Shown piece after piece: positions 1 through 64,000 of a stretch of DNA of 64,000 bases (positions are counted from its first letter, which is position 1; each line of letters begins with the position of its first letter). The stretch is from Pseudarthrobacter sp. Fe7 (lineage in GTDB: Bacteria; Actinomycetota; Actinomycetes; Actinomycetales; Micrococcaceae). The translations under genes were made by a program, and so were the position numbers. The notes under the pieces were generated by a model. The model was not told where the DNA came from. It ran no database searches and saw only the letters and a program-made list of their open reading frames with translations. Location: the NCBI GenBank assembly GCA_024372495.1, contig CP099977.1, forward strand, positions 4,216,001-4,280,000, read 5' to 3'.

Positions 1-1180
1 AGGTTGCCAAGGGAGTTGATCAAGCCGATACCTGCCGCGGCGGCGGAGCCGGCAAGGAAGGCGGTGGGATAGGACCACACCACCGGGCCAACGGCCAGGA
101 AGCTGCAGACGGCCAGGGTGATGAAGACCATGCCGATGACCGGCTGGTGGTTGGTTCCCGCCCAGGCCGAACCGAAGATGCACAGGCCTGTGGAGATGAA
201 CAGGATGGTGCCGAACTTCCGGCGCTTGGCCACGGTGTCTGCGGCCTTGCCAATGAAGTAGCAGGCGAAGATGCCGAAGAACCACGGGACTGCGATCAAC
301 AGACCGACGGCGAGTCCCACCTTCTGCCCGGTCAGGGAGGAAACCTGCTGCGGCAGGAAGAACGTCACACCGTAGACGGCGATCTGCAGGCAGAAGTAGA
401 TCACGGTGAAGTACCAGACGCGGCCGTTGCGCATGGCGGCGAGGATGCCGCGGGGGCCGGTTTCGTCCTTGATGGTGTCTTCAAGGGCCATGACTTCCTT
501 CAGGGCGTACTTCTCTTCGCTGCTGAGGAACTTGGCCTTCTCCGGGCCGTTGATCAGGAAGAAGAAGGCGGCGATGCCTGCCAGAACGGCCAGCAGGCCT
601 TCGACGAAGAACATGACCTGCCAGCCGCGCAGGCCGGGCACCTGGTCACCGATGTTGATCAGCCAGCCGGACAACGGGTTGCCGATCATCTGGGAGAACG
701 GCTGGGCCAGGTAGAAGATGGCGAACATCTGGACGCGCACCTTGTTGGGGAACCATTCGGCGAGGTACATGATCACGCCGGGAAACAGGCCCGCCTCGGT
801 CACGCCGAGGAGGAAACGCAGGATCACGAACGAGGACTCGCCCTGCACGAACGCGAAGCAGGCGGAGACGATGCCCCAGGTGATCGCGATGCGTGCCAGC
901 CAGATCTTGGCGCCGACCTTCTTGAGCAGCAGGTTGCTGGGAATTTCGAAGATCGCGTAGCCAATGAAGAAGATGCCGGCGCCCAGGGCGAAGGCCGCGG
1001 CGGACACCCCTTGTCCGCCCCCAGGGCGGCTTCGGCGAAGCCGACGTTGGTGCGGTCCAGGAATGAAACGACATACAGGATGACCAGCATCGGCATGAGC
1101 CGGCGGGCTGCCTTGGAAATCGCGGACTTCAGGACCGGACGGGCCAGGAGTTCCTTGGATGTTGCGGTGGTTTCTGACAC
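1..1180 (-). CDS. MFS transporter, ACS-like, C-terminus off the window
   Basis: Major facilitator permease, probably the uptake system for the substrate of the adjacent catabolic genes. The start is GTG at 1180 with AAGGAG about 7 nt upstream. About 393 residues are visible with repeated hydrophobic segments, and the DRTNVGFA motif follows the first membrane segment, as in the anion:cation symporter branch of MFS. The gene runs off the left edge before its stop. The frame breaks at 1007-1010, where the coding strand has GGGG; a fifth G restores continuous homology, so this is probably a homopolymer error. It is the last visible gene of the minus-strand operon, downstream of the SDR gene at 1267. 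It resembles the second MFS at 8026-9375 throughout. The substrate is not readable from sequence. Confidence 0.85.
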
Positions 1181-1213
1181 AACACTCTCCTTCGAGTGGT
1201 GACGTTGGTGGTT

Positions 1214-1236
1214 CCCGCGGGCCGGCGGCCCGCGGG
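1214..1236. other. Perfect 10-bp intra-operon hairpin
   Basis: CCCGCGGGCC and GGCCCGCGGG are separated by three bases, lying between the SDR stop and the MFS start. No T-tract follows on the minus strand. It is more likely an mRNA stabilising or processing stem, or a partial terminator that lowers transporter expression, than a full terminator. Confidence 0.5.
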
Positions 1237-1266
1237 GCTTGTGGTGGCGCCCGGGTTCGGGTGCCG

Positions 1267-2034
1267 TCAGTGCATGTACAGGCCGCCGTCGACGTTCAGC
1301 GTTTGGCCGGAGATGTAGCCGGCGTCCTCGCCGATGAGGAAGGAAATGGCCGCCGCGATGTCGCGGGTGGTGCCCACCCGGTTCACCACCAGGTCCTTCA
1401 CGAGCTCGTCCTTGCGTTCCTCGCTGAGGGTGCCGCCCATGATGTCGGTGTCGATCGGGCCCGGTGAGATGGCGTTGACCGTGATGTCGTACTCGCCCAG
1501 TTCGCGGGCGGTGGCGCGGGTCAGGCCGATAACGCCGGCCTTTGCCACCGAGTACGGGGTCTTGCTGAAGGTTCCGCCGCCGCGCTGCGCGGAGACTGAG
1601 GAGATGTTCACGATCCGTCCCAGCCGGTTCTTCACCATCGACTCGGCCACCCGGCGGGTGGCGTAGTGGACACCGTTCATGTTGATGTTCACCACCCGAT
1701 CCCATTCGGCGCCGTCGAGCTCAAGGTAGGGAACCGGGGAACTGACGCCGGCGATGTTCGCCAGGGCCACCAGCTGGGGAAGTTCGGCTTCGATCTCGTC
1801 GATGGCGGCCCGGACCGAGGCTTCGTCACCAATGTTGGCACCGGCGCCATGGGCTTTAACGCCGTGCCTTTCAGCCAGATCCTTGGCCAGGTTCTTGCTG
1901 GCGGCGTCGTCGAGGTCAATCACGCCGATGCTCCAGCCGCGCTCGGCGAGGTAGTCCGCGGTGGCCCGGCCGATGCCGCGTTCGGAGACAGCGCCGGTAA
2001 CGATCACCGTGCGGTCTGCGGGAAATGCTGTCAT
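1267..2034 (-). CDS. SDR-family NAD(P)-dependent oxidoreductase (copy 1)
   Basis: Classical short-chain dehydrogenase/reductase of 255 aa, the usual length. It shows a Rossmann TGAVSERGIG glycine motif near the N-terminus, an NIAG motif, the SSVSAQRG catalytic serine region, the YSVAK Tyr-Lys pair and a C-terminal GQTLNVDGG. It probably oxidises a polyol to a ketose, or reduces the reverse, feeding the ketose kinase upstream. It sits between the hydroxyacyl-CoA-dehydrogenase-like gene and the MFS on the minus strand. It is strikingly similar to the SDR at 7242-8016, for example EERKDELVKDLVVNRVGT against DERKAQMSEGIMMGRVGT, so the two are likely paralogues for related substrates or stereoisomers. 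Confidence 0.9.
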   Translation of the reverse strand: MTAFPADRTVIVTGAVSERGIGRATADYLAERGWSIGVIDLDDAASKNLAKDLAERHGVKAHGAGANIGDEASVRAAIDEIEAELPQLVALANIAGVSSPVPYLELDGAEWDRVVNINMNGVHYATRRVAESMVKNRLGRIVNISSVSAQRGGGTFSKTPYSVAKAGVIGLTRATARELGEYDITVNAISPGPIDTDIMGGTLSEERKDELVKDLVVNRVGTTRDIAAAISFLIGEDAGYISGQTLNVDGGLYMH

Positions 2035-2082
2035 GAAGTGTTCCTTCTGGTTGGGGTTAGGCGCGGGCTGCAGTCCAAAAAC

Positions 2083-3036
2083 TCAGGACAGCGGCGCCGG
2101 GCCCAGGTCCTCGATGAGCTTCTGCATGGCGACGTAGGCCTTGTTCCGGTAGGCAACCAGGGCCGCGGTGCGATCGGCCGGGACGTCGAGGAACCCGGAC
2201 CCGGTCTTGGTGCCCAGCTGGCCGGCGTCGACCTTTTCCTGCAGGATCTGCGGGGTGGCGAAGCGCTCCGGGAAGCCGGTCTGCAGCGACTTGTAGCAGA
2301 AGGCGTAGACGTCCAGCCCTGCCATGTCCGCGATGGCGAAAGGGCCGAAGAAGGGCAACCGGAAGCCGAAGGTGGTGCGGACCAGGGTGTCCACGTCCTC
2401 GGCGGTAGCGATGCCTTCCTCCACCACCTGGGCCGCCTCGTGGAAGAGGGCGTACTGGAGCCGGTTCAGCACGAAGCCGGTGACGTCCTTGACGGTGGCG
2501 GTTTCCTTGCCGGTCTCCCCCACGATGGTGCGGGCGGCCTGGACGGTGGCCTCGGAGGTACCTTCGTGCGGGATGACTTCCACGCCGGGGATGAACGGTG
2601 CGGGGTTGGAGAAGTGGACGCCCAGGAAGCGCTCCGGGTTGTCCACTACCTCAGCCAGCTTGGCGATGGAGATGGTGGAGGTGTTAGAGCCGATGATGGC
2701 GTCGGGGCGGGCGGCGGCACTGATCCTGGCCAGGGTGGCGTGCTTGATCTCCAGGATCTCCGGCACGGCTTCCTCGATGTACTCGGCGTCCGCCACGGCC
2801 TCTTCGATGTCCTTGGCGGCCCAGAGGTTTTCCTTGAGCTTTTCGGTGGCGTTTGCCGGGAAGAGGCCGGCGGCAACGAATTCGTCGGATTCCCTCAGGA
2901 GCCGTTCGTAGTTGCTTTGGGCGATTTCGGCGGAGACGTCTGCCAGTGCCACGCGGGCTCCGGCCAGTGCCAGGACCTGGGCGATCCCGCCGCCCATATA
3001 GCCCGAGCCGACGACGGCGATGTTGCGAGTGCTCAT
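2083..3036 (-). CDS. 3-hydroxyacyl-CoA dehydrogenase-like oxidoreductase
   Basis: 317 aa. An N-terminal Rossmann domain ([15 protein letters not shown], residues about 8-22) is followed by the 3HCDH C-terminal helical domain. Motifs include [24 protein letters not shown] and TGFVLNRLQ, which holds the conserved asparagine. Family members act on 3-hydroxybutyryl-CoA, but the lambda-crystallin/L-gulonate branch oxidises sugar acids. In a sugar locus without CoA-ligase or thiolase genes, a sugar-acid or polyol substrate is at least as likely. The ATG at 3036 overlaps the TGA of the upstream rpiB-like gene (ATGA), implying translational coupling. The assignment to the fold is secure; the substrate is unknown. 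Confidence 0.85.
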
Positions 3037-3527
3037 TTGTCCTCAAGTCCTTCCGACGCGTCCTCGTAGGAGGAGATGGCGTCTACTTTTGCCGCGGATG
3101 CGGAGTTTTCATCGAAGCGGTGGTCCAGCCACTCGCCCACGAGTTTCTTGGCCAGTTCAAGGCCGATGACGCGCTGGCCCATGGTCAGGACCTGGGCGTT
3201 GTTGGAGAGCACGGAGCGTTCCACGGAGTAGCTGTCGTGCGCGGTGACCGCGCGGATGCCCGGCACCTTGTTGGCGGAAATCGCGACGCCAAGGCCCGTT
3301 CCGCAGATCAGCAGGGCGCGGTCTGCTTCGCCTGCGGCCACCTTGCGGGCGGCGGCGACGGCCAGGTGCGGGTAGGCGGTGGCGTCATCGGCGCCCACTC
3401 CCACGTCCTCCACCGAGGCAACACGGGGGTCCGCCTCCAACAGTTCGCGCAGCGCGTTCTTGTATTCGACGCCGGCCTCGTCGTTGCCGACGACGATCCG
3501 CCAGCCTGGCTGGTTGTTCTCGGTCAT
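3033..3527 (-). CDS. RpiB/LacAB-family sugar-phosphate isomerase
   Basis: 164 aa, typical for RpiB-type isomerases that interconvert aldose and ketose phosphates. It has the family anion hole and active-site region [19 protein letters not shown] and the [21 protein letters not shown] segment. Homologues in actinobacterial tetritol pathways convert D-erythrulose 4-phosphate to D-erythrose 4-phosphate. Here it follows a Dak-type ketose kinase, which fits such a role, though ribose-5-phosphate isomerase activity cannot be excluded. The start is ATG 3527 with AAGGAG overlapping the stop of the kinase gene. Its stop overlaps the next start (ATGA). Confidence 0.88.
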
Positions 3528-3537
3528 GATGTTCTCC

Positions 3538-5259
3538 TTAGGAGCTTTCGATGGTGGCGGCGTAGTCGGCCACCCTGCGGGCGATGAGGCCGAAGGACAC
3601 GGCACCGGGGTCCGGGTGGCCCAGGCTCTTTTCGGCCAGCGGGCGGGCCCGGCCCTTCTTCGGACTGAGCGCGGCGGTCTCGTCAGCGGCCCGTGCCGCC
3701 GCCTCCGCTGCTGCACGAAGGCTGCTGGCCAGGCTGCCGCCGTCGTCAATTGCTTTGTTGAAGGTCTCGGCGAACGGAAGCAGCGCGTCCACCATGGTCT
3801 TGTCCCCCGCTTCCGCCTTGCCGAGGGTAATGATGGCATCCCGCAGGGCGTTGACGGCTGCGGCTGCGTCGGCGGCCGTATATGCTTCCTTGCTGCCCAA
3901 GGTCCTGCCGACGGCGGTGACGGCCGCGCCCCAGAGGGCCCCGGAGGTACCGCCGGCGCGTTCGGCCCACTGCTCCCCGGCCGCTGCGAGGAGTTCCTCG
4001 AGCCCGGCGCCGGCGGCGTGGGACTTCTCAGCGGCGGCAACGGCGGCATCGACGCCGCGCCGCATGCCGATGCCGTGGTCGCCGTCCCCGGCGATGGCGT
4101 CCAGCTTCCCCAGCGCGTCCTCGTGTTCGACGACGACGGACCGGGCTTCCTTCAGCGCGTCCAGGGCCGTGGCGGCCAGGGCAGTCGACGCAGGGGTGGC
4201 GGCCAGCACCGGCGCCGTTCCGACCTCGGCCAGGGACTCCACGGCGCGCGCGCGGCGGGGAGCCAGGTTGCCCTTGCGGAAGGCGGGGGTGTCAGCCGGC
4301 GCGGACCAGAACTTCTCCAGTTCCGCGTCCAGCCAGAACAGCGTCAGGGACAGGCCGGACATGTCCAGGCTGGTCACCAGTTCACCGCATTCCGGCTCGA
4401 CGATCTCCAGTCCGGCTTCGGTGAGGAGTGCCTCAATCTTGCCGAAGAGCAGGAACAGTTCGTCGTACTTCACGGTGCCCAGGCCGTTGAGGATGGGCAC
4501 CACGCGGCGGCCTGCCGTTTGCGGCTTGTCCTTCAACAGCCCGTCCACCAGCAGCTTTGCCGGCTCGCTGGCGGTGGGAAGGGGCTGCTCAGAGATGCCC
4601 GGTTCGCCGTGGATGCCGAGCCCCACGGACATCATGCCGTCGGGCACGGTGAACAGCGGCTCGGCAGCTCCCGGCAGCGTGCAGCCGGCAAAGGCGACAC
4701 CGAGTGAGCGGGTGTGGTGGTTTGCCTTGATGGCAAGCCGCTCCACCTCGTCCAGGTCCAGGCCCGCTTCTGCTGCCGCCCCGGCCACCTTGAAGACCGT
4801 GAGGTCGCCGGCGATGCCGCGGCGCTTGCCGATTTCTGCCAGCGGTGCGCTGGCGATGTCATCGGTAACCAGGACCGTCCGGGTTTCGATGCCCTCGGCA
4901 TTGAGCTTTTCCTGCGCCTGGCCAAAGTGCAGGACGTCGCCTGCGTAGTTGCCGTAACTTAGCAGGACGCCGCCGCCGGCCTGTGACGCTTTGGCCACCC
5001 GGTACACCTGCCCCGCGGAGGGTGAGGCGAACATGTTGCCGCAGGCGCTTCCGGCGGCCAGCCCCGCACCCACCAGGCCCGCGAAGGCCGGGTAGTGGCC
5101 GGACCCGCCGCCGATGACCAATGCAACGTGGCCATCCGGGGATTCGGTGGAGCGGACCACGCCGCCGTCGACGCGCGCGACGTACTGACGGTTGGCGGCC
5201 ACGAAGCCGTCGAGGGCATCGTCTGCGAACTGCGCTGGATCGTCAAATATCTTTGTCAT
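3538..5259 (-). CDS. Fused DhaK-DhaL dihydroxyacetone/ketose kinase
   Basis: 573 aa, an ATP-dependent single-chain Dak kinase. Residues about 1-330 form the DhaK substrate domain, including [15 protein letters not shown] and the GIHGEPG segment with the conserved histidine that binds the ketose carbonyl covalently. Residues about 355-573 form DhaL with the Mg-ATP motif [15 protein letters not shown]. There is no PTS DhaM partner nearby, consistent with ATP use. Enzymes of this architecture phosphorylate dihydroxyacetone, glyceraldehyde or erythrulose. With the neighbouring RpiB and TIM-barrel isomerases a tetrulose or other ketose substrate is plausible. The start ATG 5259 has a GAGGAA ribosome-binding site. 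Confidence 0.92.
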
Positions 5260-5304
5260 GATTCCTCGTTGAACCGGTTGGGTCGGTGTGGGATGCCTGC
5301 CGGC

Positions 5305-6302
5305 TTAGCGGGCGGGAACTGCCGCGGGGGCCTGCCGCCCCTGGGCCACCAGGCTGGTGCCCAGGGCATAGCTGTCACGCTTGGGCAGCACGTGCCGGCG
5401 CAGGTAGTCCTGGTTGGCTGCGGTGACGCTCAGGCCGTCGCCGCCGTAGTGCTCCGTGCAGATGACGCCCTGGAAGCCCACCGAGATGGCGAACTGGAAG
5501 GCCTCGCGGTAGCTGATGAGGCCTGATTCCATGGGCGCCGGCATGGCCACGTACTGGTTCCTGGCCTGGTCCTCGTCACGTATGTAGTTCTTGACGTGCC
5601 AGTAGTTGGAGTACGGCAGCGTCTTGTGCACCACGTCGCGCCAGTCCTCGATGGGGCGGTGCAGCCGGATCAGGTTGCCCAGGTCCGGGTTCAGGCCAAC
5701 GTTGGGCAGGTCGATGTCCTGGACCAACTGCACGGAAGAGTCGCCCGTGCCCAGGTACGTGTCCTCGTACATCTCCAGGGACAGCAGGAGGCCAAGTTCG
5801 GCGGCGTGCTTGCCTACTTCGCGGATGCGGGTGACGGCGTTGTTCCAGCTTTCCTTGTCCCCTGCAGGGTCTTTGTGGCCTTCAACCGTCCAGAACCACA
5901 GCTGCTTCTGCTGTTCAGGGGTGATGGCCTGATGCAGGCCGATCGAAACAACCTCGCAGCCGGGCGCGCTGCGGCCTCCAGGGTGCGGTGGGTGTAGGCC
6001 AGGTTGTCTTCCCAGTTGGCCTCTTCGATCACGCTGCGGCGGATGGCGGAAATGGACGGCAGTCCCAGGCCGGCTGCGGTAGCGGCGGACTTCAGCTCAT
6101 CCAGCCTGGAGCTTGACAGGTCGCCCGGGCGTACCCAGCTGTCCGTGAGGTCGGCATTGGTGAAGCCTGCGTCGGCCACTTCCTCGAAGACCTTCTGCCA
6201 GTCACTGGCAGGAGCGTCCTGGACGGTGGTTCCGTCAGGCCTGGTTCCGGGGAACTGCAGCAGGGCAGCAGCGATGGGCCAGTTTTCAGCGGTGTACGGC
6301 AT
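5305..6302 (-). CDS. Sugar phosphate isomerase/epimerase, TIM barrel (one frame break)
   Basis: Xylose-isomerase-like TIM-barrel protein of about 332 aa. Candidate metal ligands typical of the family are the glutamate in LSLEMYEDT, residues in GLNPDLGN, the histidine in YWHVKNY and the glutamate in CTEHYGGDG. Such enzymes isomerise or epimerise free or phosphorylated sugars. ATG 6302 is chosen because TTGGAG lies about 6 nt upstream; a GTG two codons earlier is too close. The frame breaks near 5960: the coding strand needs CGCCCGGGC where CGCCCGGC is present, so one G is missing. It is the first gene of the kinase-isomerase segment. The palindrome TCCTATAGGA lies just upstream. Confidence 0.82.
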
Positions 6303-6328
6303 TGTCACTCCAAATCATAAATCGCATT

Positions 6329-6338
6329 TCCTATAGGA
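6329..6338. promoter_or_regulatory. Candidate GntR operator palindrome
   Basis: TCCTATAGGA is a perfect 10-bp palindrome 27 bp upstream of the TIM-barrel isomerase start. A near copy (TCCTATAGC) sits directly before the GntR gene at 7133. The GntR/FCD regulator encoded next to both is the obvious candidate ligand. Confidence 0.45.
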
Positions 6339-6442
6339 TCTACGGCAATGGGGATCGCTGTCAAGGGGTTCGCGGTGCCCGTTCGACGTGACGGGCGGAT
6401 GGTGAGGCGCCCTAATAACCTTGGCGCCGCAAAGCGGCAGGG

Positions 6443-7133
6443 CTAGCTGCGCACTTCGCTGTCGTGCTGCGAGCGCTGCTTGACGCCCTCGATGTGGTCG
6501 ATCATTTTTTGGCGGGCGAGCCCGGGATTGCCCGCTTCGAAGGCCTTCAGGATCTCCGTATGTTCGGCGATGGCATAGTCGGCGTCAGTGACGCCCAAGC
6601 CACCGAAGAAACGGAAGCGCTGCACCTGGCCGCCCAGCGCGTTGTAGGCGGACAGCAGGAACTGGTTGTCCGCGGACTCGGCGATAAGGCGGTGGAAACG
6701 CTCGTCGGCTTCCCAGTAGGCGCGGAACTCGGCGAACGACGGACCCCGCGGCGCTGCCTTCAGGTCCTCGATGGCCTGCTCCAGCTGCGCCGTCAGCTCC
6801 GGGTCGGCGTGCCTGCAGGCCATGAAGGCGTTGGCCGGCTCGATCACCAGTCGGGCGTCCATCAGGTCTGCCAGGCTCCTCCGGAGAGAACAGCGGCGCC
6901 ACGCGGTAGCCACGCAGGGCCATCCTCCGCACCATTCCAGTGGCTTCCAGCCGGGCGAGCGCCTCCCGGACCGGCGTGGGTGATACGTCCAGTTCCCGGG
7001 CCATCCCGTCGATACTGACGGGGGTGCCTGCTTCCAGCCGGCCATCCATCAGGGCAACCAGGAGCGCTTCATAGACGTGGTCGGCGAGGACTTGCCTGGT
7101 CACGCCGCCGGACGCCTGGTTCTTGGTTGCCAT
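6443..7133 (-). CDS. GntR-family regulator with FCD domain (one frame break)
   Basis: 229 aa after correction. An N-terminal winged helix-turn-helix (residues about 10-75, with DGMARELDVSPTPVREALARLE) precedes an all-helical FCD effector domain with metal/ligand histidines in ADERFHRLIAE and AIAEHTEIL. It probably represses the polyol/ketose genes and is released by a pathway intermediate. The frame is broken at 6873-6877, where AGGCT replaces AGCT; removing one base gives EELADLMDARLVIEPANA, which runs straight into the FCD domain. It lies in the same strand and order as the catabolic genes. A TCCTATAG box adjoins its start codon, suggesting autoregulation. Confidence 0.87.
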
Positions 7134-7138
7134 GAAGA

Positions 7139-7150
7139 AATCCTATAGCC
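7139..7150. promoter_or_regulatory. Second TCCTATAG box
   Basis: AATCCTATAGCC begins 6 nt upstream of the GntR start codon at 7133 and shares 8 bases with the perfect palindrome at 6329-6338. A repressor bound here would also block ribosome access or promoter clearance, consistent with autoregulation. Confidence 0.35.
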
Positions 7151-7190
7151 GGTTAGGGGCGGGACGTTGCGGATGACGCCGCCCTTGGCT

Positions 7191-7227
7191 CGGTGCCGTG
7201 CGCCCGCCAGGCCGCCGCACGGCACCG
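7191..7227. other. Perfect 12-bp intra-operon hairpin
   Basis: CGGTGCCGTGCG pairs with CGCACGGCACCG across a 13-nt loop, between the second SDR stop and the GntR gene. There is no T-tract. It occupies the same relative place, just after an SDR gene, as the hairpin at 1214-1236. Confidence 0.5.
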
Positions 7228-7241
7228 CTGCCCGGAGGGTA

Positions 7242-8016
7242 TCAGGAGACCTGCAGGCCGCCGTTGATGTCGTAGGTGGCGGCCGTGATGTAGCCGGCGT
7301 CCTCGCTGAGGAGGAACGCGATCAGGGCGCCCACCTCCTCGCGGGTCCCCACCCGGCCCATCATGATCCCCTCTGACATCTGCGCTTTGCGCTCATCACT
7401 GAGTGTCCCGCCCATGATGTCGGTGTCGATTGGGCCCGGCGCGATGGCGTTCACGGTGATGTTGTGTTCGCCTACTTCCCTGGCCAGTGCACGGGTGAAT
7501 CCCAGGATGCCTGCCTTGGACGCACTGTAGGCCACCTTGGAGTAGGTGCCTCCGCCGCGCTGGGCGGAGATGGAGGAGATGCTGACGATCCGTCCCAGCT
7601 CCCGCTCGATCATGCCCTTGAGGACGCGCTGGGACACCACGAAGGTGCCGCGCATGTTGATGGCGAAGACCTTGTCCCATTCCTCGACGGTGGTCTCCAT
7701 GAAAGGGGTGGGGGAACTGATTCCGGCCAGGTTGACCAGTCCCACGATGGGGGAGCGCCTGCTCGATCTCCGTGATGGCCCGGTCAACCGACGCCTCGTC
7801 CGAGACGTCGGCTCCCACGCCGATGGCCTTGACGGCACGGCTGGAACCAATCTCCGCCGCGGCGGCCTGGGCGTCTTCGGCATTGATGTCCAGGATGGCA
7901 ATGGACCAGCCCTGGCTGGCCAGCCGGTCGGCGGTGGCGCGGCCAATGCCTCGGGCCGATGCCGCCCCGGTCAGGACCGCGGTACGTTCAGCGGGGAATG
8001 CGTGTTCTGTAGTCAT
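7242..8016 (-). CDS. SDR-family oxidoreductase (copy 2; one frame break)
   Basis: About 258 aa after correction, a classical SDR: TGAASARGIG nucleotide motif, SSISAQRG serine region, YSASK Tyr-Lys pair and a C-terminal DINGG. It is a paralogue of the SDR at 1267-2034 and probably a polyol/ketose dehydrogenase of the same locus. The frame breaks at 7749-7753 in a GGGGG run (CCCCC on the coding strand). Alignment with copy 1 is gapless (EIEAELPQLVALANIAG against EIEQALPPIVGLVNLAG) if the run were seven, so two bases seem lost. ATG 8016 has AGGAAA upstream. The stop is 9 nt from the stop-to-start gap with the upstream MFS gene. Confidence 0.87.
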
Positions 8017-8025
8017 TGCTGTTTC

Positions 8026-9375
8026 CTAATGGGTTTTGGCGGCGGGTACGGTGGCCCCGGGGGCGGAGACACCTTCGGGCCGGTTGCGTGCGTAGAGGTA
8101 GGTGGCGACGGCGGTCACGGCGAGGCAGGCGGCCAGGAAGACCAGGCCGGTCTGGCTGTTTCCGGTCGCGTCCTTGAGGATGCCCACGATGTAGGGTGCG
8201 ACGAAGCCGCCCAGGTTGCCGAGCGAGTTGACCATGGCCAGTCCGGCTGCGGCCGCGGCGCCGGTGAGCGCTGCGGAGGGCATGGCTAGGAAGGGCGCAA
8301 TTGCCGAGTAGATGCCCATGGCGGCAAGGGTCAGGAAGACCATGGCGAGCACGGCGTTGACGGGCAGCAGGAACCCGGCGCCCAGGAGGCCGACGGCGGC
8401 GAGCACCATGCTTGCACTGGCGTGCCACACGCGGTTGCCGGTGCGGTCCGAACGCTTGCTCCAGAAGTAGACGAACACTGCGGCGATGGCATACGGGATG
8501 AAGACGATGAATCCCACCTGCGTTGAGTCGAACGTGCCGAGCGCCTTGACGATGGTGGGCAGCCAGAGTCCCAGGCCGTAGATGCCGCAGACCAGGCCGA
8601 AGTACAGCGCCGAGTAGGCAAGGGTGCGGGGGTCCTTCAGGCCGGCAAGGAAGTTGTGGTTGCCCGCCTTCTGCTTGTCAGCCAGTTCCGCACTCATGGT
8701 GGTGGAGAGCCATTCGCGTTCCTCCGGCTTGAGCCACTTGGCGTGTTCCGGTCGGTCGGTCATGATGAAGGGCGTGAGGATGCCCAGGATGATGGCGGGG
8801 ATGCCTTCGAGGATGTAGAGCCACTGCCAGCCGTGCAGTCCGGCAACGCCCTCCAGGTTCAGGAGCATCCCGGACACCGGGGCGCCGAGGGCGTTGGAGA
8901 TGGGCTGGGCGAGGATGAAGATGCCCAGCACCGTGACGCGCTGCGCGGCCGGGAACCAGAGGGTCAGGTAGAAGAGGATCGCCGGGAAGAAGCCGGCTTC
9001 AGCCGCCCCGAGGAGGAAGCGGATGACGTAGAAGGTGGCTTCCCCGTTCACCAGGAACATCGCGGTGGCGAAGATGCCCCAACTGATCAGGATGCGGGCG
9101 ATCCATTTGCGGGCCCCGAAGCGGTACATGCCACCGTTGGAGGGGATCTCGAGCAGGGCGTAGCCCAGGAAGAAAATGCCGGCACCCAGGCCGTAGGCGG
9201 CCTCGGTCAGGCCGATGTCCCCCTGCATGCCGAGCTTGGCAAAGCCCACATTATTCCGGTCCAGATAGGCGATGAAGTAGAGGAGGACAACCAGGGGCAT
9301 AAGCCGCCGGCGTACCTTGCGGAGGGTTGTCTCCCCCAGGTCGCCGAGGGCAGGACTGGCAGCGCGGGAGGTCAT
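8026..9375 (-). CDS. MFS transporter, ACS-like (copy 2)
   Basis: 449 aa, intact, with about 12 hydrophobic segments, the usual MFS length. DRNNVGFA after the first membrane segment and GWQWLYILEGIPA mid-protein match the anion:cation symporter family, which takes up organic anions and sugar acids. It opens the SDR-MFS module at the promoter end of the operon, while copy 1 closes the operon. A dyad with ATCAGA/TCTGAT arms lies about 95 bp upstream of the start and is a candidate GntR operator. The substrate cannot be assigned from sequence. Confidence 0.88.
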   Translation of the reverse strand: MTSRAASPALGDLGETTLRKVRRRLMPLVVLLYFIAYLDRNNVGFAKLGMQGDIGLTEAAYGLGAGIFFLGYALLEIPSNGGMYRFGARKWIARILISWGIFATAMFLVNGEATFYVIRFLLGAAEAGFFPAILFYLTLWFPAAQRVTVLGIFILAQPISNALGAPVSGMLLNLEGVAGLHGWQWLYILEGIPAIILGILTPFIMTDRPEHAKWLKPEEREWLSTTMSAELADKQKAGNHNFLAGLKDPRTLAYSALYFGLVCGIYGLGLWLPTIVKALGTFDSTQVGFIVFIPYAIAAVFVYFWSKRSDRTGNRVWHASASMVLAAVGLLGAGFLLPVNAVLAMVFLTLAAMGIYSAIAPFLAMPSAALTGAAAAAGLAMVNSLGNLGGFVAPYIVGILKDATGNSQTGLVFLAACLAVTAVATYLYARNRPEGVSAPGATVPAAKTH

Positions 9376-9468
9376 CGCAGGCCTCCAGTTTCAGTGTGGG
9401 GACCCTTGGAAAGGGAATGCGCGCGCATGAAGACTCCTTTGGCTGGCGGCATTTTGGGGGAATTTGAT

Positions 9469-9482
9469 ATCAGATGTCTGAT
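9469..9482. promoter_or_regulatory. Candidate FadR/GntR-type operator
   Basis: ATCAGATGTCTGAT has ATCAGA/TCTGAT inverted arms around a 2-bp centre. It is followed by a partial direct repeat (GATGTCTGATGTCTG). It lies between the second MFS gene and the GntR/FCD regulator at 9594-10325, the spacing expected for regulation of the MFS promoter. Confidence 0.45.
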
Positions 9483-9593
9483 GTCTGTATGAGATTCTAA
9501 TCACACGGTTGAAAGTGCGTCAAACACGGACGGAAGTTGCAGAGGAACGTCGTCGCTTCCGGCTTCCCGCCCCGGCGGAGCCGGGCAGGCGTT

Positions 9594-10325
9594 CTAGCCT
9601 GCGGTGGCTCCCGTGCGGCTGGACAAGGCCAGGAACTGCTCGTAGTCCTCGAAGGTCTGGGTGATGTGCGCGTCCATCGTGGAGCGTGCGGTAGCAGGAT
9701 CACCGGCCGCGATCGCTGCGAGGACCATTTTGTGGTGGTGGATGGCGTGGCGTTGTACGTCAGGGAACGCCGAGGTCTCGCGCCGCATGGCGTAGAGGAG
9801 GGTGGACAGCTGGCCCAGCAGGGCCGGTACGAAGGGGTTGCCCGAGGCGCGCAAAACCGTGTCATGGAACGCGATGTCAGCCAGGGTCAGCGCGTCCACG
9901 TCGCCTGAATGGTGCGCCGCTTCCATTTGGTCCACGCTGTCCTGCAGGGCGGCAAGGTCAGCGGGCCTGTGGCGGGAGGCTGCAAGTTCGGCGGCCCCGG
10001 TCTCTACCATGCGGCGGACCTCCAGCAGCCGGAGGGCCACTTCGTCCGACGCCACTCCCCTGGACGCTGCACGCATGATGGCGTCCAGCCCCGTCCAGCG
10101 CTCGGGTGGATTGACGAACGTGCCCAGGCCGCGTTTTACGTAGACCACGTCCTGCGCCTTCAGGGCCTTCATGGCTTCGCGCGCGGTGAGGCGGCTGACC
10201 CCTGATTCCTTGGCGATGTCCGCTTCCGGCGGAAGGGCGTCGTCGGCCTTGATCTGACCGCTCAGGATGTATTCGAGAACCTTGTCCACGACGGCGTCGA
10301 CCAGGGTGGGCCGCTTCTCTGCCAT
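9594..10325 (-). CDS. FadR-type GntR regulator with FCD domain
   Basis: 243 aa. A GntR winged helix at residues about 8-75 (LPPEADIAKESGVSRLTAREAMKALKAQDVVYVKRGLGTF in outline) is followed by an FCD domain with DIAFHDTVLRASGN and HAIHHHKMVLAAI metal-site histidines. It probably controls the downstream polyol/ketose operon; the ATCAGA/TCTGAT dyad lies in the gap between them. ATG 10325 is preferred over ATG 10331 because AGGGG is 9 nt before it and only 3 nt before the other. It is transcribed in the same direction as the operon but separated from it by 218 bp, so it is likely a separate unit. Confidence 0.88.
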   Translation of the reverse strand: MAEKRPTLVDAVVDKVLEYILSGQIKADDALPPEADIAKESGVSRLTAREAMKALKAQDVVYVKRGLGTFVNPPERWTGLDAIMRAASRGVASDEVALRLLEVRRMVETGAAELAASRHRPADLAALQDSVDQMEAAHHSGDVDALTLADIAFHDTVLRASGNPFVPALLGQLSTLLYAMRRETSAFPDVQRHAIHHHKMVLAAIAAGDPATARSTMDAHITQTFEDYEQFLALSSRTGATAG

Positions 10326-10434
10326 CGTCATATCCCCTGCCTGCGCGCCCGCGGCGCCGCGATTTCGTTTCCTAAACATTACTAGACGCACCTGTGCAAC
10401 TGCCGCAGGACCGTCGTCGTATGTTAAACACCAA

Positions 10435-10491
10435 ACGCGGGGTCCCTCCCGCCGGCCCATGTGCATGGGACAGTCTGGAGGGACCCCGCGT
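10435..10491. terminator. Terminator hairpin after sucCD
   Basis: ACGCGGGGTCCCTCC (10435-10449) pairs perfectly with GGAGGGACCCCGCGT (10477-10491) across a 27-nt loop. It sits immediately after the sucD stop on the minus strand and upstream of the GntR gene. The following minus-strand TTTGGTGTTTAAC is only weakly T-rich. Confidence 0.75.
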
Positions 10492-10504
10492 TGTGGGGCG
10501 CCGC

Positions 10505-11407
10505 CTAGAGGGCCGAGAAGACCTCGCGGAGCAGCTTGGCGGTCTCGGAAGGCGTCTTGCCAACCTTCACACCGGCTGCTTCAAGGGCTTCCTTCTTGGC
10601 CTGTGCGGTACCGGCCGAGCCGGAGACGATGGCGCCGGCGTGGCCCATGGTCTTGCCTTCGGGGGCGGTGAAGCCTGCCACGTAACCGACGACCGGCTTG
10701 GTGACGTGGGCCTTGATGTAATCGGCTGCGCGCTCTTCAGCGTCGCCGCCGATTTCACCGATCATGACGATTGCCTTGGTCTCGGGGTCAGCCTCGAACG
10801 CGGCCAGCGCGTCGATGTGGGTGGTGCCGATGACGGGGTCGCCGCCGATGCCGATGGCGGTGGAGAAGCCCAGATCGCGCAGTTCGTACATCATCTGGTA
10901 GGTCAGCGTGCCGGACTTGGAAACCAGGCCGATGGGGCCCTTGCCGGTGATGTTGGCGGGGGTGATGCCAACCAGTGCTTCGCCCGGGGTGATGATGCCG
11001 GGGCAGTTCGGGCCGATGATGCGGGTGACCTGCTTGCCGTCGGAATCCACCTTGGACTGGGCCAGGGCCCAGAATTCGGCGGAGTCCTGGACCGGAACGC
11101 CTTCGGTGATGACCACGACCAGGCCGATGCCGGCCTCGATGGCTTCGACCACGGCGTTCTTGGTGAAAGCCGGCGGAACGAAGACGATGGAGACGTCGGC
11201 GCCGGTTTCAGCCATGGCTTCCTTGACGGTGCCGTAGACGTTGATTTCCTTGTCGCCGTGCAGGACCGTGGTGCCGGCCTTGCGGGCGTTGACGCCGCCG
11301 ACGATGTTGGTGCCGGCCTTGAGCATCAGGGCGGTGTGCTTGGTGCCTTCGCCGCCGGTGATGCCCTGGACGATGACCTTGGAGTCCTTGTTCAGATAGA
11401 TAGACAT
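10505..11407 (-). CDS. sucD: Succinyl-CoA synthetase alpha subunit
   Basis: 300 aa, intact. It makes succinate and NTP from succinyl-CoA in the TCA cycle as a heteromer with SucC. It has the N-terminal CoA-binding domain ([17 protein letters not shown], then GGEGTKHT) and the active-site phosphohistidine in [14 protein letters not shown] 11407 follows an AAAGGG ribosome-binding site located just past the sucC stop, 11 nt away, so the pair is an operon. A strong hairpin terminator follows. Confidence 0.97.
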
Positions 11408-11418
11408 GGTGCGTCCCT

Positions 11419-12592
11419 TTACTTCGCTGCGTTGGCGAGCCTCGGCGGCCTTGTCGGCGCCCTCGTCCATGGTGGCGGCCAGGGTAACCAGCGGGTGGTT
11501 GGCCTCGGTGAGGATGCGGCGGCCTTCCTCGACGTTGTTGCCGTCGAGGCGGACTACCAGCGGCTTGTTGGCGGAGCCTGCCCAGCTCGGCCAGTGCGCC
11601 GACGATGCCCTTGGCGACGGCGTCGCACGCGGTGATCCCGCCGAAGACGTTGACGAACACGGACTTGACCTGCTCGTCGCCCAGGATGACGTCCAGGCCT
11701 GCGGCCATGACCTCGGCCGAGGCTCCGCCGCCGATGTCCAGGAAGTTGGCGGGCTTGACGTTGCCGTGGTTCTCGCCGGCGTAGGCCACCACGTCGAGGG
11801 TGGACATGACCAGGCCTGCACCGTTACCGATGATGCCCACTTCGCCGTCGAGCTTGACGTAGTTGAGGTCCTGCGCCTTTGCCTTGGCCTCAAGCGGGTC
11901 TGCAGCGTCCTTGTCCTCGAGCCTGCGCGTGCTTGGCGTGGCGGAAGTCTGCGTTCTCGTCGAGGGAGACCTTGCCGTCCAGTGCCACGATGTCACCGGC
12001 GCCGGTCTTGACCAGCGGGTTCACCTCCACCAGGGTGGCGTCTTCCTTCTTGAAGACATCCCAGAGCTTGAGGATCACGGCGGCGACCTTGCCGCGCAGT
12101 TCCTCGGCGAAGCCGGCGGCTGCGACGATTTCGTCGGCCTTGGCCTGGTCAATGCCCACCGCAGGGTCGATGGCGATCTTGGCCAGCGCTTCGGGACGCT
12201 CGACGGCGAGCCTGCTCGATTTCCATGCCGCCTTCGACCGAGCACATGGCCAGGTAGTTGCGGTTGGCGCGGTCCAGCAGGACGGAGAAGTAGAACTCCT
12301 CGGCGATGTCAGCACCCTGGGCGATCATCACCTTGTTGACGGTGTGGCCCTTGATGTCCATGCCCAGGATGTTGGTGGCGTGTTCAAACGCCTCATCAGC
12401 GGACTTTGCGACCTTGACGCCGCCGGCCTTGCCACGGCCGCCTACCTTGACCTGTGCCTTGACAACGGTTACGCCGCCGATCTTCTCGGCAGCTGCCTTT
12501 GCTTCTTCTGGGGTGTACGCCACGATGCCGGCAAGCACGGGTACACCGTGCGCCTCGAACATATCGCGCGCCTGGTATTCAAACAGGTCCAC
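11419..12592 (-). CDS. sucC: Succinyl-CoA synthetase beta subunit (four +1 breaks)
   Basis: ATP-grasp beta subunit, 389 aa once corrected, the standard length. GTG 12592 starts [17 protein letters not shown]. Motifs [23 protein letters not shown] and NFLDIGGGA are clear. Four frame breaks occur at 11438-11442, 11575-11579, 11920-11924 and 12209-12213. In every one an AGCT is expected and AGCCT is present (plus strand). Removing one base at each gives an uninterrupted SucC ending DKAAELANAAK with TAA at 11419-11421. Four identical lesions in an essential TCA gene that is coupled to an intact sucD argue for sequence error, not decay. Confidence 0.93.
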
Positions 12593-12785
12593 GGTTTAGT
12601 GTCCTTCTACGTCGAAGTAGTTTCTGTACAGTCGGACACCATCGGAAAGACGATGACCGGGCTGCGGATTGCACGCACCGGCGGCCTGTCTGGAAACGAG
12701 CCACGCGGCGTAATGCTCCATGGGGAACTCTAGTCCTTTGGAGGGACCGGGCCGTCCCAGACTACCTCTTATGTGAGTAAGCACA

Positions 12786-13523
12786 CTATTCTATGGGGCG
12801 TAGAAAAACCGCGGATTTACGGGGTTTTTGGCCTTCCGGCTGCGCAGGCTGGCCGCTCTTGGCAGCGCCCGGAATCAGCTCGTAACGTTGCGGGGAAACG
12901 AAGAATCCGACGCCGGCGGAGACGTTTCCGCACACCACGCCGCCGTTGTACGCGGAGCAGCGCAGCCCGTTCCGTTCGAGGTTTTGCCCGTCCGCCAGCA
13001 CGGGCAGCTGGGCCAGGGGCCCAGCCTTGTTCCCCTTGGTCCCGTACGTTCCTTCCATGGCCGTGACGCCGGAACGGCACTCCCCGTAGCGGGCGGTGTC
13101 CGGCGCCAGGAGGGCCACGCCGCCCAGGTAGCCAAGATGGGTTCCGGCGCAGTTGTCCTTGATATCGCCGGGTTGGGGCGCTGGATAGGTGGCGAGCTCA
13201 CAGTGCGCTACCGGGACGATGGGCAGCTTGTTGTTGGCGGCGTCGCTGTAACGGTTCTGCTCGTAGGGCAGGTTCACCTGTTCCCCCCGGGCGGACGTGA
13301 GCGAGCATGCGACGGTCCGGTCCGCGGTGATGAATGAAAGAACGTTTTCGCCGCTGGAATAGGCCTTCGCGTCAGCCAGCGGCGCCTTTTCCAGTTGCTC
13401 CATGGGTGCGAGCGGAGCCGGCGGAACGTACGAGGGGTCCTTGGTGGTCACCGTGCAGCCCGTGGCGGTGATAAGGAAAAGGGCGGCGAGCAGCCCCCGT
13501 ACAGTCCGTCGCATGGCCTCCAT
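12786..13523 (-). CDS. Putative secreted lipoprotein of unknown function
   Basis: About 245 aa. The signal peptide MRRTVRGLLAALFLITATGC ends in a lipobox cysteine, so it is expected to be lipid-anchored outside the membrane. The mature part has several cysteines (ACSLTSARG, AHCELAT, DNCAGTH, GECRSG, RCSAYNGGVVCGN) that could form disulfides. I recognise no catalytic motif. The start is ATG 13523; ATG 13514, three codons later, is also possible. An AAAAACC/GGTTTTT inverted repeat at 12804-12829 inside the 3' end may act as terminator. The gene is conserved-looking, with normal codon use, but the function is unknown. Confidence 0.75.
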   Translation of the reverse strand: MEAMRRTVRGLLAALFLITATGCTVTTKDPSYVPPAPLAPMEQLEKAPLADAKAYSSGENVLSFITADRTVACSLTSARGEQVNLPYEQNRYSDAANNKLPIVPVAHCELATYPAPQPGDIKDNCAGTHLGYLGGVALLAPDTARYGECRSGVTAMEGTYGTKGNKAGPLAQLPVLADGQNLERNGLRCSAYNGGVVCGNVSAGVGFFVSPQRYELIPGAAKSGQPAQPEGQKPRKSAVFLRPIE

Positions 13524-13603
13524 TATGCCCAACGACGTGAACGTTGGTGGCGATCCACCGTCCTGTGGCTGCCGGCACTACCGAAAGCAGGTGCCGGTAT
13601 TGG

Positions 13604-14281
13604 TCAGCGGACGATCTTGAAGTTGAATGCCGGCGTTCCGAGTGCGCCCCAGAGTCGGAGCCAGACGGGCAGCAGCATTTCGGTGCCACGTGCCGTGGTG
13701 ATGTCGCCGAGGTCGATGACATCCTGGTGGCCGAAGTCCTTCAACAGCCCCGCCACCACGGCCTTGGCCTCTGCATCATTGCCGGAAACGAAAACCGTGC
13801 CCGGATCGGTCAGCTGCCCCGGCCGGGCCATCAGGTCGGCGTTCATGGTGTTGAGCGACTTCACCACTCGGGTTCCAGGGAAGGCGCGCTGAATCTGCTC
13901 ACCCAGCGAGTCCGTGTCCTTGACGAACAGGGTTGGAGGCATGCCTTTGCTGAAGTCGAGCGGGTTGGCGATGTCGAGGATGATTTTGCCGTCTATATTC
14001 TTCGCCCCCGCCTGGGCCAGCACTTCCAGCGATGCACCGCCGTTGGTGGCGTTGACAATGAGTTCCGCCCCTGCAGCGGCGTCTGAGAAGCTGGCGACTT
14101 TGACGGCGGGGTTTTGTTCGGACCACGCTGCGAAAGGCGGGGTGCCCATGGCGTCGGCCTCAACCCGGGCCAGCGTTGCCTGCGGATCGCGTGTGCCCAC
14201 GGTGACGGCGTGGCCCAGTTCGGCGAGGCGTGCGGCGATGGTTCGGCCAACCATCCCGGTTCCAAGGACTGCTGTCTTCAT
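13604..14281 (-). CDS. NADPH-dependent F420 reductase-like protein
   Basis: 225 aa. It has an N-terminal dinucleotide-binding motif (VLGTGMVGRTIAARL) and the NPLDFSKGMPPTL and SLNTMNADLM segments typical of the F420:NADP oxidoreductase-like/NAD-binding family (related to the N-terminus of 6-phosphogluconate dehydrogenase). Many such proteins are of unknown substrate. ATG 14281 has GGGAGAAC upstream. It is divergent from the TetR gene across a 120-bp region containing two direct repeats, and is the probable target of that regulator. Confidence 0.82.
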   Translation of the reverse strand: MKTAVLGTGMVGRTIAARLAELGHAVTVGTRDPQATLARVEADAMGTPPFAAWSEQNPAVKVASFSDAAAGAELIVNATNGGASLEVLAQAGAKNIDGKIILDIANPLDFSKGMPPTLFVKDTDSLGEQIQRAFPGTRVVKSLNTMNADLMARPGQLTDPGTVFVSGNDAEAKAVVAGLLKDFGHQDVIDLGDITTARGTEMLLPVWLRLWGALGTPAFNFKIVR

Positions 14282-14315
14282 GATGTTCTCCCAGTGATTC
14301 AGGACCGTAACCCTA

Positions 14316-14353
14316 TGTGACGGATCGTTCTCAAGTTTGTGACGGATCGTTCC
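14316..14353. promoter_or_regulatory. Tandem operator for the divergent TetR/reductase pair
   Basis: TGTGACGGATCGTTC occurs at 14316-14330 and again at 14338-14352, 22 bp apart start to start (two helical turns). The second copy extends to the palindrome ACGGATCGTTCCGT. Flanking AAGTTTG and CAAACTT enlarge the dyad. This is the expected layout for a TetR repressor controlling both divergent genes. Confidence 0.65.
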
Positions 14354-14401
14354 GTCTGTCAAACTTGGACAGTCGACGCAGTGCAAATGGAGGAGTGTGT
14401 G

Positions 14402-14977
14402 ATGCGCAGGACGGGTGAGGAAAACCGCCGCAATATTCTCGAAGTGGCAACGCGCCTGTTTTACACGCGGGGCATCAGGGCCGTTGGGATGGATACGGTC
14501 ATCAAGGAGTGCCAGGTTGGCAACGCCACTGTCTACCGCCAGTTCCCCACCAAGGACGCCCTCGCGGCTGCCTACGTGGAAGGGCGCGCAGACGCCTGGT
14601 TCGAGCGCATGCGCGGAACTGCCGGCGAACACACGGATCCACGCGCCAAGCTCATCGCCGTCTTCGAAGTGCTGGCCACTGACTGCGCCGGAACCAGCTA
14701 TCGCGGATGCCCCATGCTGAATACCAACACAGAGTTTCCCGAAGGGCAGCACCCGGCACACCTGGCGGCTGTTGCCCACAAACAACAGATCCGCGACTGG
14801 TTCTGCTCCCTGGCAGCTGGTGCCGGTGCCGGGGACCCCGACCAGCTTGCCGAGGAACTTCTCATCGTCCTCAATGGTGCCTATGCCACGGCAGCCGTCC
14901 TCGACGGTGGCACGTACGGACAACGCGCCCTGGGTCTGGCCAGTCGGCTCATCGCCGGTGCGTGCCCGGGCACCTAA
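14402..14977 (+). CDS. TetR-family transcriptional regulator
   Basis: 191 aa. N-terminal TetR helix-turn-helix: ENRRNILEVATRLFYTRGI, then MDTVIKECQVGNATVYRQFPTKDALAAAY. The C-terminal ligand domain contains YRGCPMLN, a cysteine-containing motif common in AcrR/YxaF-like regulators. ATG 14402 is chosen for GGAGGAG 6-7 nt upstream; longer in-frame extensions would run through the operator repeats. It is divergent from the reductase gene and probably autoregulated. Confidence 0.87.
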   Translation: MRRTGEENRRNILEVATRLFYTRGIRAVGMDTVIKECQVGNATVYRQFPTKDALAAAYVEGRADAWFERMRGTAGEHTDPRAKLIAVFEVLATDCAGTSYRGCPMLNTNTEFPEGQHPAHLAAVAHKQQIRDWFCSLAAGAGAGDPDQLAEELLIVLNGAYATAAVLDGGTYGQRALGLASRLIAGACPGT

Positions 14978-15026
14978 GCCAGCGACGCCTCACTGCCCGG
15001 GTTACGGCGCCGTGAGCTGAATTGCT

Positions 15027-17597
15027 CTAGGCGTCGAGCTTGGTGAGCGGGGCATAGCGCAGCAACAGGCGCTTTTCGCCGACGTCGAACTTCACCTTGG
15101 CAACCGTCTTGTCCCCTGCCCCTTCCAGGGCCAGGACGGTTCCGTTGCCAAAACTGGTGTGGTTGACCTTGTCCCCCACGCTGACGGCGATAATTTCCTT
15201 CTGTGGCTGCACCCGGTTCTTTGCGATGAACGCCGGCACGTCCGCGTTGAACCCGGCCGACGAGTCTGCCGCCGCGCCGCGGGCGGTACCGGCACCCCAG
15301 AACGATCCGCTGTAGCGGCCGGAGCCAATCGAACCCCCGCCTGCCCACGACTGCCGGCTGGTTCCCTCCCGTTTCCATTCCAGGAGGTCTGCGGGGATTT
15401 CCTCAAGGAACTGGCTGGCAGGGTTGTATTGGCTCTGGCCCCACATGCTGCGCACTTCGGAGCGGGTGACGTACAGCCGCTTCCGGGCACGGGTGAGGCC
15501 CACATACGCAAGCCGGCGTTCCTCGGCCAGTTCCTTGGGGTCGGTGGCGGAGCGCTGGTGCGGGAAGAGCCCGTGCTCCATGCCGGTGAGGAAGACCACG
15601 GGGAATTCAAGGCCCTTGGCCGTGTGCAGGGTCATCAGCGTCACCACGCCCAGCCGTTTGGCCTCGGCAACAGCAGCGTCAATGTCCGCGCCCGGGGCAT
15701 CGGGGATTTGATCGGCGTCTGCCACCAGGGACACCTGCTCCAGGAACGCGCCGAGGCTGCCCTCGGGATTCTCCTGCTCGTACTCACGCACCACGGCCAC
15801 GAGCTCGGCGAGGTTTTCCACGCGGGACTCGTCCTGCGGGTCGGTGCTCGAACGCAGGGCGGCCAGATAGCCGGTCTGTTCCAGGACCGCTTCGAGTGCC
15901 GCGGCGGCCCCTGATCCGGCCGCCACCTCGGCCAAATCGTCGAGCATTTTCACGAAGCCCAGGACGGCGTTGACTGAGCGGGTGGCCATGCCGGGCGCCT
16001 GGTCCGCGCGGCGGGCGGCCGCCATGAAGGAGGTGCGTTCGCGGCTGGCGAGGGCTGCCACGGCGCCCTCCGCGCGGTCACCGATGCCGCGCTTTGGCTC
16101 GTTGAGCACCCGGCGGAGGTTGACGTCGTCGTCCGGGTTCACCAGGACGCGCAGGTACGCCAGGGCATCCTTGATTTCCTTGCGCTCGTAGAAGCGGGTG
16201 CCGCCCACTACCTTGTACGGCAAGCCCACTCGCACCAGCACGTCCTCGATGGAGCGGGACTGGGCATTGGTGCGGTAGAAAATGGCGACGTCGCCCGGGC
16301 GCAGGTTGTCCTCGTCCTGGAGCCGGTCAATCTCCTTGGCGATGAATTGGGCTTCATCGTGTTCGTTCTCGCCGACGTAGCCAATGATCTTGTGGCCTTC
16401 GCCCTCGGCGGTCCAGAGCCGCTTCTCCGGCCGGTTGGGGTTGCGGGAAATGACCGAGTTGGCGGCGCTCAGGATGTTCTGGGTGGAGCGGTAGTTCTGC
16501 TCCAGCTTGATGGTGTGGGCCGCCGGGTAGTCCTTCTCGAACTCCACGATGTTCCGGATGTCCGCACCGCGGAAGGCGTAGATGGACTGGTCGGAATCGC
16601 CCACCACTGTCAGCTCCGAGGCGCCCGGCCCCTCCCCCACGATTTCGCGGACCAGTGCGTACTGGGCGTGGTTGGTGTCCTGGTATTCGTCCACCAGGAC
16701 GTGGCGGAAGCGGCGGCGGTAGGACTCGGCCAGCGCTGGGAAGGCGCGGAACATGTAGACGGTCTCGGCAATGAGGTCGTCGAAGTCCATGGCATTGGCT
16801 TGACGCAACCGCTCCGTGTAGCCCTTGTAGACGTCCGCGACAGCATGTTCGAAGGGGTCGTTGTAGTTGGCTTCCGAGGCAAAGGAGTCGGCGTCGATGA
16901 GCTCGTTCTTCAACGCTGAAATCTTGTGCTGTATGGCCTTGGGCGCAAACTTCTTGGGGTCCAGGTCAAGGGACTTGGAAACCTGGGTAACCAGGCGCAG
17001 GGAGTCGGCTGAGTCGTAGATGGAGAAATTGGATTTCAGTCCGACGTTCGCGGCTTCCTGCCGCAGGATCCGGACGCAGGACGAGTGGAACGTGGAGATC
17101 CACATGATCTTTGCGCGGCCACCCACCAGCGCCTCAATGCGCTCCCGCATTTCCGCGGCCGCCTTGTTGGTAAAGGTGATGGCCAGGATTTCACCGTGGT
17201 GGGCGCGGCCGGTGGCGATCAGGTACGCGATCCTGTTGCTGAGGACGCGGGTCTTGCCGGATCCGGCACCCGCGACGATCAACAGCGCAGACCCGGCGTG
17301 CTTGACGGCCTCCTCCTGCTGCGGGTTCAGGCCCTCCAGCAACTGGGCAGCGTCCGGGCGGCGGTTGCCATGGTGCCGGACGACGCCGTTGGCATTCCCG
17401 TCCTGCTGGCCGCCGTAGGGCTGGTTTCCTTGCTGCTGCCAGCCCCCGGACTGGTGCTCCCCGTCGACCTGCCGGTCCGGCATGCCGCCGGGCCCTGCCG
17501 TGGTGGCGACGCCTTCCGGCACCGTCCTCGTGCGGGCGGTGGCGGCAGGAGCGGCCTTGAACGGTCCGTCAGAGTACGGGTCAAACAACATATCCAT
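15027..17597 (-). CDS. pcrA: ATP-dependent DNA helicase PcrA/UvrD
   Basis: 856 aa, superfamily 1A 3'-5' helicase for replication restart and nucleotide excision repair. Motif Q/I LNPQQEEAV and VAGAGSGKTRVLSNRIAYL, motif II VDEYQDTN, motif III VGDSDQSIYAFRGA, motif V LHTAKGLEFPVVFLTGME and motif VI AEERRLAYVGLTRARKRLY are all present. The C-terminal Tudor-like RNA-polymerase-binding region (VGDKVNHTSFGNGTV) closes the protein. The frame extends further upstream, but ATG 17597 (MDMLFDPYSDG) matches actinobacterial PcrA starts. The gene is intact. Confidence 0.96.
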   Translation of the reverse strand: MDMLFDPYSDGPFKAAPAATARTRTVPEGVATTAGPGGMPDRQVDGEHQSGGWQQQGNQPYGGQQDGNANGVVRHHGNRRPDAAQLLEGLNPQQEEAVKHAGSALLIVAGAGSGKTRVLSNRIAYLIATGRAHHGEILAITFTNKAAAEMRERIEALVGGRAKIMWISTFHSSCVRILRQEAANVGLKSNFSIYDSADSLRLVTQVSKSLDLDPKKFAPKAIQHKISALKNELIDADSFASEANYNDPFEHAVADVYKGYTERLRQANAMDFDDLIAETVYMFRAFPALAESYRRRFRHVLVDEYQDTNHAQYALVREIVGEGPGASELTVVGDSDQSIYAFRGADIRNIVEFEKDYPAAHTIKLEQNYRSTQNILSAANSVISRNPNRPEKRLWTAEGEGHKIIGYVGENEHDEAQFIAKEIDRLQDEDNLRPGDVAIFYRTNAQSRSIEDVLVRVGLPYKVVGGTRFYERKEIKDALAYLRVLVNPDDDVNLRRVLNEPKRGIGDRAEGAVAALASRERTSFMAAARRADQAPGMATRSVNAVLGFVKMLDDLAEVAAGSGAAAALEAVLEQTGYLAALRSSTDPQDESRVENLAELVAVVREYEQENPEGSLGAFLEQVSLVADADQIPDAPGADIDAAVAEAKRLGVVTLMTLHTAKGLEFPVVFLTGMEHGLFPHQRSATDPKELAEERRLAYVGLTRARKRLYVTRSEVRSMWGQSQYNPASQFLEEIPADLLEWKREGTSRQSWAGGGSIGSGRYSGSFWGAGTARGAAADSSAGFNADVPAFIAKNRVQPQKEIIAVSVGDKVNHTSFGNGTVLALEGAGDKTVAKVKFDVGEKRLLLRYAPLTKLDA

Positions 17598-17718
17598 GGT
17601 GCCTACAAGTCTAGGCGGTGGGACCGACAACGCCTTCCAGCCTGTGGATTGCGGGCCCTTATCCACATAAGGCATTTGCGTGTATGCCGATGTCAGACCC
17701 CGGTGGAAGACTCTTTTT

Positions 17719-19307
17719 ATGGAAGCGGATTTGGGGACAGCGGCAGCGGTGCTGGGGGTGATGCGGCATGCTGCCTCACCTGTTATTGATGCACCCCGGC
17801 ACGGGTTCGCTGGCGAAACCATGATCGTTGGGCTGCACTACCTTGCCGCGCCGACCTCCTTCCCTGCTGAGCCTTCCGTTGGCGATGTCCTGAGGCTGCT
17901 CGCTTCCGTCCCATTGGCTGCTGATGGTGCGGGGATGATCGATCAGATCCGCGGGCTGGAGGACCTGAAGTCGCTGGCGGGTGCCCGGCAGGCCAGACTT
18001 GCTGTTGCGTTTGATCTTCAGCAGCGCCGGGAGCAGGCCGCCGCCGGGGTACCGGCCCGTGAGCAGGGTGCGGGGGTTGCGGCGCAGATCGCGTTGGCGC
18101 GGCGGGAATCCCCGGCCCGGGGCTTGAGGTTGCTGGGCCTGGCCAAAACCCTCACCGGGATGCCGCACACCTTCGCCGCGTACCGTGCGGGGTTGATGAA
18201 TGAGTGGCGGGCCACCCTCGTCGTGAAGGAAACCATCTGCCTCAGCGTGGAGGACCGGGCAGGGGTAGATGAAGAACTCGCCGCCGACACCGGCGCTTTG
18301 GAAGGCCTGGGAGACAAGGCCATCACCGCCGCCGTCCGCGCTGCCGCCTACCGGCGGGACCCCGCCGCGGTCGCTAAGCGTGCCGCACGGGCGGTGACGG
18401 AACGTTCGGTGAGTTTGCGCCCAGCCCCTGACACCATGGCCTACCTGACCGCCGTGCTCCCGGTCGCCCAGGGCGTCGCCGCCTACGCTGCGCTATGCCG
18501 GGACGCCGACACTGCCCGCTCCTCCATGGATGAGAGATCACGGGGGCAGGCCATGGCCGATACCCTCGTCGAACGCGTCACCGGCACCCCGGGTGGGATC
18601 AGCGGAGTGGAGATCCAGCTTGTCATGACCGACCGCACCCTCCTGCAGGCCGATTCCGAACCAGCCCGCCTTCCCGGCTACGGCATCATTCCCGCAGCCT
18701 GGGCACGGCACCTCGCCCTCACCGGCGGAACATCCAGTACCGAACGACCAACCGGCCCGGCATCCCTTGAATGGCATAGCCTCTGGATCCGCCGCCTCTA
18801 CACCGCCCCCGTACCGGGGAGCTGCTGGCGATGGACTCCAAAGCCCGGCTCTTCCCACCCAACCTGAAGCGCTTCCTCCAGATCAGGGACAACACCTGCC
18901 GCACCCCCTACTGCGACGCCCCAATCCGGCACCACGACCACATCCTGGAATGGGCGGACGGCGGCCTTACAAACAGCAGCAACGGCCAGGGCCTCTGCGA
19001 AGCCTGTAACCACACCAAAGAAAGAGCCGGCTGGGCCGCGAACCGGGTCCCCGGCCCACGCCACACCGTCTCAACCACCACCCCAACCGGCCACACCTAC
19101 CACTCCACCGCACCACCGTTGCCGGGAACAGTTCTGACCGGCACACGTCTGGCAGGCGCACTTTCCCCTCCGCCCCCAGCGGTCCGCCTGGGCCGCGACC
19201 CCGGTGAGGATGGCAGTGCTGGCCTCTGCAGCGGCAGTGGAAGTGGTAAGGGCAACAGAAGCCGGGCACCCAGGCGGCCGCCCGTCCAGCAACCCCTGTT
19301 GTGGTGA
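17719..19307 (+). CDS. DUF222 / HNH endonuclease-domain protein (one frame break)
   Basis: About 529 aa after correction. A long DUF222 region is followed by an HNH nuclease: [19 protein letters not shown] supplies zinc cysteines and the catalytic HH, and [11 protein letters not shown] completes the fold. Proteins of this type are multi-copy in Actinobacteria and are often linked to selfish or mobile DNA, with the function generally unproven. The frame breaks at 18806-18810, where a CCCCC run should be CCCCCC to continue as [21 protein letters not shown] 17719 is chosen; the upstream GTG at 17680 is possible. It converges with the phosphatase gene, and the stops are 2 nt apart. Confidence 0.82.
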
Positions 19308-19309
19308 CC

Positions 19310-20140
19310 CTAGCCGACGGAGCCCGCCTGAAGGGCTGCGCGCAACTGTCGTACCGCCGTCGTCCCTCCCGCGAGGAACCATTCCAGGCCGTTGACCCGT
19401 ACGGTGTCCACGGCGCCCCCTGCCGCAAGGACAATCGCTTTGCCCGGCAGCCAGTCCCACTCCGGGCAGCTGTGCTGGAACCAGCACCCCAGCTGCCCGT
19501 CCGCCACCCGGCCCAGGTCGCAGGAACCGGATCCCAGCATGCGAAGCGACGCGGCGGAGGTGGCCGCCGCATGCCACGGCATGGCGCACATAGGGTCCAT
19601 CAGCCACGTGGGGTGGATGTAGGTGGCGGCGCCGAGCTCGGCAACGTCGGTGGCGTTGCGCCTGCCGTCGTCGTCGGTGAAAGCCGTCAGCGGATCACCG
19701 TTGAGTGTGGCGGGCCGGTCATGGCCGCCGAGCCACAGTTTGTCCTCCTCGGGCTGGAAGACAGCGCCCAGCAGCACGTCGTCGCGGTCCTTCAGCGCGA
19801 TGGCGGAGCACCAGTAGGTGGAGCCGTGCAGGAAATTGTAGGTGCCGTCCACGGGGTCGATCACCCAGGTACGGCCACTGGTGCCCTCGACGGAGGAGCC
19901 TTCCTCGCCCAGGATGCCGTCCTCCGGCCGGCAGCGCTGCAACTGCTCCAGAACGTAGGCCTCGGCGGCGTGGTCTGCGGCTGTCACCACATCGGAGACG
20001 GAGGTCTTTTGTTCCGACTGCAGGCCGGCCATGCGCATGAGGAGCGCCAGCTGTCCGGCTTCACGGACCAGCGCCGCGGCCAGTTCGTAGTCGTCCAATG
20101 AGGGATCAAGAACAGCTGCGCTGTGTCGGCCAGTGGTCAT
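19310..20140 (-). CDS. Inositol monophosphatase-family phosphatase
   Basis: 276 aa. The metal-dependent phosphatase motifs are GEEGSSVEG (first metal ligand glutamate), WVIDPVDGTYNFLHG (the DPxDGT motif) and EWDWLPGKAIV (the WDxAAG-like motif). The family dephosphorylates inositol phosphates, histidinol phosphate (HisN) or fructose bisphosphate. No his genes are adjacent, so the substrate is open, and histidinol-phosphatase is a real possibility in actinobacteria. The length is normal. The start at ATG 20140 leaves 32 bp to the divergent membrane-protein gene. Confidence 0.87.
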   Translation of the reverse strand: MTTGRHSAAVLDPSLDDYELAAALVREAGQLALLMRMAGLQSEQKTSVSDVVTAADHAAEAYVLEQLQRCRPEDGILGEEGSSVEGTSGRTWVIDPVDGTYNFLHGSTYWCSAIALKDRDDVLLGAVFQPEEDKLWLGGHDRPATLNGDPLTAFTDDDGRRNATDVAELGAATYIHPTWLMDPMCAMPWHAAATSAASLRMLGSGSCDLGRVADGQLGCWFQHSCPEWDWLPGKAIVLAAGGAVDTVRVNGLEWFLAGGTTAVRQLRAALQAGSVG

Positions 20141-20172
20141 GGCTTCAGTTTATGGGGCGGGATAATGGTGCC

Positions 20173-20799
20173 ATGGCCAAAACCCCTGCCCAACGGATCA
20201 AGAAGCACGGCGCCAACGCCGTTGTGCCGCAGCATCACCTGCCAGCGGTGGTCAACCCCACCACCAACCGCACTCCGGAGAAGGCACAAGGCAACAGCAA
20301 CTTGATTGTGATTGCCGGCGTGGTGGCCAGCCTGTTCCTGTTCTGGTACCTGCACCTGCTGACCTTGACCCAGCTGACGCAACTCTCCCAGGAAATGGCC
20401 ATGCCTGATTCGCTGATGGGCGGTTTCGATGCCGGTTACATCGGACGGCTGCAGGGGGTCATGAACGGCGACGCCCTGGGACAGCTGAGCTACGTCCACA
20501 AGACGGCAGGCACGCTCTTCCCGCTGATCTTCGGGTTCACCTGGCTGCTGCTGATCGGGACCAACGTGGCACGGAAGGCCTTGCGCTGGGCGCTTTGGGC
20601 ATTGCCCATGCTGTTCGTGGTGGTCCGGCTGTGGGGCAATGTGGCCATTGACGCAATGATGGGCACGGCAGGTCCCGACGCCGGCCAGGTGGCGTTGGCA
20701 TCCGGCCTCACCGTTGCCGGCTGGGTGCTGCTGGTCCTGAGCCTCCTAGCGGGGGCGGCAGCGGTCTTCCTTGGGCGCAGGACGCGGAAAGAGCGCTAG
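20173..20799 (+). CDS. Putative membrane protein, four helices
   Basis: 208 aa. A basic, hydrophilic N-terminus of about 45 residues (MAKTPAQRIKKHG) is followed by four clear hydrophobic segments: IVIAGVVASLFLFWYLHLL, TLFPLIFGFTWLLLIG, ALWALPMLFVVVRLWG and VAGWVLLVLSLLAGAAAVFL. A loop of about 55 residues lies between helices 1 and 2. I do not recognise the family. It overlaps the DUF998 gene by 4 bp at its 3' end (convergent). Confidence 0.7.
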   Translation: MAKTPAQRIKKHGANAVVPQHHLPAVVNPTTNRTPEKAQGNSNLIVIAGVVASLFLFWYLHLLTLTQLTQLSQEMAMPDSLMGGFDAGYIGRLQGVMNGDALGQLSYVHKTAGTLFPLIFGFTWLLLIGTNVARKALRWALWALPMLFVVVRLWGNVAIDAMMGTAGPDAGQVALASGLTVAGWVLLVLSLLAGAAAVFLGRRTRKER

Positions 20800-21587
20800 G
20801 CACCTGGCGCCCCGTTGTGGACGGCCATCGCCGCAGCGCGGGCCGCAGCCCGCTGTTGCTTTCGGTGCCGGTGCACCCGCTGGGCAATGACCAGCCCGGC
20901 GGCGGCCATTCCCACGGTGACCGGATACCCCATCAGCCGCTCCAACGTGCCGGGCTCGGGAACTCTCATGTGCGTCAGGCCGCCAATGGCGGTGGCCGCC
21001 AGCGACACGCCGCCGCACACCAGCAGGAACCATGCCGTCCCGGTCTTCCGAAGCCAGAGCATGCCGAGCACCAGGAGTGCCAGCCCACCGGAGATGAAGT
21101 ACGTGATGGCGCCGGCGTAGTGCCAGGGTGAGCCCGCATCTTCCGGAACCAGCCCAACAACCACGGTTCCGGCGCCGGCAGCGCCCGTAAACAACCGGAC
21201 CGCGGAGGCTGCCAGCCAGGGCTCCCTGCGGGCCCAGTCCAGCCGGGCACCGGGCCGGGCAGCCACGCGCAGCAGTCCCGAGGTCAGCAGCACCGCCCCC
21301 ACCAACAACCCCAGGCCCTGGACCACAAACGATGCATTCATCAGCCAGTTCAACGGCGAACAGACGTCCCGGCCGGCATAGATTCCGCAGTGAAGCGCGC
21401 CGAGGTCGCTGATGTATCCGGTCCTCAGGTTGTAGGGACGCGGCCCGGCCCACGCCATGGCCACGGCCGCCTCTGCGGCGAAATATTGCAGCACGCTTAG
21501 CACCGCCCACGCCCCGATGTACTGCCTTGTGGACGCCACGTTCGGGGTGAGTGCGGTGGCGGGAGCGGCAGTGGGGGCTGGACTCAT
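20796..21587 (-). CDS. DUF998-family membrane protein
   Basis: 263 aa with about six hydrophobic segments. RTGYISDLGALHCG and the YISDLG signature are characteristic of DUF998 integral membrane proteins, whose function is unknown. The N-terminal 20 residues are Ala/Pro-rich and cytoplasmic, and the C-terminus is Arg/Ala-rich. No operon partner is apparent. Confidence 0.8.
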   Translation of the reverse strand: MSPAPTAAPATALTPNVASTRQYIGAWAVLSVLQYFAAEAAVAMAWAGPRPYNLRTGYISDLGALHCGIYAGRDVCSPLNWLMNASFVVQGLGLLVGAVLLTSGLLRVAARPGARLDWARREPWLAASAVRLFTGAAGAGTVVVGLVPEDAGSPWHYAGAITYFISGGLALLVLGMLWLRKTGTAWFLLVCGGVSLAATAIGGLTHMRVPEPGTLERLMGYPVTVGMAAAGLVIAQRVHRHRKQQRAAARAAAMAVHNGAPGA

Positions 21588-21672
21588 GCCTTGAGCGTAG
21601 TACGGCCCGGCACCTTGTATGCTTGTAACCGTGTCCGGACGGACCGGCCCTGCCGGCCCCCCACGGATACCC

Positions 21673-21745
21673 GCCCTCGTAGCTCAGTGGATAGAGCACG
21701 GCTCTCCTAAAGCCGGTGTCGTTGGTTCGATTCCAATCGAGGGCA
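21673..21745 (+). tRNA. tRNA-Arg(CCU)
   Basis: 73-nt cloverleaf. The acceptor arm GCCCTCG pairs with CGAGGGC, and the discriminator is A. The D arm contains AGCTCAGTGGATAGAGCA. The anticodon stem CGGCT/AGCCG encloses loop CTCCTAA, giving anticodon CCU for AGG codons. The T arm is GTTGGTTCGATTCCAATC-like. The 3' CCA is not encoded. The next reading frame begins one base after the mature 3' end. Confidence 0.97.
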
Positions 21746-21746
21746 C

Positions 21747-22226
21747 TTGAACTCCCCTTCCCCGGAGCCGAGCCTCCGCGCCTACCTCCTGGGCAGCATC
21801 CGGGCAGGCCACCCTGGGCAGCCGGGCCGCTGGCGGCTGGAGCGGGACCTGCTGGACAGATCGGACGGCACCCGCGGAACCTTTTCCGGCGTCGTTGTTT
21901 TCATCCCAACAGACGACGGCGGCCTGGCCCTTCGCGAGGAAGGCACCATGCGCTGGCCTTCTTTCACTGGCCCCGCCACGCGTGAGTATGTCCTGAAACC
22001 CCTGCCGCAGCCCGATGCGCTGGACGTGTGCTTCCCCGATGGCAGGCCGTTCCACCGGATGAGCTTCACGCCGGACACCAGCCAGGACACCCACTGGTGC
22101 GATCCGGATACCTACCGCGTGTCCTACACCCGCCAGGGCCCGGACGCCTTCAATTACAGCTGGGACGTGACCGGTCCCCGCAAGGATTTGCTGCTGGTCT
22201 CGCGCCTGGAAAGGACCCCCCAATGA
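21747..22226 (+). CDS. DUF6314-like protein
   Basis: About 159 aa. LRAYLLGSIRAG at the N-terminus, then a beta-rich lipocalin-like region with EEGTMRWPSFTGPATREYVLKPL in outline and a C-terminal YRVSYTRQGPDAFNYSWDVTGPRKDLLL-type end, resembles DUF6314, which often neighbours Nudix hydrolases. The function is unknown. The only in-frame start is TTG 21747, directly behind tRNA-Arg. No ribosome-binding site is possible unless translation is leaderless after tRNA processing, or unless a frame error hides an upstream start. The stop overlaps the next start (ATGA). Confidence 0.65.
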   Translation: MNSPSPEPSLRAYLLGSIRAGHPGQPGRWRLERDLLDRSDGTRGTFSGVVVFIPTDDGGLALREEGTMRWPSFTGPATREYVLKPLPQPDALDVCFPDGRPFHRMSFTPDTSQDTHWCDPDTYRVSYTRQGPDAFNYSWDVTGPRKDLLLVSRLERTPQ

Positions 22227-22672
22227 AAGACCGGATCGTGGTCTCCGCCGTCTGTGTCTTCGATGAGTCCGGGCGCCTCCTTACCGTGCGTAAGCGGGGC
22301 ACCGGGATGTTCATGCACCCCGGCGGCAAACCGGAGCCGGGCGAAACAGCAGTCCAGGCCGCTGCGAGGGAACTCGCCGAAGAGGTGGGAATCGTGGTCC
22401 GCCCCCAGGAGCTGGAACTGATGGGCGTGTGGATCGCCGACGCCGCCAACGAGGCCGCCACCGACATCGAAGCCACCGTCTTCCTCGCCCCCGGCATATG
22501 GCACGCCAGCCCGGCAGCCGAAATCGCCGAGATCCGCTGGCTGGACATCAGCGGGCCGGCTGACGTGGCCCTACCCCCGGACCTGGCGCCGCTGCTGACG
22601 GACCACATCCTGCCCCTGCTTACGGCACGGGCGGTCCAGGAAGCCGCACAGCCGTCCGGCCCCACTCCTTAG
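22223..22672 (+). CDS. Nudix hydrolase
   Basis: 149 aa. The Nudix box is intact: GGKPEPGETAVQAAARELAEEVG at residues about 34-56, with the REL-EE-G core that binds Mg2+. It hydrolyses a nucleoside-diphosphate-linked substrate, with the specificity not readable. Start ATG 22223 overlaps the upstream TGA, so it is translationally coupled to the DUF6314-like gene. Its TAG overlaps the TAA of the convergent ABC exporter gene. Confidence 0.88.
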   Translation: MKDRIVVSAVCVFDESGRLLTVRKRGTGMFMHPGGKPEPGETAVQAAARELAEEVGIVVRPQELELMGVWIADAANEAATDIEATVFLAPGIWHASPAAEIAEIRWLDISGPADVALPPDLAPLLTDHILPLLTARAVQEAAQPSGPTP

Positions 22673-24582
22673 AACTCGGGGACGGACTCCTGCGCCACGG
22701 CCGTGGCCTCGGCGAACTGCGTCCGGTAAAGCTCTGCGTAGCGGCCACCGGCGGCGAGGAGTTCGGTGTGGGTGCCGCGTTCCACGATCTGGCCGCCCTC
22801 CACCACCAGGATGGCGTCGGCCGCGCGGACGGTGGACAGCCGGTGCGCAATGACGACGGCGGTCCGTCCCTCCAGTGCAGCGCCCAGGGCTGCCTGCACG
22901 GCGGCTTCGTTCGTGGAGTCCAGTGCGGCGGTGGCCTCGTCGAGGATCACCACCCGCGGCTGGGCGATCAGTAGCCGGGCGATGGTCAGCCTTTGGCGTT
23001 CACCGCCGGAAAGCCTGTAGCCGCGCTCGCCCACCACCGTTTCCAGCCCGTCCGGCAGCGACCTGATCATGGTCTCCAGGCGGGCCTGCCGCAGGACGTC
23101 CCACATGTCTTCGTCCGTGGCGTCCGGGCGCGCAAGCCGAAGGTTGGACGCGATGGTTTCGTGGAACAGGTGGCCGTCCTGGGTCACCATTCCCAGCGTG
23201 TCGCGGAGGGAATCAAACGTGGCGTCCCGGACGTCCAGCCCGGTTCCCGGCCTGATGCCGCCCAGGCGTACGGCGCCCGAATCGACGTCGTACAGCCGCG
23301 ACAGCAGCTGGGCGATAGTGGACTTGCCGGCGCCTGATGAACCCACCAGCGCCACCGTCTGGCCCGGCTCCACCCGGAAGCTGACCCCGTGCAGCACTTC
23401 CTCGCCACCCCGGGTGTCCAGGGTGGAGACTTCCTCGAGCGAGGCCAGGGAGACCTTGTCCGCCGAGGGGTACGCGAAGCGGACGTTGTCGAACTCCACG
23501 GAAACAGGACCGGCAGGAACGGGCACGGCGTCCGACTTCTGCTGGATGAGCGGCTCCAGGTCCAGGATCTCAAACACCCGTTCAAAGCTGACCAGCGCAC
23601 TCATGACTTCCACCCGGGCGTTGGACAGCGCCGTGAGCGGCGCGTAGAGCCGGGTCAGGAGCAGAGCCAGGACCACCACGTCGCCGGGGGCCGCCTGGCC
23701 GCCCAGGGCAAGCCAGCCGCCCAAGCCATAGACCAGCGCCAAGGCGAGCGCGGACACCAGGGTCAGGGCCGTGACGAACGTGAACTGCAGCATTGCCATG
23801 CGGACGCCGATGTCGCGGACCCGGCCGGCGCGGGCGGCGAACTCACTGGATTCTTCATCCGGGCGGCCGAACAGCTTCACCAGTGTGGCGCCGGGCGCGG
23901 AGAACCGCTCCGTCATCTGGGTGCCCATGGCGGCGTTGTGCGCGGCGGCTTCGCGGCGCAGGTCTGCCAGCTTGGAGCCCATGCGCCGCGCCGGGATGAG
24001 GAAGATCGGCAGCAGGACCATGGCGAGCACGGTGACCAGCCAGGACTTATTCAGCATCACGGCCAGCGTCAGGACCAACGCCACGACGTTGCTCACCACA
24101 CCGGACAGGGTTCCGGCGAAGGCGGACTGCGCGCCGATAACGTCGTTGTTGAGGCGGCTGACCAGGGCTCCGGTCCGGGTGCGGGTGAAGAAGGCGATGG
24201 GCATGCGCTGCACGTGGTCGAAGACCCGGGTGCGCAGGTCCACAATGACGCCTTCACCGATGGTCGAGGACAGCCATCGGGTCAGGAGACCCACGCCCGC
24301 TTCGCCGACGGCCACGATGGCGATCAGCACCGCCAGCCAAATCACTGTGTCTGCACTGGCCTTGTCGATGATCGCGTCAACCACCTGGCCGGCAAGCACC
24401 GGGGTGGCCACGGCCAGGACGGCCGCCGCAATGGAAGAGAGCACGAAGGCGATGAGCTTGCCCTTGTGCGGAGCGGCAAAGCCCAGCACCCGCTTCAGGG
24501 TTTCCTTGGAGAACGGCTTGGAGGCGTTCTTTGCGGTGCTGATGTTGTAGAGCGAGCTCCACGCCACGCGGTCCATGCTCAT
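22669..24582 (-). CDS. ABC exporter, fused permease-ATPase
   Basis: 637 aa type-IV ABC exporter half-transporter. Six membrane helices (residues about 45-330) precede the nucleotide-binding domain: Walker A VGSSGAGKSTIAQLL, Q-loop, signature RLSGGERQRLTIARLL, Walker B VVILDEATAALDS and the H-loop IAHRLSTVRAAD. Such proteins export lipids, drugs or peptides, and the substrate is unknown. ATG 24582 (MSMDRVAW) has AGGAGAAA upstream, overlapping the end of the ABC-F gene, so the two are co-transcribed. The gene is intact. Confidence 0.92.
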   Translation of the reverse strand: MSMDRVAWSSLYNISTAKNASKPFSKETLKRVLGFAAPHKGKLIAFVLSSIAAAVLAVATPVLAGQVVDAIIDKASADTVIWLAVLIAIVAVGEAGVGLLTRWLSSTIGEGVIVDLRTRVFDHVQRMPIAFFTRTRTGALVSRLNNDVIGAQSAFAGTLSGVVSNVVALVLTLAVMLNKSWLVTVLAMVLLPIFLIPARRMGSKLADLRREAAAHNAAMGTQMTERFSAPGATLVKLFGRPDEESSEFAARAGRVRDIGVRMAMLQFTFVTALTLVSALALALVYGLGGWLALGGQAAPGDVVVLALLLTRLYAPLTALSNARVEVMSALVSFERVFEILDLEPLIQQKSDAVPVPAGPVSVEFDNVRFAYPSADKVSLASLEEVSTLDTRGGEEVLHGVSFRVEPGQTVALVGSSGAGKSTIAQLLSRLYDVDSGAVRLGGIRPGTGLDVRDATFDSLRDTLGMVTQDGHLFHETIASNLRLARPDATDEDMWDVLRQARLETMIRSLPDGLETVVGERGYRLSGGERQRLTIARLLIAQPRVVILDEATAALDSTNEAAVQAALGAALEGRTAVVIAHRLSTVRAADAILVVEGGQIVERGTHTELLAAGGRYAELYRTQFAEATAVAQESVPEF

Positions 24583-24584
24583 GG

Positions 24585-26246
24585 TTATTTCTCCTGGCTT
24601 GCAGTGGGATGGAGCTCCTGGACCGTGCCGTTTTCCAGGTGCCACCGGTAGTCGAGTCGGACGTTTTCGAGCAGCCGGCGGTCGTGGGTGACCAGCAGCA
24701 GGGCTCCGTCGTAGCTTTCAAGGGCCGCTTCCAGCTGCTCAATGGCCGGCAGGTCGAGGTGATTGGTGGGTTCGTCCAGCACCAGCAGGTTCACGCCGCG
24801 GGCCTGGAGCAGCGCCAGGGCCGCCCGGGTCCGCTCCCCGGGGACAGGGAATGCACGGTCCGCGAGGTGTGGTCCGCCTTGAGGCCGAACTTGGCCAGGA
24901 GCGTCCGGACGTCCGCGCTGTTCCAGTCAGCCAGGACCGCTTCGACGGCGTCGCCCAGCGGCGAGCCCCCGTCCAGCAGCCCGCGGGCCTGGTCAATCTC
25001 GCCGACGGCGACCGTGGCACCCATGGAGGCGTCGCCGTCGTCCGGTGCCTGCGTTCCCAGCAGGAGGCGCAGGAGGGTCGATTTCCCGGCGCCGTTGGGC
25101 CCGGTGATCCCGATGCGCTCGCCGCCATTGAGCTGGAGGCTCACCGGTCCCAGCGTGAAGCTGCCCTGGCGTACCACCGCGTTGCGCAGGGTGGCCACGA
25201 CGGCACTGGAGCGAGGCGCCTGGCCAATGCTGAACTGGAGCTGCCATTCCTTCCGGGGCTCCTCCACCACGTCCAGCCTGGCAATGCGTGATTCCATCTG
25301 CCGTACCTTCTGGGCCTGCTTCTCGGAGGACTCTGTGCTGGCAGCGCGCCGGATCTTGTCGTTGTCCGGGTTCTTCTTCATGGCGTTCCGGACGCCTTGT
25401 GAGCTCCACTCTCGCTGCGTCCGGGCACGGGACACCAGGTCCGCCTTGGTGGAGGCAAACTCCTCGTACTTCTCGCGGGCGTGCCGCCGCGCCACGGCGC
25501 GTTCCTCAAGGAAGGCTTCGTAGCCGCCGTCGTAAACGGCCACGCTGTTCTGCGCCAGGTCCAGGCTCCACCACCCTGGTGACGCACCGTGCCAGGAACT
25601 CACGGTCATGGCTGACCAGCACCACGCCCCCGCGCAACCCCGTCACGAAGTTTTCCAGGGTGGCCAGGCCGGCAAGGTCAAGGTCATTGGTGGGCTCGTC
25701 GAGCAGTACCACATCGAAGCGGCTCAGCAGGAGGGCGGCCAGGGCCACGCGTGCGGCCTGACCGCCGGAAAGCCCCGTCATCAGCGCATCGGGGCCCGCG
25801 TCCAGGCCCAGGTCCGCCAGGACGGCAGGGATGCGGTCGTCCAAATCGGCGGCGCCGGAAGCCATCCACCGGTCGAAGGCACGGGCGTAGGCATCATCTG
25901 CCCCGGGAGCACCTGAACCCAAAGCCTCCGCGGTGGATTCCATCTCAAGGGTCGCTTCCGCGCAGCCGGTGCGGCGGGCAATGTAGCCTGCCACTGTTTC
26001 ACCCGGAACGCGCTCATGCTCCTGCGGCAGCCAGCCAACGAACGCATCGGCCGGGGCAAGGCTGATGGAGCCCTGCTGGGGCTGGCCCACGCCGGCGAGC
26101 AGGCGCAGCAGCGTGGACTTGCCGGCACCGTTTGCGCCCACGACGCCCACCACATCGCCCGGGGCCACCGTCAGCGAGAGCCCGGAAAACAGCATGCGGT
26201 GCCCATGGCCACCGGAGACGTCCTTGGCAACAAGGGTTGCAGTCAT
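24585..26246 (-). CDS. ABC-F ribosome-associated ATPase (two frame breaks)
   Basis: About 553 aa after correction. Two ABC domains without membrane segments, VGANGAGKSTLLRLLAGV and ITGPNGAGKSTLLRLLLG, with LSGGQAARVALAALLLS and SLSPGERTRAALALL signatures, are joined by a charged linker with an arm (residues about 215-300). ABC-F proteins protect the ribosome from antibiotics or rescue stalled ribosomes. Breaks: 25563-25567 (AGGCT for AGCT) and 24836-24839 (a CCCC run that should be CCCCC). ATG 26246 has AAAGGAC upstream. Pairing with an ABC exporter and an attenuator-like leader supports a drug-resistance role. Confidence 0.88.
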
Positions 26247-26338
26247 TAATTCGTCCTTTCGCCGCTGCCCGGACAGCCAGTGACGGCCGGCAGAGGCGGC
26301 GAAAACCGGACCGCGGCGCCGCTGGGGCTGCAGGACAT
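26246..26338 (-). CDS. Candidate 30-codon leader peptide of the ABC-F gene
   Basis: A short ATG frame begins just after the hairpin (26346-26384) and ends with TAA overlapping the ABC-F start as TAATG. The peptide begins MSCSPSGAAVRFSPPLPAV, is rich in Pro, Ser and Gly, and contains two cysteines. Resistance ABC-F genes commonly sit behind upstream ORFs whose stalled translation relieves attenuation. No good ribosome-binding site precedes it (AGCGGG only), so translation is uncertain. Confidence 0.35.
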   Translation of the reverse strand: MSCSPSGAAVRFSPPLPAVTGCPGSGERTN

Positions 26339-26345
26339 AGAAGAA

Positions 26346-26384
26346 CCCGCTGGTCCGGACTTGGGGGGTGTACGGACCAGCGGG
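26346..26384. promoter_or_regulatory. Attenuator-like hairpin at the 5' end of the ABC-F transcript
   Basis: CCCGCTGGTCCG (26346-26357) and CGGACCAGCGGG (26373-26384) form a perfect 12-bp stem with a 15-nt loop. On the minus strand it is followed by TTCTTCTAT. It begins about 5 nt from the start site predicted from the promoter at 26396-26424, so every transcript would carry it first, as in attenuation-controlled ABC-F genes. Confidence 0.6.
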
Positions 26385-26395
26385 CTCGACCATCA

Positions 26396-26424
26396 ACTAT
26401 AGTCGAATGTTGGCACTGGGCCAA
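26396..26424 (-). promoter_or_regulatory. Sigma-70-type promoter of the ABC-F/exporter operon
   Basis: On the minus strand, TTGGCC (26424-26419) and TATAGT (26401-26396) are separated by exactly 17 nt. Transcription would begin near 26389, immediately before the hairpin. Confidence 0.55.
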
Positions 26425-26497
26425 ATCCGCGGCACGGAAAGCGCGCGGGCAGCCACGGTAAAATTGTCTCCACCACCAGTTCTGCAGAGAGCACTCC

Positions 26498-27231
26498 ATG
26501 ACCCTTTCCGCCAAGGCGTTCCAGCGCTGGCTGCAAAGCATCGCACCGGATGCCAGCACCGCAGACGTCTGCCGGGTCTCCGGGATCAAGCGGACCACCC
26601 TGGCCCAGCAGCTGGTCCGGGGCAAGGTCTCCGTGAGCACGGTGGTGAGCATCAGCCGGGCCTACAAGATCAACCCCGTCGCCGCCCTGGCCGGGTTCGA
26701 CTCCTACAGCGCCCTGGCGGGTCCGCCCCGCCAGCCCTCCAGGAACGAGCCTGGTAAGCCAGATTTCCAGCGCAGACCTCCTCCGGGCACTCCTGGCCCG
26801 TCCCGCCATGGACGCCGCCCGGGGAGCAGCCCCTCCGGCCCTCAGCCCAGCCCCGCACGCCACCTCCGTGAAGAACTGGGTTGACGCGATTGACGACGGC
26901 GAGGTGCGGCATCGCGTTTCGGCCTCCACCGGGGTGGCTCCGCAGAACTACTCCGCGCAGTTGACCGCCAACCGGCTGTCCCCCGAGCCTGGCCATGGCC
27001 ACGGCGCTGGCCGCCGGGGTCAGCCCGGCCGGCGGCCTGGTCGCCACCGGGGTGATCACCGAGGAGGAAGCCGGGTGGCCTCCCGGCGCCCGGCAGGCAG
27101 CGCTGGACAGCCTTTCCGACGGAGAACTCACCGTTCTTGCAGGAGACAGGCTTCAGGCACTGGGTAAAGTACTGCGCCGGCAGGAGCAGGATCAGGCGCA
27201 GACAGAAAAGATTTGGGAGAACCTGGGATGA
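26498..27231 (+). CDS. HTH regulator with two XRE-like segments (two frame breaks)
   Basis: About 243 aa after correction. The first HTH-like segment is TADVCRVSGIKRTTLAQQL with a following GKVSVSTVVSISRAY helix. A similar, weaker arrangement recurs at STGVAPQNYSAQLT, then LSPELAMATALAAG. The two are separated by an Ala/Pro-rich linker. It is probably DNA-binding. Two +1 breaks at 26748-26752 and 26986-26990 are both AGCCT for AGCT and restore NELVSQISSADLL and SPELAMATALAAG. The TGA overlaps the ATG of the next gene, a membrane protein, giving a tightly coupled two-gene unit. The effector is unknown. Confidence 0.7.
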
Positions 27232-27965
27232 TCGAGACCCTTCAGTGGACTACGCTCGCGATTTGCGCAGCCATTGCAGTGGCGCGCATCCCCAGCACCT
27301 TCCGCGGCGAGAACCGTTCCCTGTTTGGCATCTTCGCCATGATGACCCTGGCCATCCTGCTCAGCATCCAGGAGCCATACCTTGTCATTGACGGCGCCTT
27401 GGGTGGGCTCAACCTGGCTAACCTGTTGCTCCGCTTCGTGATCTTCGGCGCAATCTTCTTCCTGGGCATCCGTATTTCCAGGGGCTTCGACGCTAAGGAA
27501 GCCTACTGGTTCATCACTGGTCGGGTTGGAATATCGGTCCTCGCAGTAATCTCCGCTGTCATGGTGGTGCTGTTCTTCCTGATGGACACCGACGGTTCCT
27601 CCGCAGGGCTGACGGGCGTGGTAGGCACTGATCCCTGGAACTCCGCCCTGCTGGAATATTACGGGGCCGCTGGCCGGGCTTACCCTGCGTACGTTGCGCT
27701 GACTCTGTTGCCCGCCATGTTGCGCGCCTTGGCCAGCCGCTTGCCTGGCCTCATCAGGGCTGCTGCGGCACTTCTTGCTTTGGGCGCCATGGCGACGGCC
27801 CTTACTTTGTCTTTCCCTTTGATCCCGCCCAACCTCGGCCAGATCGAGTTCATCATCAACTACACGGCAGTGCTGTGCTTCGTGCTTGGGCTTGCCCTGA
27901 TTTGGGCGGCCAGGGTGGTTAACGGGCGTAAGCCGCGGGCTCGGAGGACATCTACCGAAACGTAA
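27228..27965 (+). CDS. Multi-pass membrane protein coupled to the HTH regulator
   Basis: 245 aa with about seven hydrophobic segments, the first TLQWTTLAICAAIAVARI, then a basic loop PSTFRGENRSL before segment 2, and a basic cytoplasmic tail NGRKPRARRTSTET. The general pattern recalls the putative transporter-like membrane proteins (MAB_1171c/DUF6545 type) that sit beside XRE regulators in actinobacteria, but I cannot confirm membership. It overlaps the HTH gene by ATGA, so the two are made together. No catalytic motif is seen. Confidence 0.65.
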   Translation: MIETLQWTTLAICAAIAVARIPSTFRGENRSLFGIFAMMTLAILLSIQEPYLVIDGALGGLNLANLLLRFVIFGAIFFLGIRISRGFDAKEAYWFITGRVGISVLAVISAVMVVLFFLMDTDGSSAGLTGVVGTDPWNSALLEYYGAAGRAYPAYVALTLLPAMLRALASRLPGLIRAAAALLALGAMATALTLSFPLIPPNLGQIEFIINYTAVLCFVLGLALIWAARVVNGRKPRARRTSTET

Positions 27966-28102
27966 CCTTCACCCGCTTTCACAAAATCATTAGACTGTGA
28001 CACAATCATGAATGTGTGAAGGCGGGGCTGCCAAGCGTTTTCGAACGGGGATAAATTCCTAAACGCCGGCCGCCCCGGGGCCTTTGCACGCATTGGGGGG
28101 AT

Positions 28103-28137
28103 GAGTGGTGGCGGATCGTTGGGGACCGCCCCCACTC
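28103..28137. terminator. Bidirectional terminator between convergent genes
   Basis: GAGTGG/CCACTC and GGCGG/CCGCC arms form an imperfect stem with an 11-nt loop between the membrane-protein stop (27965) and the alpha-mannosidase stop (28173). A short CTGTTTAAT follows on the plus strand. Confidence 0.5.
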
Positions 28138-28172
28138 AGCCTGTTTAATAGGCCTTTCCGCGAGCCAAGCCC

Positions 28173-31100
28173 TTATTTCCGGGTGAACCTCAGGGTCACA
28201 AGCTGGAACGGCCGGAGCGTGAGCACGGCGCCGGTGCCGGTGGACTCGACCCCGGAGGCGTCGGTGGCGCGCTCCAGGAGGTCCGTGGGCGCAACTTCCT
28301 GCACCGGGAAGTTCGCCGTAATAGTCCCCGTTGAACGCTGCCCCAGCGACTCGTAGAGCCGGACCACGACGTCTCCCGAACCGTCCTGCGCCAGTTTGAC
28401 CGCTTCGATGACCAGGGCCGGGTTGGAGACGGAGAAAAGCGGCTCTACTGCTGCGGCACCGCTGACCAGCCGGGGCGCCAGGTTTGTCCGGTACCCTTCC
28501 TGGACGGCATCGGCAATATCAGCGCCCGGTCGGATGGCCACCGTCAGCTCGTGGCGCCCCCGGTCTGCATCCGGGTCAGGGAACTTTGGCGCCCGCAGGA
28601 GGGACAGGCGCACCGTGGTGGTGGTTCCGCCGTCGGACTCCCTGATGCTCCGGCCCACGTCGTGACCGTAGGTGGATGAGTTGGACACCGCCACGCCGTA
28701 GCCGGGTTCACCCACATGGATCCACCGGTGGGCGCAGATTTCGAACTTCGCGGCTTCCCACGAGGTGTTGGTGTGGGTGGGCCGGAACACGTGGCCGAAC
28801 TGTGTTTCCGCAGCCGACCGGTCAGCCCGGACGTCGAGGGCGAAGCCAAGCTTCAGCAGCTTTTCGCGCTCCTGCCAGTCAACGGAAGTGGTGATTTCCA
28901 GCGATGGGCTGCCGGGGGTGAGCCTGATGCGCTGGGTCAGCGGTGAGGTTCCTGCCAGCCGTTCCACAACAACCACGGCGCTGCTGCCTTCGTCTTCAAG
29001 CCGGACCGATTCTGCGTGGACCAGCGGCGTGACGTTGCGCCGGTAGAACTCGTCGATGTCCCAGGCGTCCCACTCGTTGGGGGTATCCCGGTGCAGTTCC
29101 AGCAGGTTGCCATGCTGGCCGGGGGCGATCGCTTCACGGCCGCTGGCGTGGTCGCGCAGGGAGACGAGAAGTCCGTCGGGGTCCACTACGGCCTGGATAA
29201 TCCCGTTGTCCAGGATGTAGCCGCCGCGGTGCGGTGTGGCCTGCGCCGGCTCCTGGTCAGTTGCCGGTTCAGCCGCCGCCAGGGCGGGTACCCCGGCCCT
29301 GGCATGCGGCGCGGCATTCAACAGGAACTGGCGGTCGCCGGTCCCCAGCATGACGGCCGCGGCGTGGCTGATCAGTGACTCAAGCGCCGTTTCGATGGCC
29401 TGGTAGTTCCGCTCGGCATCCTGGTGGACCCAGGCAATGGAGCCTGCCCGGAAGAATGTCATGGAACTGCTGCAGCAGCACCAGCTGCCACAGTCGCTTG
29501 AGCTCGGACCCGGGGTAGTCATAGGCACCACCGGCCCGGACGGCAGCCGTGGCGCACCAGAGCTCCGCTTCACGCAACAGGTGCTCGCTGCGCCGGTTGC
29601 CCTTCTTGGTGCGGGCCTGGCTGGTATACGTCCCGCGGTGCAGGCTCCAAGTACATCTCACCCACCCAGACCGGCAGGTTCGGGTAGTCTTCCTCGGCCT
29701 GCCGGAAGAAGCTCTCCGCGGATCCGATCCGGACCTTCGGCGATCCTTCCAGGTCCGCCGTGCGTGCAGCAGCGGCAAGCATTTCGCGGGTGGGACCGCC
29801 GCCGCCGTCGCCGTAACCAAACGGTACCAGCGACACCGTGCCGCGGCCGTGGTCGCGGTAATTGCGTTCGGCATGGGCCAGGTCCCTGCCGCTGAGATCC
29901 GAATTGTAGGTGTCCACGGGCGGGAAGTGGGTGAACAGCCGGGTGCCGTCGATTCCTTCCCAGTTGAAGGTGTGGTGGGGCATCCGGTTGGTCTGGTTCC
30001 AGGAAATCTTCTGCGTGAGGAACCAGCGGCTGCCCGCGGCCTTGACGATCTGGGGCAGTGCCGCGCTGTAGCCGAACGAGTCCGGGAGCCAAGCCTCCCT
30101 GCACTCAATGCCGAATTCCTCCAGGACGAAGCCCTTGCCCTCCACGAACTGCCGGGCCATGGCCTCCCCGCCGGGCATGTTGGTGTCCGATTCCACCCAC
30201 ATACCGCCGACGGGGACGAACTGCCCGGCGCGCACCTTTTCGCGGATCCGGCCGAACAGGTCCGGGTACAGCTCCTTGATCCAGGCCAGCTGCTGGGCGG
30301 AAGAACAGGAGAAGACAAAGCCGGGGTCTTCGTCCATCAGGGCCACCACGTTGGAAAAGGTCCTTGCGCATTTGCGGATGGTTTCCCGGACCGGCCAGAG
30401 CCATGCGGAGTCTATGTGCGCGTGCCCCGTGGCAACCAGTTGGTGTGCTGATGCGTAGGCGGGGCTGGCCAGGACGCCCGCGAGCGCCCGGCGCCCTGCC
30501 GCGGCAGTCCCGGCAACGTCGTCGGGGTCCATCACGTCCATCATGGCCTCAAGGGCCCGAAGGATCTCGTGGCGGCGCGGGAGTTCCAGCGGGAGCTGTT
30601 CCATGAGGCCGGCTAAGGTCCAGACGTCCTGCTGGAGTTCCCAGACGCACTGGTTCAACTCGGCGATCGCGATGCTCCCCAGCCGGTACTGCGGTGCACC
30701 CCCGGCGGTGGCCTTGTCACCCAGGGGGTGGCGGCAAAGGTCCAGCCCTGTGCCATGTCCGGATTCGCCGCCGCCTCGACGTAGAAGTCCACGGCCATGC
30801 CGCTGCCGAGCAGCTTCAGCGGGATGTACTGGTTGCGGGGCGAGATCGCCTTGATGATGCTGCCGTCCGGCCGCCAGGCGATGCCCTCGCACTGGAAGCC
30901 GGGGGCTTCAGTGGTGAACCCCAGGTCCACCACCACCTCCACCGTGGTGTCCGGGCCGCCGCCCCAGGATTCGGGAACCTCTCCCTGCAGCCGCAGCCAG
31001 GTGGTGCCCCACGGACGTCCCCAGGGCGCGCCGTGCTCCTGCGGCCGGAACTCCTGCCGCATCGCCTCGAGCGCCGGGACCGGCTCGTCGGGCACTTCCC

Positions 31101-31206
31101 AACTGCTCAGGCTAAGCGGGACCGTCCTGCTGTAGACGGCAGGGACTATGCGCTCACGCACAAACCTCGCCAGGCGGACTTCCGTGATCCTGCGGTCGTC
31201 ATGCAA
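28173..31206 (-). CDS. Alpha-mannosidase, GH38 (three frame breaks)
   Basis: About 1010 aa after correction, the usual GH38 length. It hydrolyses alpha-mannosides, probably in the cytoplasm since no signal peptide is present. GHAHIDSAWLWP holds zinc ligands, WLPDSFGY holds the nucleophile aspartate, and LLQQFHDILPGSS carries another zinc-site histidine. The N-terminal jelly-roll domain and C-terminal beta domains are present. Breaks: 29441-29445 and 29642-29646 (both an extra base in AGCT) and 30724-30728 (a GGGGG run that should be six). Start TTG 31206 with AGAGG 8 nt upstream. It is isolated from transport genes. A GTCCAT/ATGGAC dyad lies upstream at 31243-31257. Confidence 0.9.
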
Positions 31207-31242
31207 TATAAATCCTCTTTAGGCTGGAGACTGGATCATCGC

Positions 31243-31257
31243 GTCCATTCGATGGAC
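31243..31257. promoter_or_regulatory. Dyad upstream of the alpha-mannosidase gene
   Basis: GTCCATTCGATGGAC has 6-bp inverted arms around TCG, 37 bp upstream of the TTG start. It is a candidate repressor site; the regulator is not in this window. Confidence 0.35.
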
Positions 31258-31331
31258 AAATCTACCCGCTGGCAGCACCGCAACCAACCCCCTTTTGCCA
31301 GCGCGTCGCCTTCTCCGGGGCCTCAACGGCA

Positions 31332-32208
31332 CTACGTTCGCGGAATGGCGGGTTCGGGCCGCAGTATCCGGTTATCCCCGGCATAGATATTGAAACTGGT
31401 GCCCCGGCTGAATCCTGCCACCGTCAGCCCGTTTGCCTCCGCGAGTTCCACGGCAAGGCTGGAAGGGGCACTAACGGCGGCCAGGATGGGAATTCCGGCA
31501 AGCGAGGCTTTCTGCACCAGTTCAAACGACGCTCGGCCGGACACCTGGAGGACAGTCCCGGTCAGCGGCAGGAGGCCCTCACGCAGCGCCCAACCCACCA
31601 CCTTGTCCACGGCGTTGTGCCGCCCCACATCCTCGCGCAGGCACAGGAGCCGGGGCTCGCCGCCGTCAATCCTGAAAAGACCCGCCGCGTGCACGCCACC
31701 CGTATCGTCGAAGACGCGCTGGGACTCCCGCAGCAGCCCGGGCAGGGTGGCCAGGACTTTCGCGTCCACCCTCAGCGGGTCCGCCTGCGGGCTGTGGTGG
31801 GAGGACTTCTGGACCGCTTCGATGGAATCCGTCCCACAGATGCCGCAGGAGCCTGGACGTGTAGACCCGGCGGCCGGTGTCGGGAAGTGGAACATCCGGG
31901 CGCAGCTGGGCCTCCACCACATTGAACGTCTGGACGCCGTTTTCGTCCTCGCCCGCGCAGAACCGCAGCGAAACCAGCTGGCCCGGGTCCCATATAACGC
32001 CCTCGGACACCAGGAATCCGGCCACGAGGTCGAAGTCGTCGCCGGGTGTCCGCATGGTGACCGAGTAAGAAAGGCCACCCAGCCGTATTTCCAGCGGTTC
32101 CTCTACGGCGAGGATGTCTTCACGGTGGCGGACCGGGTACTCCAGTGAACTCGGCGACCCGTCCAGGACATACTTGTGCACCTTGCGGCGCCGGGTTACC
32201 CGTCCCAT
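31332..32208 (-). CDS. fdhD: Formate dehydrogenase accessory sulfurtransferase FdhD (one frame break)
   Basis: 291 aa after correction. FdhD passes sulfur from a cysteine desulfurase to the molybdenum cofactor, activating formate dehydrogenase. The catalytic CGxC motif is present as SSCGICGTDSIEAV, and the C-terminal LREDVGRHNAVDK and ASFELVQKA blocks are typical. The break lies exactly before the motif at 31850-31854 (AGCCT for AGCT); correction gives YTSSSCGICG. It lies upstream of nothing on its strand but follows moeA-DUF6457-mobA, forming a molybdenum-cofactor group. No formate dehydrogenase gene is in the window. Confidence 0.93.
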
Positions 32209-32268
32209 GTTCCACCCTGCCTGTTCATTACTCCATCATGGCACCAACAGGCACCCACCCGGGACGCC

Positions 32269-33705
32269 TCAGCCCAGCAGTGCACTCCAGTCCACCGGTC
32301 CGCTGGGCGCCTTGCCCTTGGGCTGGCCGGTGCGCGCGTTGCTTCGCGGTTTGGTTTTGGCCCCGCCCTCCCCGGGGCGCGGAATAGGCGCCCCCCATGG
32401 CAGCGCGAAGGCGGGCACCAGTTCGCCCAGCTGCACTCCGTGCGGCGGCACCACCAGCACCCCGTCAGCGGCCGCCAGTCCGCGCATCATTCCCGGCCCC
32501 GTGTGCTGCGCCGGGGAGGCCATGCCGTACAACAGCCGGAACGGCATCAGCCGGGTACGTCCGGGGTCCGGATCGATCATGGCCCCGCAGGGCACTTCCT
32601 GCACCGACGGCATAGGCCGGTGCCCCAGTGCCGCCAGCAGTGGAGCCCCCACGGTAGAGAGGGCCATCATCGCTGCCAGCGGGTTGCCGGGAAGCCCCAG
32701 GACGAAGCGGCCGTCCGGCAGTTCCGCGAGAACCGCGGGGTGGCCGGGCCGCATTGCCACGCCGTCGATGATGAGCCGGCCGCCGAGTTCCGCGACCGCC
32801 CGCCGGAGGTGGTCCGTTCCTGAGCGTCCGGTACCCCCGGTGGTGATGACGACGTCGGCAGGCAGGTCCGGCCCGCCGGGCACCTCAGGCAGCACGTCTT
32901 CAAGCGCCGCCAGCCATTCGGCGTAGGAGTCTCCGATCCGCTGCTGCCCGCCGGCGATGCCGCCCAGCATGGCTATGACTTCGGGCAGTTGCGGGCCGAA
33001 AGTGTCGCGCACCTGCCCCGGGGCCGGGGTGCCCTGCTCCACCACCTCCGACCCGGTCATCACCAAGCGGACCACCGGCTTTCCCTGGACCTGCACCTCG
33101 TCGTAGCCGGCCAGGGCTGCCAGGGCCAGGTGCGCGGGGTTGAGCTCCAACCCGGCCTTGACCAGGGTGTCCCCCTCAAGGGCTTCCTCGCCGGCCTTCC
33201 TGACGTGCTCTCCCGCGCGGGGCTCGCCGGGGCGGGACTTGCCTCCGGTCGCCAGGACAGGGAGGCCCTCGTCGTCCGTGCCCAGGACAGCGTTCTCGGT
33301 GCGCAGGACGGCCTTGCCGCCGGGTGGGATGAGGCCGCCCGTGGCGATGGGGCTGGCCTGGTGCGGTGCCAACCGGGTTCCGGGTTCCACCGGGATCCAC
33401 GGGCCGCTTCCGTTGACTGCCCAGCCGTCCATGGCTGAGGAAGCGTAGTGCGGCATGTCCTGGAGGGCCACGATGTCCCGGTCGAGTTTGCGGCCCAGGG
33501 CTATCCGAAGCGCCACCGGACCAGGAGGGATCGGCGTTGCCGCATCGAACGCAGCCTGCCGGGCCTCTTCCCAGGTGTGCGCCGCATGGTGGTGGCCGGC
33601 ATGGCCTTGTTCAGCGTCCTGCTGCGCCGCCGCTTCCCTGCCCAGCGGCGCGGACGGGTCGGTACCCGGCGGCGCCGCCGGATCACTTTGGGGCTCTGCG
33701 GTCAT
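32269..33705 (-). CDS. moeA: Molybdopterin molybdenumtransferase MoeA
   Basis: 478 aa. MoeA inserts molybdate into adenylated molybdopterin. Recognisable segments are MPHYASSAMDGWAV in domain 3, VITTGGTGRSGTDHLRRAV in the MoCF-binding domain, GLPGNPLAAMMAL and a C-terminal MoeA domain IV. Unusually, the first 55 residues are Ala/Pro-rich and contain a histidine cluster (GHAGHHHAAH), which could bind metal. The C-terminus is also extended with basic residues. The start ATG 33705 overlaps the stop of the DUF6457 gene by 4 bp. Confidence 0.93.
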   Translation of the reverse strand: MTAEPQSDPAAPPGTDPSAPLGREAAAQQDAEQGHAGHHHAAHTWEEARQAAFDAATPIPPGPVALRIALGRKLDRDIVALQDMPHYASSAMDGWAVNGSGPWIPVEPGTRLAPHQASPIATGGLIPPGGKAVLRTENAVLGTDDEGLPVLATGGKSRPGEPRAGEHVRKAGEEALEGDTLVKAGLELNPAHLALAALAGYDEVQVQGKPVVRLVMTGSEVVEQGTPAPGQVRDTFGPQLPEVIAMLGGIAGGQQRIGDSYAEWLAALEDVLPEVPGGPDLPADVVITTGGTGRSGTDHLRRAVAELGGRLIIDGVAMRPGHPAVLAELPDGRFVLGLPGNPLAAMMALSTVGAPLLAALGHRPMPSVQEVPCGAMIDPDPGRTRLMPFRLLYGMASPAQHTGPGMMRGLAAADGVLVVPPHGVQLGELVPAFALPWGAPIPRPGEGGAKTKPRSNARTGQPKGKAPSGPVDWSALLG

Positions 33706-33995
33706 TCGCCGGGAGCCCCGGCGGCTTCAGCGTCGTAGTCAGCCGCCAGGGAACGGGCAACGGCCAACGCCGCATCCATGGACGCCGCATCCATCTCCCT
33801 GCCGGGAGCGGCAGCCAGTCCCGCGGCGTAGCCGGCGATGAACGTGGTGAGCGGAGCGGCCGGCCGGACAACCGCATGGGCGGCAACGCCCGCAAGCGCC
33901 AGCACGGCGTTGACATCCACCTGGACATTCTCAAGCTTGTACGCCTGGAGAAGTGCCCTGCACCACTCTTCCAGCGTTTCGTCCTGGCTTTTCAC
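33702..33995 (-). CDS. DUF6457 protein
   Basis: 97 aa. EEWCRALLQAY and a helical AAPLTTFIAGYAAGLAAA segment are typical of the small actinobacterial DUF6457 protein that is regularly encoded, and sometimes fused, with MobA. The role is unknown, presumably molybdenum-cofactor related. It overlaps both neighbours by ATGA (mobA upstream, moeA downstream), so it is translated in lockstep with them. Confidence 0.82.
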   Translation of the reverse strand: MKSQDETLEEWCRALLQAYKLENVQVDVNAVLALAGVAAHAVVRPAAPLTTFIAGYAAGLAAAPGREMDAASMDAALAVARSLAADYDAEAAGAPGE

Positions 33996-34699
33996 GAATT
34001 GCCTCCCACGTTAGCTCCGCCCGCGCGCCGGTCCTGGCCTGCACGCTGGTTTCCGGCGGCAACCCCCAGCGCGGCAGCATCGTCCCAGGTATCCACATCT
34101 GAAGTGGACCCGGCGGGGACTGGGACAAGCTGCACGTCCAGACTAGCAAGGAGCGCCCTGACAGAGCCGTTGACCAGAGCGTTGCGGGCAGCGAGGTCCG
34201 CGCAGGCCTTTGTTAACCCGGCTGTGCGATAAAAACCGGCCAGGGGCTGAACCCTGCCGTCTGCGGCACGCGCCATGACACCGTCCCCGCCGTCCTTTCC
34301 GGCAACGGACCGCGCCAAGGCATCCTGCAGCACCGTCACCGCGTGGGAAGCCATGGGCATGTCGCACGCCAGCACAAGGGTGTAGGCGGCTTCTTCACCA
34401 CCCGTGGCCAGGGCATCCAATCCCGCGGAAATTCCTGCCGCCGGGCCGCTGAACGGCGGCTCCTCCCGGCACATCAGCAGGGTGGAAGGCCACGCTGGCT
34501 GAGGCAGCTGGGCTTCATGTGAGAAGGACCCTCCATCACCCACAACAGCGATTCGCCGGGCACCGGCGGCTGCGGCAACGGAGCGCCCCAGGAGGGTCTG
34601 GCCCTGGAAGACCAGCCACTGCTTGGGCACGCCGCCCAGCCGGGAAGACCGCCCTCCGGCCAGGATCAAGGCATCGAAGGCCAACCTGTTCACATGCAC
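33992..34699 (-). CDS. mobA: Molybdenum cofactor guanylyltransferase-like protein
   Basis: 235 aa nucleotidyltransferase. The signature LILAGGRSSRLGGVPKQWL is the GTP-binding loop of MobA/CTP-transfer enzymes, and LACDMPM contains the metal-binding aspartate. It attaches GMP (or CMP) to molybdenum cofactor. Start GTG 34699; GTG 34693 is also possible. First gene of the mobA-DUF6457-moeA chain. The C-terminal 20 residues (GNQRAGQDRRAGGANVGGNS) look like an unstructured tail. Confidence 0.9.
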   Translation of the reverse strand: MHVNRLAFDALILAGGRSSRLGGVPKQWLVFQGQTLLGRSVAAAAGARRIAVVGDGGSFSHEAQLPQPAWPSTLLMCREEPPFSGPAAGISAGLDALATGGEEAAYTLVLACDMPMASHAVTVLQDALARSVAGKDGGDGVMARAADGRVQPLAGFYRTAGLTKACADLAARNALVNGSVRALLASLDVQLVPVPAGSTSDVDTWDDAAALGVAAGNQRAGQDRRAGGANVGGNS

Positions 34700-34822
34700 T
34701 CCCCCAGCCTAGCGATCAGCACGGGCGGGTGCGGAGGGCTAAACCAACAGCCTGGGTGTCAGGCAGCGCAATCGACCGTGCAGCCCAGCGGGTCAGGCAC
34801 CAGAGGCTCAGGCACCAGTGGG

Positions 34823-35324
34823 TCAGGCAGCGCGCTCCGGAAGCAGGAACGGATCCCACGCGGGCGTAGGCTTCTCCAGGCTCCTTGATCTGCCAGATGG
34901 TTCCATGCGGGGGCTCGGGGACGAACCGCAGGGTCCATCCCATCTCGGCCGGAGTATGGTCGCCCTTGACGTTGTTGCACCGCAGGCAGGCGGCCACCAG
35001 GTTCTCCCATGAATCGGCGCCGCCCCGGGACTTGGGGTGCACGTGGTCGATGGTGTGCGCCGCTTTGCCGCAGTACGCACATTTGTGCCCGTCACGGCGG
35101 AGCACACCGCGGCGGCTGACTGCCGTTGAGTGGTTGTACCGGGGCCGGATGTAGCGGTTGAGGAGGATCACGGACGGGCGGCCCAGGACGTCGGTGGGCC
35201 CCACCACAGGGTCATCCCCTTCGGCCACCACGCTTGCCTTGCCCGTGAGCACAAGCACCAGCGCCCGGCGGAAAGTGATAACCGCCAGCGGTTCATATCC
35301 AGCATTCAGAACGAGAGTGCGCAT
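34823..35324 (-). CDS. HNH endonuclease, RecB-independent small type (one frame break)
   Basis: 166 aa after correction. MRTLVLNAGYEPLAV starts a domain found in conserved actinobacterial HNH proteins. CAYCGKAAHTIDHVHPKSRGG and ACLRCNNVKGDHTP supply zinc cysteines and the HNH active site. It is a likely DNA nuclease, conserved and chromosomal, with unknown physiology. The break at 34878-34882 is AGGCT for AGCT; correction yields IKELEKPTPAWDPFLLPERAA and a TGA at 34823. Short TCAGGCACCAG-like repeats lie between this stop and mobA. Confidence 0.85.
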
Positions 35325-35516
35325 GCACTTACCTCTTCACGGCCGCACCCGTCAGGGGCACGAGGGCCGGCTGCCCTCGGCATATCCGGGCTATGGATCG
35401 ACATCACAAGAGTAAACAAAGAAGTGCAAAATCAGGTAATCGCCGCCCCCCGGAGCCCCTTTCCGGCTGGAGGACTGGGAAAAGGCAGGAATGCGGGCGC
35501 CACACTTATCAAGCGC

Positions 35517-35549
35517 AAAGGACCCCCGCCTTGTTGGCGGGGGTCCTTT
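35517..35549. terminator. Strong terminator hairpin after the NlpC/P60 gene
   Basis: AAAGGACCCCCGCC and GGCGGGGGTCCTTT form a perfect 14-bp stem with a TTGTT loop. It lies 48 bp past the stop of the NlpC/P60 gene on the minus strand. The rest of the 272-bp gap up to the HNH start holds nothing recognisable. Confidence 0.8.
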
Positions 35550-35596
35550 GTAAGCAGCACATGGCCGGCGCCGGGTGAGGCCGGCACGGTAAATGC

Positions 35597-36367
35597 CTAC
35601 CGTACGCGAATCGCAACCGGTCCGGAGCCGACGTTGGCGCTGAAGACCACGGTGTCGTTGCCGTTGAAGCCGCCGTGCACAGCCATGCCGTTTCCGGCGT
35701 AAACGGCGATGTGGGCCATGCCGCCGCCACCGTCAGCGTAGTACAGCAGGTCGCCGGGCTGGGCCTGGGACATGGGCACGCGGTCACCGAGCGAAAGGTA
35801 GCCGGCGGGCCAGTCGTGGAAGTGGATGCCGACGGCGGCCAGGGCGTTGGTCACCAGCATGGTGCAGTCCTGGTGCACACCCGCCTGGGCGTAGGCGGCG
35901 GAGAGAATTGCAGCGCCCTTGCCGCTGGCGGATACCTGGGCTGCGGGAGCGGCCTGGGCAGCAGCGGTGGTGGCAACCTTGGCAGTGATCTTCGGAGCGG
36001 CCACCGGCTGGGCGGCAGGAGCGGCTTCCTGGACCTGGACCTGGGGCGCAGGCTCGACGACGGGGGCCGGCGTGGTGGTCACGGCCGGCTTCTCGTAGCT
36101 GATCGCAATGGTGGAAGCTGCGGAGATCGGCGCGTCGACGGCGGATTCAACTTCCAGCTGGGATGCCGGAGCGGAATCGCGCTTGACGTTGGCGTCGGCA
36201 GCGTTTGCTGCGATGCCGCTGGTCAGGACCAGTCCGGAAGCGGCAGCGATGACCGCAGCCTGGCGGCCCATGCCGCCGGCGTTGTCGCTGACAGCTTTCG
36301 CAATGACAGCGATCGAGTTGGTTTTGGTGGCCTCGGCGCGGTGCCGTGCGGTAGCACGAGTCGTCAT
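35597..36367 (-). CDS. Secreted NlpC/P60-like peptidase (atypical)
   Basis: 256 aa. A signal-like segment (AAVIAAASGLVLTSGIAANA, residues about 37-56) and a long Pro/Ala/Val/Gln-rich linker lead to a C-terminal NlpC/P60 domain of about 110 residues. It has HQDCTMLVTNALAAVGI around the presumed catalytic cysteine, QPGDLLYY and MAHIAVYAG with the catalytic histidine. The usual DCSG is DCTM here, and the region resembles peptidoglycan endopeptidases that cut stem peptides. It follows a second NlpC/P60 gene with the same N-terminal layout. It lacks its own riboswitch. Confidence 0.82.
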   Translation of the reverse strand: MTTRATARHRAEATKTNSIAVIAKAVSDNAGGMGRQAAVIAAASGLVLTSGIAANAADANVKRDSAPASQLEVESAVDAPISAASTIAISYEKPAVTTTPAPVVEPAPQVQVQEAAPAAQPVAAPKITAKVATTAAAQAAPAAQVSASGKGAAILSAAYAQAGVHQDCTMLVTNALAAVGIHFHDWPAGYLSLGDRVPMSQAQPGDLLYYADGGGGMAHIAVYAGNGMAVHGGFNGNDTVVFSANVGSGPVAIRVR

Positions 36368-36424
36368 CAGTTCTCTCTTTCGTTTTTCCTTCGAACCGCT
36401 TGTAGGCAGACGCAGGGGTTGGAC

Positions 36425-36453
36425 GCGCCGGCATCTTGGGGGTACGCCGGCGC
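36425..36453. other. Hairpin between the two NlpC/P60 genes
   Basis: GCGCCGGC and GCCGGCGC flank a 13-nt loop in the 162-bp leader of the downstream NlpC/P60 gene. There is no T-tract. It may be an mRNA stabilising or processing stem. No riboswitch consensus is visible here. Confidence 0.4.
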
Positions 36454-36529
36454 ATCCCGAACGGGGATGTGGTTTCTAGCGAAAAAGCTTTGGGCAAAGA
36501 AATAGCCCTTGGAGCGTGGAGCCCAAGAA

Positions 36530-37269
36530 CTACTTGTTGAGGTGGTAGTACGACGAGCTACCGGTGGCTGCCGGGGAGTGCAGCATCGTGCCCTGGGAGG
36601 GGTTGAGTGCGCTGATCATCATGCCGTTGCCGACGTAGATGCCTACGTGTGCGCCGCCGTTCTGGACCACCAGGTCACCCGGCTGGGGGTGGAGGTGGGC
36701 GTCATGATGCTCCACGCGTTGGTGCGGGGGATGCTGATTCCGGCCTGGGCGTAAGCCCACTGGACGAACCCAGAGCAGTCCCAGCCCGTGACGGGGCTGG
36801 TGCCGCCCCATACGTACGAGTGGCCGATGCCGGTGTAGGCGATGGCTGCGATGCCGGAAGTGGCCGCGGAAACGGTCTCGACGGCCTTGGCGACCGGGGC
36901 TGCGTCCTGGCCGACGGCGGCTGCGGCATCCGCGGCCGGGGCGGTGGACTGGGGACGCACCGCTTCCACCTTTGGTGCGGCGGTGGTCTTGACGACGGGA
37001 CGCTCGAAGGAAACCGTAGCCGTGGGGGCGGCGGTGACGAGGGCGGCCTGGGCAGAACCCGACTCGGTGGACGCAGAGACACCGGCAGTGGTGTCAGCTG
37101 CGGTGGCCGGCAGGCCCATGCTCAGGATGAGGCCTGAGGCGGCTGCCACGACGGCAGCCTGGCGGCCTACGGTTCCGGCATTTGCGCTCACGGCCTTGGA
37201 CACAGCGTCCAGGGGGTTGACGCGAACCGTTTGCGCACGGTGGCGCGCAGAATGATGGCGTGAAGACAC
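36530..37269 (-). CDS. Secreted NlpC/P60 peptidoglycan endopeptidase (one frame break)
   Basis: About 246 aa after correction. The signal segment AAVVAAASGLILSMGLPATA is almost identical in plan to its neighbour. The catalytic NlpC/P60 domain has WDCSGFVQWAYAQAGI (cysteine) and AHVGIYVGNG (histidine). It probably hydrolyses peptidoglycan stem peptides during growth or division. GTG 37269 is chosen with AGAGG 8 nt upstream; the TTG at 37287 would lie inside the riboswitch. The frame breaks at 36685-36689, where GGGGG should be GGGGGG. A c-di-AMP riboswitch occupies the leader. Confidence 0.87.
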
Positions 37270-37284
37270 GAAGGTAGCCTCTCC

Positions 37285-37420
37285 CAATGCCTGCGAGGTG
37301 AGCTGTCGGATTCGGATGGGAGTTCACCCGGCCACTTTGCTTCCTGCGAAGCTCATGACTTAACCCCAAGGCCTTCTGAAGTGAAGGCCAAAATTGGTTC
37401 CCCCGCCCCTGCCAGACGAT
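37285..37420 (-). ncRNA. c-di-AMP riboswitch (ydaO/yuaA type)
   Basis: In the minus-strand leader of the NlpC/P60 gene. The conserved elements read GGGGGAACCAA, then TTGGGGTTAAG, then GAATCCGACAGCTCACC and CTCGCAGGC at the 3' end, in the order and spacing of the ydaO motif. High c-di-AMP should switch the downstream cell-wall peptidase off. Together with the hairpin at 37472-37496 this accounts for most of the 312-bp gap before the M23 gene. Confidence 0.88.
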
Positions 37421-37471
37421 GAAATGCGAACGGACCTTGAGCGGTGGCAGAGTTAGGCAATCCACTCAAGA

Positions 37472-37496
37472 GCGTCAACTTCGGAAAAGTTGACGC
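37472..37496. terminator. Hairpin after the M23 gene
   Basis: GCGTCAACTT and AAGTTGACGC form a perfect 10-bp stem with a 5-nt loop between the M23 stop (37582) and the next riboswitch. It is a likely terminator of the M23 transcript, with only a short TCTTGAG following. Confidence 0.5.
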
Positions 37497-37581
37497 GAGT
37501 TAGACGGTACAGCAGTTTTCTTTCAATGTCACATTCAGGTCACGGCGGGTTGCTGGGATCTGAGAGTGAGCAATCATACGG

Positions 37582-38401
37582 TTACAGCCAACCCATCGGA
37601 TCGACCACTTCGCCGTTGACCTGCACCTCAAAGTGCAGGTGGCAGCCGGTGGAGGCGCCCGTGGTCCCGCTGAGCGCCACAACGTCACCGCGGGACACTG
37701 TCTGGCCCACCTTGACGTTGAACGAGGACAGGTGGTTGTACGTGGTTTCCAACCCGTTGCCATGGTCGATGACCACACGGTTGCCGCCGCCGAACTGGTG
37801 CCAGCCCGCGAAGGTCACAGTGCCTGTCGCGGCAGCGAGGACGGAAGTCCCGCACTGCGCCACAAAGTCCTGGCCGCGGTGGAAGTCCCCGGCGCCGCCG
37901 GTGATCGGACTGACCCGGTAGCCAAAGGGCGAGGCGGTGGTAAGGGATGCCAGCGGCGGGGCCAGGGTGCCGGCCGATGCGGACCGCGTGATGGAGCCGA
38001 CGGACTGCGCACTCAGGAGTTGCTTCAGCTTCCCGTCCGGGTCGGCCTGCGTCACGACGGCCGAGCGGCTGAAATCGATCTGGGCACCGATATCCGCGGA
38101 AATCTGGGGCTGTGGGCTGACAGAGGAGGCTGCAAGGGGAGTATTTCCTGACGCGTCCATGGCCATGACGGGGCCAGTGGCGGGCACGGTGACCGTGAGC
38201 ACGAGGCCGGTGGCAGCCAGGGCAATTCCGGCTTTCTGGGCAATGCCGCTGGCAGCAGCAAACTCCGTCACCTGCCGGAACGGGCCCCGGCGGCGGCGTG
38301 CATCGCGGTGCAGATCGCGGGGGCGCTCCACTGCGACATCCTCGACAACCCGGGGCGCCGAAGGGGCCCGCCGAGCGGCGGCGGCCCCGGGAGGTCTGCA
38401 T
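37582..38401 (-). CDS. M23-family peptidoglycan endopeptidase (start region uncertain)
   Basis: About 270 aa. The signal/membrane segment (AGIALAATGLVLTVTVPATG) and linker lead to an M23 LytM domain: HRGQDFVAQCG contributes zinc ligands, GNRVVIDHGNG follows, and HLHFEV is the HxH zinc motif. It cleaves peptidoglycan cross-bridges. The in-frame part begins at GTG 38331. However, the best start is ATG 38401 just below the riboswitch (AGAGGA upstream, MQTSRG); joining them needs a one-base gain or two losses in the G/C runs at about 38355-38395, similar to other homopolymer errors here. Confidence 0.8.
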
Positions 38402-38424
38402 GGTCAAGAACGGTTCCTCTCTGG

Positions 38425-38606
38425 AAAGCCTGCGGAGTTAGCTGTCGGATTCGGGTCAGAGAGATCAAAGACCCGGCCCGCCATGGGCAAGCTTCTGCGC
38501 AGGGATATTCCCGGAAGAATCCTTCACTGGAGAGGCTTGCTGCTGACGGATTTCACCCCAAGGCAGTCCCCCGCTGCCGGTTGTGGTTCCCCCGCCTCTG
38601 CCAGTT
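38425..38606 (-). ncRNA. c-di-AMP riboswitch (ydaO/yuaA type), second copy
   Basis: Minus-strand leader of the M23 gene. It contains CTGGCAGAGGCGGGGGAACC, then CTTGGGGTGAAATCC, then CCGAATCCGACAGCTAACTC and CGCAGGC, matching the ydaO consensus core. Control of the hydrolase by c-di-AMP links wall turnover to osmotic state. This and the dyad at 38676-38715 fill the 360-bp gap before the regulator gene. Confidence 0.9.
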
Positions 38607-38675
38607 ACGACTTCATATGCACCCGATCCGCTGGCAGAGCTCGGCTCCGGATTGGGTAACGCTTAAGTGTCAACG

Positions 38676-38715
38676 ATTGTTACCACTATAGGGCCTTAAG
38701 ACCCTAGGTAACAAT
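38676..38715. promoter_or_regulatory. Large dyad upstream of the M23 riboswitch
   Basis: ATTGTTACC (38676-38684) and GGTAACAAT (38707-38715) are perfect 9-bp arms, with inner TAGGG/CCCTA arms. It lies between the ideR-like stop and the riboswitch. It could be an operator for the peptidase promoter or a two-way terminator. There is no long T-tract on either side. Confidence 0.45.
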
Positions 38716-38761
38716 TCCGTTATCTTTGCGTGGGAGTGCCCCTTTGGGGTAAGGGCGCGCC

Positions 38762-39464
38762 TCAGGGCTGGCCGAGGGCGACGAAAACATGTGCCGCAAC
38801 CTCGGGCGGCAGCTCCAGTGCCCCATCGATCCCCTGGACGCGCACGGAGATGTAATCACCCACGCTCTCCAGGGCCACTGCGGCGCCGGGCCGGATCCCG
38901 CCTTCGTCCAGGCTGCGTCAGCAATTCCGGCTCCACCTGGATCGGTTCCGCCAGCCGGCTGATGGTCACCGCGGAGGCGGGCGCGTAGCTCTTCATGGCC
39001 TCCACCAGGCTGATTGCGCCGTCGGCGAAGCCGGTGGCCGGCTGTCCGCCCAGGGCGGCCAGGCCGGGGATGGGGTTGCCGTAGGGCGATTGGGTGGGAT
39101 GGTCCAGCATCTCGTAGATACGCCGCTCCACCCGTTCGCTCATAACATGTTCCCAACGGCAGGCTTCGTCATGCACGTAGGCCCAATCCAGGCCAATAAC
39201 GTCAGCCAGCAGGCGTTCGGCCAGCCGGTGCTTGCGCATGACCTCGGTGGCCCGCTTGCGGCCGGTGTCCGTGAGCTCCAAGTGCCTGTCGCCGGAAACG
39301 ACAACAAGGCCGTCGCGCTCCATCCTGCCGATGGTCTGGGACACGGTGGGGCCGGAGTGGCGCAGGCGCTCGGCGATACGGGCCCGGAGGGCAACGATGT
39401 TTTCTTCCTCAAGCTCCAGGATGGTCCTGAGGTACATCTCCGTAGTGTCGATCAGATCCGTCAT
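38762..39464 (-). CDS. ideR: Iron-dependent repressor, DtxR/IdeR type (one frame break)
   Basis: 233 aa after correction. Domain 1 is the winged helix ([21 protein letters not shown], then [17 protein letters not shown]). Domain 2 carries the metal ligands in [11 protein letters not shown] (Cys-Glu-His of DtxR rather than the MntR pattern). An SH3-like domain 3 follows, ending [17 protein letters not shown]. It senses Fe2+ and represses iron uptake. The break at 38910-38914 is AGGCT for AGCT; correction gives [13 protein letters not shown] and TGA at 38762. A TTAGCCTAT sequence resembling half an iron box lies upstream at 39543. Confidence 0.9.
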
Positions 39465-39570
39465 CCAGCTCAGCTCCTCGAGCGCAGTACCTTGCGTTGT
39501 CCCACCGTATCGCCTCTTCCCGCGAGGTAGTCCGGGGAAAGCTTAGCCTATTTTGACTTTGTCCGAATAG

Positions 39571-41514
<1,944 letters not shown>

Positions 41515-41520
41515 AGGCGC

Positions 41521-41905
41521 TTAAACGTCCAGGCTCGTCGGCGACCTTGCGCAGCGCGGCGGCGATGGCCTTGCCCTTGTTGCCGTCCGGGTACTTGCCC
41601 TTGGACAGTGTCCCGGACAGGTTGTCCAGGACGGTCACCAGGTCCTGCACCAGCGGGGCGAGGTCCTTGGCACTGGGACGCTTGGCCTTGGCAATGGAAG
41701 GGGTCTTGTCCAGCACCCGAAGCCCCAGCGCCTGGGCACCCTTGCGGCCGTCCGCCACTCCAAACTCGACCCGGGTGCCGGCTTTCAGCTCCGTCACGCC
41801 CTCGGGCAGCGACGACTTGGGCAGGAAGACCTCCTGGCCGTCTTCGCCCGCGAGGAATCCAAAGCCCTTGTCCTTGTCATACCACTTGACCTTGCCGGTA
41901 GGCAC
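41521..41905 (-). CDS. Cold-shock domain protein with helical tail (one frame break at the stop)
   Basis: 127 aa after correction. Residues 1-65 are a cold-shock domain: TGKVKWYDKDKGFGFLAGEDGQEVF has RNP1-like aromatics. The remaining 60 residues are a helical extension (APLVQDLVTVLDNLSGTL). It probably binds RNA or single-stranded DNA. GTG 41905 is chosen with AAGAAGG 8 nt upstream. The break at 41531-41535 (AGGCT for AGCT) hides the native end KVADELDV-TAA at 41521. Operon with DUF3027. Confidence 0.88.
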
Positions 41906-42125
41906 GTAATCAACCTTCTTCGTTCTGCTGTCATGTGACACGGCCGGCTGCCACCGCATCCGCCTTGTGGTGCGGGTTCAAGGTATGGCAACGCAAACCG
42001 TGTTGGTCTGTAGCTTCAAGGTTATCCTGCCGCATGGCCTAATGATGCTTTGGGAAGCACCGTTCCGCCGCAGGCGCAAGGCGCCGGCTTACCCGCACTG
42101 CTCCGGGCGCGGTAGCGTTGCGTCC

Positions 42126-42359
42126 ATGACTCCCTCGCGCTACCGGCGGCCGCTGATGGTCCTCGCCGCAGTTGTTGCCGTGCTGTCCCTGATAGCCGTG
42201 GCAGCTGTCATGGCCCTTGCCTTCGCCGGCTCGGTAGCTCCCGCCTGGATCACCTACACCGCACTGTATGGCCTGCCGATCGCCTTCATCCTGATGCTCC
42301 TGGTGGTCCTGGACGGCGTTGCCGCCCGGCGGCGGGCGGGAAGGCCCCAGCAGCGGTAA
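42126..42359 (+). CDS. Small two-helix membrane protein
   Basis: 77 aa with two hydrophobic helices (LMVLAAVVAVLSLIAVAAVMALAFAG and ALYGLPIAFILMLLVVLDGVAA in outline) and basic ends. I do not recognise a family beyond generic small actinobacterial membrane proteins. It starts 10 bp before the helicase-partner gene ends its spacing, so it may be the first gene of that operon. The 220-bp divergent gap to the cold-shock gene shows no strong element. Confidence 0.65.
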   Translation: MTPSRYRRPLMVLAAVVAVLSLIAVAAVMALAFAGSVAPAWITYTALYGLPIAFILMLLVVLDGVAARRRAGRPQQR

Positions 42360-42369
42360 CGTTGGACTG

Positions 42370-44849
42370 ATGTCCCTCATTCGCGCGCTTGGCAAGGACC
42401 TGGAGGCACGCAGCGACGATTCGTTGCGTGCGTTGTTCGCTGCGCGGCCGGACCTCATTTCCCCTTCGGTTCCGGACTTCGCCGCACTTGCGGCCCGTGC
42501 CAGTTCCCGCGTCAGCGTCCAGCGTGCCCTGGAGCGGCTCAACCGGCCGCAGATGCAGGTCCTGGAGACCTTGCATCTGTGCACCAACACCGACACCGGG
42601 CACAGCGCCTCCGCACAGGGAGTGCACAAGCTGATCCACGGCTCCGGCCTGGCCACGGTGACCCGTATCCTGGGCGCCCTGCAGGAACTTGCCCTTGTGC
42701 ACCCCGCCGCTCCCCCGCACGGCACCCCTGCTGCCGCCGCCGACCAGGCGTTCTACCTGCCCGTAGGCTCCCTCAAGGATGTCGTGGGGATATACCCGGC
42801 AGGCCTGGGCCGCAGCTATACGGAACTGGTCCGCCTGCAGCCAGCCTTCGCCCAGCGGGCGGTGCAGCTGGTCTCCGAGCCTGCACCGCAGCGGGTTCGC
42901 CATCCACGACGCCACCACGCCCATGGAGGCTGCGCTGGCGCTTCAACACTGGACGTCGTCCCCGGAGGCGCTGCAGGACATCCTCGCCGGCGCCCCGGAA
43001 CGGACGACGGCGCTGCTCGCCAGATTCCGGAACTGGGCCATGGGTGCCGTCCCCCAGGCGCAGCGGAAGGCGTCCGTCATAACGGAGGGCGCCGACGTCG
43101 GGCCCGTTGACTGGCTCCTTGCCCGCGGCCTGCTGGTTCCACTGGATGCCGCCCATGTGGAGCTGCCGCACAGCGTGGGGCTGGCCCTGCGCGGCGGTGC
43201 GGTCATCAACGATTTCACCCTGGAACCGCCGGTCCCTGAGCTCGGCTGGACCACTGCGGCGCTGCGCAGGAATGCGGCCCTGAGCGCCATCTCGGAAACC
43301 CTGCGGCTGGCCTCGGAGCTGTTGCATTCCGTCAGGGAACACCCGCTGGCCACGCTGCGCAGCGGAGGCGTTGGCGTCCGTGAAATACGCCGCCTGGCTG
43401 AACAGTTGCGGATTGACCAGGCTGCGGTGGGCCGCCTGCTGGAGCTGTGCGGACTGGCCGGCCTGATCAGGCTGGACGTCGACTCATCATCGTGGGTGCA
43501 GCCGCCGCAGCTGGAATGGCTGGTTCTTCCGCGGCAGGAACAATGGCTGTGGCTGGTGAACGCCTGGCTGGCCAGCGAACGCGTGCCCTCGATGGTGGGC
43601 CAGCCCTTGAATACGGCGCCCGGTACAGCGGCCGGCCGGCCTGCGTCCGGAACCACCATCGCCGCGCTGTCCGCCGGAGCGCAGCGCCCCGACGCCCCGG
43701 TGGTCCGCAAGAGAATCCTCGAGATCCTCCACGAACTCACCCAGCAGGCGTCCGCTGCCGACGGCGCCGCGCCCGTGCTTGATGCCGCCGCCGTGCTGCA
43801 GCGGGCCGAGTGGTCACAGCCGCGGATGGCCCGGCGGTTCAGCTCCCTGATCCGCGGGGTCCTCGCCGAGGCGGAGATGCTGGGCCTGGTGGGATCAGGA
43901 GCATTGAGCCAACTGGGGAGCGCTTTCGCCGAAGACAGCCCTGATTCCGCCCTTGCCATCCTGGGCGAGCACCTGCCTGCAGCCCTGAACCATGTCCTGC
44001 TGCAGGCGGACCTGACAGCCGTTGCCCCGGGCTACCTCGCCCCGGATCTCACCGGGAAACTCCTGGCCATGGCCGACGCCGAAGGCCAGGGCCCGGCCAC
44101 CATCTACCGGTTCTCCGCGGAGTCCATCAAGCGGGCACTCGACGACGGCTACGACGCCGCGGGCCTGTTGGTGTTTCTTCGGGACCACTCGGCCACGGCC
44201 GTGCCGCAGCCACTGGCATACCTGGTGGAGGACACCGCTTCACGGCACGGCAGGCTCCGCGTGGGCCAGGCAGTCAGCTTTATCCAAAGCGACGATGAAG
44301 CGGCCCTCCGCGAGCCTGCTGGCAGGACCGAAGGCAGCCCAGCTTGGCCTGGCCAGCCTGTCCCCCACGGTTGTCACGTCATCCTCGCCGCCGCGTGAAC
44401 TTGCCGCGGCCCTTCGAAGCCTGGGCCTGTCCCCGTCAGTAGACGGCGCGGAACCCGCTGCGCACCTCCGCCGTCCTTCCGTACCGCTGGAGAGCTCCCG
44501 CCCCGTGTACACCGCCCCGCGCATGGCGCCCCCGGCGGAGGAGGTTGAAGCCCGCCTGGACGTCCTGCGGCAGGCGGGCGCCGGCGTCGGGCACCACCCC
44601 GGCACCGCTGCCGGCAGCGAGGCAGCCACCCAACTGGGACTTGAGGCACTGCAACGGGCCATCCGGCTGAAGCAGCGGATCCACATGAACGTGGTGGACA
44701 GCCTGGGGAATGCCAGCATGGAAGTGGTTGTTCCGCTATCTGTAAGCGGGGGAAGGGTGCGCGTGTTTGATCCCGCCAAGGACACCGAGCGGGTCCTGTC
44801 CGTGCACCGCATTATCGATATCGAGGCGGCAGAGGAACTGCGCCAGTGA
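42370..44849 (+). CDS. Helicase-associated (XPB partner) protein (two frame breaks)
   Basis: About 825 aa after correction, matching the actinobacterial helicase-associated protein encoded beside XPB. It starts MSLIRALGKDLEARSDDSLRALF and has winged-helix-like segments (GVREIRRLAEQLRIDQAAVGRLLEL) and a C-terminal WYL-like/helicase C domain (AIRLKQRIHMNVVDSLGN, ending IDIEAAEELRQ). It lacks Walker motifs, so it is a partner rather than a motor. Breaks at 42878-42882 and 44313-44317 are both AGCCT for AGCT. The XPB gene follows at 13 bp. A role in DNA repair or transcription is inferred from the partner. Confidence 0.87.
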
Positions 44850-44862
44850 AGGATTGCCCCGC

Positions 44863-46510
44863 GTGACCGACGGACCCCTGATCGTCCAAAGCGACAAAAC
44901 CATCCTCCTCGAGGTGGACCATGAGCTGGCCACCGAAGCCCGGCATGCCATCGCGCCCTTCGCGGAGCCTGGAACGGGCACCTGTGCACATGCACAGCTA
45001 CCGGCTGACCCCGCTGGGCCTGTGGAACGCGCGTGCCGCCGGGCTGGATGCCGAAAAGGTGCTGGACGCCCTGCTGAAGTACTCCCGCTTCCCGGTGCCG
45101 CATTCCCTGTTGATCGACGTCGAGGAAACCATGTCCCGGTACGGCCGGCTGCGCCTCGAAAAAGACCCGCGCCACGGGCTGGTCATGCGGACCGACGACT
45201 ACCCCGTCCTGGAGGAAGTGATCCGGGCCAAGAAGATCGCGCCGCTGCTGGGGCCGCGGATCGATGGCGAAACGGTGGTGGTGCATGCCTCCCAGCGCGG
45301 GCAGCTCAAGCAACTGCTGCTGAAGATCGGCTGGCCCGCCGAGGACCTGGCCGGCTACGTGGACGGCACCCCGCACCTGATTTCACTCAATCAGGATGGC
45401 TGGGAACTCCGGCCGTACCAGCGCCTGGCCAGCGAGAACTTCTGGGCCGGCGGCAGCGGCGTGGTGGTGCTGCCCTGCGGCGCGGGCAAGACCCTGGTGG
45501 GGGCCGCGGCCATGGCCACCGGTTCGACCACCACGCTGATCCTGGTCACCAACACCGTGGCGGCCCGGCAGTGGAAGGACGAACTGCTCAGGCGTACCTC
45601 CCTCACCGAGGACGAGGTGGGTGAATACTCCGGCGCCCTGAAGGAGGTCAGGCCGGTGACCATCGCCACCTACCAGGTTCTCACCACCAAGCGCGGCGGC
45701 ATCTACCCCCACCTGGAACTGGTGGACGGCCACGACTGGGGCCTGATCATCTACGACGAGGTCCACCTGCTCCCGGCACCGATCTTCAGGATGACCGCCG
45801 ACCTGCAGGCCCGCCGCCGCCTGGGGCTCACCGCCACGCTGGTCCGGGAGGACGGGCGCGAAGGAGAGGTCTTCAGCCTGATCGGTCCCAAGCGGTATGA
45901 CGCGCCCTGGAAGGACATAGAGGCCCAGGGCTACATAGCGCCGGCAGACTGCGTGGAGGTCCGCGTTGACCTGCCAAAGGACGAACGCGTTGCCTACGCC
46001 ATGGCCGATGACGCGGACAAGTACCGGCTCTGCGCCACCTCCGAGTCCAAAATGCTGGTGGTTGAGCAACTGGTGGTACGGCACGCCGGGGAGCAGCTGC
46101 TGGTGATCGGCCAGTACATCGACCAGCTGGACGAGCTCGGCGAGCGCCTGCAGGCGCCGGTGATCAAGGGCGACACTTCCGTCAAGGTGCGGCAGAAGCT
46201 CTTTGACGCGTTCCGGTCCGGGGAACTGCAGACCCTGGTGGTGTCCAAGGTGGCCAACTTCTCCATCGACCTGCCTGAGGCCTCCGTGGCCATCCAAGTC
46301 TCCGGTTCCTTCGGGTCCCGGCAGGAGGAAGCGCAGCGGCTGGGCCGGCTGCTGCGGCCCAAGAAGGACGGCCGCGCGGCCCGCTTCTACTCCCTGGTGG
46401 CACGGGACACCCTCGACCAGGACTTTGCTGCCAAACGCCAAAGGTTCCTGGCCGAACAGGGCTACGCGTACCGGATCATGGACGCCAAGGACGTGCACGC
46501 AGCGGATTAG
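44863..46510 (+). CDS. XPB-type DNA repair helicase (one frame break)
   Basis: 548 aa after correction, superfamily 2. An N-terminal damage-recognition-like domain precedes the motor: Walker A VVLPCGAGKTLVGA, DEVH box IIYDEVHLLP, LTATLVREDGRE and the motif VI region SRQEEAQRLGRLLRP. Bacterial XPB unwinds DNA 3'-5' with presumed roles in repair or transcription. GTG 44863. The break at 44966-44970 is AGCCT for AGCT; correction gives IAPFAELERAPVHMHSYRL. It is in an operon with the helicase-associated gene. Confidence 0.94.
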
Positions 46511-46553
46511 GATCCCCCGTGCGCGCAGCACCCGCTGAGTGCACACTGGAGGC

Positions 46554-47054
46554 ATGAGTATACGCATCATTCCGGCTGTGCCCGGGCCCGGGCAGGAGTC
46601 GGTGTGGGACTATCCCCGCCCGCCGCGCATCGAACCAAGCAGCGAACGGATACGCATCGTCCTTGGCGGCGAACTGATCCTTGACACCACCGATTCGCTG
46701 CGCGTTCTCGAGACCAGCCACCCACCGGTGTACTACGTCCTGCAGTCAGCATTCGCGTCCGGTGCGCTGGAGCCCGCGTCTGGCAGCAGCTTCTGCGAAT
46801 TCAAGGGCTCGGCCAGGTATCTGACCGTTCGCGGCGGCGGCAAGGAAGCGGACAGCGCCGCCTGGTCCTACCCCGAGCCGGCGTCCGGGTTCGAGGCGCT
46901 CGCTGACCGGGTGGCCGTCTACCCGGCCCGGATGGATTACTGCGAAGTGGATGGCGAGCGGGTCCAGGCACAGCCAGGCCGATTCTATGGCGGCTGGATC
47001 ACCAGCCGCGTGGTTGGCCCCTTCAAGGGCGAACCGGGGACAATGGACTGGTAA
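46554..47054 (+). CDS. DUF427 protein
   Basis: 166 aa, intact. The core (RIRIVLGGELILDTTDSLRVLET, then PPVYYV and a C-terminal MDYCEVDGERVQAQPGRFYGGWIT segment, in outline) is the compact beta-barrel DUF427 domain. The function is unknown. ATG 46554 has CTGGAGG upstream. It lies 43 bp after XPB and 73 bp before the response regulator, with no sign that it belongs to either unit. Confidence 0.87.
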   Translation: MSIRIIPAVPGPGQESVWDYPRPPRIEPSSERIRIVLGGELILDTTDSLRVLETSHPPVYYVLQSAFASGALEPASGSSFCEFKGSARYLTVRGGGKEADSAAWSYPEPASGFEALADRVAVYPARMDYCEVDGERVQAQPGRFYGGWITSRVVGPFKGEPGTMDW

Positions 47055-47127
47055 CCGCGAGGCCGCCCTCAACATGCTCACAACGAATATCCAGACAACT
47101 CCCAGAGACTGGGAGCATTATGGGAGC

Positions 47128-47838
47128 ATGAACAAGAACGGTCCAGAAGCCAGGCTGCTCGTCGTCGATGATGAACCCAACATCCGCGAGCTCCTCTCCA
47201 CGTCACTGCGGTTCGCCGGCTTTGAAGTGGTTTCCGCCGCGAACGGACGCGACGCCCTCGCGGCGGCCGATACCCACGCCCCTGACCTGGCCGTGCTGGA
47301 CGTCATGCTCCCTGACATGGACGGCTTCACCGTGACCCGCCGGCTCCGCGCCTCCGGCAAGCACTTCCCCGTCCTCTTCCTGACCGCCAAGGACGACACC
47401 GAGGACAAGGTTACCGGGCTGACAGTGGGCGGCGACGACTACGTCACCAAGCCCTTCAGCCTCGACGAAGTGGTGGCAAGGATCCGCGCCGTTCTCCGCC
47501 GCACCCAGCCCCTGCTGGACGACGACGCTGTCATCCGCGTGGACGACCTGGAACTTGACGACGACGCCCACGAGGTACGGCGCGGCGGCACTGTCATCGA
47601 GCTCTCCCCCACGGAATTCAAGCTGCTCCGGTACCTCATGCTCAACCCCAACCGGGTCCTGTCCAAGTCGCAGATCCTGGACCACGTCTGGGAGTACAAC
47701 TTCAACGGGGATGCGTCCATCGTGGAGTCCTACATCTCCTACCTGCGGCGGAAAGTGGACATCGACCCCGAGGCGCCGGCCCTGATCCAGACCAAGCGCG
47801 GCGTGGGCTACGTCCTGCGGACGGCTGAAAAGCGCTGA
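47128..47838 (+). CDS. OmpR-family response regulator
   Basis: 236 aa. The receiver domain has VVDDEPNIRELL acidic residues, the phosphoacceptor aspartate in LAVLDVMLPDMDGF and the lysine in DYVTKPFSLDE. A C-terminal winged helix follows (LSPTEFKLLRYLMLNPNRVLSKSQILDHVW). It is most like MprA/TrcR-type actinobacterial regulators. ATG 47128 is chosen (MNKNGPEA); the frame extends upstream into the DUF427 gene. The histidine kinase follows 2 bp after its stop. Confidence 0.95.
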   Translation: MNKNGPEARLLVVDDEPNIRELLSTSLRFAGFEVVSAANGRDALAAADTHAPDLAVLDVMLPDMDGFTVTRRLRASGKHFPVLFLTAKDDTEDKVTGLTVGGDDYVTKPFSLDEVVARIRAVLRRTQPLLDDDAVIRVDDLELDDDAHEVRRGGTVIELSPTEFKLLRYLMLNPNRVLSKSQILDHVWEYNFNGDASIVESYISYLRRKVDIDPEAPALIQTKRGVGYVLRTAEKR

Positions 47839-47840
47839 CC

Positions 47841-49351
47841 TTGCTGAAGCGGTGGAAGTCGGCCTCGCTCAGGTCGCAGCTGGTGGCCATGATCATGGCA
47901 CTGCTGATCGTGGCCCTGACGGTGACCGGCGCGGTGACCCTGACGCTGCTTCACAGCTACCTGCAGGGCCAGGTGGATGACAAGCTGAACGCCGCCGTCG
48001 ACTCCGCCCGGAAGCAACGCTCCTTCACGCAGCTGCAGGCACCCAGGCTCCATTCCCACCGACTATTCGCTGATGCTCTTCACCCAAGGGGAACAGCCGT
48101 ACACATTCGGCGGAGACCCTGACGACCATCCGGACATCAGCAACATCACCGTGGAACAGGCCCAGACCCGTGGCCTGACCCCCTTCCAGGTCCGGGGGAC
48201 AGATGGAGAAAACTGGCGCGTTGTGGCAGTTACGGTCCAGAACGGATCAGCCACCGCTGTTGTGGTCATCGGGCTCCCCTGGCCAGCGTGGACGACGTCC
48301 TCAAGCATGCCACCCTGGTGGTGACCGGCGTGGGCCTGCTGACGCTGCTGTTGGCTTCGCTCATTGCGAGCCTGGACCGTGTCGCGCTCCTTCAGGCCCC
48401 TTGCCAGGGTGGAGAAAACGGCAGCTGCCATTGCCGCCGGCGACCTCTCCCGCCGCGTGGAAGTGGAAAATCCCACCACTGAGCTGGGCAGGCTGAGCAG
48501 CTCCTCAACGCCATGCTGGCGCATATCGAGACCGCGTTCGCGGCCCGGACGGCCTCCGAGGCAAGGATGCGCCGGTTCGCTGCCGATGCCTCGCACGAAC
48601 TGCGCACCCCCTGGTGACCATCCGCGGGTTCTCGGAGCTGTACCGCCACGGAGCCCTGGCCACTGATGAAGACGTGGCAACGGCCATGGGCCGGATCGAA
48701 AGCGAAGCCAAGCGCATGGGGTCCATGGTTGAGGACCTGCTCCTGTTGGCCCGCCTTGACGAACAGCGCCCCCTGCAGAAAAAGCCCGTGGACCTGCAGC
48801 TGGTTGCCCACGATGCTGTGGTGGACACCCAGGCCAGCGACCGGTCCAGGGCCATCTCGCTGACCGGGCTCGACGGCGGACCGGCGGCCCCTGCCCCGGT
48901 CCTCGGGGACGAGGCCAAGCTGCGCCAAGTGGTGGGAAATCTTGTGGGCAATGCATTGCGGTACACCCCCGAGGGCAGCCCCATCGAACTCGCCGTGGGA
49001 GTTCGTGTGAACGACGGAAGGGAGCGGTCCGTCATCGAAGTACGGGACCATGGGCCGGGCATTTCGGAAGACGACGCGGCCAAGGTCTTTGAACGCTTCT
49101 ATCGGGCCGACACCTCCCGCACCAGGGAGACAGGCGGCAGCGGCCTTGGGCTGGCCATTGTGGCGGCGATCGTCGGTTCGCACGGCGGCTCGGTCCGGGT
49201 GGAGAAGACCGACGGCGGCGGCGCCACCTTGGTGGTCAGCCTTCCGCGGTGGGAGGACGCCCCGCACGACGGCGGCGGAGTCGGGCACAAGGCAACGGCC
49301 GGCAGTACCGCAAGCGCCAAGGGCAGCGACGGGTCGGTTATCCACATATAA
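47841..49351 (+). CDS. Sensor histidine kinase (four frame breaks)
   Basis: About 504 aa after correction. Membrane segment 1 (LVAMIMALLIVALTVTGAVTL), an extracytoplasmic sensor of about 100 residues, membrane segment 2 (TLVVTGVGLLTLLLASLIAS), HAMP, HisKA with FAADASHELRTPLVTIRGF, then N box NLVGNALRYTPEG, G1 DHGPGI and G2 GGSGLGLAIV. Start TTG 47841 is 2 bp after the regulator stop. Breaks: 48045-48049 (AGGCT for AGCT), 48276-48279 and 48606-48610 (C runs one short), and near 48490 (one base missing, probably CCC read as CC). All domains are intact once these are corrected. Confidence 0.9.
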
Positions 49352-49412
49352 CCTGCCGGCCCTGGCTCCCGCCTGAGGCTGCTCCGTAGGCTCGTCCCAG
49401 CAGCCCGGAACC

Positions 49413-49436
49413 GCCGGGCGGGGCGTTCCGCCCGGC
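49413..49436. other. GC hairpin between the kinase and WXG100 genes
   Basis: GCCGGGCGG and CCGCCCGGC form a 9-bp stem with a 6-nt loop (GGCGTT), 20 bp before the WXG100 start. It ends the two-component operon or forms the WXG100 leader. No T-tract follows. Confidence 0.45.
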
Positions 49437-49455
49437 ATATCCGAAAGGCACAGCC

Positions 49456-49743
49456 ATGAGCATCATTTCCGTCGACACAGAACTACTGCAGCTCAAGTCC
49501 GCCAACGTGCAGGCCACCGTGGACCGGATCAGCGCGGACGTGCAAGCGATGAAACGCGGATTGGACGAGCTTCAGGGTTCCTGGCGGGGTTCAGCAGCCA
49601 CCAACTTCCAGGCACTGGTCACCGAGTGGACCATCACCCAGGGCCGGGTGGAGGCTTCCCTGGCATCCATCAACGGAGCGCTGGCCTCTGCCGCCGCCAC
49701 CTATGCCCAGGCGGAGCAGGGAAACACACAGCGGTTCAGCTGA
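49456..49743 (+). CDS. WXG100-family (EsxA-like) protein
   Basis: 95 aa, the usual size. Two predicted helices flank a central WRG turn (LQGSWRGSAATNFQ), the WXG signature. ESX/type VII systems secrete such small helical hairpins as dimers. No EccC, EccD or second WXG100 gene is in the window, so the secretion partner lies elsewhere or the protein has been recruited for another role. ATG 49456 has GAAAGGC upstream. Confidence 0.9.
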   Translation: MSIISVDTELLQLKSANVQATVDRISADVQAMKRGLDELQGSWRGSAATNFQALVTEWTITQGRVEASLASINGALASAAATYAQAEQGNTQRFS

Positions 49744-49752
49744 CGCCCCGGC

Positions 49753-50852
49753 TCAGGCCTCCGGAGTCCCCTGGTGGAACCGCAGCCGCCACCGGCCTCC
49801 GTCAAGGACCCACAGCGAACTGCGGAGCGTATTGCCGGAGCGCGCGGAGCTTCGGTACGTCAGCAGGACCGCGCTGGTGCCGATGCGCTCGGCTCCCAGG
49901 ATTTCAATGTCGGTCCGTTCACCCGGGTCCTCTTCGAGCGCCATCATCATGGCATCCCGGGTCCACACCCTTCCGGAACTGCCTATTTCCATAAAGTCCG
50001 GGTGCAGAAGGACGGCGGTCCGCCCGATGTCCCCGCGCACCAGGGGGCCCAGCAGCTCACGTTCCAGTTTTTCCACCAGCGCTTCGGGCGGGATGGAGCC
50101 GGCCTGCCGCGTTGCCTCAGCCACTTCAAGGGCTTCGTTGTCCAGTTCGCTGAACAGGTCAAGCTCTTCGAAGGCTGACACCGGCGCAGGTGTGGCCGCG
50201 GGTGCGTTGCCGGGTGCCGGCGCGTTGCCAGGTGCCGGCGCTTTGCCGGCGGGGGCGCTGCAGGGCGCGCGGGCGCAGGGGGTGCAGGGGGCATAGCGGC
50301 GGGGATATCCAGGGTGGCAGGCGGAAGGCCGACGCCGGAGGCAGGCTGCGCGGCCGCGGCATGCCCGGAGGCGCCCGGGTGGTGGGCGCCGGGAAAACCG
50401 GGGCCTGATCGGGCTGCCACCCCCTGCTGGTAGGCGGTCGCCGCGGCCCTGGCCCGCTCGTCGGCGGCCTCATTCAGGTAATGGCCGGCGTGCCCCTTGA
50501 CCCATTCGAAGGTGTAGGTCCTGCCGGCCAGTTCGCGGTCGAGTTCCTTCAGGAGTTCCACGTTCAGGACGGGTTTTCCATCGGCCTTACGCCAGCCCTT
50601 GCGCTTCCATCCCGGCATCCATTTGGTAATGGAGTTGATCACGTACTGGCTGTCGCAAAGGATGCGCAGGTCTTCCCCGGGCAGATGCGCAGTGGCGCGC
50701 AGGAGGTCAAGGACGGCCATTAGCTCCCCCTGGTTGTTGGTCCCGTGCGGCCAGCCGCCGGCGCGCCAGCAATCGTCATTCACGTACCATGCCCAGCCGG
50801 CCGGACCGGGGTTTCCCAAGGCCGAACCGTCAGCCGCTGCAGTAATCGTCAC
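49753..50852 (-). CDS. RNase HI fused to an NTF2-like (DUF4440) domain (one frame break)
   Basis: About 366 aa after correction. Residues 1-150 are RNase HI with the metal-binding acids in ADGSALGNPGPAGWAW, NQGELMAVLDLL, LCDSQYVINS and NEAADERA. A Pro/Ala/Gly linker (about 85 residues, with repeated APAPGN units) leads to a C-terminal NTF2-like/DUF4440 domain (LDNEALEVAEATRQ to GRWRLRFHQGTPEA). The frame breaks in the linker at 50251-50255, where a GGGGG run should be six; one base restores a single chain. Start GTG 50852. It would degrade RNA in RNA-DNA hybrids; the second domain's ligand is unknown. Confidence 0.85.
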
Positions 50853-50897
50853 CGGTCCATCCTGCCAGAAGCAACTGACACCCGTCGCGCCCTCGAT

Positions 50898-50981
50898 GGG
50901 AAAACGTTTACCGAAACTCCTTGACGCGGATGGCGAAGGCGCGAAACAATCACAGCACTACATGAGAAAACGGTTTCTGAG
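50898..50981 (+). promoter_or_regulatory. Promoter flanked by two LacI-type operator candidates
   Basis: GGGAAAACGTTTACCG (50898-50913) and GAGAAAACGGTTTCTGAG (50964-50981) have the AAACG-TTT core of LacI-family sites. Between them TTGACG (50921) and AACAAT (50945) are spaced 18 nt as a promoter. It lies upstream of the binding-protein gene at 51046. Confidence 0.5.
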
Positions 50982-51045
50982 CTACGGGAGTGTTTGGGCA
51001 AATGCCTTGTCCTGGCGCCAGGACGCCAACCCGGAAGGAACATCA

Positions 51046-52356
51046 ATGACGATTCCAGTCGTAAGCCGGCGCAGGTTCCAGCTTGGCGCTGCTGCAGTGG
51101 CCCTCTCGATCCTGGCCACGGGCTGCGGTGCCGCCGGCGGCTCAGGCGACAACGGCCAGGTGACCCTGCGGTTCGCGTGGTGGGGCAACGAGTACCTGAA
51201 CGGACAGACGGACAAGGTCATCGCCGCCTTTGAAGCGTCGCACCCGAATATAAAGGTCAAGGCGGAGCCGGGCGAATGGTCCAGCTACTGGGACAAGCTG
51301 GCAACAAAGACCGCCGCCAACGATGCCCCAGACGTCATCCAGATGGACCAGAAATACATCGCCGAATACGGCGGCCGCGGCGCCCTCATGAACCTGTCCA
51401 AGCAGGACGGCATCGACACGTCGAAACTGGACAAGGAAGCCCTCGCATCCGGCCAGTACAACGGCGCACAGTACGGCCTGAGCACAGGCCAGAACGCCTA
51501 CGTCATCATGGCCAACACCAAGGTGTTCCAGTCTGCCGGCATACCCGTCCCGAATGACAAGACGTGGACGTGGAAGGAATTCATGGACACCGCCGCGAAG
51601 CTCAGCGCCGCGAGTGACGGGAAGACCTATGGGGCCGCCTACGGCAGCAACGAGGCCGACCTGATCATCTGGCTGCGCCAGCACGGCGAAAACCTCTACT
51701 CCGCGGAAGGCAAGCTCGGCTTCGAGGCCGCAACTGCGGCGTCCTTCTGGGAACGGCTCAGGGAACAACGCGATTCCAAGGCCAGTCCGCCGGCGAACGT
51801 GGCGACCGAAGACGGCGGGGCCAGCCTTGAGCAAAGCCTCTTCGGCACCAACCGGGTGGGCATGGCCTGGTGGTGGACAAACCAACTTGGATCGCTTGAG
51901 GCCACCACCGGCAGCAGCATCAAGATGCTGCGCGCTCCGAGCGTCGACGGCGCGGCGGCCAGTAACGGCATGTACTACAAGCCCACCATGTTCTGGTCCG
52001 CCTCGTCCCGTTCAAAGCATCCCAAAGAGGCCGCAGAGTTCATCAACTACCTCACCAACAGCCCGGAGGCCGGCGCCATCCTGATGACGGACAGGGGTGT
52101 ACCCACCAACAGCGACATCGTTGCCGGCATCACGTCCTCGCTCAAGCCGGCAGACACCACCGTGGTGGGGTTCCTAAAAGAGATTGCACCGGATATCAAG
52201 GACGCGCCCCCGGTCCCTCCGGTGGGTGCGGGAAGCGTCCAGAACGTCATCAAGCGTTACACGGATGAGGTGCTGTATGACCGGATGACCCCCCAGGTTG
52301 CCGCCGAAGCCTTTAAGAAGGAAGTCCAGGAGATGCTGGATTCGGCCCGGAAGTAA
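51046..52356 (+). CDS. Sugar ABC transporter substrate-binding lipoprotein (Tat type)
   Basis: 436 aa, family 1 extracellular solute-binding protein. The signal SRRRFQLGAAAVALSILATGC combines a twin-arginine motif with a lipobox. The mature protein has FAWWGNEYLNGQTDKVIAAFE, DVIQMDQKYIAEY and a family-typical C-terminal lobe. It probably binds a sugar or oligosaccharide. No permease or ATPase genes are adjacent, so it is an orphan. ATG 51046 has GGAAGGA 6 nt upstream. LacI-type operator candidates flank the promoter, suggesting catabolic control. A bidirectional terminator separates it from groEL. Confidence 0.9.
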   Translation: MTIPVVSRRRFQLGAAAVALSILATGCGAAGGSGDNGQVTLRFAWWGNEYLNGQTDKVIAAFEASHPNIKVKAEPGEWSSYWDKLATKTAANDAPDVIQMDQKYIAEYGGRGALMNLSKQDGIDTSKLDKEALASGQYNGAQYGLSTGQNAYVIMANTKVFQSAGIPVPNDKTWTWKEFMDTAAKLSAASDGKTYGAAYGSNEADLIIWLRQHGENLYSAEGKLGFEAATAASFWERLREQRDSKASPPANVATEDGGASLEQSLFGTNRVGMAWWWTNQLGSLEATTGSSIKMLRAPSVDGAAASNGMYYKPTMFWSASSRSKHPKEAAEFINYLTNSPEAGAILMTDRGVPTNSDIVAGITSSLKPADTTVVGFLKEIAPDIKDAPPVPPVGAGSVQNVIKRYTDEVLYDRMTPQVAAEAFKKEVQEMLDSARK

Positions 52357-52383
52357 GCCCGCGGGAAGGCTTTTACCAGGCAC

Positions 52384-52426
52384 AAAAAAATGCGGCCCCT
52401 CTCACCACGAGGGGGCCGCATTTTTT
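52384..52426. terminator. Bidirectional terminator between the binding protein and groEL genes
   Basis: AATGCGGCCCC and GGGGGCCGCATT arms, flanked by AAAAAAA on the left and TTTTTT on the right, form a classic rho-independent terminator for both converging transcripts. It contains one unpaired G. Confidence 0.93.
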
Positions 52427-52456
52427 GGTTGGCGGGACGGGGCCCGGCCGGGAAGC

Positions 52457-54138
<1,682 letters not shown>

Positions 54139-54272
54139 CTACAGTGCCCGCGACGGACGATCCTTCTGCCGGCGGCCTCTGTATGCCTCCGGGTGGGGAT
54201 CTCACTGAAGTGAGGTGTTTCTTTCGCTCCTCGGCCGGTGCCGCGCGCCGCCGGGTGGAACCAGGCATTGCT

Positions 54273-54299
54273 TTAGCAGTCGGTGCGTCAGAGTGCTAA
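54273..54299. promoter_or_regulatory. CIRCE element (distal)
   Basis: TTAGCAGTC-N9-GAGTGCTAA differs from the consensus arm at one base. It is the HrcA operator upstream of groEL. A minus-strand TTGACT at about 54299-54304 and a TGCTAA inside the element suggest that the promoter is overlapped. Confidence 0.85.
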
Positions 54300-54307
54300 G
54301 TCAATAA

Positions 54308-54334
54308 TTAGCACTCCCCCGGTGAGAGTGCAAG
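54308..54334. promoter_or_regulatory. CIRCE element (second)
   Basis: TTAGCACTC-N9-GAGTGCAAG; the left arm is consensus and the right arm has two changes. It lies 8 bp from the first element, giving a tandem HrcA site and a long groEL leader of about 180-200 nt. Confidence 0.85.
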
Positions 54335-54384
54335 CGAAAAGACGCCGGACGGGCAGCGCGAAGCTGCGGCTTCGCTTAGGGCGA

Positions 54385-55653
54385 TCAGCCGGGATGTCCA
54401 GCCGTCTCCCGGCCGGACAGGGTTGGGTTGTTGTCCGCTCCATAGGTGTACACGGAGAAGAGCGCTGTGGTGATGTCCCCGTTGGAATCGAAGGCGACCG
54501 GGCCCGATTCGCCGTCGTAGTTGATGTCCGGGCCGGCGGCTAGGCCGCCGAGGCACTCCTTGTAGCTGAGGCAGGGGGCGGCCGGCGATCCGGCTCCGGA
54601 GCCTGCCGCCCCGCCGGAGACGGCAACCAGGTTGGCGGCAATGGAGCGCCCGGCGTCGTCCTGGGCACGTGCCGCCGCCAGTGCGGCAAGCGTGACGGCG
54701 TCATAGGTTTCAGCAGCGTACGAAACGTCTTTCAGGGCCGGGTCCACTGCCAGCAGTCTTGCCTGGAAGGCAGCAGTGGGCAGCTGTCCGGGAACCACCG
54801 CGCGGGCGCCCTCCAGGACCCGGGCCGCGAGCCCGGACCCGTAGCGGGCGAAGGCGCCGTCACTGAGGATGAGGCGGGAACCGTTGAGGCCGGCATTGTT
54901 CAGCTCGGCCAGGGCGCCCTGGGCGCCCTCGCGGGCGATCAGGACCACCGCGTCCGGCTTGGCTTTGCCGGCGGAGCGTGCTGCATCGGCGGCGGCACCG
55001 GACTTGAAACCGACTCCGGGCAGGACCGTGAGTCCGGACTTTTTCGCAGCCTCCGTGACGGCGCCCGAGAGTTCCTTGCCGTAGGTGCCCTCCTGGTACA
55101 GCACGCTGACGGTGGCGGCGCCGCCGTCCTTGGCGAGTTTTGCCAGCACGGGGCCTTGGGCGACGTCGGCAGCGGCGGTGCGGAAGTAGTAGCCTCCGCT
55201 GGCCAGGCCGGAGAGGGCGGCAGCGGTGTTGGCCGGCGAGATGAGCGGTATGCGCGCGTGGGACAGGATGTCCACCGCGGGGGCCGCATGGCTGGAATCG
55301 GTGGGTCCGATCACCACGTCCGCTTTGGCAGCGGCAAGGGCATTGGACTGCTTTGTGGTGTCCTGGTCAGGGTGTACCGGAAGCAGGCTCCACCGGCCGT
55401 CCTTGTGGCCGCCGGCGGCGTTGATTTCCTGGATGGCCAGCTTGGCGGCGGCCAGCTGTGGTGCATTGAGGAAGGCGGTGTCGCCGGTGTTGTCCAGGAT
55501 CAGGCCCACCCGGAGGACGCCGTCGCCCGAGGCTTCCGCAGGATCCACCCGGGCGTTGCCGCCGGTTCCGGCGCAGGCCGTCATCGAAAGAACCGCCGCC
55601 AGGGAAGTGCACAGCACGGCGCGGATACGGGCTCCTGGGCGGTGGACCGGCAT
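54385..55653 (-). CDS. Branched-chain amino-acid-type ABC binding lipoprotein
   Basis: About 422 aa. The signal peptide [20 protein letters not shown] has a lipobox. A periplasmic-binding-protein-like (LivJ/peripla_BP_6) fold follows: [32 protein letters not shown] and [16 protein letters not shown]. Ligands of such proteins include branched-chain amino acids, amides and urea; none can be assigned. There are no LivHMGF genes nearby. Its ATG at 55653 overlaps the csp stop as TGATG (GTG 55656 is an alternative), implying coupling with the cold-shock gene. Confidence 0.85.
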
Positions 55654-55858
55654 CACTGCGCCGGCCGGACGTTTTCCGCCTGCGGGCCTTTTTCGCCCTC
55701 ACCGACGTCCAGTTGCACCCGCTGGCCCTCTTCCAGCGCCCGGTAGCCCTCCCCTCGATGGCGGACCAATGGACAAAGACATCGTCATTGGAGCCGTCAA
55801 CGGTGATGAAGCCGTAGCCCTTTTCCGCGTTGAACCATTTGACGGTTCCCAGTGCCAT
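55653..55858 (-). CDS. Cold-shock protein (one frame break)
   Basis: 68 aa, a single cold-shock domain with RNP1 KGYGFIT and RNP2 [11 protein letters not shown] motifs. It binds single-stranded RNA/DNA as a chaperone. The frame breaks at 55751-55754, where a CCCC run should be CCCCC; correction gives [20 protein letters not shown] and the native end ENVRPAQ. It lies between the LytR_C gene (61 bp upstream) and the binding-protein gene. Confidence 0.93.
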
Positions 55859-55920
55859 GATGAGCAACTCTTTCCGTTGAGGCCAGGTGGAGACCGGACC
55901 GGCTGACTGGAGGCGTGCGG

Positions 55921-56563
55921 CTACCGGTAACCGGGGCCCAGCACCACTACAAGCGGTACCTGGAATTCGGCGCTGTTCACCACCGTGGGGATGTTCAACA
56001 GCCGGGCGAGGCTCCTGGGCACTCGCAAGTTGCTGGGGGCCGGCGTAGAAGACTACGGAGGACTTTTGCGGGGCTCCGGACCAGTTGCCCACCGGGCCCA
56101 GTCGCCAACCGTCAGCCTGGACCATTCCGCCAACCCGGTTGGCCAACCCGGCCGTCCCGGCGGCGTTGTAAACGGCAACCGACTGGGTCCTGTCCACGGC
56201 GCCCGGCTGGGTGGCAGAGGCGGTAGCGGACTGTGGCTCGTCGCCCTGGGTGGGCCCGGCAGAGGCGGACGGAGCGGCGGCGTCAGTAGGCGTGGAGGCA
56301 GCAGCCTGCGTGGCCGACGGCGTGGATCCTGTTCCGGCCAGCGGTGCTGACTCCACGCTGGCGGACGCCTGGCTGGAGGTGGTGTTGAAGCCAAGCTTGG
56401 GAAGGATCAGGAAGGACACCAGCCCAATGGCAAGGGCTGCCACTCCCACCGCCAGGATGGGCCACAGCCGCACGCGAGACGGGGCCGATGCCGTCCGGTG
56501 GACACCTTGTCGCGACGCGGCCTCAGGGACCTTGTCGAATTCATCGCGGGCGTATCTGGTCAT
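55921..56563 (-). CDS. LytR C-terminal domain protein (one frame break)
   Basis: 213 aa after correction. One N-terminal membrane helix ([21 protein letters not shown]), a Ser/Ala/Pro/Thr-rich extracellular linker, then a LytR_C domain ([20 protein letters not shown] to [12 protein letters not shown]). LytR_C domains occur in wall-teichoic-acid/arabinogalactan attachment proteins; here without the catalytic LCP domain. The break at 56009-56013 is AGGCT for AGCT; correction restores [15 protein letters not shown]. It sits between DUF3263 and csp, a conserved actinobacterial order. Confidence 0.87.
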
Positions 56564-56614
56564 GATGGAAGGACATCCTTGTTGATTGCGGCTGTTGTCC
56601 CGGCCTGGAGTGTC

Positions 56615-56944
56615 TTAAGCGTCGGACCCCAGGCGCCGGGCAGTACGTGCACGGTGGCGCGACGTACGTAGTCTACGCAATCTCTTGACCAGCATGGGAT
56701 CGTGGGCCACGGCGTCTTCGCGGTCGATCAGTGCGTTGAGGAGCTGGTAGTAGTGGGTTGCGGAGAGGTCGAAGAGGTCGCGGATGGCCTGTTCCTTGGC
56801 TCCCGCGTACTTCCACCACTGCCGTTCCAGGGCCAGCATCTGCTGCTCGCGCTTGGAAAGCGGGGACTCACGAAGGATGAATTCCGCCAAGAGCGACTTC
56901 CCTGGATCCTGCTCCGGCAGGTGTTCCCGGGCCGGTTCAGCCAC
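56615..56944 (-). CDS. DUF3263 protein
   Basis: 109 aa. LSKREQQMLALERQWWKYAGAKEQAIRDLF-type helices followed by LSATHYYQLLNALIDREDA define DUF3263, a small helix-turn-helix-like protein of actinobacteria with a probable DNA-binding role; targets are unknown. The Arg-rich C-terminus (RLRRLRTSRHRARTARRLG) fits nucleic acid binding. It is the first gene of the DUF3263-LytR_C-csp block. The ung gene diverges 140 bp away. Confidence 0.86.
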   Translation of the reverse strand: MAEPAREHLPEQDPGKSLLAEFILRESPLSKREQQMLALERQWWKYAGAKEQAIRDLFDLSATHYYQLLNALIDREDAVAHDPMLVKRLRRLRTSRHRARTARRLGSDA

Positions 56945-57084
56945 GGCGCACTCCTTCGCTGGTTACGGTAAATGTCTTACCCCTATGCTAGCCGCCGAAT
57001 AACAGCCGTGTCATTTGCGCCGGCGCTGTCAGGTACCGGGAAATCGGAGTCCGGTTCCCGCAAGGCTCCTGCAAGAATGGAGCG

Positions 57085-57856
57085 ATGTTTGAATCGGATG
57101 CGCTGTTCGAGCCGCAGCAGGACCCGGCGGATACCCTCCGCTTCGCTGAGCTGGCGGAGCTGCCGCTGGAAGAGCTCATGGCCCCGGACTGGGCATCGGC
57201 TCTCCACAACATGGACGGCCAGGCTCCGGAAGGTGCTCGCTTTCCTGGCAGGTGAGGAGGCCGCCGGGCACCAACTCCTGCCGCCGCCGTCGAACGTCCT
57301 CCGGGCCTTCCGCCAGCCGCTCGCAGGGGTAAAGGTCCTCATCGTGGGGCAGGACCCCTACCCCACGCCTGGACACGCCGTCGGCCTGTCCTTCTCCGTC
57401 GACGCGCGCACCCGGCCGCTCCCCCGCAGCCTGGTGAACATCTACCGGGAGCTGGAATCCGACCTTGGCATTCCCCCGCGTATCCACGGCGACCTGTCCG
57501 CGTGGGCGGAGCAGGGCGTGCTGCTCCTGAACCGGGTGCTCACTGTCAGGGCCGGGGCTGCCGGTTCCCACCGCGGCAAGGGCTGGGAGGAAATCACGAC
57601 GGCGGCAGTCACCGCACTGGCCGGCCGCACGTCCCCCGACCGGTCCAGGAAGCCGCTGGTGGCTGTGCTGTGGGGAAAGGAGGCTGAGGGCGTCCGCCCC
57701 CTGCTGGCCGGCGCCCCCGCGGTCACCAGCCCGCACCCCAGTCCGTTGTCCGCGTCCCGCGGGTTCTTCGGTTCCAGGCCGTTCAGCCGCGTAAACCAGC
57801 TGCTCCGGGAACAAGGTGCAACGGACGTAACCTGGGAACTCCCGCCGTCGCCCTAG
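57085..57856 (+). CDS. ung: Uracil-DNA glycosylase (one frame break)
   Basis: 256 aa after correction, family 1 UDG. The catalytic water-activating aspartate is in [19 protein letters not shown], and [18 protein letters not shown] holds the catalytic histidine and the DNA-intercalating loop. It removes uracil from DNA. The break at 57221-57225 is AGGCT for AGCT, changing [16 protein letters not shown] into a frame that ends early. ATG 57085 ([12 protein letters not shown]) was chosen. Confidence 0.95.
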
Positions 57857-57869
57857 CTAGGCTTGCCTT

Positions 57870-58709
57870 ATGAGCACTGTCCCCGCCGCCACCAGCGCAA
57901 CCAAGAAGAGCCGCCCGCAGGTCAACCTCACCGTACTGCGGAAGGAACAGCTGTCCCCGCATATGGTCCGGATCGTGGCCGGCGGGGAGGGGTTCAGCGA
58001 TTTTGCTGACAACGGGTTCGTGGACCGGTACGTGAAAATCGTCTTTCCCCAGCCCGGTGTGGAGTACCCCTCACCGCTGGACTTGTGGACGGTCCGGGAA
58101 ACCATGCCGCGCGAGCAGTGGCCCTTCACCCGCACCTACACGCTGCGCTGGGTGGATCCTGAGGCCCGGGAGCTGGCCATCGATTTCGTGGTCCACGGGG
58201 ACGAAGGCCTGGCAGGCCCGTGGGCGGCCAAGGCCCAGCCGGGTGACGCCCTCACGTTCACCGGCCCCGGCGGTGCGTACAACCCCAACCCGGAAGCGGA
58301 CTGGTACCTGTTTGCCGGTGATGAGGCGGCCCTCCCCGCCATCGCCGCGTGCATCGAGGCATTGCCTGCAGAGGCAACCGGGCTGGCCTTCCTGGAGGTC
58401 GGTTCCGAGGCCGATATCCAGCCCATCGCCGCCCCGGCACGCCTGGACATCACCTGGCTGCCACGCAACGGCGCTCCGGCAGGTTCCAGCGATCTGCTGG
58501 TCAACGCCGTGGCGGACGCACCATGGCCGGACGGCACGGCGGACGTCTTTGCGCACGGCGAACGCGGCTACATGAAGGCACTGCGCGAAGTCCTGTTCAA
58601 GCAGCGCGGCCTGGAACGCCGGCAGGTCTCGCTCTCCGGGTATTGGGCGCAGGGCCGCGTGGAGGATGTCTTCCAGGCCGAAAAGAAACTCCCGGTAGGG
58701 CAGATCTAG
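57870..58709 (+). CDS. Siderophore-interacting protein (FAD ferric-siderophore reductase)
   Basis: 279 aa. FAD-binding domain with TRTYTLRWVD (the R-x-Y-[ST] flavin motif) and WTVRETMPREQWPFTR. A C-terminal SIP domain has LFAGDEAALPAIAACIEALP (NAD(P)H-binding) and RGYMKALREVLF. It releases iron from siderophores by reduction. It starts 13 bp after ung but is probably separately regulated: CTAGGCTTGCCTTA immediately before ATG 57870 resembles part of an IdeR iron box. An IdeR-like gene is at 38762. Confidence 0.93.
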   Translation: MSTVPAATSATKKSRPQVNLTVLRKEQLSPHMVRIVAGGEGFSDFADNGFVDRYVKIVFPQPGVEYPSPLDLWTVRETMPREQWPFTRTYTLRWVDPEARELAIDFVVHGDEGLAGPWAAKAQPGDALTFTGPGGAYNPNPEADWYLFAGDEAALPAIAACIEALPAEATGLAFLEVGSEADIQPIAAPARLDITWLPRNGAPAGSSDLLVNAVADAPWPDGTADVFAHGERGYMKALREVLFKQRGLERRQVSLSGYWAQGRVEDVFQAEKKLPVGQI

Positions 58710-58731
58710 CCGCGCCGGCGTTTGGGGGCGG

Positions 58732-60218
58732 CTAGCGGCGCCGGGCCCTCCGCCGCTCGTTGCTTGCCAGGCTGCGGGTCAGCGGACGGGCCAGCACGTC
58801 GCCCAGGACGATGCCGCCGGCCGTACCCAGCACAATCGCGCCGGCACTGAGCATCCCTCCGGCACCGGCCAGGATTTCGGATTCCTCCACCGTGAGCACG
58901 TACATGGACCTGAAAATGGTAAGGCCCGGCAGCAGGATCAGCGCCGCGGGAACTGCCACCACCAGCTGCGGCGCACCCATCCGAAGGGCCACCACGCGTG
59001 CCAGCAGACCGATGACGACGGCGGCAATGGCAGGCGCGAAACGGTCCCCGATTCGCAGGCGGCCGCAGCCCAGCAGCACCAGGTAGCCCGCCACGCCAAC
59101 AGCTGCCGTGGGCAGGAGCAGCTTCCAGGTGGTCTGTTCCGTGATGCCGATGGCCATCACGGCGGCGGCAACGAAGATGATCAGGACCCAAAGATCGTAC
59201 GCAGGCGGGAAGGTCTGAGTGACGTCGATGCGCTGCAGCCCTGTCAGTTCCCCCACCACGAAGGCAACAGCGATGCCTGCCACGATGGCGCCGAAGGTCA
59301 GCAGCGTTGAGAGGAACCGGCCCGCCGCCGTCACCGGGAAGCCGTTGATGGCGTCCTGCACGGAGGACACCAGGCGGCCGGTGGGCAGGAGCAGCAGGAT
59401 GCCGCCCACCACCACGATGGACGGCGAAGTGGTGAGACCGAGCGCCAGAGCACCAGGGCCAGGATGGTCACCACAAAGGAGCAGGCGGCAGTGATGAAGA
59501 AGTCCGGTACCCGCCAGCGTCCCAGCTGCCGCGCCAGCAGGCTGATGCCGATATTGGCCACGAACGCGATCGCCGACGACACCAGGCCGCCGCCCAGCAC
59601 TCCAACGAACACCGCCGCGAAAATGCCGAACGCCACGGTGACCATCCACCGCGGGTAGGGCTTGGGGCTGGTGATGGCCTCATTAAGCCTGCGGATCGCT
59701 TCGTCACGGCCCACGCCACCGGCCACGATGTCGGTGACCAGGCGGTGCACCTTGGCCAGGCCGGCGTAGTTGTTGGTCCAGGACCGCACCACGCGCAGCA
59801 GGGCGATGGGAGTCTGGTCCTTCGGCGCATAGTTGATGCCCACCGACTGGTTGGTGATGTCCACTTCGATGTTCTTCAGCCCCAGGGCCGCCGTGACCGC
59901 GATGATGCTGGTCTCCACCTCCAGGGCGCCGGCACCATAACGGAACATGGTCTCAGCCAGGTGCAGGGCGAAGTCCAGGGTTTTGCGCGCAGACGTGTCC
60001 ACGCCTCCCACCTGGATGGTGGGGTTGGCATACGGGCTGCCGGCCAACCGGTCCACAATGCTCAGGGGTGCCGTGGGAGGATTCTCACCCTGCACCAGGC
60101 GGCGCAGCATCCTCTTGGCGGCAGCATCCTGCCGAAGCTGTGCAGGGGTCAGCGGTTCCGTCTTGGGCAGGCCATCAGTCTTCGGCCTGGACCCTGGCCG
60201 TTCGGGCCGGTTGGTCAT
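58732..60218 (-). CDS. Threonine/serine exporter ThrE (one frame break)
   Basis: About 495 aa after correction. A cytoplasmic N-terminal domain of about 190 residues (TLDFALHLAETMFRYGAGALE, then a mid-domain EVDITNQSVGINY) is followed by ten hydrophobic segments forming the ThrE and ThrE_2 domains. Relatives export L-threonine and L-serine. The frame breaks at 59449-59452: one base is missing between LALV and ALALGLTTSPS. The C-terminal NERRRARRR is basic. The divergence from SIP is 22 bp (convergent stops). Confidence 0.87.
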
Positions 60219-60252
60219 GCCCGTTTCCTCCCTGTGCGCGGTTGATGGTCTG

Positions 60253-61570
60253 TCAGGCTTTGCGTTTCAGCGGCAGTTTGCCCAGCAGCGTGCGGGCGGC
60301 CACCGCGGCTGACCTGGCGAGCTTATTGGCCTGAAAGACGCCCGGGCGGACGGGCAGGACGAAGTCGCCCACCAGGCTGGACCACCTCACCGCCGAAGCC
60401 CTTCTTGAACTCGTAGCCGCCGTGGCCTTCCTCGTCCTGCCCGGAGATGCCGAACGTGCCATAGAAGTTGTAGCGCGGGTAGCCCTTCTCCAGGGCGTGG
60501 AGCATCATTCCCCAGTAGAGGGAGGTTGCACCGTTGAAGTAGATGTAGTCCTGGACGGTGCCGCCGATGACGCACACCACCTCGTCGCCGTAGCAAACAA
60601 AGTGGATGGCTGCCACGGTTGCCGTTCCGACCGAGTCGGGGAACCGCTCGATGTCCTTCAGGCTCCGCTCGTAGCTGTCCACCAGGTCCTGGACCACCTT
60701 GAGCCGGTTGGCCTTCTTCTTGCTGCCGGTCTCCTCAACCTCGCGGCGGAGTTCGGCCGCCGTTGCTGACTCCGCGGCCAGGCGTTCTGTAATGGACTTG
60801 CGGTAGGCCGGGATGTCGATTTTGGCCATCATCAGCTTGGTGAATTCCGCGGAGGTGGTGCGGAGCAGGTTCTCGTAGTAAGCGCGTTCGCGGTACACGA
60901 AGCCCTTTTCATCGCCGGCGCGGCTCAGTGCCCCGTAGAAATCATCCAGCGTTTCCAGAGTGGCCTGTTCCAGGAAGACGCCGTTCTTTTCCGCCTTGCG
61001 GATGGCCTTCCGCGTCCGGTAACTGGTGCCCATGATCAGCTCTTCGGCGTCCCGGGTGCCCAGCAGGTTCTTGATGAACATCCAGTTCACGTTGACGAAG
61101 TTCATGTCCAGCCCCTGGTGCTGGAATCCCAGCCGTTCCAAGTCCGCCACCAGCGGCCTGTTGTCCCCGGTCTCCGGGTGCTCGGCGCCGTCGGCGTCCC
61201 GTGCGATGTACCGAAGGTTCGGCGAGATCCGCAGTTCAGCGGCTTTGCGGCCTGCCGCATGCTTGCGGAGAAGTTCGACGACGGCGCTCACCAGTTCACG
61301 GTCCGCATAGTCCATGAGGGGGCCTTTGGCGCATTCGCAGACGGTGTAGCCCAGCCGGGTGGTGGTGTAGTTCAGCTTTCCTGCTGCCACGAGTTCGCCG
61401 TCGCGCCGGACCCCAAAGAGTTCAACCTGCTGGCCCCGCGCGCGCTGGAAGCGGGCAAAATCGATGGACTGCAGGAAGCTGTTCTGCGGGTGCTTCAGGG
61501 CGAAGGCCTCAAATTCGGCGTCGCTGAGGTTGGCGTATTCAAGCCCGGTAGCGGCGGAAACTGGATTCAA
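60253..61570 (-). CDS. FemAB-family peptidyltransferase 1 (one frame break)
   Basis: About 438 aa after correction. FemX/FemAB proteins add amino acids from aminoacyl-tRNA to the peptidoglycan interpeptide bridge; the two GNAT-like domains are separated by a coiled-coil arm (SITERLAAESATAAELRREVEE). The first half has LQSIDFARFQRARGQQVELFG and the second the YWGMMLHALEKGYPRYNFYG segment. Start TTG 61570. The break at 60374-60378 (AGGCT for AGCT) hides the native end LVGDFVLPVRPGVFQ to LPLKRKA. It follows a second FemAB gene 126 bp upstream. Confidence 0.9.
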
Positions 61571-61696
61571 GGGGTGACCTTCTTCTGGACTCGTCGCGGC
61601 CTGTGGGCACGCGCTGGGCGGACGGGTGTGGGGGCAGCACGGGTGCATGCGTTCCCGGGGGTCGCTGTGGGTTTGACCGGATTTGGCGGCAACAGG

Positions 61697-62830
61697 TCAG
61701 TAGAACTGCTGCCCGGTGCGAGCGGTTTCGATCCGGCGGAACACCTTTTCTCCGCCGTTGAGCCAAAGCTTGTGCCGGAGCGGGGACAGGACGTAGTCGT
61801 GGCAGCCGACGAAGTCGGTGACTGTCTTGGTGAAGCTGGTCTTGAACATGCCCATTCCATAGAGGTTGTGGGTCTTGTCTTTGATGCGCGCGGCTGGCGG
61901 AGTGCCGCAGAAGTCGTACTCCGTGCAGCCAAGTTCCTGCATCCGCCGGATGGCTGCCCACTGCACCAGGTGCGAGTCCCCGTACTGCTTGCGGTTCTGG
62001 GTGGAACCGCCGTCCTTGTACGTTGCCTTGGCCCCGTAGTTGATGACGAAGGCCCCCACACTGGGTTTCCCATCCTCGTAGGCGAAGAAAAAGTTGCCCT
62101 GGCCACGGTTGCAGAACTCGTCCCAGAAGCGCTCGTAGTAGTCGTAGCTGCGAAGGGGCATTGAACCCTTTGCACTGACGGTGTTGGCCATGAGGTCGTA
62201 CAGGGCCCGGTACGTTTCCGGTCCCTGTTCCTGGCGGACCACCTGGCAACCCTCGCGCTCGGCGCGCCGGATGGCGTTCCTGGCCCGGGAAGAGATGGCC
62301 TTGAACACTTCCCCTTCCGTGCCGGAAATATCCAGCACGGCGGTGGAATCGTTGGACTGGATATTGGGCGCCTTGGCCACGTTTGCCGCCTGCAGGGCCT
62401 TCTGCGCATCCCCGGAGTCGATGATGTCCGGTTCAACCTTGATGGTGAAGACGTTCAGCTTCCTGCTGCGGACAAAGGCCCCGCACGCTTCGAGGGCGGG
62501 CGCCAGGTCCGCGGCATCGGCCAGGTCCGGTCCCTTGATGAGGTACCAAAGCCGCCCCAGGACGGGAAAGCTCCTCTCAAGCACCAGGTTGTAGCTGGCG
62601 TCCCCGCCCCGCTCCAGCACCAGGAACCGGACTTTCCAACCGCTGCCGTTCTTGACCGATGCGTAGGCGGCCGATTGCAGCATGTTGCCGCCGTTCGGGT
62701 TGGCCGTGACGTGCTTGTCCCAGTTTTCAATTTCCTCGGCTGTGGCAAAACGTGCGGTGAATTCTCGCAAGGGGGCCGTGTCCAATCGGGTTTGTGCGCG
62801 GTTTCGGTACTTCTGGATGCGTGCGGACAT
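61697..62830 (-). CDS. FemAB-family peptidyltransferase 2
   Basis: 377 aa, intact. The same fold as the neighbouring gene, but without the coiled-coil arm: NGGNMLQSAAYASVKNGSGW, then RARNAIRRAEREGCQVV and QWAAIRRMQELGCTEYDFCG in the acceptor region. It probably makes the other step of the interpeptide bridge, as FemX/FemA pairs do. It is followed by FemAB 1 on the same strand. ATG 62830. Confidence 0.9.
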   Translation of the reverse strand: MSARIQKYRNRAQTRLDTAPLREFTARFATAEEIENWDKHVTANPNGGNMLQSAAYASVKNGSGWKVRFLVLERGGDASYNLVLERSFPVLGRLWYLIKGPDLADAADLAPALEACGAFVRSRKLNVFTIKVEPDIIDSGDAQKALQAANVAKAPNIQSNDSTAVLDISGTEGEVFKAISSRARNAIRRAEREGCQVVRQEQGPETYRALYDLMANTVSAKGSMPLRSYDYYERFWDEFCNRGQGNFFFAYEDGKPSVGAFVINYGAKATYKDGGSTQNRKQYGDSHLVQWAAIRRMQELGCTEYDFCGTPPAARIKDKTHNLYGMGMFKTSFTKTVTDFVGCHDYVLSPLRHKLWLNGGEKVFRRIETARTGQQFY

Positions 62831-62950
62831 GCAGCCTCAAGTCTAAAGCCTCAGGCGCTCCCGGCTTTTCTCCAGCGCGCCCGGAACGGGATCGCCCGGT
62901 CACGGAGCGCCGCCTTGACGGAGCGCGGCACGTTCAACAAGGGTTGGGCT

Positions 62951-63496
62951 ATGAGTCCGGATGGGGAACAGGGCACCGCTCCGGTGCGCAGGGGTAACCA
63001 GCCGTACAGCGCAGGGGTCCAGGCAGCCGCGCTTGCCGGATTCCTGTTGGTGTCCCTGCTGGTCGCGGCGCTGGGAGGGCTGGCATCGGCAGCCAATGTC
63101 ACGGGCTGGTACGCTGCCGCTGACAAGGCCCCTTGGTCCCCGCCCAACGGCGTGTTCGGTCCGGTCTGGACGGTCCTTTATGCAGCGATGTCCCTCGCAG
63201 CGTGGCTTGTATGGCGCAAGCGGACTGACGGGACACGGCAGGCCATGGTGGTCTACGCCATCCAACTCGCCCTCAACCTCGCCTGGACCCCGGTGTTCTT
63301 CGCCCTCTACCCCGCCTTTGGCACGGCAGCCCTGTGGCTGGGCCTGGTTGTAATCGTTGCCCTTGTTGCTGCCGTCACGGTCACGGTGCTGCATTTCGGC
63401 CCCATCAGCCGGATGGCAGGAATGCTCCTGCTGCCGTACATCTCATGGCTGGTGTTCGCTGCCAGCCTAAACTGGTGGGCGGCAGCGCACAACTAG
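62951..63496 (+). CDS. TspO/MBR-family membrane protein
   Basis: 181 aa with five hydrophobic helices, the typical size. Family motifs include WYAAADKAPWSPPNGVFGPVWTVLY and the C-terminal YISWLVFAASLNWWAAAHN. TspO binds tetrapyrroles and cholesterol-like ligands and is used in stress and porphyrin handling. ATG 62951. It is divergent from FemAB 2. Confidence 0.93.
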   Translation: MSPDGEQGTAPVRRGNQPYSAGVQAAALAGFLLVSLLVAALGGLASAANVTGWYAAADKAPWSPPNGVFGPVWTVLYAAMSLAAWLVWRKRTDGTRQAMVVYAIQLALNLAWTPVFFALYPAFGTAALWLGLVVIVALVAAVTVTVLHFGPISRMAGMLLLPYISWLVFAASLNWWAAAHN

Positions 63497-63545
63497 GCGC
63501 ACGGGGTCCGTCAGGCCGCCACGCCGCCGGGGCGTCCGCAGCCAG

Positions 63546-64000
63546 TCAGCATTCGACGACGTTGACGGCGAGGCCGCCCATGGCGGTTTCTTTGTATTTG
63601 TCGGACATGTCTTTGCCGGTTTCGCGCATGGTGATGATGACTTCGTCGAGGGAGACGCGGTGGGTGCCGTCGCCCCAGAGCGCCATTTTCGCGGCGTTGA
63701 TCGCTTTCGCGGCCGCGATCGCGTTCCGTTCGATGCAGGGGACCTGGACCAGCCCGCCGATCGGGTCACACGTCAGGCCCAGGTTGTGTTCCATCGCGAT
63801 CTCGGCCGCGTTCTCCACCTGCGCCGGGGTGCCGCCCATGACCTCGGCCAGGCCCGCGGCGGCCATCGAGGACGCGGACCCCACCTCGCCCTGGCAGCCG
63901 ACCTCGGCCCCGGAGATCGAGGCCTGTTCCTTGTAGAGCACCCCGACGGCGCCGGCGGCAAGCAGGAAGCGCACCACCACGTCGTCGCGGTCCTCCTCGG
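63546..64000 (-). CDS. sdaA: L-serine ammonia-lyase, 3' end (N-terminus off the window)
   Basis: The visible 150 residues are the C-terminal alpha domain of iron-sulfur L-serine dehydratase: [21 protein letters not shown] and [20 protein letters not shown] supply the cluster cysteines, and it ends [18 protein letters not shown] with the conserved C-terminal cysteine. It deaminates serine to pyruvate. The remaining N-terminal beta domain lies beyond the right edge. No frame break is seen. Confidence 0.95.

Follow-up and report, generated by a model that had tools for sequence, protein, structure and literature searches.

The question raised by this locus is whether an RNase HI and a DUF4440 domain that are read in different frames belong to one protein and, if so, what the second domain and the linker might do for the enzyme. 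The window analysed here is a 64,000-nucleotide stretch of the Pseudarthrobacter sp. Fe7 genome; the two domains lie within positions 49753-50852 on the minus strand, where the DUF4440 frame ends at a stop codon at 49753-49755 (Table 1). Pfam identifies RNase_H in the RNase HI piece with E 2.2e-30 (106.1 bits, cut-off 25.8) and DUF4440 in the other with E 1.1e-16 (61.6 bits, cut-off 25.2). The RNase_H match begins at residue 4 and no other Pfam domain was found in that piece, so an N-terminal hybrid-binding domain (dsRHbd) is absent. A CobC/phosphatase domain is absent too, as Pfam gives RNase_H and DUF4440 alone in the window pieces and in an intact relative, L185. Among NCBIfam families the best is PRK06548 (ribonuclease H), yet its 169.6 bits lie below the cut-off of 280, and PRK07238 reaches 24.4 bits against a cut-off of 326. 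D8, E43, D67 and D131, which we take to be the DEDD catalytic residues of RNase HI, are conserved in 157 of 157 relatives' proteins. By profile and by these residues the protein, which is the only PF00075 match in the window's genome, is a type 1 RNase H, with hybrid cleavage as its predicted activity. Adjoining the gene is a lone 95-residue protein (49456-49743), presumably WXG100/ESAT-6-like from its sequence.

Table 1. Parts of the RNase HI-DUF4440 gene, by position in the window
Feature	Positions	Strand	Remarks
RNase HI catalytic domain, 146 residues	50415..50852	-	starts with GTG at 50852; PF00075
Linker, divergent, probably disordered	50167..50414	-	modelled with low pLDDT in L185, an intact relative
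Frame-change stretch, three G runs of five on the + strand	50240..50290	-	almost surely an assembly error
APAPGN, two copies, not conserved	50206..50241	-	
ELDLFSEL, clamp-binding-like motif	50143..50166	-	conservation, DnaE1 counterpart, published consensus
DUF4440 / NTF2-like domain	49783..50076	-	PF14534, predicted fold, structural matches

Comparison with related genomes indicates that the change of frame is almost surely a sequencing or assembly error. Against a sister genome (G035), 21 of 53 window genes are split over at least two frames, 28 are intact and 4 partial; the split ones include the RNase HI gene and the gene at 52460-54268 (GroEL, we presume from its sequence). A second count gave 22 split genes out of 54; a 20 kb stretch of another sister genome, taken as control, had 1 out of 18, and the sole split control gene was this same RNase HI reading frame, extended upstream, which occupies one frame in the relatives' locus comparison. 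Completeness of the window's genome, assembled in two contigs, is 78.9%. Its assembly is error-rich, and because 21 of 53 genes are split, any apparent pseudogene or gene split within positions 1-64000 is doubtful. DNA alignment to five relatives places the break in the linker, near the stretch given in Table 1, where G runs of five lie at 50251-50255, 50278-50282 and 50287-50291. The earlier note had assigned it to the run at 50251: the break does fall among G runs, but 50251 is one possible site of three, and the linker is too divergent for the responsible run to be identified. That the break is genuine, so that RNase HI is truncated or two products arise by programmed frameshifting, would suit its location among G runs but is hardly credible, given that 58 of 58 relatives' loci are in frame, that the window's other split genes are broken in the same way, that the sister-genome control gave one split gene and that one a single frame in relatives, and that the assembly is incomplete. 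Counting single-base gaps at nucleotide level against one relative proved uninformative, as the control likewise showed many out-of-frame gaps; 147 single bases were missing, and just 32 of these fell in runs of at least three. Other assemblies interrupt the RNase HI-DUF4440 gene at different points, with DUF4440 in two pieces in G030 and G132. Also in the window, the stretch at 47841-49351, presumably a two-component histidine kinase from its sequence, lies in pieces in different frames beside 46951-47838, presumably a response regulator, probably through the same kind of error.

In relatives the two domains form one chain. RNase HI and DUF4440 share a single open frame in all 58 relatives' loci fetched (56 distinct genomes; 61 loci had been fetched at that stage, three of them the window's own), close relatives being over-weighted among the 58 because the loci are best matches. 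The fusion that had been read from the window through a one-base correction is thus confirmed, and none of these loci encodes the two separate proteins that would have spoken against it. Among 80 named loci, again best matches, 79 have a frame that, counted from the start of RNase HI, continues for 285 residues or more without a stop; the exception, L227, stops after residue 74, at a different place. These 80 loci span Arthrobacter, Pseudarthrobacter, Paenarthrobacter, Sinomonas, Kocuria, Leifsonia, Nocardioides, Knoellia and Brachybacterium, among others. The window's DUF4440 was matched in 148 of 150 genus genomes and its RNase HI in 146 of 197 family genomes, a few of the latter being weak matches to other RNases H. 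A search for a mobile origin returned one distant DUF4440 match in phages (31% identity), and among 788 matching plasmid records the fusion was covered to at least 80% in one, from Arthrobacter sp. StoSoilB13. One record labelled Sporosarcina, a Firmicute, holds an actinobacterial copy of the fusion (L235) and is perhaps mislabelled or contaminated.

Between the domains lies a linker of 26-214 residues (a fixed-length estimate over 85 DUF4440-bearing orthologues). The earlier note had stressed its APAPGN repeat. Two copies are indeed present in the window, but the repeat occurs in none of 157 relatives' proteins; a functional repeat was set aside on that ground, and by this comparison APAPGN is incidental. 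What is conserved is a different element, the window's ELDLFSEL, with the consensus [E/Q][P/L]DLFSxL and variants such as EPDLFSEL, QADLFSEL, QLDLFSSL and QDDLFSSL; in the L185 model the LF motif lies within the low-confidence linker. The orthologue set comprised 154 distinct sequences from genus, family, order and class, of which 94 have tails of at least 100 residues, 38 have tails of 15-99 and 22 have no tail. The pattern DLF[SAGDT]x[LFM] was found in 66 of the 94 long-tailed orthologues (shuffle mean 0.16, highest 2 in 300 shuffles), and 15 of the 38 with tails of 15-99 residues carry LF among their final five residues (shuffle mean 0.19, highest 2 in 1000); both patterns are absent from all 22 tail-less orthologues. 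Because shuffled tails almost never give the pattern, the motif is not a product of chance, and since the shuffles preserve composition and not kinship, they speak to chance and not to the number of gains. Positions 3-5 are fixed by the search pattern; at the free positions, the 70 DUF4440-bearing orthologues with the motif have E or Q in 63 (E 50, Q 13), P or L in 59, S in 65 and L in 61. The shorter pattern xx[DS]LF is present in 70 of the 80 named loci. Two or more xx[DESTA]LF sites occur in the tail of 26 of these 80, for example QPDLFTEPDLFSELE in L208, and are possibly repeated clamp sites.

The motif and DUF4440 do not always travel together. A DUF4440 profile built from sequences of the RNase HI-DUF4440 family and run on the 154 orthologues found the domain in 85, with the strict motif in 70 and without it in 15; a relaxed pattern, chosen afterwards, is matched by eight of these 15, perhaps by chance in some cases, and seven fit neither pattern. 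Another 15 of the 154 have the motif with neither DUF4440 nor a ribbon-helix-helix (RHH)-like stretch, 19 have an RHH-like stretch and lack the strict motif (four of them fit the relaxed after-the-fact pattern), and 13 have tails with none of the three. The 15 motif-only sequences fall at three places in the tree: a group of eight, four members of a group of five, and L102, L127 and L128. The last three carry no DUF4440 in any frame (the nine-residue query match in L128 overlies the motif itself); L127 ends in DADLFSGL and L128 in ELDLFSLL. They sit within a group that includes DUF4440-bearing sequences (SH-aLRT 94) and look like cases in which DUF4440 was lost and the motif kept, as read from a weak tree. 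Because that tree rests on 140 columns for 132 sequences and has many open forks, the numbers of gains and losses are rough.

The DUF4440 domain itself has an NTF2-like fold, as the earlier note had supposed: the AlphaFold2 model of the window's domain has a mean pLDDT of 88.9, and its best structural matches are NTF2-like proteins and CaMKII association (hub) domains, with Z about 14-17 (about 14-15 for the CaMKII hub folds). The closest is 2r4i (Z 16.6, rmsd 1.7 over 110 residues); others are ketosteroid-isomerase-like proteins, NTF2 itself and designed ligand binders. Sequence profiles matched 3ksp with E 0.0008, an entry deposited as a CaMKII association-like domain, and also reached 2r4i (E 0.002). 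On the strength of this predicted fold a dimerising or association role for DUF4440 is plausible. Over 55 pairs of 11 sequences, RNase HI has a median dN/dS of 0.022 and DUF4440 one of 0.061, and with such values both domains are kept by selection. Purifying selection on DUF4440, together with the ketosteroid-isomerase-like proteins and ligand binders among the structural matches, would also fit a reading close to the suggestion of the earlier note, in which the domain is a ligand- or hybrid-binding regulator of RNase HI and the linker a spacer. We think this quite unlikely, as it leaves unexplained a conserved motif that is kept without the domain. Very unlikely, in our estimate, is that the tail is a fixed passenger in which DUF4440 serves a purpose apart from RNase HI or does nothing for the enzyme. 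Many orthologues lack DUF4440 or have something else in its place, and a similar case has been argued for RNase HI-CobC, where deletion of CobC in MSMEG_4305 is described as hardly affecting RNase H function in vivo (PMC7466739). The dN/dS of DUF4440, its wide spread over actinomycete families and the conservation of the motif all argue against a passenger.

The part of the tail most likely to localise the RNase HI is the LF motif of the linker, a feature absent from the earlier note and retained in orthologues that lack DUF4440. By six-frame reading, DnaE1 of all six genomes examined, that of the window among them, carries QFDLF, which we take to be its clamp motif, followed by AGF, SAF or SAL (QFDLFAGF in the window's genome, QFDLFSAL in a sister genus). 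In Y-family loci the motif was unseen in the longest frame per locus, a shortcut that also overlooked DnaE1 in two of the six genomes, which makes this absence uninformative. The published clamp-binding consensus is QL[S/D]LF or QxxLF, with xxxLF in DnaE3 (PMC12309361), and the predicted clamp contact of mycobacterial DnaE1 is given as residues 947-954 (PMC10421592). The window's ELDLF has L-F at positions 4-5 and D at 3, in an unstructured stretch, as a QxxLF client should (the strict motif being present in 70 of 85 DUF4440-bearing orthologues), but it has E at position 1 where Q is expected. The paper giving the consensus calls the first position important for binding and describes residues other than Q as tolerated there in DnaE3 (PMC12309361).

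The frequency of E at position 1 is one of several points that could suggest another partner: the LF motif might bind a protein other than the clamp, for instance by mimicking the C-terminal tail of SSB, or might dock within the chain. SSB tails end in F, and several short-tailed orthologues have the motif as the last residues of the chain (..ALF, ..TLF), an ending that can be likened to theirs. E. coli RNase HI, moreover, is described as working through SSB (PMC11253446). In the fused proteins, however, the motif lies inside the chain, with SxL after it, and thus lacks a free C-terminus; its core DLF[SA]x[FL] matches DnaE1 of the same genomes; and since it persists without DUF4440, docking on that domain is not its sole role. 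We regard a non-clamp partner or an intramolecular site as unlikely.

The account towards which we lean, with modest confidence, is that a single chain combines RNase HI, a disordered linker with a clamp-binding motif and an NTF2-like association domain, and that it docks on the DnaN ring and pairs. The linker motif would dock RNase HI on DnaN at replication forks, and the docked enzyme would cut the RNA primers and R-loops met there. The NTF2-like domain would most likely pair two copies, an arrangement that would match the two identical binding clefts of the ring. Consistent with this account are the conservation of the motif far beyond shuffled tails and its retention where DUF4440 is absent, its resemblance to the DnaE1 motif of the same genome and to the published consensus (PMC12309361), the single frame in 58 of 58 relatives' loci with catalytic residues intact in all 157 proteins, and a DUF4440 fold near the CaMKII hubs with both domains under selection. 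Its weak points are that E is commoner than Q at position 1 (50 versus 13 of 70) and that the strict motif is missing in 15 of 85 DUF4440-bearing, 19 RHH-like and 13 other tailed orthologues. Association folds, too, need not associate, and RNase HI-CobC is reported to show that fused domains can act independently in vivo (PMC7466739).

RNase HI with extra domains has been described before, namely with dsRHbd and with an acid phosphatase domain (PMC1950709). The RNase HI-CobC/acid phosphatase proteins (SCO2299, Rv2228c, MSMEG_4305) are likewise described as actinobacterial type 1 RNases H with a variable linker and a second domain at the C-terminus (PMC7466739, PMC1950709), but the second domain here is NTF2-like and not a phosphatase. 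In E. coli a protein contact also brings RNase HI to the replisome (PMC11253446); there, however, the SSB tail binds RNase HI, whereas here a motif in the tail of RNase HI itself would bind the clamp. CaMKII holoenzymes share the plan of a catalytic domain, a variable linker and an NTF2-like association domain; unlike them, the present protein has no kinase, the fusion is known from sequence and single-chain models, and the match at sequence level is weak (3ksp). Archaeal RNase HII and eukaryotic RNase H2 bind PCNA through a PIP box. They too are RNases H with a short sliding-clamp motif, but they pair a type 2 enzyme with PCNA, where here a type 1 enzyme would meet DnaN. In the literature searched, which was mostly open-access, we found no report of the RNase HI-DUF4440 architecture, of its pairing or of its binding to the clamp, nor, among the matches listed, of a clamp motif in RNase HI. 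The fusion alone is a modest finding, to which the motif gives added weight. The route of bacterial RNase HI to forks has been described mainly for E. coli, via SSB; a clamp-tethered RNase HI, if true, would be a further, actinobacterial way of clearing primers and R-loops from the fork, and would compete for the clamp cleft that griselimycin is reported to block in mycobacteria (PMC10421592).

The orthologues with other tails allow a broader and more tentative proposal, which seems to us possible but on balance not probable: that RNase HI is a clamp client throughout a broad actinomycete group, its evolving tail joining a clamp motif, placed before a C-terminal domain or at the chain end, to exchangeable association modules. 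These modules would be NTF2-like in one group and possibly RHH-like in another, and a paired enzyme could fill both clefts of the ring as a bacterial counterpart of PCNA-tethered RNase H. The alternative tails have no Pfam domain above cut-off; a weak match to NikA-like, presumably an RHH family, appeared in two of four RHH-tail proteins searched against Pfam (E 0.003-0.004). The RHH label, drawn from the pattern and from a profile for which 14 of these very tails served as input, is a lead only. An RHH-like C-terminal stretch stands in place of DUF4440 in 19 loci among L069-L071, L087-L097 and L112-L116, and D-x-LF[SD] precedes it in four of them. Four RNase HI orthologues of one family (L129-L132) carry yet another conserved stretch at the C-terminus, which contains CxC and HPEC and perhaps binds metal.
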